A DNA stretch of 64,000 bases from Polymyxa betae (lineage: Eukaryota; Endomyxa; Phytomyxea; Plasmodiophorida; Plasmodiophoridae), in NCBI GenBank assembly GCA_003693705.1, contig RBZT01000419.1:124001-188000 (forward strand), written 5' to 3'. Position 1 is the stretch's first letter. Each line of letters opens with the position of its first letter. Made by a program: the position numbers and the translations under genes. Below the pieces are notes generated by a model. The model saw only the letters and a program-made list of their open reading frames with translations, had not been told where the DNA came from and made no database searches. Shown here in pieces: positions 1-64,000 of the stretch.

Positions 1-1199
1 TTGGCTCAAAATATGATCTTGCTATACACGCGTTATCTGTTAACCAGCGATTTGGTGAGAACGATGTTCTGTATTTAAAATACGATTTTCTCGGAGAACA
101 AAAAGCGGGAAAGAATATTGCCGAAGTATGCTCTCATCAGAATTTATTCGTCTCTAATGTTTGCAAGGAGATTAAACTGCTGACTGAGGATTATGCTCTA
201 AAGATGGATTTCTTACTACACGATAAAGTTAAGTACTCATTAAACCGTCCAAAAAGAGTCCAAAGAGGTGTTTTCCGAGTGAATTGTAAATCTGATCGTT
301 TTATCAACTGCTTCTGCTAATAGACGAATCCTGGTAGGCATCGACTGTTTGGACCGAACAAATTTTGTACAGTATCGTATCGCACAAAGATGCTTCGCCT
401 CGTTTCTCCAGGCTCTTGGGTTGGGAGCCGACAACGATTGGGAGAACTCCTATCCTAAAATCAGTAATTGTCTCAAAGGTTGCATCCGATACAATTGTCT
501 TGTTCGTTCTGACTTTGTTATTCAGATCTCTTTATGCATCACGGCGATCGCATTGCCAATCAATATGCAGGTCAGATATTACCAGTTTTTTATCTTACGT
601 TCGTCTTAAAAGTGACGTTTCAGGAAGTGGCGCTATGCATAAGCATGCATTTTCATCGACCCAGACCGAGGAGTTGCAAGATCATGAAGAACAAGAACTG
701 GATGTTGATAATCGGCTCACAATGGATCAAGTCAAAGGGAAGGTTATGAGTACATTTGGGAAGTTGAAGTCAAATGCTGCTAACAACAATGCTTTAACGG
801 CTATTAAGCGTTTCTATTCAAATGCTGTAACCGGTAATTGGGTGGCAAACGCTTAGTTTGCTTTCTGATTCCATTCTAGATAGATCGAAAAATCAGGCAA
901 TCCAAGTTTTCTTAGGGCATTTCAAACCGATCAGCATCGGTCCACACATCTGGTATCCAAAAACATGTCTAGGGTATTGAAAACTGACATTGCGTTACAG
1001 GGAATTACCGGCAGAAACAATTCATCAAGAAGAATTAACTTGGAGTGATGCTGATGAAATTCCACTGATATACCCATGGGCTGATCTGAAAGCTGCAAGA
1101 AAGAGCGAATCCAATTCCGATCTGGCAATTTCTGCGAATGATCTGATCGACCTCTCGTTTATCGACAGCAGCTCAGCGCCCGTCACGTTACACAAATGA
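1..1199 (+). CDS. FIG4: FIG4-like polyphosphoinositide phosphatase (SAC domain), 3' part
   Basis: Phosphoinositide 5-phosphatase of the SAC family; in other eukaryotes FIG4 removes the 5-phosphate of PI(3,5)P2 on endolysosome or vacuole membranes together with VAC14 and the PIKfyve kinase. The window opens inside the gene. After removing short introns (about 284-338, 489-532, 569-619, 832-880 and 969-1002) the frame reads through the catalytic motif CIDCLDRTN (the SAC CX5RT signature), then GDRIANQYAGSGAMHK, the conserved SAC block, then AIQVFLGHFKP, a tail typical of FIG4 rather than SAC1. The protein ends in an acidic tail with stop TGA at 1197-1199. No C-terminal membrane segments are seen, which again fits FIG4 and not SAC1. 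The 5' part lies outside the window. Seen: motifs and splice phases. Inferred: the FIG4 assignment over other SAC members. Confidence 0.85.
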
Positions 1200-1356
1200 T
1201 CGTTCAATGTAAAAAGACAGACAAATAAAGACAAGACTTATGTATCGAATAGATAGTAATGTGCTAGTGGACGTATATTGCAGAGAGTCTATCACAGGAA
1301 GTGGTCTTCATATCATGGGCTTCCGATAAAACCGTAGACTGACTTTCACCAAGCAT

Positions 1357-2656
1357 CTATAAGAAATGAGTTATTGCCCAGATTAATAGAAATGTAACAA
1401 AACAAACCCCTTTTGCTCTCGCTATAGCAGCATCGCGATTCTTTTTTTCAATGTCGCAGGACTTTTGTAGATTCTGTATGTGAGCCATTGTAACCAGATG
1501 TTCAATTCGTGCAAGCGCACGTTTGTCATGGCCATACCATTGAGTGAATTGTGGCCGCACGAAATAAATTAAATTATGCTCTGCCGTGCTCCTTTGGATC
1601 ACGAACGCATTGGTCTTTTCTAAAGTAAACACTTCCCCGACGCCGCTATTGATACCAGGACGCCCAGCACCTTCTAACCGTGGGCCACTCCACATAGAGA
1701 ACATCAACAGGAATAAAACTGGAAGGAATTGCATTAGCAGCTGAAACCAAGGCGCAGGTTGCCGCTGTTGTTGAGCTTGCGCATCATGCGATGTGTGATG
1801 TCGGCCCCGCCTGCGTTGAAACTGTGGCATTCGATGTCCACCAGCTGAAAAGAACATGTTTAGAATGTCTTCTGGGGTGACAACATCTTCGTCGCCAGCA
1901 CGGTTTGCATAAGAAGAGTGAGCGCTCTGAGCATTAATGACTTGAGGATCCTCGGTCCCATATCGGTCATATGCAGTTTTTCTAGATCAGGGTGAAAACG
2001 CGATTGTAGAATATGAGACAGAGCTCACCTTTGTTCGTCTGTTAAACACTCGTATGCTTGATTGATTGCCTTGAAAGCGTCGTCACTTGCCGGAGCGTGG
2101 TTCTTATCGGGATGGAATTGAAAAGCACGCTACAATAAATCTTTCATAAAAATGGCACATGGTGATGACAATAAACAAACCTTTTTATAAGCCCGCTTAA
2201 TAATTTCAACATCTTTGCATTTCGCTTCAATATTTAATCGAGCATAATAGCATTTAGTGTTTCTGACTGCAATAGCTGCCTCCTGTTGTTCTCTTTGGTA
2301 GATGTCAATATAGGATAGAGACGTTTACTATAAACTAACTTCGTATAGTTGCCTCTTACTGGCTCGTGATTTCTTACATCTTTTTTCGCAGGGGTTTGAT
2401 GTTCGGGGACAGACTCTCTTCGGGATTGCTCGTGCCCTTGGCGCTCTTCTCTTATTTTGAGAGCTACTAAAAACTATGTATTCTAAGGAAAAGGCAGCAA
2501 AACAACCTACTGACTAACCGTCCTAGCCTCATCTGTCTCATATAGACGAAGGGATTTCTCACAGAGCTGAATTGACCGCTCGAGATCGTTCCGTTTCAAG
2601 GCCTCACGGGCGTTGGCCAGACATTGAAGGCTCGCATCGCGATTGGCGATCGACAT
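1357..2656 (-). CDS. DNAJB12/DNAJB14-like ER membrane J-protein (DUF1977)
   Basis: Hsp40 co-chaperone expected to sit in the ER membrane with its J domain in the cytosol, recruiting Hsp70 to membrane-protein quality control. The N-terminus, starting at ATG 2656, resembles the start of DNAJB12: a short helical stretch with ANAREALKRNDLERSIQL. The J domain follows in exons around 2010-2270, with FHPDKNHAPASDDAFKAINQ containing the HPD triad. Next is a linker ending in a Gly/Arg/Gln-rich stretch, then one hydrophobic segment (WFQLLMQFLPVLFLLMF, about 1690-1750), then a C-terminal region rich in charged residues that matches DUF1977 in layout. The stop is the complement of 1357-1359. At least three short introns are needed. 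The gene converges on FIG4, leaving under 160 bases between the stops. Confidence 0.82.
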
Positions 2657-3232
2657 GGCAAAGCCTCAAGGTGAGCCCCGCCCAATTAAAGTAGCGGGAT
2701 TGCAATGAAATCGGTGATCTTACTACTGACTATGAGGCCGCCACGGATAACCTCAATCCAAGGATTTGTCGGGGAGATTCTGCCTACCGTCCTCTATCCG
2801 TTGGGTGGCTGGCTGCTCAGGATACCAGTGACAGATAAGCATGTCGCAAGAAATGTCAATGATAGGTACGTGTCTTTGGACAAACTCAATCATTCGCATT
2901 TACGACTCAGGATAATCGTTCAAATTTGATTATTGATTGCCGACAGGTCCATCGAAAGTAATACTGCTGATTTTGTTAACAATTTTTTTCAATGAACATG
3001 ACTCAACATTTTAAGCTAGAAAACAGAACAACCTGCTCGCAGTGCATCGAAAATTTGCAATTTTTGCAGGGATTTCACCGTATTTATACTCATCAGTCAT
3101 AACTACAATCTTTGGTTCTGCAACATGGAATAGCATAAAAACTGCAAAAGTGCAATTAAAAGGTGCGTGCTGCAACATGGTAATATAACGAGTCAGTTTA
3201 TACTGTAATTTCATTTTTTATTATTTCTGAAC
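2657..3232. other. Gap between divergent genes; no supported gene
   Basis: This stretch separates the divergent DNAJB12-like gene and the small protein at 3233. A 74-codon open stretch at 2705-2929 on the plus strand has no recognisable motif and no clear splice partner. The rest is A+T-rich. It probably holds both promoters; no specific element was recognised. Confidence 0.4.
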
Positions 3233-3703
3233 ATGGGTCTCTCTGCCACCAGCCCGACATTGTCTCCGCAAGACGGCTGCTTCTACACACATGTTGAACA
3301 GCGTGCTTGTGAACCTGACGAGCATGGCCGAATGCGTTGTCGTCAAGTCAGGAAGATCCTGAGGAAATGCCCCGGATTCCCGATCGAGGAACTAGAAAGC
3401 GATCCGCATGTAGGAGTGCTGCGATCGTCTCCCGAAGTTCGAACGGAGCTTGACCTTTTCGATACTATGCGACAAATGATCGATATGTTTGACGATGACA
3501 GCATTTCATCACATCCATTTTATTCTGGAGAGCCAAATCAAAGAAGTCCCGAGCATCAAACGAGGTCTCCATTTGACCTATTTGGGCGCCACAGATTTAA
3601 TAACTCGCCAGGTTCCCAAGATCCAAATGTTTTTCATGAAAGGCGTCCTCCTCAACAATGGAGGACTTACAGCGAATATCAGTCACAGACTCACGAAATT
3701 TAA
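3233..3703 (+). CDS. Small hypothetical protein with a Cys/Arg motif
   Basis: Single-exon frame of 156 residues, ATG 3233, stop TAA. The first 60 residues hold a compact conserved-looking block: GCFYTHVEQRACEPDEHGRM, then CRQVRKILRKCPGFP, giving four Cys plus a CPGxP turn. This resembles the short Cys/IRxCPGxP motif seen in small plant and fungal proteins of unknown role (for example those annotated as Fra a 1-associated), but the match is by eye only. The last 90 residues are low in complexity and rich in Ser, Pro, Gln, Asn and Phe, so probably disordered. No signal peptide or membrane helix is seen. An upstream exon cannot be excluded. Function unknown. Confidence 0.5.
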   Translation: MGLSATSPTLSPQDGCFYTHVEQRACEPDEHGRMRCRQVRKILRKCPGFPIEELESDPHVGVLRSSPEVRTELDLFDTMRQMIDMFDDDSISSHPFYSGEPNQRSPEHQTRSPFDLFGRHRFNNSPGSQDPNVFHERRPPQQWRTYSEYQSQTHEI

Positions 3704-3897
3704 TTTCTAAATTTATTTTTAGCCCGTTTTCTCACATATTGATCATTTTTCATATGATGTCGACCAGCAGAGAGGATTTTCGAATGTTTCAATTTTCAGA
3801 TTTTATCCTTGCTACGAATTGGCGGGGCACATTCAACTGTACCACACGACCCTTTTGATTTAATGCTAGATTCGTCTCGCTTGACAGCTTAATCTGA

Positions 3898-5395
3898 ATG
3901 TTGCAGACCCCGGATGGCGACGGTCGCCAAAGCCATCCGGTGCCGTCTAAACGATATAAATATTTTGTTCACAAAACGAAGCATGGTTCGATGCCTGACA
4001 TATGGACGAAACCGGTTGTTCATAGAGCAGATCGGGTCTCCCTTCCCGATGATCCACAGCTGAGGCGTCTGCAAATTATAGTGCGATTTCAGAGCATCGC
4101 TCTCACTCTTCAACGGCATCATTGTCAAAACGGCAGCGATCAGCCGCCATTGCAATTAATGACCGCATTGATGCAGAAAATTCAGGTCCAACGTGATAAC
4201 ATACGACTAAATAGCTATCATTGGGCCAGGAATTTTCGCTTCGCATTGTTCAAATGCATGAACGATTCGAAATCTTCGAGACTGGCAGCTTTCCTCAACA
4301 TAATAGTTTCTGCAGCAACGTATGCTGATATGATAGTTCCATATTTTTGTAAATTTAAAGCTTTTATATTTTAGGTTGATTTCAGTATCTGTAACTTGTG
4401 CTGAAACAGCGATGAACTCAAAGGATGGACTTCTGCTCGCTGAATTAATCTGCACATTGGTGTTCACTTGTGAATTCCTAGCAAGATTTCTCGCCTGTGC
4501 AACATTCAGAGAATTCTTAACCTGGCTGACGTTTATCGATGTCATCACTATTGGGCCATCATATATCGAATTCCTTTTGCCGCTTTTGGTGAGCAAAGCG
4601 TATATTTAGTATTATCTGTTTCAGCTAAGTTGTCAATGCAGATAAAAGACAATCAGATCGTGACATCAGCAGAGTTTCGAGTATTACGTGCCGTTCGAGT
4701 CTTAAGGATTCTTAAGATCGCTCGCCATTTAAGCTGGGTCCCAATGGTAAAAGAAGTGTTCCATGAGTCCTGGTTACCATTGGCTATGATGGGCTTCATC
4801 GTTGGTATCATCCTAGTGGTACTTTCTAGCATAATGTATTTTATCGAAAAAGATACTCCTGATAGGTGATGGTGCACATTGATTTATTTACTTTGTTTTT
4901 AATGATCGCATCTAGTTTGTTCATCAGTATTCCGACATCAATGTACTGGTGTATGATAACCTTAACGACAGTTGGTTATGGAGACATTGTACCTGTAACG
5001 CTGTTAGGGAAATTTTTTGCTGCCTGCACCAGTATTATTGGTATTTTGCTGCTCGCCATTCCCATATCCATTGTCTCCGACTCATTCTCAACATTATATT
5101 CAAGAAGACAGGATTTATGCGCTTTTGTCGAGACGTAAGGAACTCCCATCTCATGTTGTCAATTTGGTTCAGTCTATTCAGATATCGGAGGAGGAACGAG
5201 TCTGTCCAAAGACACATTTCTCACGAAGATAGGCTAGAATGGGTTATCCATATCGCTCATGAGATGACATCGTTCTCTGTCATCCACAAAATGAATCAGC
5301 AGATGCAACTAGATGATGTCGACGCCGACATCAGCATCCGGAAATTCTTTGCTAAATCTTTGGCCGAGGATGGCGATTTGGTTGTTACCAGATAA
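3898..5395 (+). CDS. Voltage-gated potassium channel, Kv type
   Basis: Six-transmembrane voltage-gated K+ channel subunit in four or five exons. The N-terminus (ATG 3898) is cytosolic and lacks an obvious T1 domain. S1 lies near 4290-4350, S2 and S3 in the exon 4376-4590, and S4 in the exon from 4622 as RVLRAVRVLRILKIARH, with regularly spaced Arg/Lys. S5 follows. After an intron at about 4868-4917 comes the pore, with MITLTTVGYGDIVPVT carrying the canonical K+ filter TVGYGD, then S6 with LLAIPISI (a PxP-like bend). A last intron (about 5136-5180) joins a C-terminal tail ending at TAA 5393-5395. All splice phases used keep the frame. Seen: filter, S4 and S6. Inferred: homotetramer at the plasma or flagellar membrane. 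It is clearly distinct from the tandem CNG channel at 11.3 kb, whose filter is altered. Confidence 0.92.
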
Positions 5396-5592
5396 GGCCA
5401 TCAGCGTAGGAGTCTTTGCTGTCAGAAATTTAACGATCTGCTGGCCAGCAATTTAGTATTGCATAGCCGTAATACATAAACAGGGTTGCGCTCCTCAGTG
5501 TAGGGACCTTAATGTTAACAAACTAAGATCATTTCGAAACTGTCTTAACAACAAACTAGTCGGCCGTTGCTGGGAAGTGCAGACGGCGGCGG

Positions 5593-8294
5593 ATGAGTGG
5601 CAATGGATCGACGTTCAAAGTAGCGCTCGAACCTTGCGATGATATCCTTATGTCAATGGATTCGCCAAATCATATGTCGGCAAAAGCCGGAGATATCGGC
5701 GCTTTCGGCGAGCCATCATCGGATGTCAAAATGTCACAGATGTCTTCTGATGATGATCGGGATCAGTGGTGGGAAGTCCACGATTGGGACGGTGGTCATG
5801 AATCTGTGAAATTGCTGAGGGGTGAAGTGGCTGTCATGCGGGTTGACAATGTCCATCTCATTCTGGATTCCTCTTTGCCATTGCTAATGGCTCCGTCTGG
5901 GACTTTTGAAATGACAACGTACCGCCTTCGCTTTCTGCCTAAAGACAAGCACTGCGAAGTTGGTAGAATTCTTTCAGATTTCCCTTATATTTTTGCTGGT
6001 TGTGACCATCAAATGAAGTGGATTATGTTGAACTTTGCCGCTTTTAGGCCAGTGGAGTTTCTGCTGCGTTATGCTCCGCTCCTCTTGCGATGGTTGAACG
6101 TATTGAAAAGATTGAAGGCAGATGGGACCGTTCAAATTCAATTGAAATTCACACGAGAGATTACAGATTCTTGAGGTATAACCTTTAAGAAGTAATTGCG
6201 TTTTAATGAAGTTTTTGTTAGGCTCGAATTTCCGCGGGGCGAATCGATGCTCGAGAGGGCATATCAGTGTCTGGTAGGATACGTTTTTCCACAAAAGATC
6301 GATTTCGTAAGCTACAGTCTGGAATGGGCGGGTGTTTTGGACTTAAAGCTAGATAGCTGTTTGGATTTTTCTATTGCAGCCGCAAAACGTCATCAATTCC
6401 GTCGCACTTGGACGGATGGGCTCTGGTTTGTTGTTATACTTGTCAGTTTGGTAAATTTAATCTTCTAGCAGTACGATGGCTTAAAGGAACTTCTTCGACT
6501 TGGGATACCATCCGAGTTACTTCGAATTACTTCTGTTAACAAACAATTCGGTTTGAACGTTTTTCTTCTGAAAGTTGTTCTTAATCTCGTTATATTCAGA
6601 AGTCTGTGATTCATATCCGAGTCTGGTTGCAGTCCCAGCTTTCGTTTCAGATTTTGATATTAAGAAAGGTGCATTTGTTTTTTATGCTTTACAAGTTCAG
6701 CTCAACAATTACATGCAGTTGCTGCTTTTCGCAAAAGGGGAAGGTTTCCTATTCTCTCTTGGAAGCATCCCACAAGTAACGCCTCAATATGGCGATGTAG
6801 GTATGAACAATACACAGTCGGTTCCTCAGTACTGCTCAACTTTTTTCAGTCAGCCTAGGGTTGGCTGGAATCAGTCACGGTCTTCGTACGATGAAGGGTA
6901 AGTGTAAGCAAAACACTTTATTAACCTTGCCCTAACTTCATGTCGAGCTAGAATGTTAAGTGCGATTTTACGAACCAATCCGGGGCAAGAAAGCCTCCCC
7001 ATTTTTGACTGCAGGCCAAAAATGAACGCTGTCGGAAATAAATTGGCTGGGGCCGGTTTCGAGTTATCAGAATTTTATCCAGATTGTATTACAATAGCGT
7101 TGTCCTATTTTTGACTCTAAAAATGGTTAGGCTCCCTTACCTTTTTGAATATACAAAACATCCACTCCGTTCGAGATAGTGCTCAGAAGCTCGCCAAACT
7201 TTGCCGTTATGAAGGAACTGCAAGCAGTATGAATACGTCTCAGTTCATGAGTCGATTGGATGCATCGGCCTGGCTATCACATCAATCAGATTTAGTTCGT
7301 GCCGTCCTAGCCGGAGTCCAATGTTTAAACGAGTATGCCTTTTCGATATTGACACCAGTTGTCTAATTGCCCGAAGCCATCAGCAAACGGTTTTGATTCA
7401 TTGCTCTGACGGTTGGGATCGGACAACACAGATAAGCTCATTGATCATGCTTTGCCTCGATCCTTTTTATCGCACCTACGAAGGGTTTATGATTTTGATC
7501 GAAAAGGAATGGCTTGCATGTGGACATAAATTCGCAGAACGGATCGGGATGGATGCAGATCACTCAAATTCGCAGCGCGCTCCTGTCTTTCTCCAATTTA
7601 TTGAGACGACTTGGTAAAATTAGAGATCAATTTGCTTCTATTATTCTGATAACCGAATAATAGGCAACTATGTGTACAATTTCCTACAGAGTTTGAATTC
7701 AACACGAAGTATCTTTTGAGCTTAATGGATCACGTATGGTCCGGGAGATTCGGAACATTTTTTTGCAATTCTATTCGAGAGAGAATACAGTGCTGTTTGC
7801 GACAGCGAACCGTTTCTCTATGGACGTATATGCGTTCTCCAGAGTCTCGAATGTTATTCACAAACCCGCTTTATGAGGGCGCCGACCATGTGATTTATCC
7901 CAGTGCCAGTACATCCAAAATAAGGCTGTGGGAAGAGTTCTGGTTACGATCTGGCTTAGTTGAATATCCTAGGCCTCTTCGGCTGGACGCATTGCCGCCA
8001 AGAGCAGCACATCCTGTTTCGACATCCACCGAGATGTTGTATCAGTCCACGATATGGAGGTTAAAACAACAAATTCAACATCTGAACCAGATTTGCAAAG
8101 ACTTGCGTTCTGATACAGAGACCGTTGTCGATGATAATGTTGAGGATATATGTGAACAAGCCGATGACAGTGGCTCTCAGCAAACGCAAACCAGACTAGA
8201 GCGAGAGATACCCCAATTGGATCGTTTTAATGCGAAAAATACCATGATAGATTTAAGACAACCTTCTATTAATGCACCCATACAAGAAATTTAA
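5593..8294 (+). CDS. Myotubularin-family phosphoinositide 3-phosphatase
   Basis: Lipid phosphatase expected to remove the 3-phosphate of PI3P and PI(3,5)P2 on endosomes. An acidic N-terminus (ATG 5593) leads into a PH-GRAM-like domain (about residues 75-180). The myotubularin core follows through several short introns: [37 protein letters not shown] (after splicing), [10 protein letters not shown] and [15 protein letters not shown]. The catalytic loop HCSDGWDRT at about 7398-7425 is the intact CX5R signature, so this is an active-type member. Near the C-terminus, about 8040-8110, there is a short coiled coil ([20 protein letters not shown]), as in other MTMRs that dimerise. No FYVE finger is visible. 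With FIG4 at the window start, it gives two enzymes of the PI3P / PI(3,5)P2 pathway within 8 kb; this is probably chance. Confidence 0.93.
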
Positions 8295-8374
8295 CTTTAT
8301 CTTTATAGTGTAACAATCAAATATACTGAGATAGCCCCTTACTTATACAGTTATAATAAACGCCTTGAATGATA

Positions 8375-10278
8375 TTAAGATGAAGGTATCGGAGCAGCAA
8401 ATTTCGCTTTGAGCTCATCAAGACCGGCAGCTGTTGATTGTGACAGCTTTTGGAATGCCAATGCCATAACCAGCAAGCCTCGTGCGCGCTGTCGCCTCAA
8501 CTCGATAGAAACGGACGAATCGGAAAAAATTTTCTCGCAAACCGCCCTCAAAGTCGCCTCAACATCCAGAACGGTAACATTCCAACTAATGAATTTAGAT
8601 AAATTATGTGCCAACAACAACGATTGCTTATGGTACATTGTCTCAAGAACGGCGTCAACATTGCCAACAGGAAATGGCACTGATTCAGTTTCTAGTTCAG
8701 GAACCTGGCCATTTGATGCTAATTCCGCTTCGATGTGCTTCCTTTTCTTCTCCTCCTTTTCCTGAGCCTTTTTGGCCGCCTAAACTAAACGTTAGCAACA
8801 GCGACCTTGAAAGGAAGAGGATAATGCCTTGTACGCTTTTGCAGCAGAGCTTAACAATCGGAATTTGGTAGCAATAACATGAGCAGACTTTTTGATCCGA
8901 TTAACACCCATCCCAGCAGAAACGTTGTGATGGAATCCCAGAAAATTCAAAGCTTGTTCTTCATAGACGTACCCTAAAACCCCTAATCTATAATAAGTTC
9001 TATAATGAATATCCTTCTAAAGAGATTACCAAGTAGAGTACCACCAAATGCAGAATTAGAAAGCTCCTTCGCCTCGACCTCAATCGCAGTTTGAAAGGCA
9101 ATATGATCATCGCTTGTATCAGAGATGAACGCTTCTAGCTTGGCAGACAAATTCAACGCGCATTGGACTTCGCGTCGAAGCTGTCGATCTTTCGATTGAG
9201 CTTGGCCAAACGCACGCTCTAGCACTTCCTCTTGCTCATCTTCGTTAGCTTCGGGGTTTACAGTGTTAAGCACATTTTGCATTTGCATCACACGCAACTC
9301 TCCAATATACTCCTCGAATCGCTGAGATCCAAATACCAGCTCGAACAGCTGAGCGCTATCAAGCAGATTCTGCTGTTCCACACCAGCTTTACCGTTGAGA
9401 TCATATGAGGCGCGAAGACTTTCATCGGAGAGAATTTGGTAGGCTGCACCTAATTTCTGAAACTTTTCAGAGGCTTTCTCGTCATCGGGATTCTTATCAG
9501 GGTGCAACTGAATAGCCTTCAAACGGTAGGCTTTCTTTATGTCTTGCTGAGATGCATTCGGAGGTACACTCAGTTCATCATACAGTGAAGTATCAACAAC
9601 AGTTCGAGATGTGGTAACATCAGGGTTGTGGTTCTGCAGAACCCGGGCAGCTTCTTCAGGTAGACTATAATAATACCATTCTCGTGATTCAGGATTCCAA
9701 ACTTGATCACGCATGCCGCTTTTTATGGCGTTTGGTGTTTCATAAATCCCCCTTCCAACTTGGAACACACCGGTTGCTGCACCAGCTACAGTCAGAGCGA
9801 CACCGCTTACAGCACCAGCCAACAAGCCTATAATAATGTTGGAATAATCGGTTTAGACCGGATAGAAAGTGTTCACCTTTGGAAAACCCCTTAACACCAT
9901 CCTCTTTAGCACCTTGGATGGGCAAAGCAACCATTGCAGCGAGACCTCCGGCTAAACCCTGATACAGCAGCATTACAAATGATATCAGTCTCGAATCTGA
10001 TAAACAGGTACCCGCCCAATGTTTTTCAGTCCGCTTGATAAACCAGCAATAGCATGCTTGGGTCGCCTGACCGAGAACAAATCGAATTTCTCTGCTGGCT
10101 CACCCTGCTGATTGCCAGAGCCAGTAGTGGGGACTAAGCTATTGGCTTGGGACGGTTCCGGATGGCAATCAAGCTGAACGGCGGGCCCTGACGCCGGCGA
10201 TGGATGCGAAGGGGCCGCCATGTGAGATTTCTGGGAACGCTTTTTTAATGAAAAGAAGCGCAGTGAAGGACGGGACAT
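8375..10278 (-). CDS. DnaJ-X domain J-protein
   Basis: Hsp40 protein of the DnaJ-X type (relatives: yeast Caj1/Djp1 and plant DnaJ10). The start ATG 10278 opens a basic, Pro-rich N-terminus, followed by small Gly/Ala-rich hydrophobic segments (GLAGGLAAMVALPIQGAKED, then LLAGAVSGVALTVAGAATGV), which may associate with membrane. The J domain covers about 9590-9400 and includes QLHPDKNPDDEKASEKF with the HPD triad. Directly after it comes the X domain, with LFELVFGSQRFEEYIGEL, the hallmark of the family. The C-terminal half is helical and charged. Three or four short introns break the N- and C-terminal parts. The stop is the complement of 8375-8377, only 80 bases from the myotubularin stop. A role in peroxisomal or mitochondrial import is known for some relatives but cannot be inferred here. 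Confidence 0.88.
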
Positions 10279-11266
10279 GTAACAGATAGATAAATATGAT
10301 GGATAGATTGCAGGTCAGCGAGTAATTTCTGGCCTTTCTAATCAATTATTTCTGATTGTGATTCAATAAATAACGGCCAGATTAGAACTTGAAGATTAGT
10401 TTATGAAATGATGGGTCTGACTCTGTCGGGTCTAACTAACAACCACGGTCCCTTGGTCGGGCTCTTTCTCCGCACTTCTTTTTCAAACAATCTTGCTTCA
10501 AGACAGCTATTTAGTTCTTATATTGATTATTTGCAATGTCAAGATCGTATTGAGATGCGCGTCTGTTGGTGAATCATGCTCGTATTGAGATGTGTTCTTT
10601 TTGGCGAATCATGCTGCCAAGGTCTCATGTAAAATATGAATTGTCACTTTACGCTATTATGCTAAAGTTATTCATTAATAATGATTCATGGAGTTAGTCG
10701 TGATATCCGTTTCTGTCAACGTCAATAAAATGTGACTTCATCTTCTTCTTTCTCGTTGTACAAAGTGATAAACACTGACCTTGCCTTACGAATCGAAGAT
10801 CAGGTAATTGATGAGTTCGGTTTAGATTGTCTACATTCTTCGTTCTTAGTAGCGGTTTGACTCTGTCTCTCAGCAAGGATGGCCTTGCGGGCGAATAGCT
10901 AGACATTCCCCAAAATTGATGGTTGGATCAGGAATGGTACCTGTTAGTGAACTATTACGTTGTAATACTTACCATATTGACAGAACGATTGTCCATCTGT
11001 AAGCTCATTCTTTACATGCAATTCACATAGAAGTAACAACTACTGACCATATTTGAAACCATACCCATTCTGCGACAAATGGATGATCACCGTCCAAATT
11101 CAAAGAGATCGAGCAGCAGCCGGTATAAAGTTGATCAAGGTCCAAATTGCTGGGCCATCTGTCACCCCATACATGATTGCTGATATTGCTGTTTATAGCA
11201 TCATCATCAAGTGCTACACAACATGATGGTGATTTAGGTGGTAGTGATGGTAATGAACCTGTTATA
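10279..11266. other. Intergenic region upstream of the tandem channel
   Basis: About 1 kb between the divergent DnaJ-X and channel genes, one of the longer gaps in the window. No open frame has coding character. It contains a 35-bp imperfect direct repeat at 10545-10614, annotated separately. The true channel start could lie in the last 100 bases, because the frame leading to ATG 11267 is open upstream of it without an in-frame ATG, so a short 5' exon is possible. Confidence 0.5.
10545..10614. repeat. 35-bp imperfect tandem direct repeat
   Basis: Two adjacent copies, 10545-10579 and 10580-10614, each beginning TCGTATTGAGATG and ending GAATCATGC, with differences in the middle. The position between two divergent genes would suit a regulatory element, but nothing in the sequence proves it. 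Confidence 0.6.
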
Positions 11267-14200
11267 ATGATACCACAACCTGATGAGAGTATCTCTGATA
11301 CTGATAATGTAAGTCCAACTGATAACATTCGATTAAAGACAGTCTCAATATTGTATTAGTCGAGCAAGAGAGCACCAGGCTCTGGTAATAGACAGCAAAT
11401 TTTAAGTCGTTCTAGCAGTGATGGAGATCTCCTTCATGACTTACCTAATCGTCCCGATACAAATGATGATTCACCAATGCCAAAACGCAAGAAGCCCAAG
11501 GTTATTGAACTATCTGTTTGTTTATGTAACCAGACACCTAGAACATATTTTGTAGGGAGCTACAACTGAGCTATCTAAGAAGGAGCTGGCTTTGAGAAAG
11601 AAGAAAAGCAAGAAGAATCCCCAGATTCAACGTCGTGATTCACTTGATCTATTAGATCCTGAGGTTGATGTTATACCTGGTATGACAGAAGCTGAAGCTA
11701 CTGCTAATAGATCTGGAGGTATTACTATCATCTGTAACATGATATATATGTAGTAATATGTTACATTAGATTGGGTTATTGACCCAGATTCACCATTTGT
11801 TACATATTGGTTAGCAATCGTCTATATCATTACTGTCTATAATGTCGTTGTTATTCCCTTCCGAATGTCATTCGGGTCAGTACGCTTCCGAGTAGTTTCG
11901 AGCAAATGCCAATTTTGTGTGGCAGATTGTTGAATAATACCATCGGATTCTGGTTCTTATTCGATTTATTCACGGATCTGTTCTTTCTTGCTGATATCTA
12001 CATCCATCATCATCTAGGTGTCTATGTTAAAGGCAGGAAAGTTCTTAATCTGAAGACCATTGCTGCACGATATCGATCTAGTTGGGGCCTGCCCATTGAT
12101 ATATGTGCTTCAATGCCCTTGGATCTTATTCAGGTTCTCAATTATATGAGCATCTCCGTCAGATCTTTGTACTAACATATACTCCCTCGATTATTACAGA
12201 TTCCAGCACGACAAATATTACCAGCAGCTAGATTACCACGATTACTTCGAGCTATTCACATTTTGGGTCTGTTGCCAAGCTGATATTTTTCGCTTTTTTG
12301 TCTGTTACAAATTTCGGATCGCACTTCTAATATTATTACGTTGCATGGAAAGGCGCTGATTGTACAATCTGTCGTTACAGAAGTAATTAATTCGATTGAG
12401 AATCAGCCCGGTGTTAATATCGTTTATGTTCGACTGATAAAACTGGCCATGTTCACTATGTTCATTAATCATTTCGCTGCCTGTGCTTGGTATGCTTCAG
12501 GTCAGATCTCAGCTATTCACTATAATAGTGATATTCGGGACTAAAATTCTACCACATCTCTTTAGGATATGGACTGGGATCTTTTGGATCCTGGATGTTA
12601 TCAAAATCAATCCAGGATTTGACTACAATTCAGCAATATATTCGTGCTGTATATTGGGCTATGACTCAGATGATAGGCCGTGGCATTGCTTACCCACTAG
12701 CACAAACTGAATATGAGGTATCAAACACATAATTATCACAATAATGTCTTCCTGCCTTGTTTCGGGGTTGTTTAGGTTTTAGGGTTTTCGGGTCCGATTT
12801 ATATAGAAATTGACTCATATATGTTGATTTAGTCGTTCCTGGTTTTATTCTACATCATAATATCAGCTCTATTTTATATATATGTTATGGCTGTAGCCAT
12901 ATCATTAGTTGAGAGCTCCAATACAGTCCAATCTGGATTTCAGGTGACGCTCAAATCATTAGGTTTACAAATAGCCATTAACTGCTTGTTTATCGTGTAG
13001 ACCCATGTCCGATACATCATGACATTTCTACGTGATCAGGGTCTGCCTACCCAACTACAACAAGCTCTTCAGGAATATTTCTCTTATGTTTGGCAATCGC
13101 AGCGTGGTAATGATGCCCGCGCCGTCATGCAACTATTACCATCATCGATATCTCAGGATATTCAGGTGATATTGGATGGCAGGCTGGTGATATCTTATAA
13201 CTAATGCTCGTAGATGTTCTTGGTTAAGGGGATTGTTATACGATGTCGAATGTTTAGCCAGATAGATCAATCTGCTCTAATTGCTGTTGTTAATATGTTA
13301 ATACCACGTGTATGTGCACCTGGTGAATATATTGTACATGCAGGTCACTAATCTTATTACTGCTCTTCTACTTCTATCTGTTAATACTCATGTCTATTTT
13401 TTAGGGATTCTGCAAGCATCCATGTTCTTTATTCAACAAGGAGAGCTGGAAGTATTAAGTACTAAATATAGAAAATCTGGAGAGCCAAGTATTGAGCAGG
13501 TACCTATTTGATGACATCGTAAACCCTAACTGATCTTATATAGGTGATTAGTTCATTAGTAACAGGTGATGCATTTGGTGAGATGCAAGTGTTTCTTGAG
13601 ATTCCAGCACCAACATCAATACGTGCCAAGACGTTCTGTCAGCTGTATGAATTCAATCGAGATCATCTTAAGACCTTAATCGATGTATATCCTGCTGATG
13701 CTCAACTACGTATGTTTATATATACAGGGAGCAGTACTCCCCATCTCATTTTATCTAACTGTCAATTACAGTTGTCAAGACGGCCAAGCAGATGCGAAAT
13801 CTAACTGATGACGACGAAAGTACACATCCGACTGCCAGCGTGACAACCGTTAAGAAACAGACTCCTACCACACCGACTAGCGCCGGTGTATGTTAATTCA
13901 TGCTATTAAAACACATATCTAACTGGTATATTAGGCAGGACGTAAAGATGATGGAACTATGGCTGGTACACCTGTATGGGCACATGACGATAATAGTGCT
14001 GTTAAAGATGATGACGATGATCTTGAGAAAGGTTTACATAGAATGGGATCTTCACCTTCTGCCAGGTATCTCTTCTCCATTCCATCTTGCAATTCATGTT
14101 TTCTCTTTGTCTGCATTCTGTGCCATGTACTGTTTCCTGCAAGCAACGTTATTATAACATGATCAATACAGGAAGCCATCTGATGCTACCACATCGCAAT

Positions 14201-17200
14201 ATGTTGGTAGCCGTAAAAGTAGCCAATCATCACGTAGATCAGTGTTACTTCTGAATACATCAGGTATTAGTGTGGATCTGTCTCTGATCTTTATTTCTAT
14301 CGTTATTCATAACTGAATTCAAACAGGGGATGAACTAGCAGCTCACTTTGTTACTAACTGGGAGCGCTGCCTCATTCTGGTCGTACTCTACGACTTTATA
14401 GTTATACCAATACGTGCTGGTGTGTTACCTTTAACAAAGCAGAACTCGTGGCCTTATCTACTATGTGATGCGATTGCTGACACATTCCTACTAGCAGATA
14501 TTGTACTCAGGTATCGGTATGCGGTTCAGTTCACAGGTAACATTACCAACAACAATGCACACTTGTACTGGCTGATGGGTAGTATCATAGATAAACCGCT
14601 GCTTGGTAAAGATCGATCAATAGATTTAATGACAGTGGCCCGATCACGTTATATACGTCGTTATCTGCCTATATATGGACTTTCATCATTCCCTCTAGAT
14701 TGGACTTTAGTATCTGTTGTTAGCTCTGGCATTCATCTCAATCTCATACTACGTCTTGTTCGATTCTTTCGTCTAGGTATGCTTATGCTATATACAGAGA
14801 TATTACCATTGTCATGTTCATGTTGTATGCAGGGACTGTACAGGAGATTTTATTCCGAAATCAACGCAATCTGAAATCTAATGCTAGGCTAATGTTTATA
14901 TCAACCTTATTACAGTTTGGATTAATATCACATGTACTTATCATATTACATATGTCAACATATGGATCAACATCTAATTCTTTCACTCTAAACTATACCA
15001 ACTCTCTCATACTTATGATTAACTCATTAACCGGTCTAGGACGTACTGGACTAGAACCTATCACTGAGTCACAAATGGTAACTAGACCCCTTACGTTACT
15101 ACTGCTCGAACATATTCGCTGGTTGTAACATTTGCATTATAGGTGACAGCGATATTAACATATCTATGTGGTGTATGGATGATGGCTATGTGTATTGGAT
15201 CATTAGCAGCATATATTACAGAACGTAATTCACTGGAAGGTCGCTTCTCACGTAACATGATCGCCGCACAGCGTTTCCTCGACTTTTGCAATGCTCCGGA
15301 AGTAATATAAAGGCATTTATATCTGTCAGACGTTACATCTCTAATACCTCTCAGGATATACAAGCACGTACCCGGGTATATTTTGAATCAATGTGGTCGA
15401 CAATGCGAGGTGTTGTTCCACAAGAAGCCCTGTCTGCGTTACCGTCTTCGTTACGGACCAAGATCATGATCGAGCTATGTCGTAACGTGATCAAGAACAT
15501 GCCCATATTCCAAGGTGTTTCACATAGATTTGTATATGATTTGGTTCCGAATCTCGAATATGAAGTGAGCTCTCCATTCGTTGGTAACATCACTGGGTAA
15601 CATTTCTATAACAGGTATTCCCAGCTGGTGAATACATATTTAGACGTGGTCAGATGCAGAATGGCAAAATGTACTTTGTTACACGAGGTGTATTATCTAT
15701 CATTTTGGATGAGACTATATCTACAAAACCCTTCAAGGTTCGCGCTTATATCTTTGTTGCCGTTTTCCATCGTATCAACCGAATATATAACTCAATCAGG
15801 TGATCGGAACCGGGTCGTTCTTTGGTGAGTGTGCGCTTCTAACGAACTCACAATTACGTCGGTCTTCAATTAAGACCGAGACATCTTGCCATTTGTTATC
15901 AATTATACGACCACGTTTAATGCAGATGTTTACGTAGGAATGTTAGGGTTTAGGGTTTTAAAGATTTAACTTTCATGATAGACTGTATCCAGTGTTCGGC
16001 GACCGAATGCGAGCTATGGCTGCTCAACGTGTCAAACGTCTGGATAAGACCCAGCAGAATATGCAGCAAATCTTACAAGAGGTGACAATAACAGCTGGAA
16101 ATACTGGCCCAATCAGTTTTCCAATAATGCTGCTGTGGTCAGGTTATGGCAAAAATTGAGGAGTCAAAACTGATCGCCAACCGGACCTATAACTTTATTA
16201 TGTATGAGGCATGCTTTGTTGGAAATGAACTCGTCAATTGGATCATCACCAAGGGTAAAACAGCATAAACCGCAACGATTTGTCACCCTTAAGCAATTGT
16301 TTCAGGTTATGCAGATAATCGTGAAGATGCCATGGCAATATGTGTGGCGCTTCTCGAAAAAGGTCTTCCCAATTATAACCTGAGACCGAATTTTTTTATG
16401 GTTTTTGTGTTGTTGAGTATTGGGCAACGGTATGGACATGTTGATTGAGATTATCTAGGGATGATAAGGTCAGTGGAACATGGCCATGAGGCCAACGACG
16501 AGGAGCCAGAACGTTTTATCGACGGTCTACATTTCTATCGTCTGGGCGCCTATGTCGATAAGATCGCCGTTAATGATCTGATTCTGATCCATCTTAGCCA
16601 AATGGTACATGAAGACACAGACCTGATCACTGACCTCAGACATCGTCTCGTTGCCGACCGCTCCTTTCAGGTATAGGCATCCCCCTTCAGATGATTCAGC
16701 CCTTGATCATCGCATTTATGTATACTTAATACTTAACTCACTATTCTGGTTGCAATTAGATGGAAGCCAATTTGATAAGCGCCCGTGCTCTCATGCATTT
16801 CCTGTTGAATACAAGCAATGTAGCAGCGGATCCCATTGAAATGGCAAACGCTGAATCTCGAGCCGAACAACTGGCTCAACGCCTGATTGACGCCAGCGTC
16901 CTGCAGAACATCAATCATTTTGAACGTTTTGAAAACAATGGCGCCGATTTCTATCGTTTACGTGCGTTGAATCCATCTGATCCACAGAATTCCGGTGGGG
17001 GCGATTTCTGGTCCAGTCCATTCTATCAAGCTGATGGAACTTTTTGATACAGGACCGGCAGCGACAGCGGTTATGCTGAGTGGGAAGACGCCGGCTTTCA
17101 GCGGGACTTTGCTCATTCGATCCACATACACGTTCTTGACGTATTTCGGGATCATCTCTACCAGCTATCCATCTACTATCTATCTGTATGCCTCAAAGCG

Positions 17201-17675
17201 TTCCGACCGTCCGGTTAGGATTCTGCAGACCAATTCCAGGAATATTACAGTTTCCAGAATAGAATTTTCTAATGCCGAACCCAAGTGAGCCTCGTGGTAA
17301 TCGAAAAGATTGAAATCTGACTTAGTGGGTAGATTAAGCTGTATACATCTATCTGTGGTGGAGGCGCCCGAGAAAAACATGATTGTATCGACTGATAAAC
17401 GTTGTGAGCGCGACCTGGTGTTCTGTTTTGATCGACAGAATACGTACCAATCGCTGTTGGAGATTTTGAAGGCGCAGGGATACACACAGAAGATTCGAGC
17501 ATTGTTGGCCACACCGTGGTCTACTGCCAGGGTCTCCAAATCATGATAGACGATATATATCGGGCAGATCCTAGACGCATACAATCCAGTAGCCAGCTTC
17601 AACCAATCTGGTCCAGAACATTCTACAGAACAACGGGATAATTCAGAGCCATTGCATAAATGTGCCTATTCATAG
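11267..17675 (+). CDS. Two-module cyclic-nucleotide-gated cation channel with DEP-DEP-PH tail
   Basis: One frame of roughly 1,600 residues runs through more than 20 short introns. Order: acidic/basic N-terminus; module 1 with S1 (about 11795), S2-S3 (11930-12140), S4 (ARLPRLLRAIHI, 12225), S5 (12440), pore (MTQMIGRGIAYPLAQTEYE, 12660), S6 (12840), C-linker and CNB domain (13230-13730); a hydrophilic linker of about 130 residues (13770-14330); module 2 with S1 (14360), S4 (LRLVRFFRLG, 14750), pore (INSLTGLGRTGLEPITESQ, 15025), S6 and CNB domain to about 15960; then DEP 1 (16140-16600), DEP 2 (16600-16970) and a PH domain (17040-17510). Stop TAG 17673-17675. The four linker introns each keep the frame, which is the main evidence for one polypeptide. 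CNGK channels of sperm carry four such repeats; two repeats plus this tail match no family known to me. The exact 5' end is uncertain. Confidence 0.85.
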
Positions 17676-17699
17676 AATATGGATAATAATAGTAAACAG

Positions 17700-20600
17700 T
17701 TAGGAGTCGTGGGATAAATCCGAATCCGATGATGATCCCGATTCTGCTACCAGGGATCTCATGATCTTGTTACGGCCGCTTTCCAAAGATTCAAAAACCA
17801 TAGTAGCATCGGCCAGAACATTCTCGAAAGGGTATGAAACGTATTTGCCCCACGCCGGATATTTACACCATTCTTTGTATGGAAATTTCGGAGAGGAAAT
17901 TCCATGCAGAATGCGGGCGACCTGGAGATCATTAGATTTTGCAATGGCATCTATCAAAATGGCGGACCTGTCGCGCCGTCGATATTTTTTTTTGCCAATG
18001 TAAAAGAAGGACCTTGATATCGCCAATGAGATGTTCAGGACGATCCCGTTGTTGACAGAGAGAGTTGATACTCTCATAATCAGGCAATAGCGCCTCGGCT
18101 TCAGCGATTAACTGCTCGTCGCTGTCGCACACGAAGTACGCCGATATCATCTGCTGCAAACGCGGTTGGCATTCTGTTAAGGCGAAATGAGATTACAGTT
18201 CACAAGGCAAAGTTGAGCACCAATTGAACTTAGAAGAGCATTCAGTCAAGGCATTTACCTGGATTTACATCCAAACATCTCTCGGTGGCGACCGATTTCA
18301 GAATTTGCGAAACAATATTCACTTTCCGAAATGTACAGGATTCGTGCCGACTGCAAATAATGATGATAAATTGACAACAAAGACGACGGCATTTACCGAC
18401 AGAACTCCAACAAATGGGTACACAAAGCCTTGGTATCATCAGGACGCCTCAGGACCTCAATACAAAAACTCAAATCCTAATGAGCAGCGTTAAACGTCTT
18501 CACATAGTGACGTTTCAAGTCCAATGACCTTCCACAAAACGGAGATCTGTCCAAGGCTCTTGAGCGTCAATATTGTTCGCTGAACGTCAGCCACAGAAAC
18601 GTTAACAGCGTTGGCCACTTTGACTATGTTCACCTGATTAGACAAAACATTCAATGGATGAATATATTCGTCAATACGGAAACATATCCGTTCTCTCCAC
18701 AAAAATGAATGTAAGAGAGAAGGAGAAAACGTAAATACAACGCATAATTGCTTTTAGGGTTAATTTAGACCCCTTTCTTGATTGTAAGAACCAAAAAACG
18801 CTGATAAGCGTCTGAAAATAAAGAGATAAGATAGTCGTGAAACGCCTACAGAGAATGCCCCAGAATATGATCGACTCTGATTGATGATCTCAGCCAGAAC
18901 TGGGTCGGCACTGGCCAATTGCTGTTCGGGGGTTCGCAGGAACCGGATCGTACAAGTATTGTGCATCATAGGCAGGGCACGAATATATCCAGTGCTGAGA
19001 CCTGATTCAGCACTCAAGCCTGATCACAATCAAGACCGCCCCACCCAGTTTCGAACTCAAGAAATGTCAGAAAGGTTTCGACGACCTCCTCGCGAAGGTC
19101 GTATGCCTGCACCTGCTTGGTGCATGATAATGATACGAAATAGTGCTCTCCATATTCGTCATAATCATCGAATAGCGAACGTAGAAATGTTGAAACCTTA
19201 AATTAATGGCATCAACAGTTTGCGAAATCAGTAGATCGACTGACCTGGATATCGTCAGTTCCGTTCGAGAATGCCAACGACCGAAATCGATCTGCATCGT
19301 CTTCATCGTAAAATACGTGACAGAAGGCAGGCAGTCCATCACGGCCAGCACGACCGATTTCCTGTTTCAATATCAGCAAGATAAAAATCCTCCGAATTTT
19401 AATCCAACTTGAACGTAATGCTCCATCGACTGAGGGGTATTGAAGTGGATTACAGCCCTGACGTCGCTTTTATCCAAACCCATTCCTGTTGTGATTCAGT
19501 TACACCATGTTGCAGATTGAGATTGCAATCGCTTACCGAAGGCAATCGTGGCGCAAATGATTCGGGTCTAACAAACCGATCTCAAAAATGAAGCAATGAA
19601 AAAGCAATTGATATCTGACCTCGTTCGACATAAACTGTTCTTGAATAGTTCGTCGGGTTTTAGCATCTTTACCGGCATGATAGCTGACAGCGTCGATACC
19701 TTGCGCACGCAAACGGAACATCACCTACGACATGCTGATTGTTGGAATCTGAGCGCTAGCAAATCGAGAACTGGTCGCTGACTTCATCTGCTGTTCGCTG
19801 TTGATGAACGTAAATGATAATAGACGACAGGTCCCGAAATCGCTCCGAGTTTAAAAGATGAACTAATGCCGCGAATCTGCAGCACCTCGGTCAAAGAACG
19901 ATAGTCAATCAGAACGCTGCATTCATTGTGCAACCTGTCATTTTCTCTTGAAACCGTTAAAAGCAGGTTGTCACGGCGAACATCGGCCAGTATGACATCC
20001 CCAACGTCCAGCGACAGTTTACAACAGCTGCGTTATCTTTGATTTTCCGCGATAGAAATCAACGGCTGAGCATACGTACACAGAATTTAGAGTCTGTTTG
20101 GTGGCGGTGGCTGTCAGGGCCAGTATGCATTCAACACCAAGCTGATTTCGAAGGATGGTCCCGACTCGAACGAAAGCAGGCCGGAAGTTGTGCGACCTAC
20201 AGAATCTCTGTCGGCAAATGATTGGCAGCAACCTGGGATAGAACTACCATTGTGATACCTGCACATCACATTAGAAATCGATTCAAAAAATGGTGATTCA
20301 CAAAATCAGATAATCACAAAATCAAATTGATGATTTTCGGAATTCCCCACATATATTTCAGGAAAATCCCTGTTTTTTATATGCAAACTTGGATTGGGAT
20401 GAGGTCCCAGATTATAAATTGGCATAAAACAAAAATAACAGAGTCAAAAACGCCAAAAAAAACAGGGCATGTTTATCGTACACAATGAGCTTCATCGATG
20501 CAAGCAAATGAAACAGAGGATGGTGGCAGCGACCTGCAATAATCATGATTAACATCATGAAATAACGACGAGTTTCAGCCCACACACTGAATAACACGTT

Positions 20601-22584
20601 GGAATCCAGCTGTCTGCAAACGCTCCGGTGACAGAAACAAAACCTTGATTTGCCCCGATCGAATTTTTTTTATAAGTTCATGCACTTGTCCTACTGTCTC
20701 ATTGCTAGACCATATCGCACCTGAATCATCGAATAAATTCGTTTAAAGCTACAAAAATAGCCAGAACTGCATCTTCAGAATATGATTTTTGCACGGTTGT
20801 CATCTTACCCGGAATACAAGCAGGTAAATGTTGAAGTTGGTCTTTCATTAGGGATAGGAGAGGTGTAATAACAAGACAAAGACCTGGTAATAAATAGGCT
20901 GGCATCTGATAGAGCAAGGACTTCCCCGCTCCGGTTGGTAGAACTGAAAATACAATCATGACGACGGCATTGAATACAAAAAAGACGACCAGCAAATGTT
21001 GATTCTCGTCGCATGAGACGTTCGATGACTTCAAATTGATTTGAACGAAACGATGCGAAACCGAATACATTCGACAGAACCGTCATAGCGAGGTCGCGAT
21101 TGAATATGCCGCTGAAGTGAGTCACTGTGGAATACGATGTACTCGATGTTTTCGGTTCCTAAACGCTCACGATCAGAAGTCAAAATATAAACTAAGAAGA
21201 AATGTACTTCAAGGCGTCGGCGTTTGAAATCGGGATGGCATTCTTGGGCATCGTCATCGAATTGGCCAACGGCATTCGATCTAGAATGAGCTGTTAATTG
21301 GAAACCATTCGAAAAGTATTTGCATTCTGACTGATTGTTCTGTAGCTGAACAAGAAGCAAGTCATCTTCAAGCAGTTCGGTGTAGAGAGCGGCATTATGT
21401 TCCTAATATTAAGCAATTCACGTCAGGCTCAGGTGGGCGTGCTGGACCACATCACAGACCTCAATCCGCTTCTTCTTCATTTCAAGCGCGAACATCTGGA
21501 CAACATGGATCAAAAGAGGATGACTATCTCGTAAAACCCTTCCGAACCTTTGCTGATTTCCACCTGGATTTCCGTGATGATTTGCCTTTGGATTTCCAGT
21601 CGTGCTTTAGGTCGTATTTGACAAAATTATTGGTCAATGTGAGTCGTTCCTGCGACAATGTTAACAAACTGGGATGTTACGTTCTCGTTTAGCCAATCAA
21701 CTGACAGCTGCCACTCGACGTGATGAACGAATTTTCTGATCGGGTTCGGGCAACGGGACGAGCACAGATTTAACTGGGTCGGAGCCGGAGCTTTCTGGCA
21801 CGAAAACTTCGACAGCGGCGGCAGCCAGGTATTTCTGGGCCAGTTCGCCCAGATCAAGCGATTGCTGTGCAGTTCCAGCGAAGGGAAGTTGTTCCACTTC
21901 AAGAACAGTGTCTTCATCAGATCCGGGCAGCTCAATATTCGAGGCCATCCTTGAAATCGTGGTTAATGGCGAAATTAAGCTCTACAGATTAATTTGAGAT
22001 TGTCTGAAGGTTCGGGTTCAATCCAAACCTCGGTCCGAGACAAAGTCGAAGCGCGACGAAAGCGTATCGTTGATGGAGGTTTCGGCTGTGAAGCGTCATC
22101 AGTTGACAATGACGGAGGTGAGTTCTCATTTGAGATGCGCGACGTTTCCATGCATGGCGTCTCCATATTGGATGTTGCTGAATCTGAATGCAACGTTCGT
22201 TCCGACAAGTTCTGGTTCGAAGCGGCAGGGTCGGCGGACGATGAGGTCGATGGAATTGGGATAGTCTGGTTCAGAAAACTGAACCCCTTACGAATACGAT
22301 CGAGATGATGCTTGGAAACGGATCCCTTCGAAATACTCTGTGAACGATTTAGAGTCGATAAAGGTTTATTTGAAGGCGCCGTCGCTTTCTTGAGATTTTC
22401 ATATTTCCGGTACAGTTTCGCTGTAATGAATCAGCGCAAGATTGTGTGGCATTGAGTACTCCAAACCAATTGGATGCAAAGCGATATCGGCGGGGATCGG
22501 GCGGCGGCCATGCTCAGAAAAGAACGCCGATTCCCAGAGTTTCAACTCGTGTCTAAGGGCGGATTGCTTTTCATCGGCCTGCAT
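17700..22584 (-). CDS. RECQL4: RecQ4-family DNA helicase with Sld2-like N-terminus
   Basis: 3'-5' RecQ helicase acting in replication initiation and genome stability. The first in-frame ATG is at 22584. The first 30 residues ([20 protein letters not shown]) match the Sld2/DRC1-like N-terminus found only in RecQ4 proteins. After a disordered region come [18 protein letters not shown] (motif I, about 20935), [13 protein letters not shown] (Ia), FACIDEAHC (DEAH box, about 20490), [16 protein letters not shown] (motif III), [15 protein letters not shown] (motif IV region) and [13 protein letters not shown] (motif VI, about 19340). The C-terminal part has [14 protein letters not shown] (about 17915), which matches the RECQL4 C-terminus. 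Most introns are short, but the stretch between the DEAH box and SHNFRP (about 20190-20480) is unusually long and may hide a mini-exon. The stop is 25 bases from that of the channel gene. Confidence 0.9.
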
Positions 22585-23334
22585 GTATGGCTGGACTGTT
22601 CCGTTCAATGGCAGTGTTATTGATTATGAAGAGTATTATAGATGAGTAATTAGTATAGTAATAAGACTGTATAAATGATGATGACGTATCCCGCAACTTC
22701 ATCAACGTAGAGCAGCCCTCATACTATACTACTCCATCATGGGTCCATTTCAACCTCTTTACCTTGTTGTATAGCTGACCATCACCTGTCCTTATGATCT
22801 GGCATTGAACTTTTTTCGAACCATTCAAGTTGCTGTGAGGCCAGATCAAATTATCGTGGTGTTCGGTCAAAATGTTGTTTCAAGATCTATTGGCTACACA
22901 TCGATTCAATTAATATTGCTTGACTGACATTCTTCCACGTTATTCCAATCATAAGCAGTATACATGTGACTAGTAAGGTTGATATACATGTTTATTTGAG
23001 ATCTGCAATCCCTAATGGAAAATATCGCATACAATAGATTAATTTAGTTCTTACTTCCTGAGTTCGCAGAACCCTACAGTAGAAGCTGAAAGATCTACCA
23101 AAAACTGGCAAAGGCGAGCGAAATGACCAAAGTCTTTTATGGAATTTTAAGCTACAGCACTTGTCGAAACATCAAGGATTGGACACTGCAGCAAATCGGG
23201 ATCGAATCGAATCGTGGCAGGCATACCTACATGATCATATCAATGCTAGTTTCCATTAAGTAGTCACTAATTCTGACCAATTGACCGATAGCGCTTAACA
23301 TGAGCCAGGATTGTTTTGATTTCTATAATAATCA
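22585..23334. other. Intergenic, no gene recognised
   Basis: A+T-rich sequence between RECQL4 and the secreted Cys-rich gene, both on the minus strand. No open frame with coding character and no repeat was seen. It should hold the RECQL4 promoter; no defined element was recognised. Confidence 0.45.
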
Positions 23335-24818
23335 TCAGATTATCAAGGATGCTCGATAATAGTCATAGATACCTTTATCTGGAGAATCCAAAGCCGATAC
23401 GTGCTTCTGACAAGTAATCAGATCAGAGCTTGTCGCCAAAGTCGTGGCCAGATCTTCACGGATCAAACGGCAGAGATTTTCAAACGAATCTGGAGATCTC
23501 AGGGTAATTGACACCATGTAGGTAAAAGGCTCATTGCAGGCAGGTTTCTGCTCTATCATCGATCTTAAGCCTAAGCAAACGTTTTAGTCCTGTGTGATTA
23601 CAAATTTTGCAGCCGTACATGAGAGGTTTTCGCCTCCTAATAACGCCACCGGAATTGCTGAAGCGCAGCATCCAGCACGATGGACTAAAGATTCCAATGC
23701 AGATCGACATTGTGGATTGGCGCAAGCGTTAGCCCTCCGGCATGGTTGCAATGTGGCGTAGTTATCGAATGTGGCGTCGGGAATGTTGCTGATGTTGTTC
23801 GATTTCATCAAATCATCAACAACGCGATTGATACAAGCATTGCCATTGCCGTCATCATAACACGCCCTGATAATCAGACAGAATTAGATAGGTTAGGATA
23901 TTGAGATGGTATATACCGTAATAGCAAATCAGAATCAGATTTGACCCCTTGAAGGCGATCCAGTGACAACTTTTTGGCGACAGATCGCTGATAGCATGGC
24001 TCACAGATACGTTTTGGTAGCGGTTCGTGACTCTGGATGCAGTATTTGTCATTGATCTATTCAAAACGATAATGAGCATAGGTTGTATGCAAAATAATCA
24101 AGATGATGCCGACCTTGTTACACTGAGTCTTAGCATAGATTTCTGGATGGTTGGAGCTGCCATTTCTCAATGACATTCGCCCAAAACTCTTTTAGAAAGA
24201 ATTAGAAACATATTAGTGACATGAGACATAATGATGAACCTTCTTGACGCAGGAAGTACAAGCAAGGTTTCGAAACTCAGCCTGATCAGAATTTATTAAC
24301 ATCATATCGTTGACGAGAGCTGCTTGAGCATCACAAGATTCAATAGTCTCAGGACATGCCATTTGGGTTGTGTACAAGATTTGATTTACGGTCTGAATGG
24401 CTCCCGCTCGAAGTCTGTCATCTGGCTTGCAAGCCAAGGCAACATTTCGGATTGGAGCTCGTAGCGTCTCACGACAACCAAGCCGATCTTGGCAAAAAAA
24501 CTGATTCGAAGAAGTTTGTGTTGACATTGAGACATTTCCTGAATAATCATCAAACAATGAAATATCCTGTGCTGTAACGTATTTACCAAGGCATGAGCGT
24601 GCCATTGTCAGAAGAACATTGACCTGATCAGCACAGGTGGAGTTTTCAGTTGGGAACACGAACTGGTCCAATGCTAGTTTCTGGCGCTGAATAGCAGGGA
24701 TTTGTTCGGGTTTTAGTACAGCGATCACTTGTGGCGGTTGCTGTGCATTTTTGGGAACTGTGTTAGCCGATGTGATGGCCAGAATATAGACAATGAACTT
24801 GAGAGATTGGTTCAGCAT
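23335..24818 (-). CDS. Secreted Cys-rich protein of unknown function
   Basis: Start chosen at ATG 24818, because it places a signal peptide (MLNQSLKFIVYILAITSANT) at the very N-terminus; a longer open frame reaches 24941 but would bury it. The mature part has many Cys in loose pairs (for example CADQVN, MARSCLGKY, CQDRLGCRE, CPETIESC, LACTSCVKKV), and after two or three introns continues with CRRANACANPQC and RAGCCASA. The last exon (23335-23559) adds a C-terminal block with PFTYMVSITLRSPDSFENLC. Cys spacing suggests disulphide-linked helical repeats. No anchor is visible, so secretion or vacuolar delivery is likely. The family was not recognised. Confidence 0.6.
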
Positions 24819-25321
24819 CTTGTGATTTGTGATCGTGTTCCAACTGGCAACCCGTTTCTCGTCTGACGGAACATGATGTGAATCATGATGAAATGAAATC
24901 TGGATTGTTGAATCGCTAACCCAAGGTGACTCACGTCTCATTCCTTATCCTTGGTATAAATCAGCTGAGAGTCAGTTGAAGGAGTGCATCAAGATTCTGA
25001 TCTCCATGCGATACAACTGTATGGCGTCCCATAAACTATGATAAATATGTTGTAGAAAGTTCCCTTCCGGTACACCATACTGATGCATATTCAGGCTAAT
25101 TGGGCAAGGCTGCCTTAAATAAGACAGCGAGACACCTTCGGCAAGTTTCGCAGTAAACCGTTAACATGATGTATGTCTCATTACTGCTCTGTAGAGGCTT
25201 GAAACACTGAAAAAATTTCAAGGTGAAGTTAATGGGTTTTTCAATAGAGCAGAAAACGGATCTCTTAGATCGAATTCTAGAGATAAATATATATTATGAA
25301 TTTGTTACAGCTTTCATTGCT
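24819..25321. other. Intergenic, no gene recognised
   Basis: About 500 bases between the secreted-protein gene and the 3' end of YIPF5 (both minus strand). No open frame or repeat stands out; it most likely holds the promoter of the secreted-protein gene. Confidence 0.4.
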
Positions 25322-26173
25322 TTAAACTTTGCCAAAGACTGTAATCATGGCAAAGCAGGTGTACAGTAAAAATGTTGGATATGCGATTAGCCAACGCTGT
25401 TCTTGCATTTTAAAAACCAATTCAATAAACCGAACCGCAGACCATGTACACCAAGATATAGTAGCGAAAGCGATCCCAAGCCCGACTTGACCAGATAGAT
25501 CAAAACCGACGGAAATCAATGCCAGCAATACAATAGGTAGCAAACAGTAACCCAGAATGCTCATAATGCGATGGAAATCGAGATCGTTTTCGCACATTAG
25601 ATTCAAGACTGTGTAAATACCGATGCATCCAACGATTCCGAATCCATAAATATAGCCAAAGTAAAGTTTTCCAGACTAGGATAAATATGAATGATCTGAG
25701 GATAAGCAGCAAATAGATTACCAGCAGAAGAAAGGCCCCAAGTAGGATGCAATAAACTAGTGGACCTGCAAGATCGCCTTCTTCCATTGACTTTGAATCG
25801 ATTTTTATTGGTACCAAGACATATTTAGTTTTACTCCAAATGTCGTTGAAATCAATTCCTAATTCTGGCGACACGACAAATGAGTATAGCGCTCACCTGG
25901 AAAGTTATAAAACGAAAAATATGTCGTCATCAATTGCCCAAAATCGTCATAAAAGAGAATTGACCACTGAACGTTGTGCATACCTTCTAGAAGCGGTGGT
26001 TCGGTAAATTCGTCAAACTCTGTGCCACCCGGGCTGAATGCCGCTCTAGCATTGGCCGCCATAGGCCTCATCTGGCCCGAAATAGAGCCATGCATTGAAG
26101 AATGATCGGCCTGATACCTAGCAGCACCTTGATAGAACTGCAAGGTGTCATTCTGCTCAGATTTTGGCAGCAT
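25322..26173 (-). CDS. YIPF5: Yip1 / YIPF5-like Golgi membrane protein
   Basis: Multi-pass membrane protein of ER-exit sites and early Golgi that partners Yif1 and Rab GTPases. The N-terminus is cytosolic, ending in FDEFTEPPLLE. After an intron comes LGIDFNDIWSKTKYVLVPIK, then DLAGPLVYCILLGAFLLL (first membrane helix). A second intron leads to NLMCENDLDFHRIMSILGYC, then LPIVLLALISV, and further helices to the stop, complement of 25322-25324. The order PPLLEELGI..DLAGP..LGYCLLP is the signature of the YIPF5/YIPF7 group. Start taken at ATG 26173; the frame stays open a little further but without another ATG. It is divergent from CFAP52 across a gap of about 540 bases. Confidence 0.9.
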
Positions 26174-26710
26174 TGCTTTTAATGTCTGAAGAAATTTGCG
26201 AATACTGCACAAAGGACTTGAAACCTACGCAATAATTAACAGTATAAACTCGACTGTCGACTCCATATCCCTATCTTACTGTACAAGGAATCATTCTATT
26301 ACAATTTGCAAGCGATCAGACTAGTGTTAGTGCTGGAATTTTATCTTTTGAGAATCTCTTTTGCAAAGTGCAGTAGGTGCCAGAATCAATGCGTTTTATC
26401 AAAAGCAGATCGTTGCCATCAATCTTGACTAAGAAATCAGAGCTAGCAGTTAGCACCAGCAGTAATATGAAAATTGGAGAAGTTTCAACCTCACAAGTGA
26501 TGTCCTGGAATGAATTCGTTCCGACTTGTCTGCTGAATTATTCGGCCAGTGTTACTCTATCTAACGTTCAGGCATTTTTAAATGCTCGTACTTGCAATTG
26601 CTCTCCCAAATAGTCGTTAGAAATCTATTACTCTATTCAAGTCTATTCAGTGTAAAGTTGGATCAATCTACGATCAAATCGCTCTACAGTCGTCACAGAA
26701 TCTTGGATTC
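26174..26710. other. Gap between divergent YIPF5 and CFAP52
   Basis: Presumed shared promoter region. A plus-strand open stretch at 26377-26613 (78 codons, Ser-rich) has no recognisable motif and no good splice link into CFAP52, so it is not called. No X-box-like site for ciliary gene control was convincingly seen. Confidence 0.4.
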
Positions 26711-29031
26711 ATGTCTTCGCTGGAGTTATCAGCTGTTATCGGATTCGCTGGTGATGTTAATTCTGGTCTACTATTACAAGATGATGACGAGCATTTGATC
26801 TATCCTTTGGGCTCTAATGTTGTCATTAAGAATCTCCTAAAGAATACTCAGAGATTCTTAAACAAAGATGGACATGATCATGCTGTATCATGCTTATCAA
26901 TGTCACATGATGGCACAATGTTAGCTACAGGACAGATAACACATATGGGATTTCCAGCTGTAGCAATAATATGGCATCTACCTACTGGTCATATTCGTCA
27001 GAAATTATCTCTTCATAAGGGGAAAATTCAAGCCTTGGCATTCTCTCATGATGATCGATATTTGGCCACATTGGGTGGTGAAGATGATAACAAATTAGTA
27101 ATCTGGTCTGTTGAGACTGGAGATCCAGGCAAGTTTCTCTCATTCTGTTCTCAATAATCGTTAATGATTATTGAGAAATAGTTTGTGGTGCACCTGCTTC
27201 CAATGATACAGCTCTAAGCGTGAAATTTTTCAATACTCAGCTACGCTTAATCACAGCTGGCAAATATAATCTTCGAATATGGGATTTCGATCTGGCTAAT
27301 AGAAAAATTCGCCCAACTGATTGTCGTCTTGGGTCCATTAAGCGAGTAGCCAATGTAGTTCAGATCGATGCAAGTGATCAGTTTATTTATGTCGGGACAA
27401 GCTCTGGAGATTTACTTCGCGTTAATGTTAAAGTATAATGCAATTATCATGAATGCAGGTTTCTGGTGTGCTCATTGTTTATACTGTAGGCACATCTGTT
27501 TAAAGATGCAGGACCGAGAAAGAAACCAATGGCTAATGGAATCCGAATTGTAACTCTTATTGATAATGGTGATGTTCTAATTGGTGCTGGAGATGGTACT
27601 GTTGCTTTATTACGTGCGTCTGATCTATCAATTATAAGATCACATCAATTTGATGGAGCTATATCCAGTATCACATTGAACAAAGCTCGTGTATAATATT
27701 CTAATCATTATGGTTGGGATAGATCTAATCTATGGTTTAGGATCATTTCTTTGTTGGAACTACAAAGTCAAATATCCATCTAGTTCATTTACAATCGTTT
27801 GATAATGAGCTACGTTCAACATGTCATTTCGGTCGAATTAATGATGTCTGCTTTCCAGATGGATATTCCGAGTTATTCGTCACAGTATGGATTTCGTATT
27901 TTACACGAAAATAATTCCTGAACAGCCTGCAGGCATCTGTTAATGATATTCGTGTATGGAATGCTCGACTTCGAAATGAATTATTACGAATTCATATCAA
28001 AGGATTAGAATCACTCTGTGTCACATTAACTAGAGATGGGAAATCAATTATCAGTGGATGGAATGATGGGAAGATTCGGGCATTCCGACCTCAATCAGGA
28101 AAGTTAATGTATATTATTCATGATGCACATGAAGATGGTGTAACTGCTATTACAACAACAAGTGATGGTAAACGTATTATTAGTGGTGGTGGTGATGGTC
28201 GTGTTCGTGTATGGGCCATTGGTATATCATAATATTATTTACTTAATCATTACTCAATCATAATATCAGGTGAACATAGACATGTAATGGTTGCAAGTCT
28301 TAAAGAGCATAAAGCTAAAGTAACATTCATACGAGTTAAGAGCGATGATACTGAATGTGTATCATCGTCCTTTGATGGTTCATGCATTGTTTGGGATTTA
28401 GTTAGCTATTTACGTCTTAATGCCATGTTTGCATCAACACAGTTTAATGCAATTATTTACCATCCTGATGATAGTCAGTTGTTAACAACCGGAACTGACA
28501 GAAAGGTTTTTAGAAGTTTTCACTCAATGATTTGTGCTGACTTTAATATATGAAGATTACTTATTGGGATGCCGTTGATGGTAATGCTATTCGGATTGTA
28601 GATGGCTCAAACGCAGGCGAAATTACCTCATTGGATGTCTCTGCTGATGGAGAGATGTTCATTACAGGCAGTGCTGATAAACTTGTTAAGGTTATTTATT
28701 ACATGCTATTGCCAATTTAATTCAACTGAATACTGTCTAGCTATGGGGATATGATGAAGGACATTGCTACTTTTATGGTCTTGGCCATAGTGGTGCTATT
28801 AAACGTGTTGCTATTTCACCTGATCAGAAATCTATTGTTTCTGTTGGAGAAGAAGGTGCTGTCTTCGTCTGGAATATGCCAGCTGCAGGATTCTTGAAGA
28901 TTCCGACCCTTGAAGGATTATCAAATCCAACAGCTGTTGAATCACTGACTTCTAAGCAAATTCCTAAATCTGCTCAATCAGCTCCAGGTGCTACTACTGC
29001 TGCTACTGCTCTCCATCCTACTCATTTATAA
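26711..29031 (+). CDS. CFAP52: Cilia- and flagella-associated protein 52 (WD40)
   Basis: Axonemal WD-repeat protein (WDR16); in motile cilia it is a microtubule inner protein of the doublets. ATG 26711 is followed by EHLIYPLGSNVVIKNLL, which matches the CFAP52 start. WD repeats then run the full length: SLHKGKIQALAFSHDDRYL, FDLANRKIRPTDCRLGS, SIISGWNDGKIRAFRPQSG and GVTAITTTSDGKRIISGGG are family-specific, followed by CVSSSFDGSCIVWDLV and LLTTGTDRK. The gene has about eight short introns. It ends with a Ser/Thr/Ala-rich tail and TAA 29029-29031. It is nearly full length for the family (about 600 residues). Presence of this gene is good evidence that the organism has motile flagella. Confidence 0.95.
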
Positions 29032-29342
29032 CACATCACAATCTTCTATCTGTTCTTAATATTTGTAAGAAACCATTGTGAAGATGCCATGATTGCACAA
29101 ATAAAGTTCAAGCATTGAATAACACCCGTTGGAGGTCAAACAGGTTTGATGCCTCTCGAGATTCTATCGTTTGATATTTCATTTTAACTTATCTTTGGAA
29201 GACTATTACCTATTTTGTATTCGTACTTGGAAAGATATCGCATTGTTGTAGTTGTTGTAATGTGATTAATAATGATGATAGACAGATTGGTTTATTATTA
29301 GAGAAATAGTTCAGATAGCTGGTACAGTCATATTGGTTTAAT

Positions 29343-29655
29343 ATGAAGATCCATAGCCATGTTCGTGATAAACAAATTACAATTGAATGTGGTCCTGGAA
29401 CACAATCAATCAAATGGCTGAGTATTGGACCTTCCTCCTGGGATTCTTTTCTCATCTCTCATGTGAACAGGCGATGTCAGTGTCTGTCGTTATGATAACA
29501 ATCTGGGCATCAGTTTAGGAGTGCCTCAAGCTGTGATTAATGACGCCCGCCAGCGTCTTAACATGAACGACTCGATCATCTCTTGCTTAAATGATGGTGC
29601 CAATGTCTGGATCCAGCTCTGTAATCGTGATAATACATCTATTCAATTGCAATAA
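29343..29655 (+). CDS. Small protein of unknown function, two exons
   Basis: ATG 29343, one intron (about 29423-29470), stop TAA 29653-29655, giving about 88 residues. The spliced product begins MKIHSHVRDKQITIECGPGT and continues with SLGVPQAVINDARQRL and a short C-terminal strand region; its regular pattern and frame-preserving intron suggest a real small domain. No membrane segment or known motif was recognised. It lies about 310 bases downstream of CFAP52 on the same strand. A longer protein with upstream exons is possible. Confidence 0.5.
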
Positions 29656-30706
29656 CAATCGAAATCCTATCAATACTAGTACTTGGTATAAGTAGTGAGT
29701 TGGCAAGGAAAGGATTCGATGAGTCTCGATTAGTGAATAACAGGTAATCGCCTCATGCTCTAAGTTTCAAACCCTATCCAACAGTATAATCAATGTTAAT
29801 GATCTCACGATGGTATAACTGCTGCCATAATGGACAATCATGAACTGCCTGAATATCGCCTTCCTGTATAGCTAAAGGATCAATTAGGACTTTGAAGAAA
29901 ACCAGTTTAAATAAGATACCGATAACGATAATGTGAGAATGTCCAACAATGAATATCAACAGGTCGTTGAGTAATTTCTAATCGTCTGCTAGCAAGTTAA
30001 TGTCAATGTTGATCCTCATCACGTCGAAAACATATCCCTACTCAAGTTTGTATTCAATAATCGAGACCGATAAAACTATACTTCGTTGCTCATGGTTAAA
30101 ATGGTTATTCGGTGCTTTAAGGAAAAATCAGCCGTTTGCTGCATACAAAATTGCAGCTTGTCAAAACCTGTCTTCGAGTTTGACACTTTCATGAAAATTG
30201 TACGTATCTTGGAATGTATCCTGGTTCTGAAAGCACTTCGTTGCTCATGGTTAAAATGGTTATTCGGTGCTTTAAGGAAAAATCAGCCGTTTGCTGCATA
30301 CAAAATTGCAGCTTGTCAAAACCTGTCTTCGAGTTTGACACTTTCATGAAAATTGTACGTATCTTGGAATGTATCCTAGTTCTGAAAGCATATTTTGGCT
30401 CTGATTAACACGGTTGCAATAATACGTGTCTTTCACACATTGTATTACGATAGAACCCTGCTGGAACATACAGAAAAACAGATATCATTTAGGCAGTGGA
30501 AAACCCCAGTTGAAGTATTATATTATCGAATAAATGCATTTAAAGAGATTATTAAATGATGAATGATTGTTAGGCTATCCTTCATTGGTGATTGTTAGGC
30601 TATCCTTCATTGGTGATTGTTAGGCTATCCTTCATTGGTGATTGTTAGGCTATCCTTCATTGGTGATTGTTAGGCTATCCTTCATTGGTGATTGTTAGGC
30701 TATCCT
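29656..30706. other. Repeat-rich intergenic region
   Basis: Lies between the small gene at 29343 and the convergent 3' end of the ZNFX1-like gene. It holds the 155-bp duplication and the 25-bp minisatellite annotated separately. Other open stretches here are by-products of the repeats. Confidence 0.6.
30081..30390. repeat. 155-bp tandem duplication
   Basis: Copy 1 is 30081-30235 and copy 2 is 30236-30390. They are head to tail with only one clear internal difference (CTGGTTC versus CTAGTTC) until the last few bases. The near identity suggests a recent duplication. Each copy carries the same open stretch, which shows no protein motif. Confidence 0.9.
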
Positions 30707-30714
30707 TCATTGGC
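30565..30714. repeat. 25-bp minisatellite, six units
   Basis: Six identical 25-bp units begin at 30565, 30590, 30615, 30640, 30665 and 30690, each starting GATTGTTAGGCTATCC. The last unit runs into the 3' end of the ZNFX1-like gene and contains its stop codon (complement of 30707-30709). There are no spacers, so this is not a CRISPR array. Confidence 0.95.
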
Positions 30715-33700
30715 TATACTTGTGGACTTTTAGAGCGGCAACAAGCGTCTGAGGATCAATGCCAAGATCGATGAGCTCTTTCTCACAATCTTTAAGAGTT
30801 TGGGGTAGCTGTGAATAAGCCAAACTGTGCAGAACAGACACTATCTGCTCATGAATCCACCGACGATGTGAATCTCTCCAAACTTCAACGCTGACATAAA
30901 CATTTGCAGTTGGGTTGAACTTGCAGCTAGCAACATGAACATGAGCGTCGTCGCCACAATCGTGCAGGCAAAAGGCGCAGAACCGACATGGGCAGTTGTG
31001 ACAGGTCAACGCTGCACAACCATCGAAATCGATGAAGGCGGCGTGACAGCGAGGACAGGCTGGTGTTAAGAACTCGATGATCTTGCGACGAACTAGAACC
31101 GGAGCCTCTTCAGCTCGACGTTTAATCTCCAACTCAAGTCGAGCAGGGAAGTTCTGCTCGAATTCCTCGTTGATAGTCTTCTCCAGGACCTTCTCCTTTG
31201 ACTTCATATATTGCTCAAATACAGGTGCCGATACCCATTTAGCGATAGTGGCGTCACTGAAGGCAGGTGATACACATTCGGCAGCGCGAGTGTATGGGCA
31301 GATGATCATGCCGCCATGCAGAGACAGGATGCGAAGATCGCCATCAGATTCATGGATGACCAGCTGACTGAAACAATCTCGACAGAAGAAATGGAGCTGA
31401 TCGGGCCGGGAGTCGATTGATGGGCAAGCAACACAATCGGAACGTTTGTAGTCCTCAAAGCAGATGCCGCACGTGACATTCATGGACATATTACGAAGAT
31501 CTTCAGCAAGGCGAAGAGTCTCGCGAATACGAGCTGCTTCTTTATCGCGATCAGCCTCAAGGGTAGCGACTTCCTCCAGAGCCACTTCTTGAGAATGCTG
31601 AATGATGGCTTCATGGGCGGCCTTTAACGTTGCTGATGTTCGCTGTGCCTCTTTAACTAATCTGTCGATGCGAGCTTGCTCATCAAGGCGGCGCCTTTCA
31701 GCGTCTTCGTGGCATTTGCGGATCTCGCAAGCGACGTCGGAAGCAATTTTTTGGCAAGTCTGAAGAGCGTCCAGCTCGGCCTTCTTTTTGTCAGCCATCG
31801 CCTTGTGAAGAAGCACATCGGCATTCTGCTCGGTTTTTTTGATAGCCATATCGCTGGCAAGACGGGCATTCTCCATCTCGATATCTAACAGCTTCTTGGC
31901 CTGCACCTCCATCATGGCAGCAAATTTGTTGACCTTCTCCGTTTCGATCTGCAAAAGAGAACGTTTACGATTGGCTTCGATCTCGCAATTGAAACATTTC
32001 GCTTCGTAGATGGGAACGTAGCACTTTCGAACGATTTGCATGTTGCATTCCGAACAGATATCAACAACTTGCTGGCGACATTTCGGTATTCTGCTTTCTT
32101 CACGACATGGCCGCATAATCTTGTGCCCATCAGGGCATTTATCAGGAAATCGCACAGAGCATTTCGCATGCGGGATGATGGCTGGATCGTGACAGGGTGA
32201 TTGACATCTATGACCACATGGAAGCTCTGCTTCACATAAGGTGGAACAACCACCATGAGGAGTCAATGTCACGAAATCAACATGATCGCGAACCAACATC
32301 TCAATATCGTGTCGAGGACAGACTGCTGGAATACCATCGGTTACACGGAATGATTCGAGGACTTTCTCCCAAACAGGACAGGCGTCTGCAAGACAGCTTC
32401 GATTACCGAACAGAATCAAGCCATGTCGTGATCTTGTCAATAAGACATTGATACGTTCCGGCTGTTTCAGGAAACCAATGCGTCCATTTGGGTTATTTCG
32501 AACCAATGATACTAAGATGATGTCTGCTTGCTGACCCTGAAAGTTATCAACTGTTGATACACGAATCGAACAATGACTTTCAGTACGTCTGGGCGATCTA
32601 GTCGTCATCGGTGCATTCGAGTCGAAATAAACTTCATCTAGAGCGCTCTGGTCGGACTCGCCCAAAATTACTTCAATCTTGGCACGACTGAGGACTTCGC
32701 GAATCTCTAACAGCTGTCCGAGATAAGGAGTGAGGATGACAATTTGGTCAGTTCGATAGCCTTGCTGGCAGAGGTAAAGCGCTGTACCCACCAAAAGCTT
32801 AGCCTCAAGAGGGTTGATCTTTGATGTTGATGTCACCAGACGACTGTTAGTTGAGAGTGTCTTTTCGGTCCGTTCTAGACCAAGATGATTCACGAAGATC
32901 AAGTCGTTTTTCAATCCTTTTAGGTGTGGGTAGCCCAATACTGATGCTCCATCAAGCAGGTCGTGATAAGTGATGCGGCGAATCACCGCCGAGATTTCTG
33001 GGCGCATACGATGCTGCGTTCGAAGAGTGACGAACGGATGACCGTTTATAATGAGCCGCTCGAAGGTTGATCGATTCAGATCGAGACCATTTTCAGATTC
33101 GACCGACAATCGGTGATTGTTGATTTTTGGTCGGAGCTGCATATGATCACCAATCATGACGACTTTTTCTGTAAAAACATTGATAGAACCGAGGACATTG
33201 GCGTCGAGTAATTCGGCAGCTTCCTCCACTATCATCACATCGCATTTGACATCGTTTAATAGGGCACGATACTTAGCAGCACCCGTTGCTGTGCAACCGA
33301 TAACTTTAGCCTTCATCAAGATCGGTAATTCGTTCTTTTGGTTAATGGAAAGGCGTTCCTCAAGGAGCTGTTTGTACTGAACGAATTTTGAGGCAAGAAT
33401 AGTCATCTGTTCAGCGCGGATCTCTTCCTGCCATGTCTTAAGTAATGCTAATCGCTCCTGATGGTTCAATGTCCAAAGGAAATACTTCTGCCGGGATGGA
33501 TGACTCGTTGCATGACCTAATCGCCAATTCCGCCATAGATCAGCTGAAGAGCGAATAACTTGACCATCATAGGCCAACTCCAACGAATCATCACCGAAAT
33601 CCTCAAGATCGAATTGTGAAGACATTTCAGGATCTAAATGAGCACCAAAGAAAGGCCAATCGATGATAGGGCGTGAGACGACGGCTGTCAGTTCTTCAAT

Positions 33701-35576
33701 ATCGTTCTCGAGTTCTTTTAGCAATTGGTAAACATCGTGTAACCTGCCGCGGTAATGACCTTCCAGGGTTGGTGGACGTGAACGCCCATTTCGATGGCTG
33801 AGAACGTACTTTGATAGACGATCGCTGCAGCAGCGGCCGCCAATCCGAACAATATCGGTTAAACCCGCATCCAAAAGAGCCTCCAGGAATTGATCTAATT
33901 GATGATTCGTATAACAGACGCAGAGAATTCGGGTGAAAGGCTTCTTCGACAAGGCCAATGCAATCAGAACACCGATGAGGGTTTTACCAGTTCCAGGCGG
34001 ACCCTAAAGACAGATTTCAGGTCGATAAATGAGAAATGCAATATTCTCTCGTTACCTGAATTAATGCAAGTTTTTCATTGTTGTCAACACCGAAAGCAAA
34101 AGCACGTCGTTGCGCTTCATCAAGTGAAACCGCTTTCTCAAAAGTTTCTTCACCGAACTCTTTCAAAGCAGAATACATCGAATCGTCATCAATAGCGACA
34201 GAAGATGGATCGAACTTGGACGGGATTACCAGATGTTGATAGAACGGGAAATCCGACGAGCACTGAAGCGCTTCGAGAGCCGGTTTATAAGAGAAGAAAT
34301 TGAAGCAGCCTTGGAGAAGTTCGAACTCATCGATGGAAGATTGAATATCAGCAAGGAGCTTAAACGACTTCTCATTCTCTACGGCGATTCCAACGACATA
34401 GCGTTTCTCAGCCGCTTCGTCAATGTTGTAATCGCCGTCATCGCCTTGGCGATCATTCCAGTCGTAATTACGATCAGAAGCAAATTGGCGATGGATAACT
34501 TCGCCAAATACAATTGGATGGCGATCTTTGGCGATACAGACTAAAGATCCGATCGACAACCATCGTGATTTGCGCCAGAATTCCTTTTTATGCAAAGGTG
34601 ACATTCTCTGGACAGCCACAGGAGCATCGAATGAGAGAATTGCACATGGCTGAGGACGAAGTTCGAATTCTTCGACACAGACGTTAGAGAAGACAATGGG
34701 GCATGGTTTGGCGAGATTATCACGAAGCATGCTGACCATATCTTCACGAAGCAAACGGAAAGAACGATCAACCATACGCAAAGCAGGTTCGTCAAGAAGG
34801 AATCCATCTTCGCCATTCGCCATTGGCAAAAACGTATTATCGGAGCTTTTGGATAGGTCGATTTCATCAGGGATGGGTGTGATCTGTATCCGTTTGAAAT
34901 CGTAAAAATCATTGGCATGGCGCCCACCAGGTTGGTTTTCGATGGCACATAGTGATAAATCATTGGAGTCGCTTTCGCCTGGTTTGCGTTGAATGAGTGT
35001 AGAGATACGCTCGGCTCTGCTAACGCCTTGAAGAAGAAGGGACTCTACCAGACTCTGCAGATGGTTCCAATTATCGGACATCTCACTTCTGACAACATCC
35101 AGATAGACGGAGCATAATAAGAATAGAACTAAAGATTCGGTATCTTCCAACTTTCTAACACTAAGAACCTCTAGTAATCGCTGCATGAGGAACGGTACCG
35201 CCCAAATAGCGTTAAGAAGTGCTTGCAAAGAGGTCCGAGCAGCTGGATCATAACGAGCTGGAGTGTTAACGATTGATCTTAAAATCGGCATGACAAGCGT
35301 ATTGACGATTTCGATATTATCGTTGGTGAATAGATTGACCTGACTAATCATGAGTATCTGCCGTAGGCGCTGCATGCCGAACTGGGAAGGCGAAACCAGT
35401 CGCCAGATGACTTCTAATGGTTCGATCTCACTCATACAGACTAAGGCATTCACGAACCGGACAGCACACTGATAACCACCCAGATCGGCATGCGGATTCG
35501 TCATCAGTTTCTCTAACATCGGTCGATCTAATGCCAAAGGTCGACGTGCCCGATGGGCAGCTAAATTCGAGTTCAT
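30707..35576 (-). CDS. ZNFX1-like SF1 helicase with NFX1 fingers and C-terminal RING-type zinc fingers
   Basis: About 1,600 residues in two exons split by one intron at about 34004-34056. Exon 1 (ATG 35576) is the helical N-terminal region typical of ZNFX1. The intron falls just before GPPGTGKT (Walker A). Further motifs of Upf1-like SF1 helicases: VEEAAELLDAN (motif II), VMIGDHMQLRPK (III), TVDNFQGQQADIILVSLVRN (V) and INVLLTRSRHGLILFGN (VI). NFX1-type Cys-rich fingers follow (CGHRCQSPCHD, CPDGHKIMRPC), then a long charged coiled coil. The C-terminus holds a RING-like finger (CGICFEDYKRSDCVACPS, HFFCRDCFSQLV) and a second Cys/His cluster (CPRCHAAFIDFDGCAALTC, CRFCAFCLHDC), giving an RBR-like arrangement. 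Known ZNFX1 acts in RNA silencing and antiviral RNA sensing; the ubiquitin-ligase part is inferred. Confidence 0.88.
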
Positions 35577-36465
35577 CGAAGGCCATCCACATTCGCCCGA
35601 TTTCTGCTTCTGTGCATCTCGCCTACCTAGATATGGATGAACGTGAGCAATTACTTACAAAGTGAATACGTGCAACGAACCAGAATGTTTGGACCAAGAA
35701 GAGCGAGAAATGGATGGATTAGGGATCCAGTTATGATTCTGACTGGCAGCCCTCATCTGTTTTGCGAGAAACAATCTGTTGAAGCTCGCTAATGTATGCT
35801 ATAGCACACTAGATGTGCAGAGGTAATGATTATCATAACAATGGGACAGGTCAAAAGAAGGACACTATAACGGAGAACGGCGTAGCCTCCTTCAATGTCA
35901 CACGGACTGCGTAGACGCAACTTGATACTGGCCTCTGTATCATTTCATGGAAACAAAGTACAAACTGTATCGCACTAAGTTTAAGAAGTGATATTCTGTG
36001 CGTGTGTGCGGCCAGGCCATTTAATTAACGTATTATTACAGGGTATCAAATGATATAGTCAGCAGTACGTGAGTTTGACAGGGATGTCGTTCTGTGCAGT
36101 AAAACTTGGCAGTAAACCAATATTATTAAGCACGACACCCGTCTATAGACAATGATTAAAATGACACGATATGCAATCTGAGATCATGTTTTGGTCACGA
36201 TTATTCATTATCAAAAATGAACATACACCGGGAACCCAATTACGGAAAATAGACTCATAGAAGCTGCGTTTACTCTAGTTAATGCTATGCGACGAGGTTC
36301 TTCCTTCCTGCATTAAACAATGCTCACGATGATGCTATATTTCCACAGCGTCAGAAAAAACTCTTGCTGTAGAGAGAAATATAATGGTGGAAGGATCGAG
36401 TCGATCAGAGTACATGTATGTAATAATCAAGGATCAGTTAGACGGCGACCATATCAATCCAAATC
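35577..36465. other. Gap between divergent ZNFX1-like and DRC11 genes
   Basis: Nearly 900 bases of mostly A+T-rich sequence. No gene, RNA gene or repeat could be supported. It should contain both promoters. Confidence 0.45.
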
Positions 36466-39400
36466 ATGTCTCATGCCATGTTTGATCGGAAATGGCAGTC
36501 TGCAATGGAACAGCTTTCTGATTTAGTTTATGTTGAGAATCCTGATGGCACTTGGGACGAGACCGGCGCTCCGATCACAAATCCAAATCTATCTCAGCCT
36601 GGATCATCAGCCCCGAATGTCGTCACGAGAGAATTTGCGTTTCGACATTTTGCCATTCTTTATATTCGATATGCGCAAGTGTATAAAGATTTGCAATTAG
36701 CATATGATCAAATCGTAGGATTAACATATGCACTTAAATATAAACTTTTGAAACTCCAGAATTTAAGGTGCATCCTCAAAAGAGACGAGATATTCGAATT
36801 GCTCTTGATGCTGCTATGACTCGACTTTTACAGGTGGCTTAATACTGCAGAGATTGCACATTTAACCTTATAACAGAAATAGGTTAAGAGTCAGTTATCA
36901 GGATTTAACTTAGCTGCACCTGGAAGTGATTATGTCAATCTGAACGCCCTCGTAGAGGAGCTCAAGATGACCCCATACGATCTCGAATTACCAACACCAT
37001 TGTTCTTTCGTGAATTGGAGCCTTCATCCCAGTCCGCTCAGTGCAGATGTAAATAACTCTAATTGATACTGAGATCTTATTATGATATGATTTGGTTATA
37101 GCATTACTGGCTGCATCTCTTGAGCAATATGGTCTATCAAGTACTGCTGAAGAAGTCACATCTCCCATCGAGGTTCTCTCTCTCTTCTTCAACTTTGCTA
37201 ACATTTGATGAAATTTAATAGATCACATTGCCAACAATGACGCTAGACGACGCTATTCGAATAATACAAAAGAACGAGCGTGGACGTCAAGGTCTGGCCC
37301 GAGGTCGAATGCTTAAAGCGTTAGCTTTGGAGCACAAGAAGCGACGTGCTGTGCAAACTGGAGATATTGATCCGGTTGGTTTCGATAGCTTATTAAGATG
37401 GTTTCACTCATATCATGAACAGGTATCAGCTGTATTAACATTGCAGCGGTGGTTTCGAGGAATGCTGGCCCGAATTCGAGCCAGATCTGAAAATAGTCGC
37501 GAGCTGAAATTCTTAAAAATGGTTCCGAATAATGGGAGCAGTCATGGTATCGTATTAGATCAGAATTCGGCCATAGAACACCATCAAACTCTACGAGCTG
37601 TTCGTGATGTTCATGAAACTCGAGTTCAGCTCAGACGTGATTATGAGCTTGAATATCTCGATCAAATCGAACAGACTAAGAAAACAGGCACGTGATCGGT
37701 CTGGAAAGCTCAAACATTTGTTTGATTCAAATTTAGTCGAATCTGTACGAGGACCTCAGTTCCGAGAAAAAATGTGGATCGAACGTTATGAATGGTGGAT
37801 TGAGCAAAAGGAGAAGCTGGGCGTCGAGCATGAGAACTTTGATGAATTTTACGCCATGAAGAACCCACCAGCTGCTCCAGAAAATGTTGATCCTGAAGAG
37901 GAACAGGTGACGAAGATGATTCAGCTCTGGCTGTAGCCTAATTATAGTCTGTGTTAGGCTGACTCCAAAAGAGGAGGAAAAGGCAAAAAGGAGAAGGATG
38001 GCAAGAAAGGTGCAAAGAAAGACGGGAAGAAGGGCAAGAAAGGTGAAAGTGAATCAGGAGGCAGCGATGATTCTCTGCCATATTCAGTTCTGATTGGACC
38101 AACGCCTACGATTGGAGATTTATATCGTTGCGTTAAGAGATACACCGATTTTTGGGCAAAACTTGATGAATCGAAAAATTTCAAACAGGCAGCAGATCCC
38201 GATATCACAGCTGAGAAGGTCGAACGCCTCATACGTATGGATGGTTATTTATACGTTTTTAGGTGACACCTGAAATTGTAGAAAAGATCAGAAGAAATGT
38301 GGATACAGAGCTCATTGCTGTGTTAGATAATCTGAAACTTCAGGTTCCGAATCCGATTTCATGAGGCTTTTGTATAATATCTTTTAGGTTCAAATGAGGC
38401 TAGAAGAAGAAAATGCTAAAAGTGGAAAAAAGGGCAAAAAAGGAGCAAAAGGAAAAGCAGGCAAATCCAAGGTTGAAACGGCTCCTGAGTCAACCTGAAT
38501 TTATCTAAAGAAGTAGTTTAGGCAAGTAAGAAAGGCGGTAAGGGCAAGAAAGGTGACACAACAGCCAAACTGAAGAAATGCTGTGATGGAGAGAAAGCTC
38601 TGGGTGATATGACATTAGCTCAATGTATTGATGAACTTGTTCGACTTGGAATCGCCCAAATGTTGCCTGAAAACACCAAAACAATTCAAGATTTCGTTGG
38701 AGATTACAACTATCTTGGTGATCAATATTGAAGTAATGGAATGGATCTATTTCCTGACTTGTTGATAGGAGCTGAATATGAAAATGCTGGGATCTCACCT
38801 GATCCATCATTTGCACAAATAAGATCTTTAGTGACCGAATCGCTTATTATACCTCTTGGTAGTCCTTGTGTTAAACAGAACTCACCAATGTCATTCATAT
38901 CTCTTCAATGTGTCTTCATTTGCTGAATGCTAAATTAGATGCAATGCTGCATTGTTCTATGGGCCTGAAGGATCTGGAAAGACCATGCTGTCAAAGGTTT
39001 GTGAACTTTTTCCAGCTTCCCACAAACGAAAGTTAAAATTGCTGTATGCAGGCTGTTGCCTGGCATACCAATTCATTGTGGTTGGATTTGTCACCAAAAA
39101 CGCTCGATAAAAAGCTGGGCAGCACTAAACAGGAAATTGGCCGATTGGTTCATATGCTGTTTCATGTTGCCAAACAATCAGCTCCATCTGTGATCTATAT
39201 TGATCAAGTCAGTATCAAAAGAGGTCATTGAAGCTATCATCTTGATCGTAGATTTAGATAGAGCAAATGTTTACTGCTGTGTCAAAGAAGAAATCTAGCA
39301 GCGCCAATGCTGGGAAGTTGGAAACACCTGGTGCTGAAGAGATTATCAAAATTAAGAAAGAGTTTCTAGCACATCGCGATGGTTTGACAGAATCAGACCG

Positions 39401-40115
39401 GATTCTGATCATAGGTCGGTTTTGGCTAAAAAATTAGTTTTGAAATGTTTAGCAATGTGCAGGAAACAGTTCGAATCCGTTCGGCGATAATGTAGATCAA
39501 GCGGAAATGAAATCCTTCTTCAAAGAAAAAGGGAAAATGATATTTACACCATTTCCTGATTATGGAACAAGATTTCGTCTCTGGAAAACATTTATTCTAA
39601 AGGTTTGAATGTTGCGCTTGTGACCAAATTCTATATATGAAGTTCGATCATAACAGGCTGGAGTCAATATATTTGCTTTAACACAAACTAAGACCAGATT
39701 CGATCTTGGAACTTTGGTTTATGTATCACATGGATATAGCGCTGGAAGCATTCAAGCTGCTGTTCAGTCCGTTTTATCAACTAGACGAGTTGCCAAAGTA
39801 GATCCCTTCGTATATTCTCACAACTTTAGATTTACTAATTCACTATTAGCTGGACGAGAAATGTAAATCGACGATAACGATAGACGAGTTTATCACTGCT
39901 CTGTCCAAGATGCCTTATACTTACAAAGATCAGCACGGAAATTTTAAGGATTTCACTGAGGTGCAATAATTTGCTTGCTGATGGACTTTACTCTTATCAT
40001 GTTATTGCAGGATATCACAGGTGTGAAGCAGCGCAAGGCCCTAGCAGCAGCTAGCGCTGCTGCCGAAGAAAAGGCAGCCAGTGAATCCAAAGATTCCAAA
40101 AAGAAAAAGAAATGA
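36466..40115 (+). CDS. IQCA1: Dynein regulatory complex subunit 11 (IQ and AAA domains)
   Basis: Subunit of the nexin-dynein regulatory complex of motile axonemes. The start ATG 36466 leads into the family's N-terminal helical region (FDRKWQSAMEQLSDLVYVE). One or two IQ-type segments follow (IIQKNERGRQGLARGRMLK, VLTLQRWFRGMLARIRAR). The middle contains Lys/Gly-rich insertions (near 37980-38050, 38400-38460 and 38520-38560). The AAA domain starts with FYGPEGSGKT (Walker A, about 38955), then AVAWHTNSLWLDLSPKTLD, and a Walker B region SVIYIDQ in which the usual Glu is Gln. C-terminal landmarks include FPDYGTRFRLWKTFI and SHGYSAGSIQAAVQSVL. The protein ends in a poly-Lys tail with TGA 40113-40115. 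About ten short introns. Together with CFAP52 it confirms a motile flagellum. Confidence 0.92.
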
Positions 40116-40358
40116 GTTAAATGAAGGGATAGTCTCATTGTATACTTTAGCAGATTCTTGCATTGAACGGCAGAATTCTTCCAATAATCACATATTTGTT
40201 CTAAAATCAATCGAAATTCTGACTAGCCATACGCCCAGTTGTACAGAGATCAGCCAGAGAGGGCTTTAGACTTATGGAAGATGCAAGCAAGGAATCGATC
40301 CAAGCTGATAACGAATATACTACAAGAATATGAAATGTGAGTAGATGGTTTTTATTAT

Positions 40359-42645
40359 TCAGAGATCAATTATTTGAAGATATCCATCAGTAGTTGCACA
40401 TATAATAGTTCTATTGGTAGTCCATGACAATTTCAATATACCACTATTATGAACTCGAATCTTTCTCAGTAATCGACCTGATGATATTCGGAAGATGGAG
40501 ATACAATTATCAAAGGATCCTGTAGCCACCATTGATTCATCTGGCGATATCTGCAGAGTTCGAATCCATTCTCTACTCTTCAGATCACGTTCTGATTGAC
40601 CATTGACCATGTTCCAGACCTATAGTTAGGGTTTACAAGAACAGCCTCTCATTGGTTCCTATTTCCAACCTTTACAGTTTGATCCTTGGAGCATGTTATT
40701 AGCAAGGCTTGTGATGGGCATGTAGCCAGATCCAGGATGAAATCTTTATGTGAATGTATGGTGTGTTTAATCTGAGCTGTTGATGTGTTTGTTAGAACCC
40801 AGATATGAACCTGTCTCATAAATCAGAACATGTTATTGACAAGATGAAGAATGTGCAGAACTTTGTTATCTAGACCACCAGTAACAACTTGATGTCCATA
40901 ATTACTAAATGCTACACATTTCACCCATCCTTGATGTCCATGTAATACATGGGTACATTTACCAGTTCGGGTCTCCCAGATACGAACTGTACAATCCATG
41001 CTGGCAGAAGCTAAACGTCGGAAATCATTGCTAATAGCACCATGAAGGATGGCGTCATGATGTCCTGTTAGAACAGCCTCACACATTGCTGTTCGACTAT
41101 TCCAGATCCTTGCGAATCGTCATATTTCTATGCAAGCGAATATGATGGTATTGGACGAACCTGAGTGTTCCATCGAAGCTTGTAGAATAGATATGAAGAT
41201 CATATTGTGAGAATGAGCACCATGTTATACATGATTTATGTCCAACTAATTGTCCATGACATGATCCTGTCTTTGTATCCCAAATACGACATAATCCATC
41301 AGCACCTCCAGTTACTATATAATCACTATTTAATTGACCACATCCGATGGCTTTAATTCCTCCATCATGAGCTGCTATACGAGATGGTAATACAAGGATA
41401 TCAAGACCAGCTAGAATATCATCTGATCAATCGCTTACAATGCTGAAAAACAGGGTCCAGATCAGAGTCTACCTAGCAACGATGTTTTACGAATTAATTG
41501 TCGAGCTGGTTGCCAGTATGGACCTCGGGCAATTCCAACAAACGACAATGAGAAGATGTTGTCTTTGACGAACGAGGTACAGACAGAACCAAACAATTGA
41601 TCAAGTAATGGAAGCCCTAATCTAACTAGTTGTGATGACATATTGATCATAGCTGCCATAGCACTTGCATATACTCTACACATTCAATTAATCAATGAAT
41701 TGTATCAACCAGGATAATCATGACCTTGACTGTTCCATTAATTCAGATATAGCTAAAGCAACTAATTGACATTGACTTGCTAATAAATACAAATCCATGA
41801 TATCAGAAGCTCCAGATATGCAGAGACGAAACTGTTCCAGCCATTCCATCAACTGATTTACTGAATATGTCTCAGTTGTTGCTCGCTTCTAGAATATCAT
41901 TAGCGGTCTGTCTCTGCTTTGTTAGCAGCGAGCTACAGACCTCCGACTCAGAAAATGGATCTATTGCAACTGGTGCACGAAGTGCTTCAACTGGATCAGA
42001 TATTCCTCCAGGTTTAGCATTCTACAAGATTGTTAAATCGATCAGAATTTAACAATAATAACAGAGTAGCACCTCTTGATCATCACCAATAATTTCATCA
42101 TATTCTACACTAAAACCATAATCTTCACTTTCATTTTCATTGAAATTTCGGAGCACTTTTTCCAACATCTCCAAATGATGTTTGTTTTTCAAATTCAGAT
42201 TTGGCACCTTCTTCCGCTTCTCAATAAATGTTTCTTGTAAGGCAAATGCTGGCTTTAACTGTCGAAAAATTTGCATATGCAGCTTGGCACTGCTCCCTAA
42301 GATCTTTCGACCAAGTTTCGCTTCGTCGCTCAATGACAATTTCAATACGGTTTGGGTGGCACCTTGAGTACTTCGTTTAATTCCCTCAACAAACTCAATC
42401 AAGTCATCTTCTAAGAGATCAACTTTACTGCATGCATAGCTATTCGGACGAGGAGTCGACCACAGAAATCTTCCTCGCCTATCTTCGGGTCCGGGTACTC
42501 GACGAAATATTTGTTGTAAGAAACTTGAACCTGTGACCTCGCCTAAAGCACGAAGTTGTGCCAGAAGTCCAAACAGATATCTTGATCTAACAGCACCTTC
42601 TAAGGCACGCTGGCGACGCTGTAATAGACGACGACGTACTGCCAT
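40359..42645 (-). CDS. WD40-repeat protein with helical N-terminal region
   Basis: ATG 42645 opens a basic helical region of about 200 residues (RRRLLQRRQRALEGAVRSRY and on), which was not recognised. Several small exons follow (42000-41400), including NQLMEWLEQFRLC and LDILVLPSRIAAHDGGIKAI. The C-terminal half consists of WD40 repeats, for example SDYIVTGGADGLCRIWDTKT, RRLASASMDCTVRIWETRTG, GHQGWVKCVAFSNYGHQVV and SPDESMVATGSFDN. The last exon ends at the complement of 40359-40361. The gene converges on DRC11 with under 250 bases between stops. It is most likely a scaffold; the N-terminal region does not point to a named family. Splicing in the middle part was only partly traced, so two genes cannot be excluded. 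Confidence 0.65.
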
Positions 42646-42728
42646 CAAGATATTTGGGATTAAAGATCTAGGTAGTATATAATGGTTTAATAATCAGATC
42701 GGGTAGATCAATGTTGCTATCATGAATA

Positions 42729-43850
42729 TTACGATGGCTTGGAAGGATGCAACTTGTACCGTTGTGCAATCAATAGAAATAGAGCAGTGAATAATAAAAC
42801 CCCAGAAACCAAGACATATATCCAGGCTATGATACTATTCTTAGCACCCATCCAAGACACGGTTGATAATACAATCCATTTCTGTCCATCCGCTATAGGA
42901 TGAATGAAATTATTGTCAATGATAAAAGTTATATTATCTCCAGTTTGCAAGGAAACGTTCAATAACTAAAGATACATTTGATTGATACACTGAGTATGAC
43001 AACGACTGAATCCATCCAATACCTTATAAAGCTTTCGGAATGTGGAATGAGCAGCTGGTTTCATCCAGTTTTGGATGAGAGGGTCTTTTAATAGGGGCAA
43101 CGAGATGGTCTCATTATCTCTCCTTATTTGTCGAGTTTCCTTTATGGACAAACGGCGGATACTGTACTGTGCAAACTTGAAATCAAGAATCAAATAGATT
43201 AAGGTAAAATACCTTGTCCATTTCATTGTCCCAGATAAGAGGTCCAATCCAATAGGAAGATCCAACAATAAATCCAGTATCTGATCTTGATACACTCAGA
43301 TTGAATTGATCATTGAAGAATGAATAAGGTAATAGACCACATGGATAGGGAACCAAACCATCAACTGGAGATCTCGAAAATTTTCCACCGCATGTTGACG
43401 GATCATATGATGTCTACATCCATGTTTTAGACAATCGATTCTGTTAAGAATCTGACAGAGCTCTGACCTGCTCATCAGACTGAACTTGTGATGTACTATA
43501 AGCACTTGAATATGCCCTTGTGTTCTGATTAAAATCTGTTAACCTATAGTACAACGCGATCGGACTCGGCATTGGTTTGTTTACAGTTTGAGATAAGACG
43601 CAAGATGCTTCTGAGCATTTGTCATCATATCGAATCATGATCTAGGTATATCCAGTGAAGATCATAAAGCATATTAGAAAATTACTACCTCTACAATACG
43701 ACCAGATTCAATAAATATAATAGTAGCAATAGCAGCGCATATTAAGCTAAATATCAGCAACGTGGCACTCAGCGTCCGAACCGTAAATTTCGGTTGCCAA
43801 TCGCTGAGAAGCCAAATAACAATTGGCTGATTGATATGATGGGATTGCAT
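42729..43850 (-). CDS. CDC50 / LEM3-family flippase beta subunit
   Basis: Accessory subunit of P4-ATPase phospholipid flippases, needed for their ER exit and activity. The start ATG 43850 gives a short cytosolic N-terminus ending in DWQPKFTVRTLSATLL, where the W-x-P motif precedes the first membrane helix as in CDC50 proteins. The ectodomain carries YDDKCSEASCVLS (first paired Cys), then IALYYRLTDFNQNTRAY, matching the family's YY-x-L-x-NFxQNxRxY. Near the C-terminus, VLSTVSWMGAKNSIIAWIYV leads to the second membrane helix and a short basic tail. Three or four short introns. Closest named family: CDC50/TMEM30. Confidence 0.88.
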
Positions 43851-44248
43851 GGAATCAGCATGAGTTTGCAGGTGGGCTGGGCCGGTGGCCTGCCCGTTCG
43901 GATTTTCAGTGGGCGCCGTTGCGAATTGGATGAATGGCGTCGGCCGATAATGTTGGATGTCACGGTGAGTGTGGTGAAGATCACGAATGTCTATCTAACT
44001 GCCCTTCACAATATGAAATGAAAGCGTGATATAGACATGCCCCTCACACATCATCATTGATACATTTATATAATGTTACATTCTCTATCAATATATAACA
44101 TGCAAGATGACGAGTGTTGTCGTATAACGGAGTAGTTTAGTAAAGCCTTATTAGGCTATTACGCAGTATCTGATAATGCGTCTATCACATTATTGTCATC
44201 CAATACTCTCTTCTTCCTTACCTACACCTTCAGTAATCGTCATATCCA
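43851..44248. other. Gap between divergent CDC50 and MAGOH genes
   Basis: About 400 bases, probably the two promoters. No element recognised. Confidence 0.4.
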
Positions 44249-44841
44249 ATGTCAGATCAGACCGACTTTTATCTACGTTATTAGTATGGCAGCGCTCAAT
44301 TCCTGCTTGAAGACATGCTGAACTTGTTCATAGTGTGGGTCATAAAGGCAAGTTTGGCCACGAATTTCTGGAATTTGAATTCGGTTCTGATGGCAAGCTG
44401 CGATATGCCAATAATTCCAATTATAAGAATGATCGTATGATTCGTAAAGAAGGTATGATACATCGATTACTTTCTGTCTGCTCCTCATGTTTACTGTTCA
44501 GTTTATGTATCACCCAGTGTTCTGAAAGAATTAGCCCGAATCGTTGACAGCTCGGAGATCATGAAGTAAGTGACCACTTTTTTCACACAATACAGAGTGT
44601 AAGACTTTACAGAGAAGATGATTCTAAATGGCCAGTTCCTGATCGTGTCGGTTCCCAGCAGCTGGAAATCGTCATGAATAACGAACATATCTCATTTGAG
44701 ACAGCCAAAATTGGATCATTGATGGATGTTGAAAAATGCAAAGATCCAGAAGGATTCAAGGCGTTCTATTTCTTAGTCCAAGATCTGAAATGTTTAGTAT
44801 TCTCTCTGGTTGGTTTACATTTCAAGATTAAACCCATCTAA
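44249..44841 (+). CDS. MAGOH: Mago nashi homologue, exon junction complex core
   Basis: Core exon-junction-complex protein that pairs with Y14 and locks eIF4A3 on spliced mRNA. No single long open frame shows it because three or four introns split about 145 codons. Spliced exons read [20 protein letters not shown] (start ATG 44249; intron about 44283-44335), [31 protein letters not shown], then [40 protein letters not shown] and, at the end, [20 protein letters not shown] followed by KIKPI and stop TAA 44839-44841. The match to MAGOH is close over its full length. Its presence fits a genome as intron-rich as this one. Confidence 0.96.
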
Positions 44842-45104
44842 TATACTAACTGTTTGTATGTTATATAAAGTTCTCTATCATATTCTCTCTCAATTATTCG
44901 CTTGTAATCTGCCAATATCTGATCTCTTCTCTACAAACATTAATTAATGTAGTCTCACATGAACTATACAGATATGATAACTGTATTTTACTTACTTATA
45001 ACATTGTTCGATAAACATGCTCTTATCAAGTATAGAGGACGGCGCGTGCTTCACTAATACCAGCAGGTTAGTGATGTAGATAATCTTATAGCAATCCTGA
45101 TTCT

Positions 45105-46395
45105 ATGAGAAGGTTCGATTTCATTTCGATTATCGGTTCAGGATCCTATGGTCAAGTACTGAAATGTCGAAATAAAGAGACAGGTCAGATTGTGGCTATA
45201 AAACGTATTCGGCAGAACGGACGAGATCGACGAACACGACAAATAATCGCTGCTGAAGTACAACATGTTTATGAGATCAACTGATTAAATGAGCTTGATA
45301 TTATAGATACGAACATTGAGATCAATAGCTCATAAAAATATCATCAAACTCTTAGATGTATTCCAATCACAACATCATATATCTCTCGTATTTCCATATA
45401 TATCATGTGATCTATTGAATTATCTGCAAAAGTATCCCCAAGGTTTACCACCAAATCAGGTAAAAATGTACATTGACGATATTGTCATAATTTGATGTGT
45501 TGCTTCAAGGTCGAGCATTATATATTTCAGATCTGTGAAGCTGTTGCCTACTGTCATTCAAAGAACATTCTCCATCGAGATATCAAACTGGAGAATCTAC
45601 TTGTGGATAATGATCATGGGCTAAATCCCGTCTTGAAACTCTGCGATTTTGGTTTCGCCAGGTCCTTTCTATAATCGCCTTTTAGAGTAGCAAATATTGA
45701 TGAATGTACAGAAGATTGAATTCAGTTGATGATGATCTGACAAGTTATGTAGCCACACGATGGTATAGAGCTCCTGAACTGTTATTGAGAAGTCGGCATT
45801 ATTCTGCAGCTATTGATGTATTTGCTATCGGATGTATTCTGGTGGAATTAGCTACTGGACAGCCACTGTTTCCTGGACAAAATGATATCCATCAACTGTA
45901 TTAAAATCTGCATTTTATTGGTTTACGATAAACTGAAATTTGAACAGATATCTGCTAAGGAAACATCTGGGACCTTTCACAGCTTCACAATGTGCTCAGC
46001 TACAACAGAATCCCGATCTAATCGCCTTTATTGATAATGATATGAAGTCTGTTGCACTAAATGATTATTTGAATGGAATATTACCACCATTAGCTATATC
46101 ATTTATTAATTCAGTTGTGACTATGGATCCAGAACTTCGTTTGACATCATCACAATGCTTACAACATCCATATTTCAACCAGATCCGATCTCGATCTCAT
46201 TCATCATCACAATCTGTAGTATTAATTCGACCACCTGAAATCTATAATGGCCCTACTGTTAACTCCACAACCAAGTTCGCTTATCACATTAAGAAACCAT
46301 TTCTCAAACATGTTCACAACAAATCAACAGGAAAGTTGCCTGAACTGAAACAACAACGAACTGATTTGGGAAATGTACGAGTGATATCCAGATGA
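45105..46395 (+). CDS. CDKL-like serine/threonine protein kinase
   Basis: CMGC-group protein kinase. ATG 45105 begins [20 protein letters not shown] (glycine loop GSGSYG), then VAIKRI (the ATP Lys). Later come [12 protein letters not shown] (catalytic loop), LCDFGFAR (DFG), and an activation segment with [16 protein letters not shown]. In CDKL kinases the segment carries a TDY-type motif; here it reads TSY. The kinase insert and C-lobe follow ([32 protein letters not shown]), ending in a basic tail with stop at 46395. About five introns. CDKL kinases often act in cilium length control, which would suit the flagellar genes here, but this is inference from the family. Confidence 0.87.
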
Positions 46396-46479
46396 TATGG
46401 TAATATATGTCCATGAGTTTCCAGATGATCATCTAGATTGTATAGATATCATATTAATAAATATATAAGCAGAGGCGAT

Positions 46480-47385
46480 TCAGAAATCGAGCCATTGTGT
46501 GTAATATTGACAAGATGTTGGTGAGATCTGCCCATTTTGTACACAAGCATGTGATACAACACAGACTGAACATGGTACATGGGCGTACGAAGTCGTCGCC
46601 GGGCCAGTACGGGACAATCGGTACAGCTGTTCATCACGTTTGCGTTTAGTGCCAGAAGATGAGAATGTAGCGCCATGGCTGAGATCTGGAACTTTCTCTA
46701 TAGTAAGATCATAAAGTAATGAATTAATAACCTGTTGGACATCATTGCTTTCTAGTTGTACATTGGAGATTTTAGATGAAGAGATGAAATCACCGATCTC
46801 ATCAGCACTAGCAGCGTCATGTTTCTCAATATATTTCAGACATGCCCGTCTGAGAATTTTCACGAATTCATCATCAAGATCAGCACCGAATGATAATGCA
46901 CCTCCAGTAAGATCTCGACATGGTTCCACATCAAACTTCAGATACACCTTACGATTGTTTTGAACCGATTTAATCTCTTTGACAAGTCGTTTCTGGATTA
47001 AAGCCTTGATTATCTTGGCTACGGCAGGCTGATTTAAGCCAGATTTCGCTCGAAGATCTCGAATCCATATCCCACGATCATGAGACTGCTCAATAAGTCG
47101 ATAGATAAGAACACCTTCGTGATCTAAACCGCTGAATTTCTCGGCCATCTCAACTGAGATGACTTTGTAGAGAATTTCGGTACCTTGCTGAAGCAATACA
47201 AGACGTCCACGGCCGAGCAGAGAATTGATGAGTTCAGCTCGCGTCTCTATTGGAATATTCTCCAGACGTGATTGTAAGACAGAATCTGGCAATCCATCTG
47301 GATGTTCTTCACATAATCGAAGGAATTTGTTCTCTGCCTTAGTGAGCAATGTCTGAGCTACCGATCTATTATCATTGCTGCTCAT
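46480..47385 (-). CDS. POLR3F: RNA polymerase III subunit RPC6 (RPC39/RPC34)
   Basis: Initiation subunit of RNA polymerase III that contacts TFIIIB. One uninterrupted exon, ATG 47385 to stop complement 46480-46482, about 300 residues, normal for the family. Tandem winged-helix domains are visible: RLVLLQQGTEILYKVISVE in the first, then YRLIEQSHDRGIWIRDLRAK and NQPAVAKIIKALIQKRLVKE in the second. KSVQNNRKVYLKFDVEP is a highly conserved RPC6 motif. The C-terminus has spaced Cys (CSVCVVSHAC, SPTSCQYY) ending in WLDF; this matches the Cys cluster that binds an iron-sulphur cluster in human RPC39. The lack of introns is unusual among its neighbours. Confidence 0.95.
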   Translation of the reverse strand: MSSNDNRSVAQTLLTKAENKFLRLCEEHPDGLPDSVLQSRLENIPIETRAELINSLLGRGRLVLLQQGTEILYKVISVEMAEKFSGLDHEGVLIYRLIEQSHDRGIWIRDLRAKSGLNQPAVAKIIKALIQKRLVKEIKSVQNNRKVYLKFDVEPCRDLTGGALSFGADLDDEFVKILRRACLKYIEKHDAASADEIGDFISSSKISNVQLESNDVQQVINSLLYDLTIEKVPDLSHGATFSSSGTKRKRDEQLYRLSRTGPATTSYAHVPCSVCVVSHACVQNGQISPTSCQYYTQWLDF

Positions 47386-47745
47386 AGTCAATAATCAGGA
47401 TGTGATTCAGTACTAACAACGGACTCCGTCACGGCCTTCAATAATACAATAAAAATTTCATCAAATTAGATAAATTATGTTCACAGATCATGATTTCCAG
47501 TAATTATATTGAAATTGAACTATCAGATAACTCGTGGTTATTGTAAACCATGTTTTTGTGGAATATTTCAGTTCTGATTTACTAAGGACGGTTTGTATTT
47601 TAGACAATCGCAACTAACTGTACTTGAATGAGCATGTTCCAGATCGAGTGGTAGTATATGCTGATGTCATTGATATTGTAATCTTTTACTTCTAATCAAA
47701 GTACTATTGATTTAGTGGAATTTATATACGGAGGTGTTTGATCAA
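47386..47745. other. Gap between divergent RPC6 and the 47746 gene
   Basis: 360 bases, A+T-rich, no gene or repeat recognised; presumed divergent promoter region. Confidence 0.4.
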
Positions 47746-48153
47746 ATGATGGCGAGCCGGACCTCGTCTAGTCGGACCAACCGAGGTGTATTTACTGGCA
47801 TTCGAGCTCTGGGTCAATGTCAGGGTAGATTAGGTTTAGATGCTAAGCCAAGGAAGTGGACCAAGAAGCCGAAACAGGTCAGCACCATGGTCTTGATGAG
47901 ATGGCAGCCAGAGACCGAGCAGCAGGAGCCTCAAGGTCAACAACGATGGCATCGTCTGAATCGGCCTTTGCAGCCGGCATCCTCAAGACCAAGTCGGCAA
48001 CCGAGAAGTCCCGAAAGAAGTGATCAGGGCCTGGTTATTGATAGCGATGTAAATCAAGACGAGCCTCCTAATCAAGAACTAATTGCATTGGAGACTGATG
48101 TACCTATATCAACACCATTTACTGCTATTACTGATAATAGCACTGTATCTTGA
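47746..48153 (+). CDS. Small Arg/Gln-rich protein, weak BCL7-like motif
   Basis: Single exon of about 135 codons from ATG 47746 (a second ATG follows directly) to TGA. The N-terminal 50 residues are basic, with SRTSSSRTNRGVFTGI, then PRKWTKKPKQVSTMVLMRWQ. The order RKW-x-KK followed by a strand ending in R-W-x-P resembles the N-terminal motif of BCL7 proteins (SWI/SNF accessory subunits). The rest is Gln/Pro/Arg-rich and disordered, turning acidic at the end. The motif is short, so the family assignment is only a suggestion. No membrane segment or signal peptide. Confidence 0.45.
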   Translation: MMASRTSSSRTNRGVFTGIRALGQCQGRLGLDAKPRKWTKKPKQVSTMVLMRWQPETEQQEPQGQQRWHRLNRPLQPASSRPSRQPRSPERSDQGLVIDSDVNQDEPPNQELIALETDVPISTPFTAITDNSTVS

Positions 48154-48467
48154 CATAACAACAATCAAATTTAATATATATTCATATACAACACTTCTTG
48201 TAAAACATAATCAATTTTCAGTTAGAAGCTGTTTAAGCGACGCCGCATGATGATAGATTGATGAAGACGACCTTCAACATGATCTTTGAATGAGACAAAC
48301 ACATTTTGAGGATATTGTCATACGAGAATGATGCCTAAATTGCATAATAATGTGTTCAATTAAAGGCACAAAAAATATTTGTAACATGTTGAATATGTAG
48401 GACATGATGCATTCCTCTCTGCTCAACATTTTTATAGTTAAGGTGATCTTCATTCATAAGCATCGTC
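48154..48467. other. Intergenic, no gene recognised
   Basis: About 310 A+T-rich bases between two plus-strand genes. It should carry the 3' end of the first transcript and the promoter of the second; no element recognised. Confidence 0.35.
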
Positions 48468-49072
48468 ATGGCTGAGGTGCGGTCTCGGCTGGCTTCTATC
48501 CATGGCATATGCAGACTGATTATCAACCACCTAGCTACGTTGGCAGTCCTAGTTTATGGATTCGTAGGTACCCGTCAATGGCAAATTTGAATACGAATCT
48601 TAGCTGAGACCGAATTTTCAGCGGCGTCAATATTTTGTGCCATTTTACCAATAGTGTTGCTTGTATCTTGGATGCTGTCTACATTGTGGAGAAGGCCGAA
48701 GAAATGGAATGCTTCTTCTAAAGTGTCAATATGGCATCGAATGTCGACAAGTAATGCCAATTCGAGCATGTGCCTGAGAGATTATCTACAGTTCCCTTTC
48801 CATTATTACTCCAAAGTATCTGAAATGATCTGGTAAGAGCAATGATTTATTAAACTTTCCAGGTTCAAAAAATTCTCGTACAAAATGCTTTCCACAGGCG
48901 GAGTCCATTGGCTGCTAATCATAAACGTGTTCGATTCGCGCTGGAAAGGAATGAATTCTGGGCAGATAGAGACAGATCTCCCTCTGTCGCCAGCAGTACA
49001 AGTGATATCAGCTATAACAGTGATGATGATTGGGCTTTATCTAATTCAAATCTCCCTCTTTCCTTTTTTTAA
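48468..49072 (+). CDS. Small membrane protein with two predicted helices
   Basis: Three exons, ATG 48468 to TAA 49070-49072. Exon 1 encodes a short N-terminus and a first helix (LIINHLATLAVLVYGFV). Exon 2 starts after an intron of about 35 bases and holds the second helix (ILCAILPIVLLVSWML) and a basic linker. The last exon can be joined in frame at the acceptor just before 48899, giving ANHKRVRFALERNEFWADRD and an acidic, Ser-rich tail. KRVRFA matches the loose RVxF docking pattern of PP1 phosphatase. An alternative acceptor at about 48863 would give a different, hydrophobic C-terminus, so the 3' part is uncertain. Family not recognised. Confidence 0.45.
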
Positions 49073-49242
49073 AAGATATTCTAAAATCATCTATTTATCA
49101 ATATATTCACCGATAGCTTCAAACCAAATTATGAAAGAAACTTAGCTATTAGTCACATGGAGAAACAGTTTTTTATAACTTATGTAGGTCTATAGACTAC
49201 TAGTTAGATTATATATAGTTGTTGATGATAGTTAAGTATATA

Positions 49243-50533
49243 TCAGTAAGGGACACCAAGCGAAACTGTTATAAGAGACTCCAAGAATGAATCAAGGCAA
49301 TATTTTCTGATTGCCTCCATAAACAAGATCATGGTGAATGCAACAGGCAAAGGTTTGATATCCAGTTGAAAAATAGGACACATCATTATCGTAACCACAA
49401 TAGCGAAGAATCCAGTCAGCGTGGCTGAAGCGAGACCCACCACCGATGCCTCGGGAATTGATATCAGCAATCCATACCAGAGAAAGTCGAACATTCTCAT
49501 CTCAATATCACCTGCCTGAATTTTCCAAACATTCAGCCAAGAGCGAAAAAAGAAACAAGAGATACCTGATATGAAAGACGAGGGATCCATTCAGCAGGGA
49601 CAGATAAAACAGGGCGATCATGCTGAGGATCGACATGACGATTATCATCCTCTAAATCAGATCAATGAATTTGAAGCACAAAAGAGAAACTTATCCCAAC
49701 CATGTTGGATGTGCATAAGGGGGTTATGCAACTCCAAATCGAGGCCCTCAGGATGATCTTCATTCCTTCTGTACACGAGCAATGGAACAATAACATTGCG
49801 TTGCCGAGAAAACTGAGCATATAGATCGAAAAAAATAGGAACCGTTAATAGAATGATAATCAATGCCGAGTTTAAGGTGAGTAGCACCACAATTGCCATC
49901 ATACAGTTCAAAGAAAACTTTATGGAAGTGAGAAACTGACATAACAAACTAAGTACATACCATACTGAATCTTCGAAGATTGGGTGGTACACCACGAAAA
50001 TACAGCCCTACGATGTTCAGAGCGGCGAAATTATAGGATATAATCCCCAAAGAAATCAGATCGAAGACGGCACCAAGACGTTCAATAATCAGGCTCAAGG
50101 AGACAATGGCCCCGAAAACAAAAATCATGAAAAAATCCACAACCAGAATCTTTCGAAACAGACTCAGGCATTGCTCTCTAACGGAATATAAGAACGAGAA
50201 TGAAACACAGACTAGACCTGGATAGGACTCACCTATATCTGCGAAGACAAATGTGGACAATACAGAACGTTGCAAAGAAGCAGATGGCTAATATAAGAAG
50301 CTGTTGGGTCTCAACTGAATCATCTCGTGATTGTGATAAGGAGGCAGCTGTGGTTTGTGTTGATGTGATTTCCGAAACGATAACTAAGAAATTCGTTATA
50401 AAGCAGATGGGAAACAGAAGGTATTACCGTTGAGAGTTCTTGCAAAGTACGACAAAATTGTCATCATCGCTGCGATCGGATAGAGGACCATAAAGGCATT
50501 GCTCCAGAGTGCAATGCAGGTCTCAAGTAAAAC
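49243..50533 (-). CDS. Multi-pass membrane protein, unrecognised (possibly 3' part of the F-box gene)
   Basis: Exons read in frame through five or six short introns and encode about seven hydrophobic segments: ALWSNAFMVLYPIAAMMTIL, QLLILAICFFATFCIVHI, ILVVDFFMIFVFGAIVSLSL, LISLGIISYNFAALNIVGLY, MMAIVVLLTLNSALIIILLT, then after a hydrophilic loop GLASATLTGFFAIVVTIMMC and PVAFTMILFMEAI. The protein ends at the complement of 49243-49245. No convincing start codon precedes the first helix, and the first exon joins cleanly to the upstream exon ending at 50587, so the membrane part is probably the C-terminal half of a longer protein that begins with the F-box/LRR region. The family was not recognised. 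Confidence 0.55.
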
Positions 50534-50586
50534 CTGAGGTCATCCAATCACCAATGAGCACAGAAATAACAAAATATAAAGGATAC

Positions 50587-52158
50587 TTGGCCTTCAGGTC
50601 CCTTCACAATGCTTTCTTGATCGGCCCATATTCGCAGATTGCTCGCATGACGAGCGACTAAAATACTGCAACGTCAACCAATCTTCATCAGCTATGTAAG
50701 CTCGAAGCCAACAAAAATAGAGCTATCTACCGCTTAAAGTCACTTAATGCTGGATCTATTAAACATTCATTCAGACTAGGCTCAGCCAATCTTTCATATT
50801 TAAGAGATTGATGAAGATTTTTGCGGTCCAACAACTAAGAAGCTTGTTAAAGTGTTGATCACCCCGTAATCTTTAACAAACCTCGCCCGGAACCCTATCT
50901 GGGTCGTTGAGAAAATTGTGAACTGCTTCCGGATCCGATGAAGTCCAGTTCTTAACATTTCTTAATAATTTGCGGTCATGACAAACTCGACAATGCATGA
51001 TATCAGCCATTGAAAAGGCAGCGAAAATCCCCGAACAGTTAGAACATTGACCGAAATCTCCTACAGCCCGGCTTAAAATGTCATCATTAAAAAGCAAAAG
51101 GGAGTAATACCGCCAATAAGGTTCTCTTCAAGGTCTGAATGTGTTACGCACGAATAAAGGACACGTGCTGGAAGGTTCCCATGAACATTCAAATTCAAGT
51201 TCCTGTATGAGGTTACAGATCCAAACCAGAATAAACAATAAGCCTACGACATACGAGTAAATTATATGTCCAGAGATGGGACCCCAACAAGCCCTCGCGT
51301 GAAAATTAGATTCCTGAGCCAGTCGACATGGGTATGGGTTCCCATTTTCGTCTAATCCAGTCACTGAGGACCATTGTAATTGCAGTAGACCCTAAAAATA
51401 ATGAGCAAAAACATTCCAATGCAGTACAAGCGTTGCAACAAACAAGGTCTAAATGGGCTTTGATCTCTCTCAGCCTTTTAACAATCTCTCGAACTGCAGA
51501 TACAGGGTAGCACCCATATAATTCCAGCATTTTCAGTCGATCTAACTTGAGGACTAAATCCTGCAAAGAAAGAAAATTGTCGGGCCTCTCTAATGAGAGC
51601 TGCCTGCATCGAAGCAGACTAAGATTATTTAACTGGCGACACGAGGATGTTATAGAGCGTAAACAAGATATATCCAAAGCACGACAATCGTCCAATCGAA
51701 GGGTCCGCAACAAGGAAAATCGGCGATTCGCAATTAACTGGCTAAGAAGGCATGGGCTGACTAAATCCCATTTTAGAACCAATAGAAAGATTAACTGGGT
51801 GGAAAATGGGACCTTTATATCGGAATCCATACAGATCAAGTTTGTTCCACATATAGGGGGAATATATTACATTTTTCCAAGAAGATCGTACTTGGCAAAC
51901 ACGGGACAATTCAAACACTTCCAGAAAGGAAAAGATCTATCCACAGTTACATTTAGACCGAAATCAATGACAAAGCAGACTGACATGCCAAAATATATCC
52001 TCAGGAAGAGCTGATTGGAAGCCGAGCGAGATATAAAGCCCATGTTCGAAATCATCAATAGGAACGACACAAGTGCCCATCTGGGTGTCCTGAGGGTTCA
52101 TTGAGAGTAGATAGGTTGATTCTGGATGATTTCGATCTACTGAATGACGGCTGCCCAT
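50587..52158 (-). CDS. F-box / leucine-rich-repeat protein (N-terminal part of a longer gene?)
   Basis: ATG 52158 starts a short leader, then LPEDIFWH, the opening of an F-box, and, after an intron, MWNKLDLYGFRY, which fits the end of an F-box (LW-x-LDL). Leucine-rich repeats follow: SLLRTLRLDDCRALDISCLR, LNNLSLLRCRQLSLERPD, LDRLKMLELYGCYPVSAV. Further short exons carry paired Cys (CSNCSG, MHCRVCHDRK) that may form a zinc finger, then FLNDPDRVPGE, LDRKNLHQSLKYERLAEPSL and ILVARHASNLRIWADQESI. Known F-box/LRR proteins select substrates for SCF ubiquitin ligase. Splicing between 51400 and 51050 allows more than one solution. The last exon ends at 50587 at a good donor that leads into the membrane region. 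Confidence 0.55.
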
Positions 52159-52380
52159 GCAAAACCCAGATAGACAATAAGATTAGATGTGGCATGCAGG
52201 CGCAGTGCAGTAGTGGGTCTCTTATCAGTTCAAAAGTGGGTTGCAGACTTGCTGTCCGTGAATCTACAGTATTCTAACTATAAACGTTCGAGTAACTATT
52301 TACGGGCAGATATAAGTATTGTGACAAGCGTCTGCTGGATACAAAAAATACTTTTTTAGGGAAATATATATGTATGAATG

Positions 52381-54450
52381 TCATTGGGGCAAAGCCATAC
52401 ATTGAAGTAGGGGCACGACATTGCCCACAGCATCTTCTACTCTGAATCTGGCCTCAAAGACATCAACTTCGATGTCAGCACAAAGTACAGTAATGTCTTC
52501 ATCGTATTCATCGCTTGATGAACAAATTTGTCGTGCAATTTCGATGCTGGAAGATATAATCAACTTGGATTTTTGTTGGAAAATAATGAGAAATCTTCTC
52601 AAAACACTCGCAAAACCCAGAGCACTTTTAGAATCGACATTCAGTTGCTGTACAGAGTGCAACAAAAAATGAATAGTCCTTGCAGCCAAAATGGCAGCTG
52701 TCCTTCTGCAATATACTTGGATCTGATCGAATAGGGCAAACATATCAGGCTGTGGGTTGTTTTGAGCATAAACCTTGAGAACAACAACGTGCCAATTTAG
52801 AACTTCTCCTATTAACTTTTCGATATTGGAGACCATAGAACAACTGATGGCCTGTTTACTTTCACCTTGACGAATTATAGTGCCGATCTCATCAACTGTA
52901 TCTAATAAACTGGAATCGTAAAGAGCAACATTTCTTTCAAGATAAATCGATCTTTCACGGCCAATTTGTTCCAGCTGGTCAGCTACTTCAGCACCACCGT
53001 AAAGATTAAATAAGGCATCGAAATCAGCTGATGAACATTCTTCTTCAGAATCAGGAAGTCGGGGATAACTGGCAAAAAACTGGGTCATTTCAGCACAAGG
53101 ATGGTGTTCGACATCCTCTGGATGCTGACTTGGTCTTAGGGTCATTTCTTCTTGATGAAAGATCTCGACTTCAGAGTCGTCTCCCTCTTCTGGAGATTCT
53201 CTATCAGATGCAGACAGCATTTGTGCAGACGAAAACATTTCATTGAGTGTATGCGGCGATGAAGGAGGAGAAAGCGAAACAGGTTTTCTTCCAGGTAAAT
53301 CGTTGAATACAGATTCTTGTGGTACGCTGATGTTCGGTACGATACTTTTGGCTTTATCAAGCACTTCTGAAGTTAAGACACCACTAGCCTGCAACAACTC
53401 TTGGCCTGATTGAGCTGCTGTAATTCGAACACCCTCGAATACATCCTGAAGCCAGCCTGTACTCACATTCTCATTCCGCGTTGAAGACGGGGACAAAACC
53501 GGTGACAATCTGTTGCTATAGCTGCTATGAAAAGACTTATTGGAAGGCGGATGTTTCTCGTCAGCCTCCCATTCATCATTCCAGGACGCTGAGTCCATTG
53601 GAATATGGGGGATTTGATGTAGTGTACCGGGCGCACTCGGGTGGAAAGCAGCTGGCGAGGAGGATCTGGACACAGAATGAGAGAGAACATGTGGTAAAAT
53701 TTGGCCTGTATGTGGGCTATGCATTTGTGATGATTGCGAGTCAAAAGATTGAACTTGAACAGAGTTTGATGGGATTTTGGTACTTTGAGCCTGGGTATGA
53801 TGATCTTGAAACAATTCAAAGAAATCTTGTTCAGTACGAAACGAAGTTTGCGGCGAGCTGACAGGAGCATCTGCAGATGAATTAGATAGCACGCCTGGCT
53901 TTTTCACAAGAGCCTCAGTGGCAACTTGAATCAGCTCACGTCCTGACTGACCAGCTGAGGCTTTCACGTTTTCCAAAACAGATCCAAGCGATTCAAACCA
54001 TTTAGATCTCGATCCGCTACGAGTCCTATTCCTATTAGGAGAAAGCTGCTGACTTTCAGAGAGCTGTAGAGAAGCCTGTTGCCCTTGCTGACCATCTTCG
54101 GGCATTAGGATAAGATCAGCAGCCGATGAGGTAACCTTAGCAGCGAACGAACCCCAACCCCATCCTTCCGATAATGTATCATCTGGAGATAAAACCCTAT
54201 GGTCTGTAATGCGGGATTCAAGGGATGATACAGACTTAGCATTATCCACAAATAAATTCAAAGCTGCAGAATGTGGGATATCTGATATAGGACTAGGCAA
54301 TTCAATAGATGGCAAATCGGGTGGATTTGCATCAGAGCCAAGCTCTTCCAAATTGACGTATTCAGTTCGAGGGTCAGGGACAGGTTCAGACACAGCCTTA
54401 ATCTCTTCAGCTTCTTGATCACTCCAGAAATCGTCATCCCAATTGGACAT
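52381..54450 (-). CDS. FAM114-like (NOXP20-like) protein
   Basis: Uninterrupted frame of about 690 residues. Start taken at ATG 54450, giving MSNWDDDFWSDQEAEE; no ATG lies upstream in frame. The N-terminus is acidic and Trp-rich, followed by EGWGWGSFAAKVTSSAADLI, reminiscent of FAM114 proteins (WGxW..KSLxSSASxxV). Two similar amphipathic blocks occur in the Ser/Pro-rich middle: SVLENVKASAGQSGRELIQV and EGVRITAAQSGQELLQASGV. The C-terminal third is helical and includes FDALFNLYGGAEVADQLEQI, matching the FAM114 pattern (MLFDEYxGLSHLEALE). FAM114 proteins in animals bind Rab2 at the Golgi. The assignment rests on layout and two motifs. It is one of the few long intronless genes in the window. 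Confidence 0.6.
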   Translation of the reverse strand: MSNWDDDFWSDQEAEEIKAVSEPVPDPRTEYVNLEELGSDANPPDLPSIELPSPISDIPHSAALNLFVDNAKSVSSLESRITDHRVLSPDDTLSEGWGWGSFAAKVTSSAADLILMPEDGQQGQQASLQLSESQQLSPNRNRTRSGSRSKWFESLGSVLENVKASAGQSGRELIQVATEALVKKPGVLSNSSADAPVSSPQTSFRTEQDFFELFQDHHTQAQSTKIPSNSVQVQSFDSQSSQMHSPHTGQILPHVLSHSVSRSSSPAAFHPSAPGTLHQIPHIPMDSASWNDEWEADEKHPPSNKSFHSSYSNRLSPVLSPSSTRNENVSTGWLQDVFEGVRITAAQSGQELLQASGVLTSEVLDKAKSIVPNISVPQESVFNDLPGRKPVSLSPPSSPHTLNEMFSSAQMLSASDRESPEEGDDSEVEIFHQEEMTLRPSQHPEDVEHHPCAEMTQFFASYPRLPDSEEECSSADFDALFNLYGGAEVADQLEQIGRERSIYLERNVALYDSSLLDTVDEIGTIIRQGESKQAISCSMVSNIEKLIGEVLNWHVVVLKVYAQNNPQPDMFALFDQIQVYCRRTAAILAARTIHFLLHSVQQLNVDSKSALGFASVLRRFLIIFQQKSKLIISSSIEIARQICSSSDEYDEDITVLCADIEVDVFEARFRVEDAVGNVVPLLQCMALPQ

Positions 54451-54994
54451 AGTATATAGCGTAATCCAATCCAATCAGTGGCGAAATGTTCTAATCGAGC
54501 ACAAAAACGAAAAATGGGCTCTTTCCTGTACAGGCGTCAGCAAAGCATGATGAGCCAGAAACAATAAGCAGATGTGATTCACCAAATGCTGTTTGTGAGA
54601 AGGGTGGGCTGCGCAAACCTGTAGTATTGCAAATGCAGTGCCTTGCTGAATAATCATTATCAGCGATTTACGATTTACGTCGAATTGAATTCATACCAAT
54701 TCAGTTACTAATACCAACATTTTTTCGAGTTTCAAAATCTTACGTTTAATTCTGTTTTTATCGTATGTTTGCCTAAGTAATTCAAGAGTTCCGTCGTTCT
54801 TATCAGAGAACGGCTGGCTAATCCATGTGATAATCTTGCGAATGAGGATAATGATCCGGATTGCAATTAAACAAATGGGTATGCATTTGTAATTATTGCA
54901 ATTATGTGGACTTAGTGATTCTAAGGAGAACTAACATGATAATCATCGCTCTTATTTTTCAATGTGATTTTGGATTGCGCCTGTTCATATACAT
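54451..54994. other. Gap between divergent FAM114-like and RFT1 genes
   Basis: About 540 A+T-rich bases, probably two promoters. A minus-strand open stretch at 54475-54657 shows no motif and is not called. Confidence 0.4.
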
Positions 54995-56737
54995 ATGTTA
55001 ACCTGGCTTTCTCTTCTAATAGGTCAACAGATCCTATCCCGATCTGCTACATTCGTCCTCAATGTCGCCATTACTCGTTATCTCAAAGTCGAGCAGTTTG
55101 GTGCCACAATGATTTTGTCTCTTCTTGAATCCACTGTTTGTACTTATTCGATTATATTCGGATCCCTCTGATTTAGGATGCAAAGGTGCTTTTTATCTGT
55201 AGAGAGCCGCTTCGTCGTATTGTGATTCGTAGCGGAACGCCTGAACATGTCCAATCTTGTATCAATTCTGCATGGATGATATCTCTACCAGGTTCGCTCT
55301 TATTCACAATAACTATTCTTTATTATCGGTCAGCTGACCTCACTAATGATATGTTTTCTTGTCTCGTGCTGTACTGTCTGGGGATTATTGTCGACTTGAT
55401 GACAGAACCCTTTTATTTGAGTACAACTGCCTCTGGCCGTATTCCATCCCGAGTTGCAATTGAATCTCTTAGTGGCATATTGAGGATTGTAATTACTTTC
55501 ATATTACTGATGCCTCCACTATCCTTTGGCTTATCTGCATATGCATGGGCTCTATTAGGCTATGCTATCGCTAAATTAATGTTGTTTTCAATGGATTTTC
55601 GAAAATGGTCGTCTGCACTACCACTACCTGTTCGCTTAAAAAGTGGGTTGTGGATTGAAAGATCAGCATCAGACCTTGGAGGCAAATTTGCTTTGCAATC
55701 AATCGAGAAATATCTCCTGACGGAAGGCGAGAGCCTTGCATTGGTCATGATTGGCAGAGATTTGCATGCGCAAGGTCATTAATTGCTGCCAGGAAATCAG
55801 TTCTAATCCAAACACAGGCGTTTATGCAATGGTTCAGAATTTAGGTTCCTTAATTGCAAGGTTCATATTTCAGCCGGTAGAAGAGATAGCATCGCTCTAT
55901 TTTTCTTCCAAGGTTTGAGGCCATGAATATTTTAACAATGTTGTTTTAAAATATCAGAAATAGGATCATAAATCCATTTCTGAACTTCACTCTGCAATCT
56001 CAACCTTGATGAAACTCATGCTTTTAATTGGTCTTCTGGGAATTTCATTCGGCCCGTTCTATTCGTTCTCGGCTATTCACTTACTGTATGGATCAGCATG
56101 GAGTTTGAAAACCGATGTAGCATATGTCTTATCGCTCTACTGCTTCTACGTTCTCTTCATGGCTCTCAACGGAGTTACTGAAGCATTCCTATTATCAACT
56201 ATATCCTCCGATCAGTTAAACACGTATAATTTGGTTCTAATTCCTTTCTCTTGTAGGTTTTTGCTATTCTAATTTTCGAAAGACTGAAATGTAATTATCG
56301 GTAGTGCTTCATGTACTTTTATCTTCCTTACTTGTTCCTTTTGGCAACCAGGGATTGATTTTTGCAAATTGCGTCTCCATGGCACTTCGCACAACATATA
56401 GTTTTTATTTTATGACTAATTATTTCAACACGAGTTGGAAAGATCTGCTCTGGGCAAATTTACCTCATAAAATGGTCGTTTCGGTGCTTGTGCTAACCTC
56501 TTTTTTGCTGAACAGAAGCCAGATCTTTTTACAGGTACGTTGCTTAAAACCAAACTATTGCTATTGATAATCTATTGCAAGATTTGCACGGAACCCTCTC
56601 ATACGTCGCTCGCCGCACACGCCTTAATCGGATGTTTTTGCTTGGTCATTCTATGTTTAACCATTTTCATCTATGAGAAACAGTTTCTTATAGATCTTAT
56701 TGGTCTCGTGAGAGAAAGAAAATTGGCAACTGAGTAA
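54995..56737 (+). CDS. RFT1: RFT1-family ER membrane protein
   Basis: Multi-pass ER membrane protein required in N-glycosylation for the Man5GlcNAc2-PP-dolichol step. ATG 54995 gives MLTWLSLLIGQQILSRSATF followed by VLNVAITRYLKVEQFG, the conserved RFT1 opening. Further family blocks: GIIVDLMTEPFYL (about 55385), GGKFALQSIEKYLLTEGE (55680), VYAMVQNLGSLIARFIFQPV with EEIASLYFS (55820-55910), NGVTEAFLLST (56170) and FANCVSMALRTTYSFYFM (56360). Six short introns. The C-terminal helix and a short charged tail end at TAA 56735-56737. The ordering of motifs is complete for the family. Confidence 0.92.
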
Positions 56738-56787
56738 ATCCATAATAATCAAAAGATTGTAAATATCGTGTCAACTTTTCAAAATAA

Positions 56788-58010
56788 ATGAGCAACACGG
56801 AGACCTTTGAGGTTACAGACTTGCAGTCCGTGCCGGTGTTAAATATCGTCTTTGTTTCAAGTCTCTTTACTTCTCTATCCATCCATGATCTTGCAGCAAA
56901 CCTTTCATCTTATCTAATGTTCTTAATTCCATCGATTCAGTATCAGGACCTAGCATTCAATTTCACATATTTACGGCAGCAAATCGTCTCCACTGGACAT
57001 GCGGTCACTCACGTAATTCTATACTTTTGAGTTTGCTGTCAAATTAATTTGTATCTGCAGAATTTGGCACCATATGGTGCTCAAATTAAGCAGTTTTTGG
57101 ATGAATATGCAGTTCCCTTATTCCAATTTAATGCTGATTCTCAGACTTTCGGTCTGTTAGCTGCTATTGCTGTGGGATTAATTCTTGCAGCAACATCTAG
57201 ACGGTTGGCATCGCGTCGAAATCGTCACCAAGGTGATAAGAATGCTGTGTTGGAAGAAACAAAACCCTCGGTGTGCAGCGATTCAGATATCTTAAAAACC
57301 CTATGCAATGAAATATGCCATCTACCTGCTGTGAAGGTTAAATACCGTTTTCAGAAATGTCGGCTTCCTTATTAACCATCCTGAACTAGCATGATAGGAA
57401 GCTCTCTAGTATACTTACTCAGGCAATTTTGTCTTTCAAGTCAGCTAGAAATGAGCCCGAGATGGAAGCTCGGAAAGAACAGTTCGGCAAGATCTCTGAA
57501 AGGCATGAAAAAATGGAATATGTTATTACTCAGTCTGTTAAAGGTATGATACATTTCAAAAGTATTTTTGTAATCGATTGATCATCTTCAAAGAGATTGA
57601 GTTCTTAAACTCCGAGGTTGCAAGGTTGATGTCGGATCTGGAATCCTTAGAAGCATTGAGGGACGAAAATACGAAACTTCGTCGTAAATGCAATCAGTTG
57701 TTAGGTGAAGTTGCTGAACTAAGGAAAAAGTTAGCAACAGCATCTCAGATCGTCAGTAATGAGGATGAAATCAGGGATCTGGAATTTCAGTTACTGTAAG
57801 TTTCTGGGTTATCATCCTGTTCCCATATCTAACAACTGATTTCCTAGCTATGGCAATACTGAAAAAGACAAGTTGATAGCATCGCTGCAAAAAGAATTAT
57901 CTGAAAAGGACAAGATTTTACGAGACGGTGCGGTTAGAAGCGGATCGTCTGCTGAGGAGTCCATAAACAAATGGCTGTTTGAGGATTGTGATACAGAATA
58001 CGCGTTGTGA
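56788..58010 (+). CDS. Membrane-anchored coiled-coil protein, unrecognised
   Basis: Starts 50 bases after the RFT1 stop. The N-terminal exon (ATG 56788) holds weakly hydrophobic segments. The next exon includes a clear membrane helix (FGLLAAIAVGLILAATS) followed by a basic patch (RRLASRRNRH), so the remainder is probably cytosolic. Later exons encode a long coiled coil: EQFGKISERHEKMEYVITQS, then EFLNSEVARLMSDLESLEAL, ENTKLRRKCNQLLGEVAELR and DKLIASLQKELSEKDKILRD. It ends with a short acidic tail, TGA 58008-58010. Four or five introns. The layout suits an ER or Golgi tether, but no named family was recognised. Confidence 0.65.
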
Positions 58011-58182
58011 TTGTTTCATCGAATAAATATGAATATGCTGAGCTGAGCGCCTTGCTAAAACTCTATGCACAATGACAGATTTATGTAAAAAATTGTGCGA
58101 CTGCAGGAGGAGTGGTTGTTACATGATTTTGCTGTCTGTGTCTAATATTATTGCAGACTGAGGGACACCATCATATATCTCT

Positions 58183-58866
58183 ATGTCGTTCTCTCTCGCC
58201 GATAGCACGTTCGGCGCTGCATCAGGGCCTGAGCCCACCTTCTCCGAGCGCTTGCTTGGCGAACTTTCCAGAAAGTTCCAGAGGTATTCTCTTCACAATT
58301 CTGCCCTTTACCGCTTCTTAAAATGATGAAGGTATTTGGACGCGTCGGTTCCACATACAGGTGCTCGATGGATAACGTTTGCAGTCTGTTTCTTTACCAT
58401 TGCTGCTCGTATCTTCTTTCTGCAGGGATTTTACATTGTTGCATATGCATACGGAATTTACCTCCTACATCTGTTTATCGGGTTTCTGTCACCTCAAGAT
58501 GATCCAGATTTAGATTCCGATGGACTAGCTCTACCAACCTGGGACACAGATGAATTCAAACCTTTCGTAAGGCGTCTACCTGAATTCAAATTCTGGTACG
58601 CAGCGTTCAAAGCTTCGGTTCTTTCGCTGTTATGTACATTCTTCACTTTCTGTGATATTGTAAGCGGTTTTTGCTGAGGTTTTGCTGGATTATTTCTAAC
58701 TCTTTCGTAGCCGGTGTTCTGGCCGATCCTGTTAATGTATTTTATCGCATTGGTGTTTCTTACAATGAAAAGGCAAATTAAGCATATGATTAAGCACAAG
58801 TATGTGCCTTTTTCTATCGGCAAGAAAAAATTTGGAACTTCCCAGTCTCGAAGTGGATCCCGATAA
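58183..58866 (+). CDS. RER1: RER1 retrieval receptor
   Basis: Small Golgi membrane protein that returns ER membrane proteins by COPI vesicles. ATG 58183, two introns, TAA 58864-58866. The protein shows the family order: a cytosolic N-terminus ending in [20 protein letters not shown], two helices with [20 protein letters not shown], the diagnostic [28 protein letters not shown], then two C-terminal helices ([20 protein letters not shown]) and [20 protein letters not shown]. Length (about 200 residues) is normal. Confidence 0.96.
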
Positions 58867-60273
58867 TTTCTTATTCGTAATAAAAATAACTCCAACGATG
58901 TCAATAAAGACGTTTTTATTACATTGTCTAGCACTCCTGAACTGACGAAATTGCATCTGTTGACATGTCCTGGATGAAGTCATGTTGTTGACATCGATGT
59001 TCGGCTTGTATCACAAGCTAGAAGCCATCCGTAGTTTTCTGAACAGTTAATGGCCATTCCTAATGATGTTCAGTAGGGGGTATCAAAGTTAGGTTAAGAA
59101 TCGATTCTCCGGGGGTCGGCGGGATAATCGATTCTCCGGGAGGGGGTATCAAAGTTGAACAGTTGGAATGGCCGTTTTTCCTTCTAACAAGTCAAAATTT
59201 CAAGTATTTCGATGCAATAAACCATTGCAAGAAATTCCTTCTTGCTGGAACGGCGACTTTCATCGTTACCGTCATCTGCATTATAGGTCGTAAAATTGGG
59301 CATTGTCTTAGCAGAAGGGCGGCGTGCAGGCGTACGCGTCTGGGGTGCAGGCGTCCTCATTCGTTTTTTGAAAACTGTTATGCAGAACAGAGAAAATTAT
59401 TTATTCCAAGTCGAGGGGTGATTTAATACGACGAATTATAACACGCAAAATTAGCTCCGTGATTCTCCCGTGATAATCGATTCTCCCGTAAGAATCAGGA
59501 AAATCGACGATTCTCGTTTAATAATCCACCCCCGGAGAATCGATTCTTAAAATGCGTGAAGATCCTAACTTTAATACCACCTTAGTAAAAGCCAGAACCA
59601 GAACGCATCATTATTGGTAGGCAGTTCCGTTCGGTGTACAGAATCTTGATTCGAATATTTGCCGATAGCTGACCATATGATTGTTAATTTTTAATGCCAT
59701 GAAATCGATCATAAAACAAGGACATTTTGACAATAATTGCCCATGCGATCCAGGTATTCCCCAGGACCCAGGTCCAATACTGGTCCAGTTACAACTTTCG
59801 GACGAACAGCAGAGACAGCAGCCAAATAGATTGGCATATCAATTACTCAACATATAATGGCATATAATAAGCTTTGGGAGGGATAATCAAATCAATATTC
59901 CACATTAGCAAAGAGCAGAGAAACCCTGGGAAAAGATTTCATTTGATAACTGCAACCACACTACCAAAATCGTACCTACCTTACCGAACGAGCTCTATTT
60001 GAGCATGATCGAACGACATCGATTGTGCAGGCCAATACAAACGGCTGCGATAAGATTTGATGAGCGATATACTAGCAACCAGCTAACTTAGGGACTGTTG
60101 TAGAAGAATAGTTGCAGCAAAGAGTCCCAAGACCCAAATTGCCTGCAGACAGAGAGATAATTAGTACATAAATATGTTTCATGTGTACATACATCTGTAA
60201 CATGTTATTATTATGTAAATTGTATTACTAATAGACAGACAACAACCACATGGGGATTCCATTTTCAGTATTT
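58867..60273. other. Long intergenic region containing a MITE-like element
   Basis: About 1.4 kb between RER1 and the convergent FAM177-like gene. The left third holds the element at 59075-59582. The remainder (59583-60273) shows no supported gene. An open stretch at 59163-59426 lies inside the element and is not considered coding. Confidence 0.5.
59075..59582. mobile_element. MITE-like element with terminal inverted repeats
   Basis: The left end (AGGGGGTATCAAAGTTAGG) and the right end (reverse complement AGGTGGTATTAAAGTTAGG) are near-perfect inverted repeats about 508 bases apart. Inside each end is a second inverted block built on AAGAATCGATTCTCCGGGGG (left about 59096-59116, right about 59528-59550). 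Further copies of the ATCGATTCTCC motif lie close to both ends, and the start motif is partly repeated at about 59145. No transposase frame is present, which fits a miniature non-autonomous DNA transposon. A target-site duplication was not convincingly seen. Confidence 0.7.
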
Positions 60274-61065
60274 TCAGCTCCGATCAATCTCAACTTGAAT
60301 CATCTCGTTATTGTCGGTGCCAGATCCTGGAACCGGTGAAACTTTTTCCAGATCGATATGTTCCCTTTCGTCTCGACTTATTTCTCCTCTCCTGCTCTCT
60401 CCATCACGCTGATGTTGCCGTTCGATGCCGATTTGTATCATTCTGAAATCAGTATGATTTAGTTTTAAATAATGAAAGAAGAAATAATATCGACCGTTCT
60501 TCTTCCTCGATTTCACTCATATGTCGTTCATATGCATCAAGAACATACTGATAGCGAGAACTGGTGATACCCAGAAAATCAGCTGCTGTCTCACCGATAT
60601 AATCGACAGCTGCAAAGCAGGCTAATGTAAGGTCATGCAATTAGACAGGATAATGTGCTGCTATTGACCAGACCGGTTAAAAAGGCAGTGGCTGCCTTAA
60701 CGCCATAGCTGAAATACGATTCCTGCTCTTGTTCCGGTGACGTCTGACCTTCAGTCTGCATCAGCTTAATGGAAATGATGTGAGGAATTGATCGCTGCCC
60801 GGCATTGCTAATGTCTCAGGCAGCGCCCAGATGTACAGTATTTTGTGATTCTTGTCACTCATGCCCAGCTTGATCACACGGTTTCATCGATAAAAGTACC
60901 ATTCTTTTGGGTTGTTACAACGACTTCAGACTTTCCGGAGCAGTCATCAGGAAAATGGAGCTTATTTATGCTGTTTTTAAAGACAGAGGTCCTAATCTTG
61001 ATGACAAGTGACAACTGAAGCTTTCAAATTGTCGGAGAGTTGGGCGGAACCTGGAGTCTTATCAT
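60274..61065 (-). CDS. FAM177-like small protein
   Basis: Exons in order: a 5' exon with INKLHFPDDCSGKSEV (about 60970-60890), an exon with YFSYGVKAATAFLTGL (about 60720-60670), then AAVDYIGETAADFLGITSSR followed by YQYVLDAYERHMSEIEEEER (about 60620-60500), then an acidic tail to the stop, complement of 60274-60276. The core block resembles FAM177 (CDFLGE..A..LGI..xKYQYAIDEY, then a run of Glu), and the HFPDD-type block matches the family's N-terminal HFSxGE element. FAM177A1 is a Golgi-associated protein. The 5' end is uncertain: ATG 61065 is a candidate but its splicing to the next exon was not resolved. Confidence 0.6.
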
Positions 61066-61085
61066 TCTTGAGTAATATAATAATT

Positions 61086-62351
61086 TTACTTTAATATAAG
61101 TGAACTATTTTCAGACATGTGCATATGTCTTCTGAGATTCAATACGCGATTAGTAAATGTACTTTGAGGAGATCCTAAAAATAAATCTGATCTTGCACAG
61201 ATCTGTTGCTCAATAGCAGCTCTCATATTCTCGCTGTTCTTGCAAGGGGCAATTCTTTCGTGATCACATCCGATTTCTATATTAATGTTAATGCCAGATC
61301 GCAATTGTTCTAATTCTACATTAGCAGCATCGGTTATGATTATGACATGATGAGCAGAAGAGCTATTGATCAAATCATTTGCAGATTGAATATATGTTGA
61401 TAATGGGATCAGGCTAAGATCTGTTCTTCGAATGTGCATACAGAGAACTGGTTTAAGACGATCGGATATGACGGTACTAGCGATAGATTCAATATGGAGA
61501 CTTGGTGGTAGATCTGGAGCTGATAAAGCATTGCAATGGAACATGGCATCTCCTGTCATGAGAATTAGTTTATCGTTTAGCGATGTCACTGTAGGAACCG
61601 GGTCAAATCCAGCTTCTACAATATGGTGATGATGCTCTAGAGGAAACTTTCCGCATGAGCCATTGCCTGGGAAATTGAACTCGGCGTGATTTACTTTAGT
61701 TGTGACAAGAGGGATTGAATCATTGGTGATAGAAGCAATATAAGGTGTTAGAGACCACGGTAGAAGATAGCAATCGGTTGACCAAGAATTAGGATCTCGC
61801 AGTTGCCATGGAGCATCGTTTATGCTCTCATCACATTGATTTCGAGCATTTACCAAAGTGCCATTATATATATATTCGAGGACATCTGGATCTGGTTCTC
61901 CATAATTAAATCCACGAATAAGGCAGGGACGCTGTGCAGGGTTCAACTGCGAGCTGATAGCATTAATATTTAGAAGTTGCAACCATGATAAGCTAAAGTG
62001 ATTATCTCCTAAAACAGTTGATGGGGGATAAACCAGAACTTTTCGCCCTGTTAGTTGGGATAATTTTATAGCATAACCTAGCATGACAAGATTATTTGAT
62101 AGTCGGCCATACCCAGAATAAGCTATATATTTGTCAGCTGGTGATAAGCCAAACTGATGAGAATCTTGTACAATACGCAGAGGCTTATGTTCATGATCCA
62201 TATTATGATGATGATCTTCATGCTTGGGTTGATTTTGAATGAGTAAAATAATGGAGGACGAATATGGGTCGATATTAACAATAGACGTAATAAGAGCTAA
62301 GACAAGGACCAGCGAGATAACTAAGGTGGTAACCGTAGATGAGAGCTTCAT
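61086..62351 (-). CDS. O-fucosyltransferase-like type II membrane enzyme
   Basis: Single exon of about 420 residues. Start taken at ATG 62351, giving MKLSSTVTTLVISLVLVLAL, a signal anchor as in type II Golgi or ER glycosyltransferases. Landmarks: YSGYGRLSNNLVMLGYAIKL with the (G/N)-R-x-NN pattern of the GDP-fucose O-fucosyltransferase fold, KPVLCMHIRRTDLS (the HxRRxD donor-binding motif), and near the C-terminus DLFLGSPQSTFTNRVLNLR, which matches the conserved S/T-FS region. His-rich stretches occur near residues 45-60 and 240. It probably uses GDP-fucose on secreted proteins or glycans; the acceptor cannot be told. Confidence 0.75.
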   Translation of the reverse strand: MKLSSTVTTLVISLVLVLALITSIVNIDPYSSSIILLIQNQPKHEDHHHNMDHEHKPLRIVQDSHQFGLSPADKYIAYSGYGRLSNNLVMLGYAIKLSQLTGRKVLVYPPSTVLGDNHFSLSWLQLLNINAISSQLNPAQRPCLIRGFNYGEPDPDVLEYIYNGTLVNARNQCDESINDAPWQLRDPNSWSTDCYLLPWSLTPYIASITNDSIPLVTTKVNHAEFNFPGNGSCGKFPLEHHHHIVEAGFDPVPTVTSLNDKLILMTGDAMFHCNALSAPDLPPSLHIESIASTVISDRLKPVLCMHIRRTDLSLIPLSTYIQSANDLINSSSAHHVIIITDAANVELEQLRSGININIEIGCDHERIAPCKNSENMRAAIEQQICARSDLFLGSPQSTFTNRVLNLRRHMHMSENSSLILK

Positions 62352-63249
62352 CAGCAATAAAGCAAGTGGTGAAATGATAGGAAGAGAGGTGAAGATTTGG
62401 GGATATTTTCACCTTAGTTTATATCCATGTTAATATACCTACAACGTACAGTATCAGAGATAAGAAAAACGAAATTTGTGACATAGGGCGATAGGGAACC
62501 CACTTCTCACTTATCTCCTTCATATATGTATATTGTATGGGTGATAAGGAGCTCATGTCTCACTTATCTCCTATATTTATGAGCTCATTTCTCACTTATC
62601 TCCTTCATAATGTATGGTTGATAGGGAGCTCATTTCCCACTTATCTCCTTCATATATGTATGGATGATAGAGCTCATTTCTCACTTATCTCCTTCATATA
62701 TGTATATTGTATGGGTGATAAGGAGCTCATTTCTCACTTATCTCCTATATTTATGAGCTCATTTCTCACTTATCCCCTTCATATATGTATACATGATAGG
62801 AAGCTCATTTCTCACTTATCTCCTCCATATATGTATGGATGATAGGGAGCTCATTCTCTCTTGTCTGCTTCCATCATAAAAAACATCTTCATCTATGCAT
62901 ACTATTGTCAGTTTCCCGTAAGATCGCCCAAATGATCATCTGCAGAGCGCTTCAAATTCGGCAAACAAATAGGAAGCTGCATTCTGAGTAGTGAAAGCTT
63001 CCACCTGCACAGCATACTCGTTCAATTATAGAACTAGTATAGAGAAGTAATTGGAACTGAAGTAAAATTCTTTTAAATCAATATCATAACAGTTCAATGC
63101 TGATACATCCTAGCGCCTGCTTTTTTAATGCCAGGTACTGTATCTCAGAATTTTATGCAGTAGTGCTGATTAAGTGCTGATATCTGAGAATTATAGAAGA
63201 GAAGTTAACCAGATCGACTAAATCGTACCATAAGCAAAGGTCCAGAACT
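62352..63249. other. Divergent gap holding the minisatellite
   Basis: About 900 bases between the fucosyltransferase and the coiled-coil gene. Apart from the minisatellite, the stretch 62871-63249 shows no open frame or other element. Confidence 0.5.
62480..62870. repeat. Minisatellite, eight to nine degenerate units
   Basis: Units of variable length (about 32-54 bases) built around GAGCTCATTTCTCACTTATC and CTCCTTCATATATGTAT. Two long stretches (about 62520-62600 and 62695-62775) are nearly identical to each other, showing higher-order duplication. It starts about 130 bases upstream of the fucosyltransferase start, so it lies in that gene's likely promoter or 5' region. A plus-strand open stretch across it (62537-62842) is a by-product. 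Confidence 0.85.
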
Positions 63250-63889
63250 ATGCTGTCATCTGACGACAACGAACATAAACCAATAGAATCCGAAGTTGCA
63301 TTTCTGCAAAGGGCTATCGATGATCGGATAATACTTTCTGTTCGTGATCTGGAAGTAGTCAAGAATGAAATGAGAAATCGAATCCAAGAATACCGGAAAA
63401 AACTAGTTAAAGTGAAATCGTTTGGCTGAATTATAATGCAACTAAGTATTTTAAATGGGTTGTTCAGCAAACAGACTTGATCGGCAAATTACAAAATGAG
63501 AACAAGAAGTTGCAAGGTCTAGTTCAAGAATTAACAGAAGCCAAGAATACACCAGCTATGAACGATACGTATGCAGTATTGAAATTACTACCTGCATTAA
63601 ATCAAGACCAAACTACACCTGACGTTGAGGGCGAAAGAAGACGAGCTGAATTAAGTATGCACACATATGAATAAGGTCATAATGATAAGTGCCTACTGAA
63701 TTAATCACTGTAGGGAAGGAGCTTCTAGCTGGCTTAGAACTAATTGCAGAAGATGATGACGTCCAACTTAATGATGATGCAGGCAGACACACAAATGAAT
63801 CTTTAATCAACAGAATTGTTGCTCGAGTTAATGTCATCATCGACTTGCTGGATCCATTTCGTCGTGATCTTAGGTCGTCTTGTATTTAA
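63250..63889 (+). CDS. Coiled-coil protein, unrecognised
   Basis: Three exons, ATG 63250 to TAA 63887-63889. Exon 1 is acidic then helical (VAFLQRAIDDRIILSVRDLE, NEMRNRIQEYRKKLVK). An intron (about 63415-63470) leads to TDLIGKLQNENKKLQGLVQE, a strong coiled coil, and, after a third exon junction near 63650-63690, to LITVGKELLAGLELIAEDDD and VNVIIDLLDPFRRDLRSS. No membrane segment, signal peptide or known motif was recognised. Function unknown. Confidence 0.6.
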
Positions 63890-63898
63890 ATTGGACTC

Positions 63899-64000
63899 AT
63901 GTCTGAACTGAGTATGTATGCAGCTTTGTATGGTCACGATATGGATCAGGAGTCAGCTCAGTCTTCAGTCTGCTGAAATCGGCATGTCTAACTTGCCTGA
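63899..64000 (+). CDS. Possible 5' end of a further gene (partial)
   Basis: ATG 63899 lies only 10 bases after the previous stop and opens MSELSMYAALYGHDMDQESA before a stop about 25 codons on; a short-intron donor or the window edge may hide the continuation. It could equally be untranslated sequence. Low confidence. Confidence 0.2.

Follow-up and report, generated by a model that had tools for sequence, protein, structure and literature searches.

What kind of protein is encoded where two CNBD-channel modules stand in tandem, and what could such a protein do? The locus lies in a window of 64,000 nucleotides (the whole stretch of DNA analysed; positions 124,001 to 188,000 of the forward strand of contig RBZT01000419.1) from the genome of Polymyxa betae. 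A previous reading of the letters alone, called here the sequence-only reading, had proposed one gene with two complete channel modules and had placed it as an intermediate between one-repeat and four-repeat channels. It was silent on the DEP region, on the altered filters and on the asymmetry of the CNBDs, which are described below.

The gene model and its ortholog

The splice model of the gene was built by hand (Table 1). All 29 introns have GT-AG borders and are 44-115 bp long, with a G+C content of 36.7% against 42.4% in the exons. A telomere-like motif is found in two of the introns. Four introns (13710-13771, 13888-13934, 14066-14171 and 14264-14326) fall in the linker between the modules, and all four preserve the reading frame. 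This had been taken in the sequence-only reading as a sign of a single polypeptide, and it is borne out here: none of the 29 introns can be retained harmlessly, each of them, the four in the linker included, giving either a frame shift or a stop. The 11 introns whose length is divisible by three all contain a stop. The span of 11267-17675 previously given for the gene points to the right locus but not to its limits, since the coding region extends from 11079 to 17546.

A protein search with residues 158-1500 of the product, performed against 5.8 billion proteins, gave 4970 candidates and returned two proteins. The first, P0001 from Plasmodiophora brassicae (1538 aa), is 52% identical over 100% of the searched region, and its alignment runs from the N-terminal ATTELSKKE motif through the linker to the C-terminus. 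The second, P0002 (1000 aa), is 22% identical over 30% and has two GYG filters. Since P0001 matches end to end, the modules are not wrongly joined neighbours; the one-gene reading thus has support beyond the splice model, even if P0001 is possibly a predicted model in its turn. When residues 985-1290 of P0001 were used as the query, P0001 was the sole match among 1673 candidates. In the P. betae genome 25 places match P0001, of which 16 are inside this gene; the best one elsewhere, C500, has 26% identity, and the gene looks single in its own genome. Comparison of the sequences thus confirms the prediction that the locus encodes one polypeptide with two repeats, each comprising S1-S6, a C-linker and a CNBD. 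P0001 begins with about 43 extra residues, and our gene model is least secure in exon 1.

Table 1. Features of the two-repeat gene, in window coordinates.
Feature	Position	Strand	Basis
Whole coding region, 30 exons, 1536 aa	11079..17546	+	hand-built splice model; end-to-end ortholog P0001
N-terminal region, aa 1-157, exon 1 start uncertain	11079..11769	+	53/150 aligned residues identical to P0001
Module 1: S1-S6, C-linker, CNBD 1 (aa 159-598)	11770..13709	+	Pfam; CNGA1 match
Module 1 filter region MIGRGIAYP (P. brassicae MTGRGVEYP)	12670..12696	+	alignment to CNGA1 and P0001
Module 1 phosphate-binding cassette: FGE present, phosphate Arg missing	13574..13630	+	
Inter-module linker, four in-frame introns	13710..14326	+	splice model
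Module 2: S1-S6, C-linker, CNBD 2 (aa 723-1161)	14359..16009	+	Pfam; SthK match
Module 2 filter region LTGLGRTGLEP (P. brassicae LTGLGRSTRMP)	15027..15059	+	ungapped pore alignment, SthK TTIGYGD
Module 2 phosphate-binding cassette, canonical FGE...RRSS	15821..15880	+	
DEP domain 1 (aa 1196-1270)	16173..16544	+	Pfam E=6.9e-17; DEPTOR match
Probable DEP domain 2 (aa 1275-1385)	16557..16978	+	Pfam E=0.06 alone; DEPTOR and P-Rex stretches, A3 profile
Conserved C-terminal domain (aa about 1395-1536)	17053..17546	+	62/138 aligned residues identical to P0001

Channel modules, filters and CNBDs

With the whole protein, Pfam gave cNMP_binding at 99.3 bits (cut-off 27.5) and Ion_trans at 71.1 bits (cut-off 25). 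Each of the two families has two matched stretches at E<=1 in the spliced product, and two complete modules are present where the sequence-only reading had put them. Taken individually, both modules match solved CNG, HCN, KCNH and SthK channels. Module 1 has its best solved match in CNGA1 (E=3e-40) and module 2 in SthK (E=1e-36), followed by HCN4 (4e-33); the two modules are 21% identical to each other. In each S4, three arginines stand at intervals of three residues (274/277/280 and 854/857/860), and all of them are conserved in P0001.

The filter sequence is YWAMTQMIGRGIAYP in module 1 (YWAMTNMTGRGVEYP in the P. brassicae counterpart) and NSLTGLGRTGLEP in module 2 (NALTGLGRSTRMP in the counterpart). 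We looked for the K+ signature TVG(Y/F)G in the filter regions of both repeats, and it is in neither. Both regions contain an arginine that is conserved between the two species. The pore of module 2 aligns with that of SthK without a gap, and the arginine occupies the position of the tyrosine of GYG. In module 1 the loop from YW to the outer proline is, by sequence count, two residues shorter than that of SthK, and in the alignment with CNGA1 the arginine is found one place before the conserved glycine, a placement whose register is uncertain while the loss of the motif is certain. That the arginine of each repeat replaces the GYG tyrosine itself was considered and abandoned, because it is true of module 2 only.

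The two CNBDs are not equivalent either. The phosphate-site arginine has been described as "crucial for cyclic-nucleotide binding" (PMC4749565, in the part of the text cited here). This residue, the R of the R-T/S-A motif, is missing from CNBD 1 and present in CNBD 2 in both species, and only the CNBD of module 2 has it together with FGE.

The DEP region and the C-terminus

Downstream of module 2, the whole protein matches the Pfam DEP family at 61.6 bits, above the cut-off. A profile made from the two C-termini found DEPTOR as its best match (1.1e-16) and P-Rex1 next to it (5.7e-15), with two stretches in each case, and the 110 residues that follow DEP 1 are therefore probably a second DEP domain. 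The same profile matches a cAMP-dependent Rap1 exchange factor at 1.3e-6. For the last ~140 residues, which form the C-terminal domain, there is no Pfam match above the cut-off. When the genome was searched in six frames, exon by exon, two contigs had DEP matches at E<=0.001: the one with this gene (one match) and C152 (three).

A second two-repeat gene and the other channels of the genome

On contig C255 we built a second two-repeat gene, encoding 1060 aa in two modules, with 17 GT-AG introns. In P. brassicae the counterpart is P0003 (1152 aa), 41% identical over 99% of the region searched and the top match of 12, in a search that scored 8000 candidates. An AlphaFold model of P0003 (nine sequences) has a mean pLDDT of 55 and a pTM of 0.32, and is best in the two CNBD parts; as a whole it is of too low a quality to bear on assembly. 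The filter regions are MFNESTIAMP and RLGPTIRP in the C255 gene, and MFSQAETPQP and RIGSLAAP in P0003. The asymmetry of the CNBDs seen in the window gene is repeated in the C255 gene and in P0003: over the two genes and two species, the phosphate arginine is found in 0/4 first-repeat and 4/4 second-repeat CNBDs, and FGE is retained in all eight. No DEP match was obtained on C255 in the six-frame, exon-by-exon search.

A further 20 loci (L012-L031), some of which are possibly not CNBD channels, were fetched, and their filters were read by pattern and by eye. Nine filters were readable. Seven are GYG or GFG, found in L012 (two units, counted as two genes by assumption), L013, L014, L018, L019 and L021, where the filter spans a presumed intron. 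The remaining two are of the CNG type: SVGKN in L020 and TIGTN in L025. The notion that all other CNBD channels of the genome keep GYG is ruled out by these two filters, and non-K+ filters thus occur beyond the two-repeat genes. Going by these exons, single-repeat partners of the CNG type may exist in the genome.

Conservation by region

Compared with P0001, module 1 is conserved throughout at 55-70% identity: 85/122 in S1-S4, 57/104 in S5-P-S6 (15/26 in the P-loop) and 116/188 in the C-linker and CNBD. The corresponding values for module 2 are 44/118, 36/90 (P-loop 10/25) and 130/181. The membrane segments of repeat 2 are thus 37-40% identical, while conservation is highest in its C-linker/CNBD and DEP 1 (51/73), at 70-72%. 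The probable second DEP region has 48/111 identical residues and the linker 30/85. Between the C255 gene and P0003, identity is 65/126, 49/101 and 64/181 in S1-S4, S5-P-S6 and C-linker plus CNBD of module 1, and 37/113, 38/101 and 88/176 in those of module 2. For comparison, an insect CNGB and two fish CNGB1-type proteins gave even values (39/45% in S1-S4, 46/42% in S5-P-S6 and 44/45% in the C-linker and CNBD), a rough yardstick, since both the family and the divergence are different. To judge from these values, module 2 looks constrained for the gating ring, the ligand site and the DEP region, and less so for its membrane part. The poor conservation of its membrane segments argues against a tightly constrained pore in repeat 2.

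Proposed function and alternatives

Four pore loops form each pore in this superfamily (PMC7576140, main-text portion), and two chains, or one chain with partner subunits, are therefore to be expected. The function we put forward, with a confidence just short of even, is that of a two-repeat subunit not selective for K+, which would supply two of the four pore loops, sense cyclic nucleotides through repeat 2 and use its DEP region for anchoring or coupling. In such a channel the pore would be made by two chains, or by one chain together with partner subunits. A dimer, as proposed in the sequence-only reading, would be the natural arrangement. Cyclic nucleotide would bind to the CNBDs of repeat 2, placed diagonally if two chains dimerise, and the bound ligand would move a shared C-linker ring; the CNBDs of repeat 1 would have a structural role, like those of KCNH channels. 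Gating would be mainly by ligand and less by voltage. The DEP region might anchor the protein at the membrane or couple it to a partner. The arginine of the filter would be expected to lower its affinity for cations, in a manner comparable to the basic residues near the CNGB filter. A basic pore-helix residue lies near the filter entrance in CNGB3 and CNGB1 and is described as making the filter less electronegative, and CNGA4, CNGB1 and CNGB3 form no functional homomers (PMC10761061, in the part cited).

With both filters altered, a non-conducting role or a need for a partner subunit become real alternatives. In the first, the protein would be a cyclic-nucleotide sensor that has kept the channel scaffold as a gating ring and an anchor, with dead filters and a DEP output to a cytosolic partner. 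The filters lend themselves to this interpretation, TVG(Y/F)G being absent from all eight repeats when both genes are counted in both species, and the filter letters of the C255 gene differing from one species to the other (NES versus SQAE; GPT versus GSL). So does the fast evolution of the membrane segments of module 2 next to a CNBD 2 and a DEP 1 that are held, a contrast absent in the insect-fish CNGB pairs. However, the filters of animal CNG channels conduct without GYG, the filter arginine is conserved in both repeats of the DEP-bearing gene across a pair of 52% identity, and the membrane segments of module 1 are well conserved. Moreover, the C255 gene has equally altered filters with no DEP match, so a DEP output is not common to both genes. 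On balance we hold a non-conducting sensor to be unlikely. We are equally doubtful of the protein as a pseudo-channel, that is a plasmodiophorid membrane receptor with a non-K+ and possibly non-conducting pore, in which CNBD 2 alone would read the nucleotide and the DEP region would give the output. In a dimer read this way, a filter-region arginine would be present in all four loops.

Alternatively, the protein could be an obligate, beta-like subunit that pairs either with the second two-repeat protein, giving a pore of four different repeats, or with single-repeat subunits of the CNG type. Animal CNGA4 and CNGB subunits require partners (PMC10761061, same part). Candidates are at hand, as P. 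betae and P. brassicae each have both two-repeat genes, whose second repeats group in a single clade (97-98/94-96), and the P. betae genome has channel-like exons with SVGKN and TIGTN filters; the two genes are, however, on separate contigs (C409 and C255). We regard such an obligate heteromer as improbable too. Finally, that two adjacent paralogous genes were misjoined in splice modelling or in assembly, or that module 2 is made from an internal start, is very improbable: the gene model is hand-made and known from DNA alone, and the linker is weakly conserved (18 gaps in its alignment with P0001), holds in-frame Met codons at 606, 646 and 674 and has a single ATTAAA (13905, within intron 15), but joined neighbours are ruled out by the 1538-aa P. 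brassicae record that aligns across the linker and by the intron-retention test, and the C255 gene and P0003 show the same pattern.

Relation to known channels

A two-repeat CNBD channel is an already published design, first reported in 2020 from dinoflagellates and oomycetes with TVGYG filters or close variants of them (Pozdnyakov et al., PMC7576140). The same report describes tandem Kv-like channels in these groups and in a chlorarachniophyte, and found no tandem channels in other SAR groups; its main text names neither Plasmodiophora nor Rhizaria. Among the matches listed in open-licence PMC for ion channels and cyclic nucleotides in Plasmodiophora, none was on these proteins, as judged by title and start of abstract. 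The channel presented here resembles the published ones in having two 6TM-C-linker-CNBD repeats per polypeptide, the first diverged from the second. It is unlike them in its altered filters, its three conserved arginines per S4 and its fusion to a DEP region, since theirs have filters of the TVGYG type and S4 segments rich in R/K (PMC7576140, same part). What is new is the alteration of both filters, the CNBD asymmetry, the DEP domain followed by a probable second one and a C-terminal domain, and the second two-repeat gene.

The CNGK channels of sperm also carry CNBD-channel repeats in one chain, and a single CNBD, the third, is functional in the sea urchin; they have, however, four repeats with GYG or GFG filters (PMC4749565, in the part cited), and this gene has two, with neither filter. 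This bears on the intermediate design suggested in the sequence-only reading, which is right only as far as the number of repeats goes; nothing in our results points to an evolutionary step toward CNGK. Animal CNG, CNGB and CNGA4 subunits share non-GYG filters with the present protein, CNGA1 being the closest solved match of module 1, and CNGB subunits share basic residues near the filter (PMC10761061, in the part cited), as in the GKN of an insect CNGB (P0005). They differ in having a single repeat, and in filters reading GET, GGL (P0006) or GKN against GRG or GLGR here. SthK and HCN, the closest solved relatives of module 2, have a canonical CNBD like it, but GYG filters and a single repeat. 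Animal CNG channels are not known to carry a DEP domain. EPAC combines a CNBD with a DEP domain, and DEPTOR and P-Rex have tandem DEPs; these proteins have DEP domains in common with ours, but they are not channels and are without S1-S6. Two-pore channels (TPC) have two 6TM repeats without a CNBD, unlike the present protein with its two cNMP_binding stretches. As judged by title and start of abstract, a DEP-bearing CNBD channel was not found among the matches listed in the open-licence PMC literature.

Two-repeat CNBD channels are now extended to P. betae and P. brassicae. Fusion of repeats turns identical subunits into positions able to evolve apart, and the split between CNBD 1 and CNBD 2 makes the number and position of ligands needed for opening testable in what would be a natural design with two ligands at diagonal positions. 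The gene is also a natural case of loss of the K+ filter in every repeat.

History of the repeats

Three trees were made, with 15, 12 and 14 module rows. They drew on the window gene, the C255 gene, C500 and eight of the 14 proteins that the searches had returned; the second tree lacks P0011, P0012 and module 1 of P0002, and the third lacks P0011 and P0012. Long branches are present in every tree. The four second repeats of the plasmodiophorid genes group in a single clade each time (97/94, 98/95 and 98/96). The four first repeats form a clade in two trees (80/79 and 80/87); it is absent from the other, where it is not rejected (AU p=0.345). The repeats of P0002 stand apart from the plasmodiophorid ones in the best tree, and joining them is not firmly rejected (AU p=0.050 and 0.089). 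A recent duplication of the module within the gene is rejected, given the low identity of the modules and the result of constraining the modules of the window gene and of P0001, first and second alike, to a single group (AU p=0.0007 in the 15-row and 0.0024 in the 12-row tree). The simplest account of these trees would be the duplication of an entire two-repeat protein, with the repeat-1 half of this account only weakly supported.

Channel and CNBD genes elsewhere in the genome

A second gene with two CNBD-channel repeats is present in the genome searched (G000), at locus L011, and its P. brassicae counterpart is P0003. Its filters lack GYG, the phosphate-binding Arg is present in CNBD 2 and absent from CNBD 1, and the genome-wide DEP search gave no match for this gene. 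The record of P0001, the P. brassicae ortholog of the window gene, carries "(mitochondrion)" in its source name, yet the longest contig is 1.68 Mb; the label is probably a slip.

Channel-like exons with CNG-type filters were found at L020 (contig C353; SVGKNLEP) and L025 (C483; TIGTNIFP), and their products are possible partner subunits of the window protein. At a further locus, L012, both channel units contain TLTTVGYGD, and we read them as two adjacent genes. Matches to cNMP_binding occur in runs of 4 or 5 per 2-4 kb at three places, which may perhaps represent multi-CNBD proteins.

Features located in G000 (the window lies on C409)
Feature	Position	Strand	Note
Second two-repeat CNBD-channel gene, L011	C255:201000-208500	minus	1060 aa
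Two channel units, L012	C425:195500-202500	minus	spacing about 2.3 kb
cNMP_binding run	C352:33430-35317		
cNMP_binding run	C401:22723-26395		
cNMP_binding run	C255:164275-166113		
Ion_trans matches, separate gene	window about 4364-5111 (C409:128364-129111)	+	Ion_trans search
WD-repeat gene	window about 26710-29030	+	read by eye

Other features of the window

The window gene lies about 6 kb downstream of the Ion_trans-matching gene, a predicted Kv-like channel in which TTVGYGDIVP is legible near 4970. The putative WD-repeat gene, which by eye we take to resemble flagellar CFAP52, would fit an organism with flagellate stages.

The telomere-like TTTAGGGTTTT occurs in introns 9 (12771-12791) and 23 (15942-15959) of the window gene; the window contains two exact copies in all, against 0.04 expected, near copies being considered separately. 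Elsewhere, exact triple TTTAGGG was found at C290 143-170, near the contig start, and at C406 15832.
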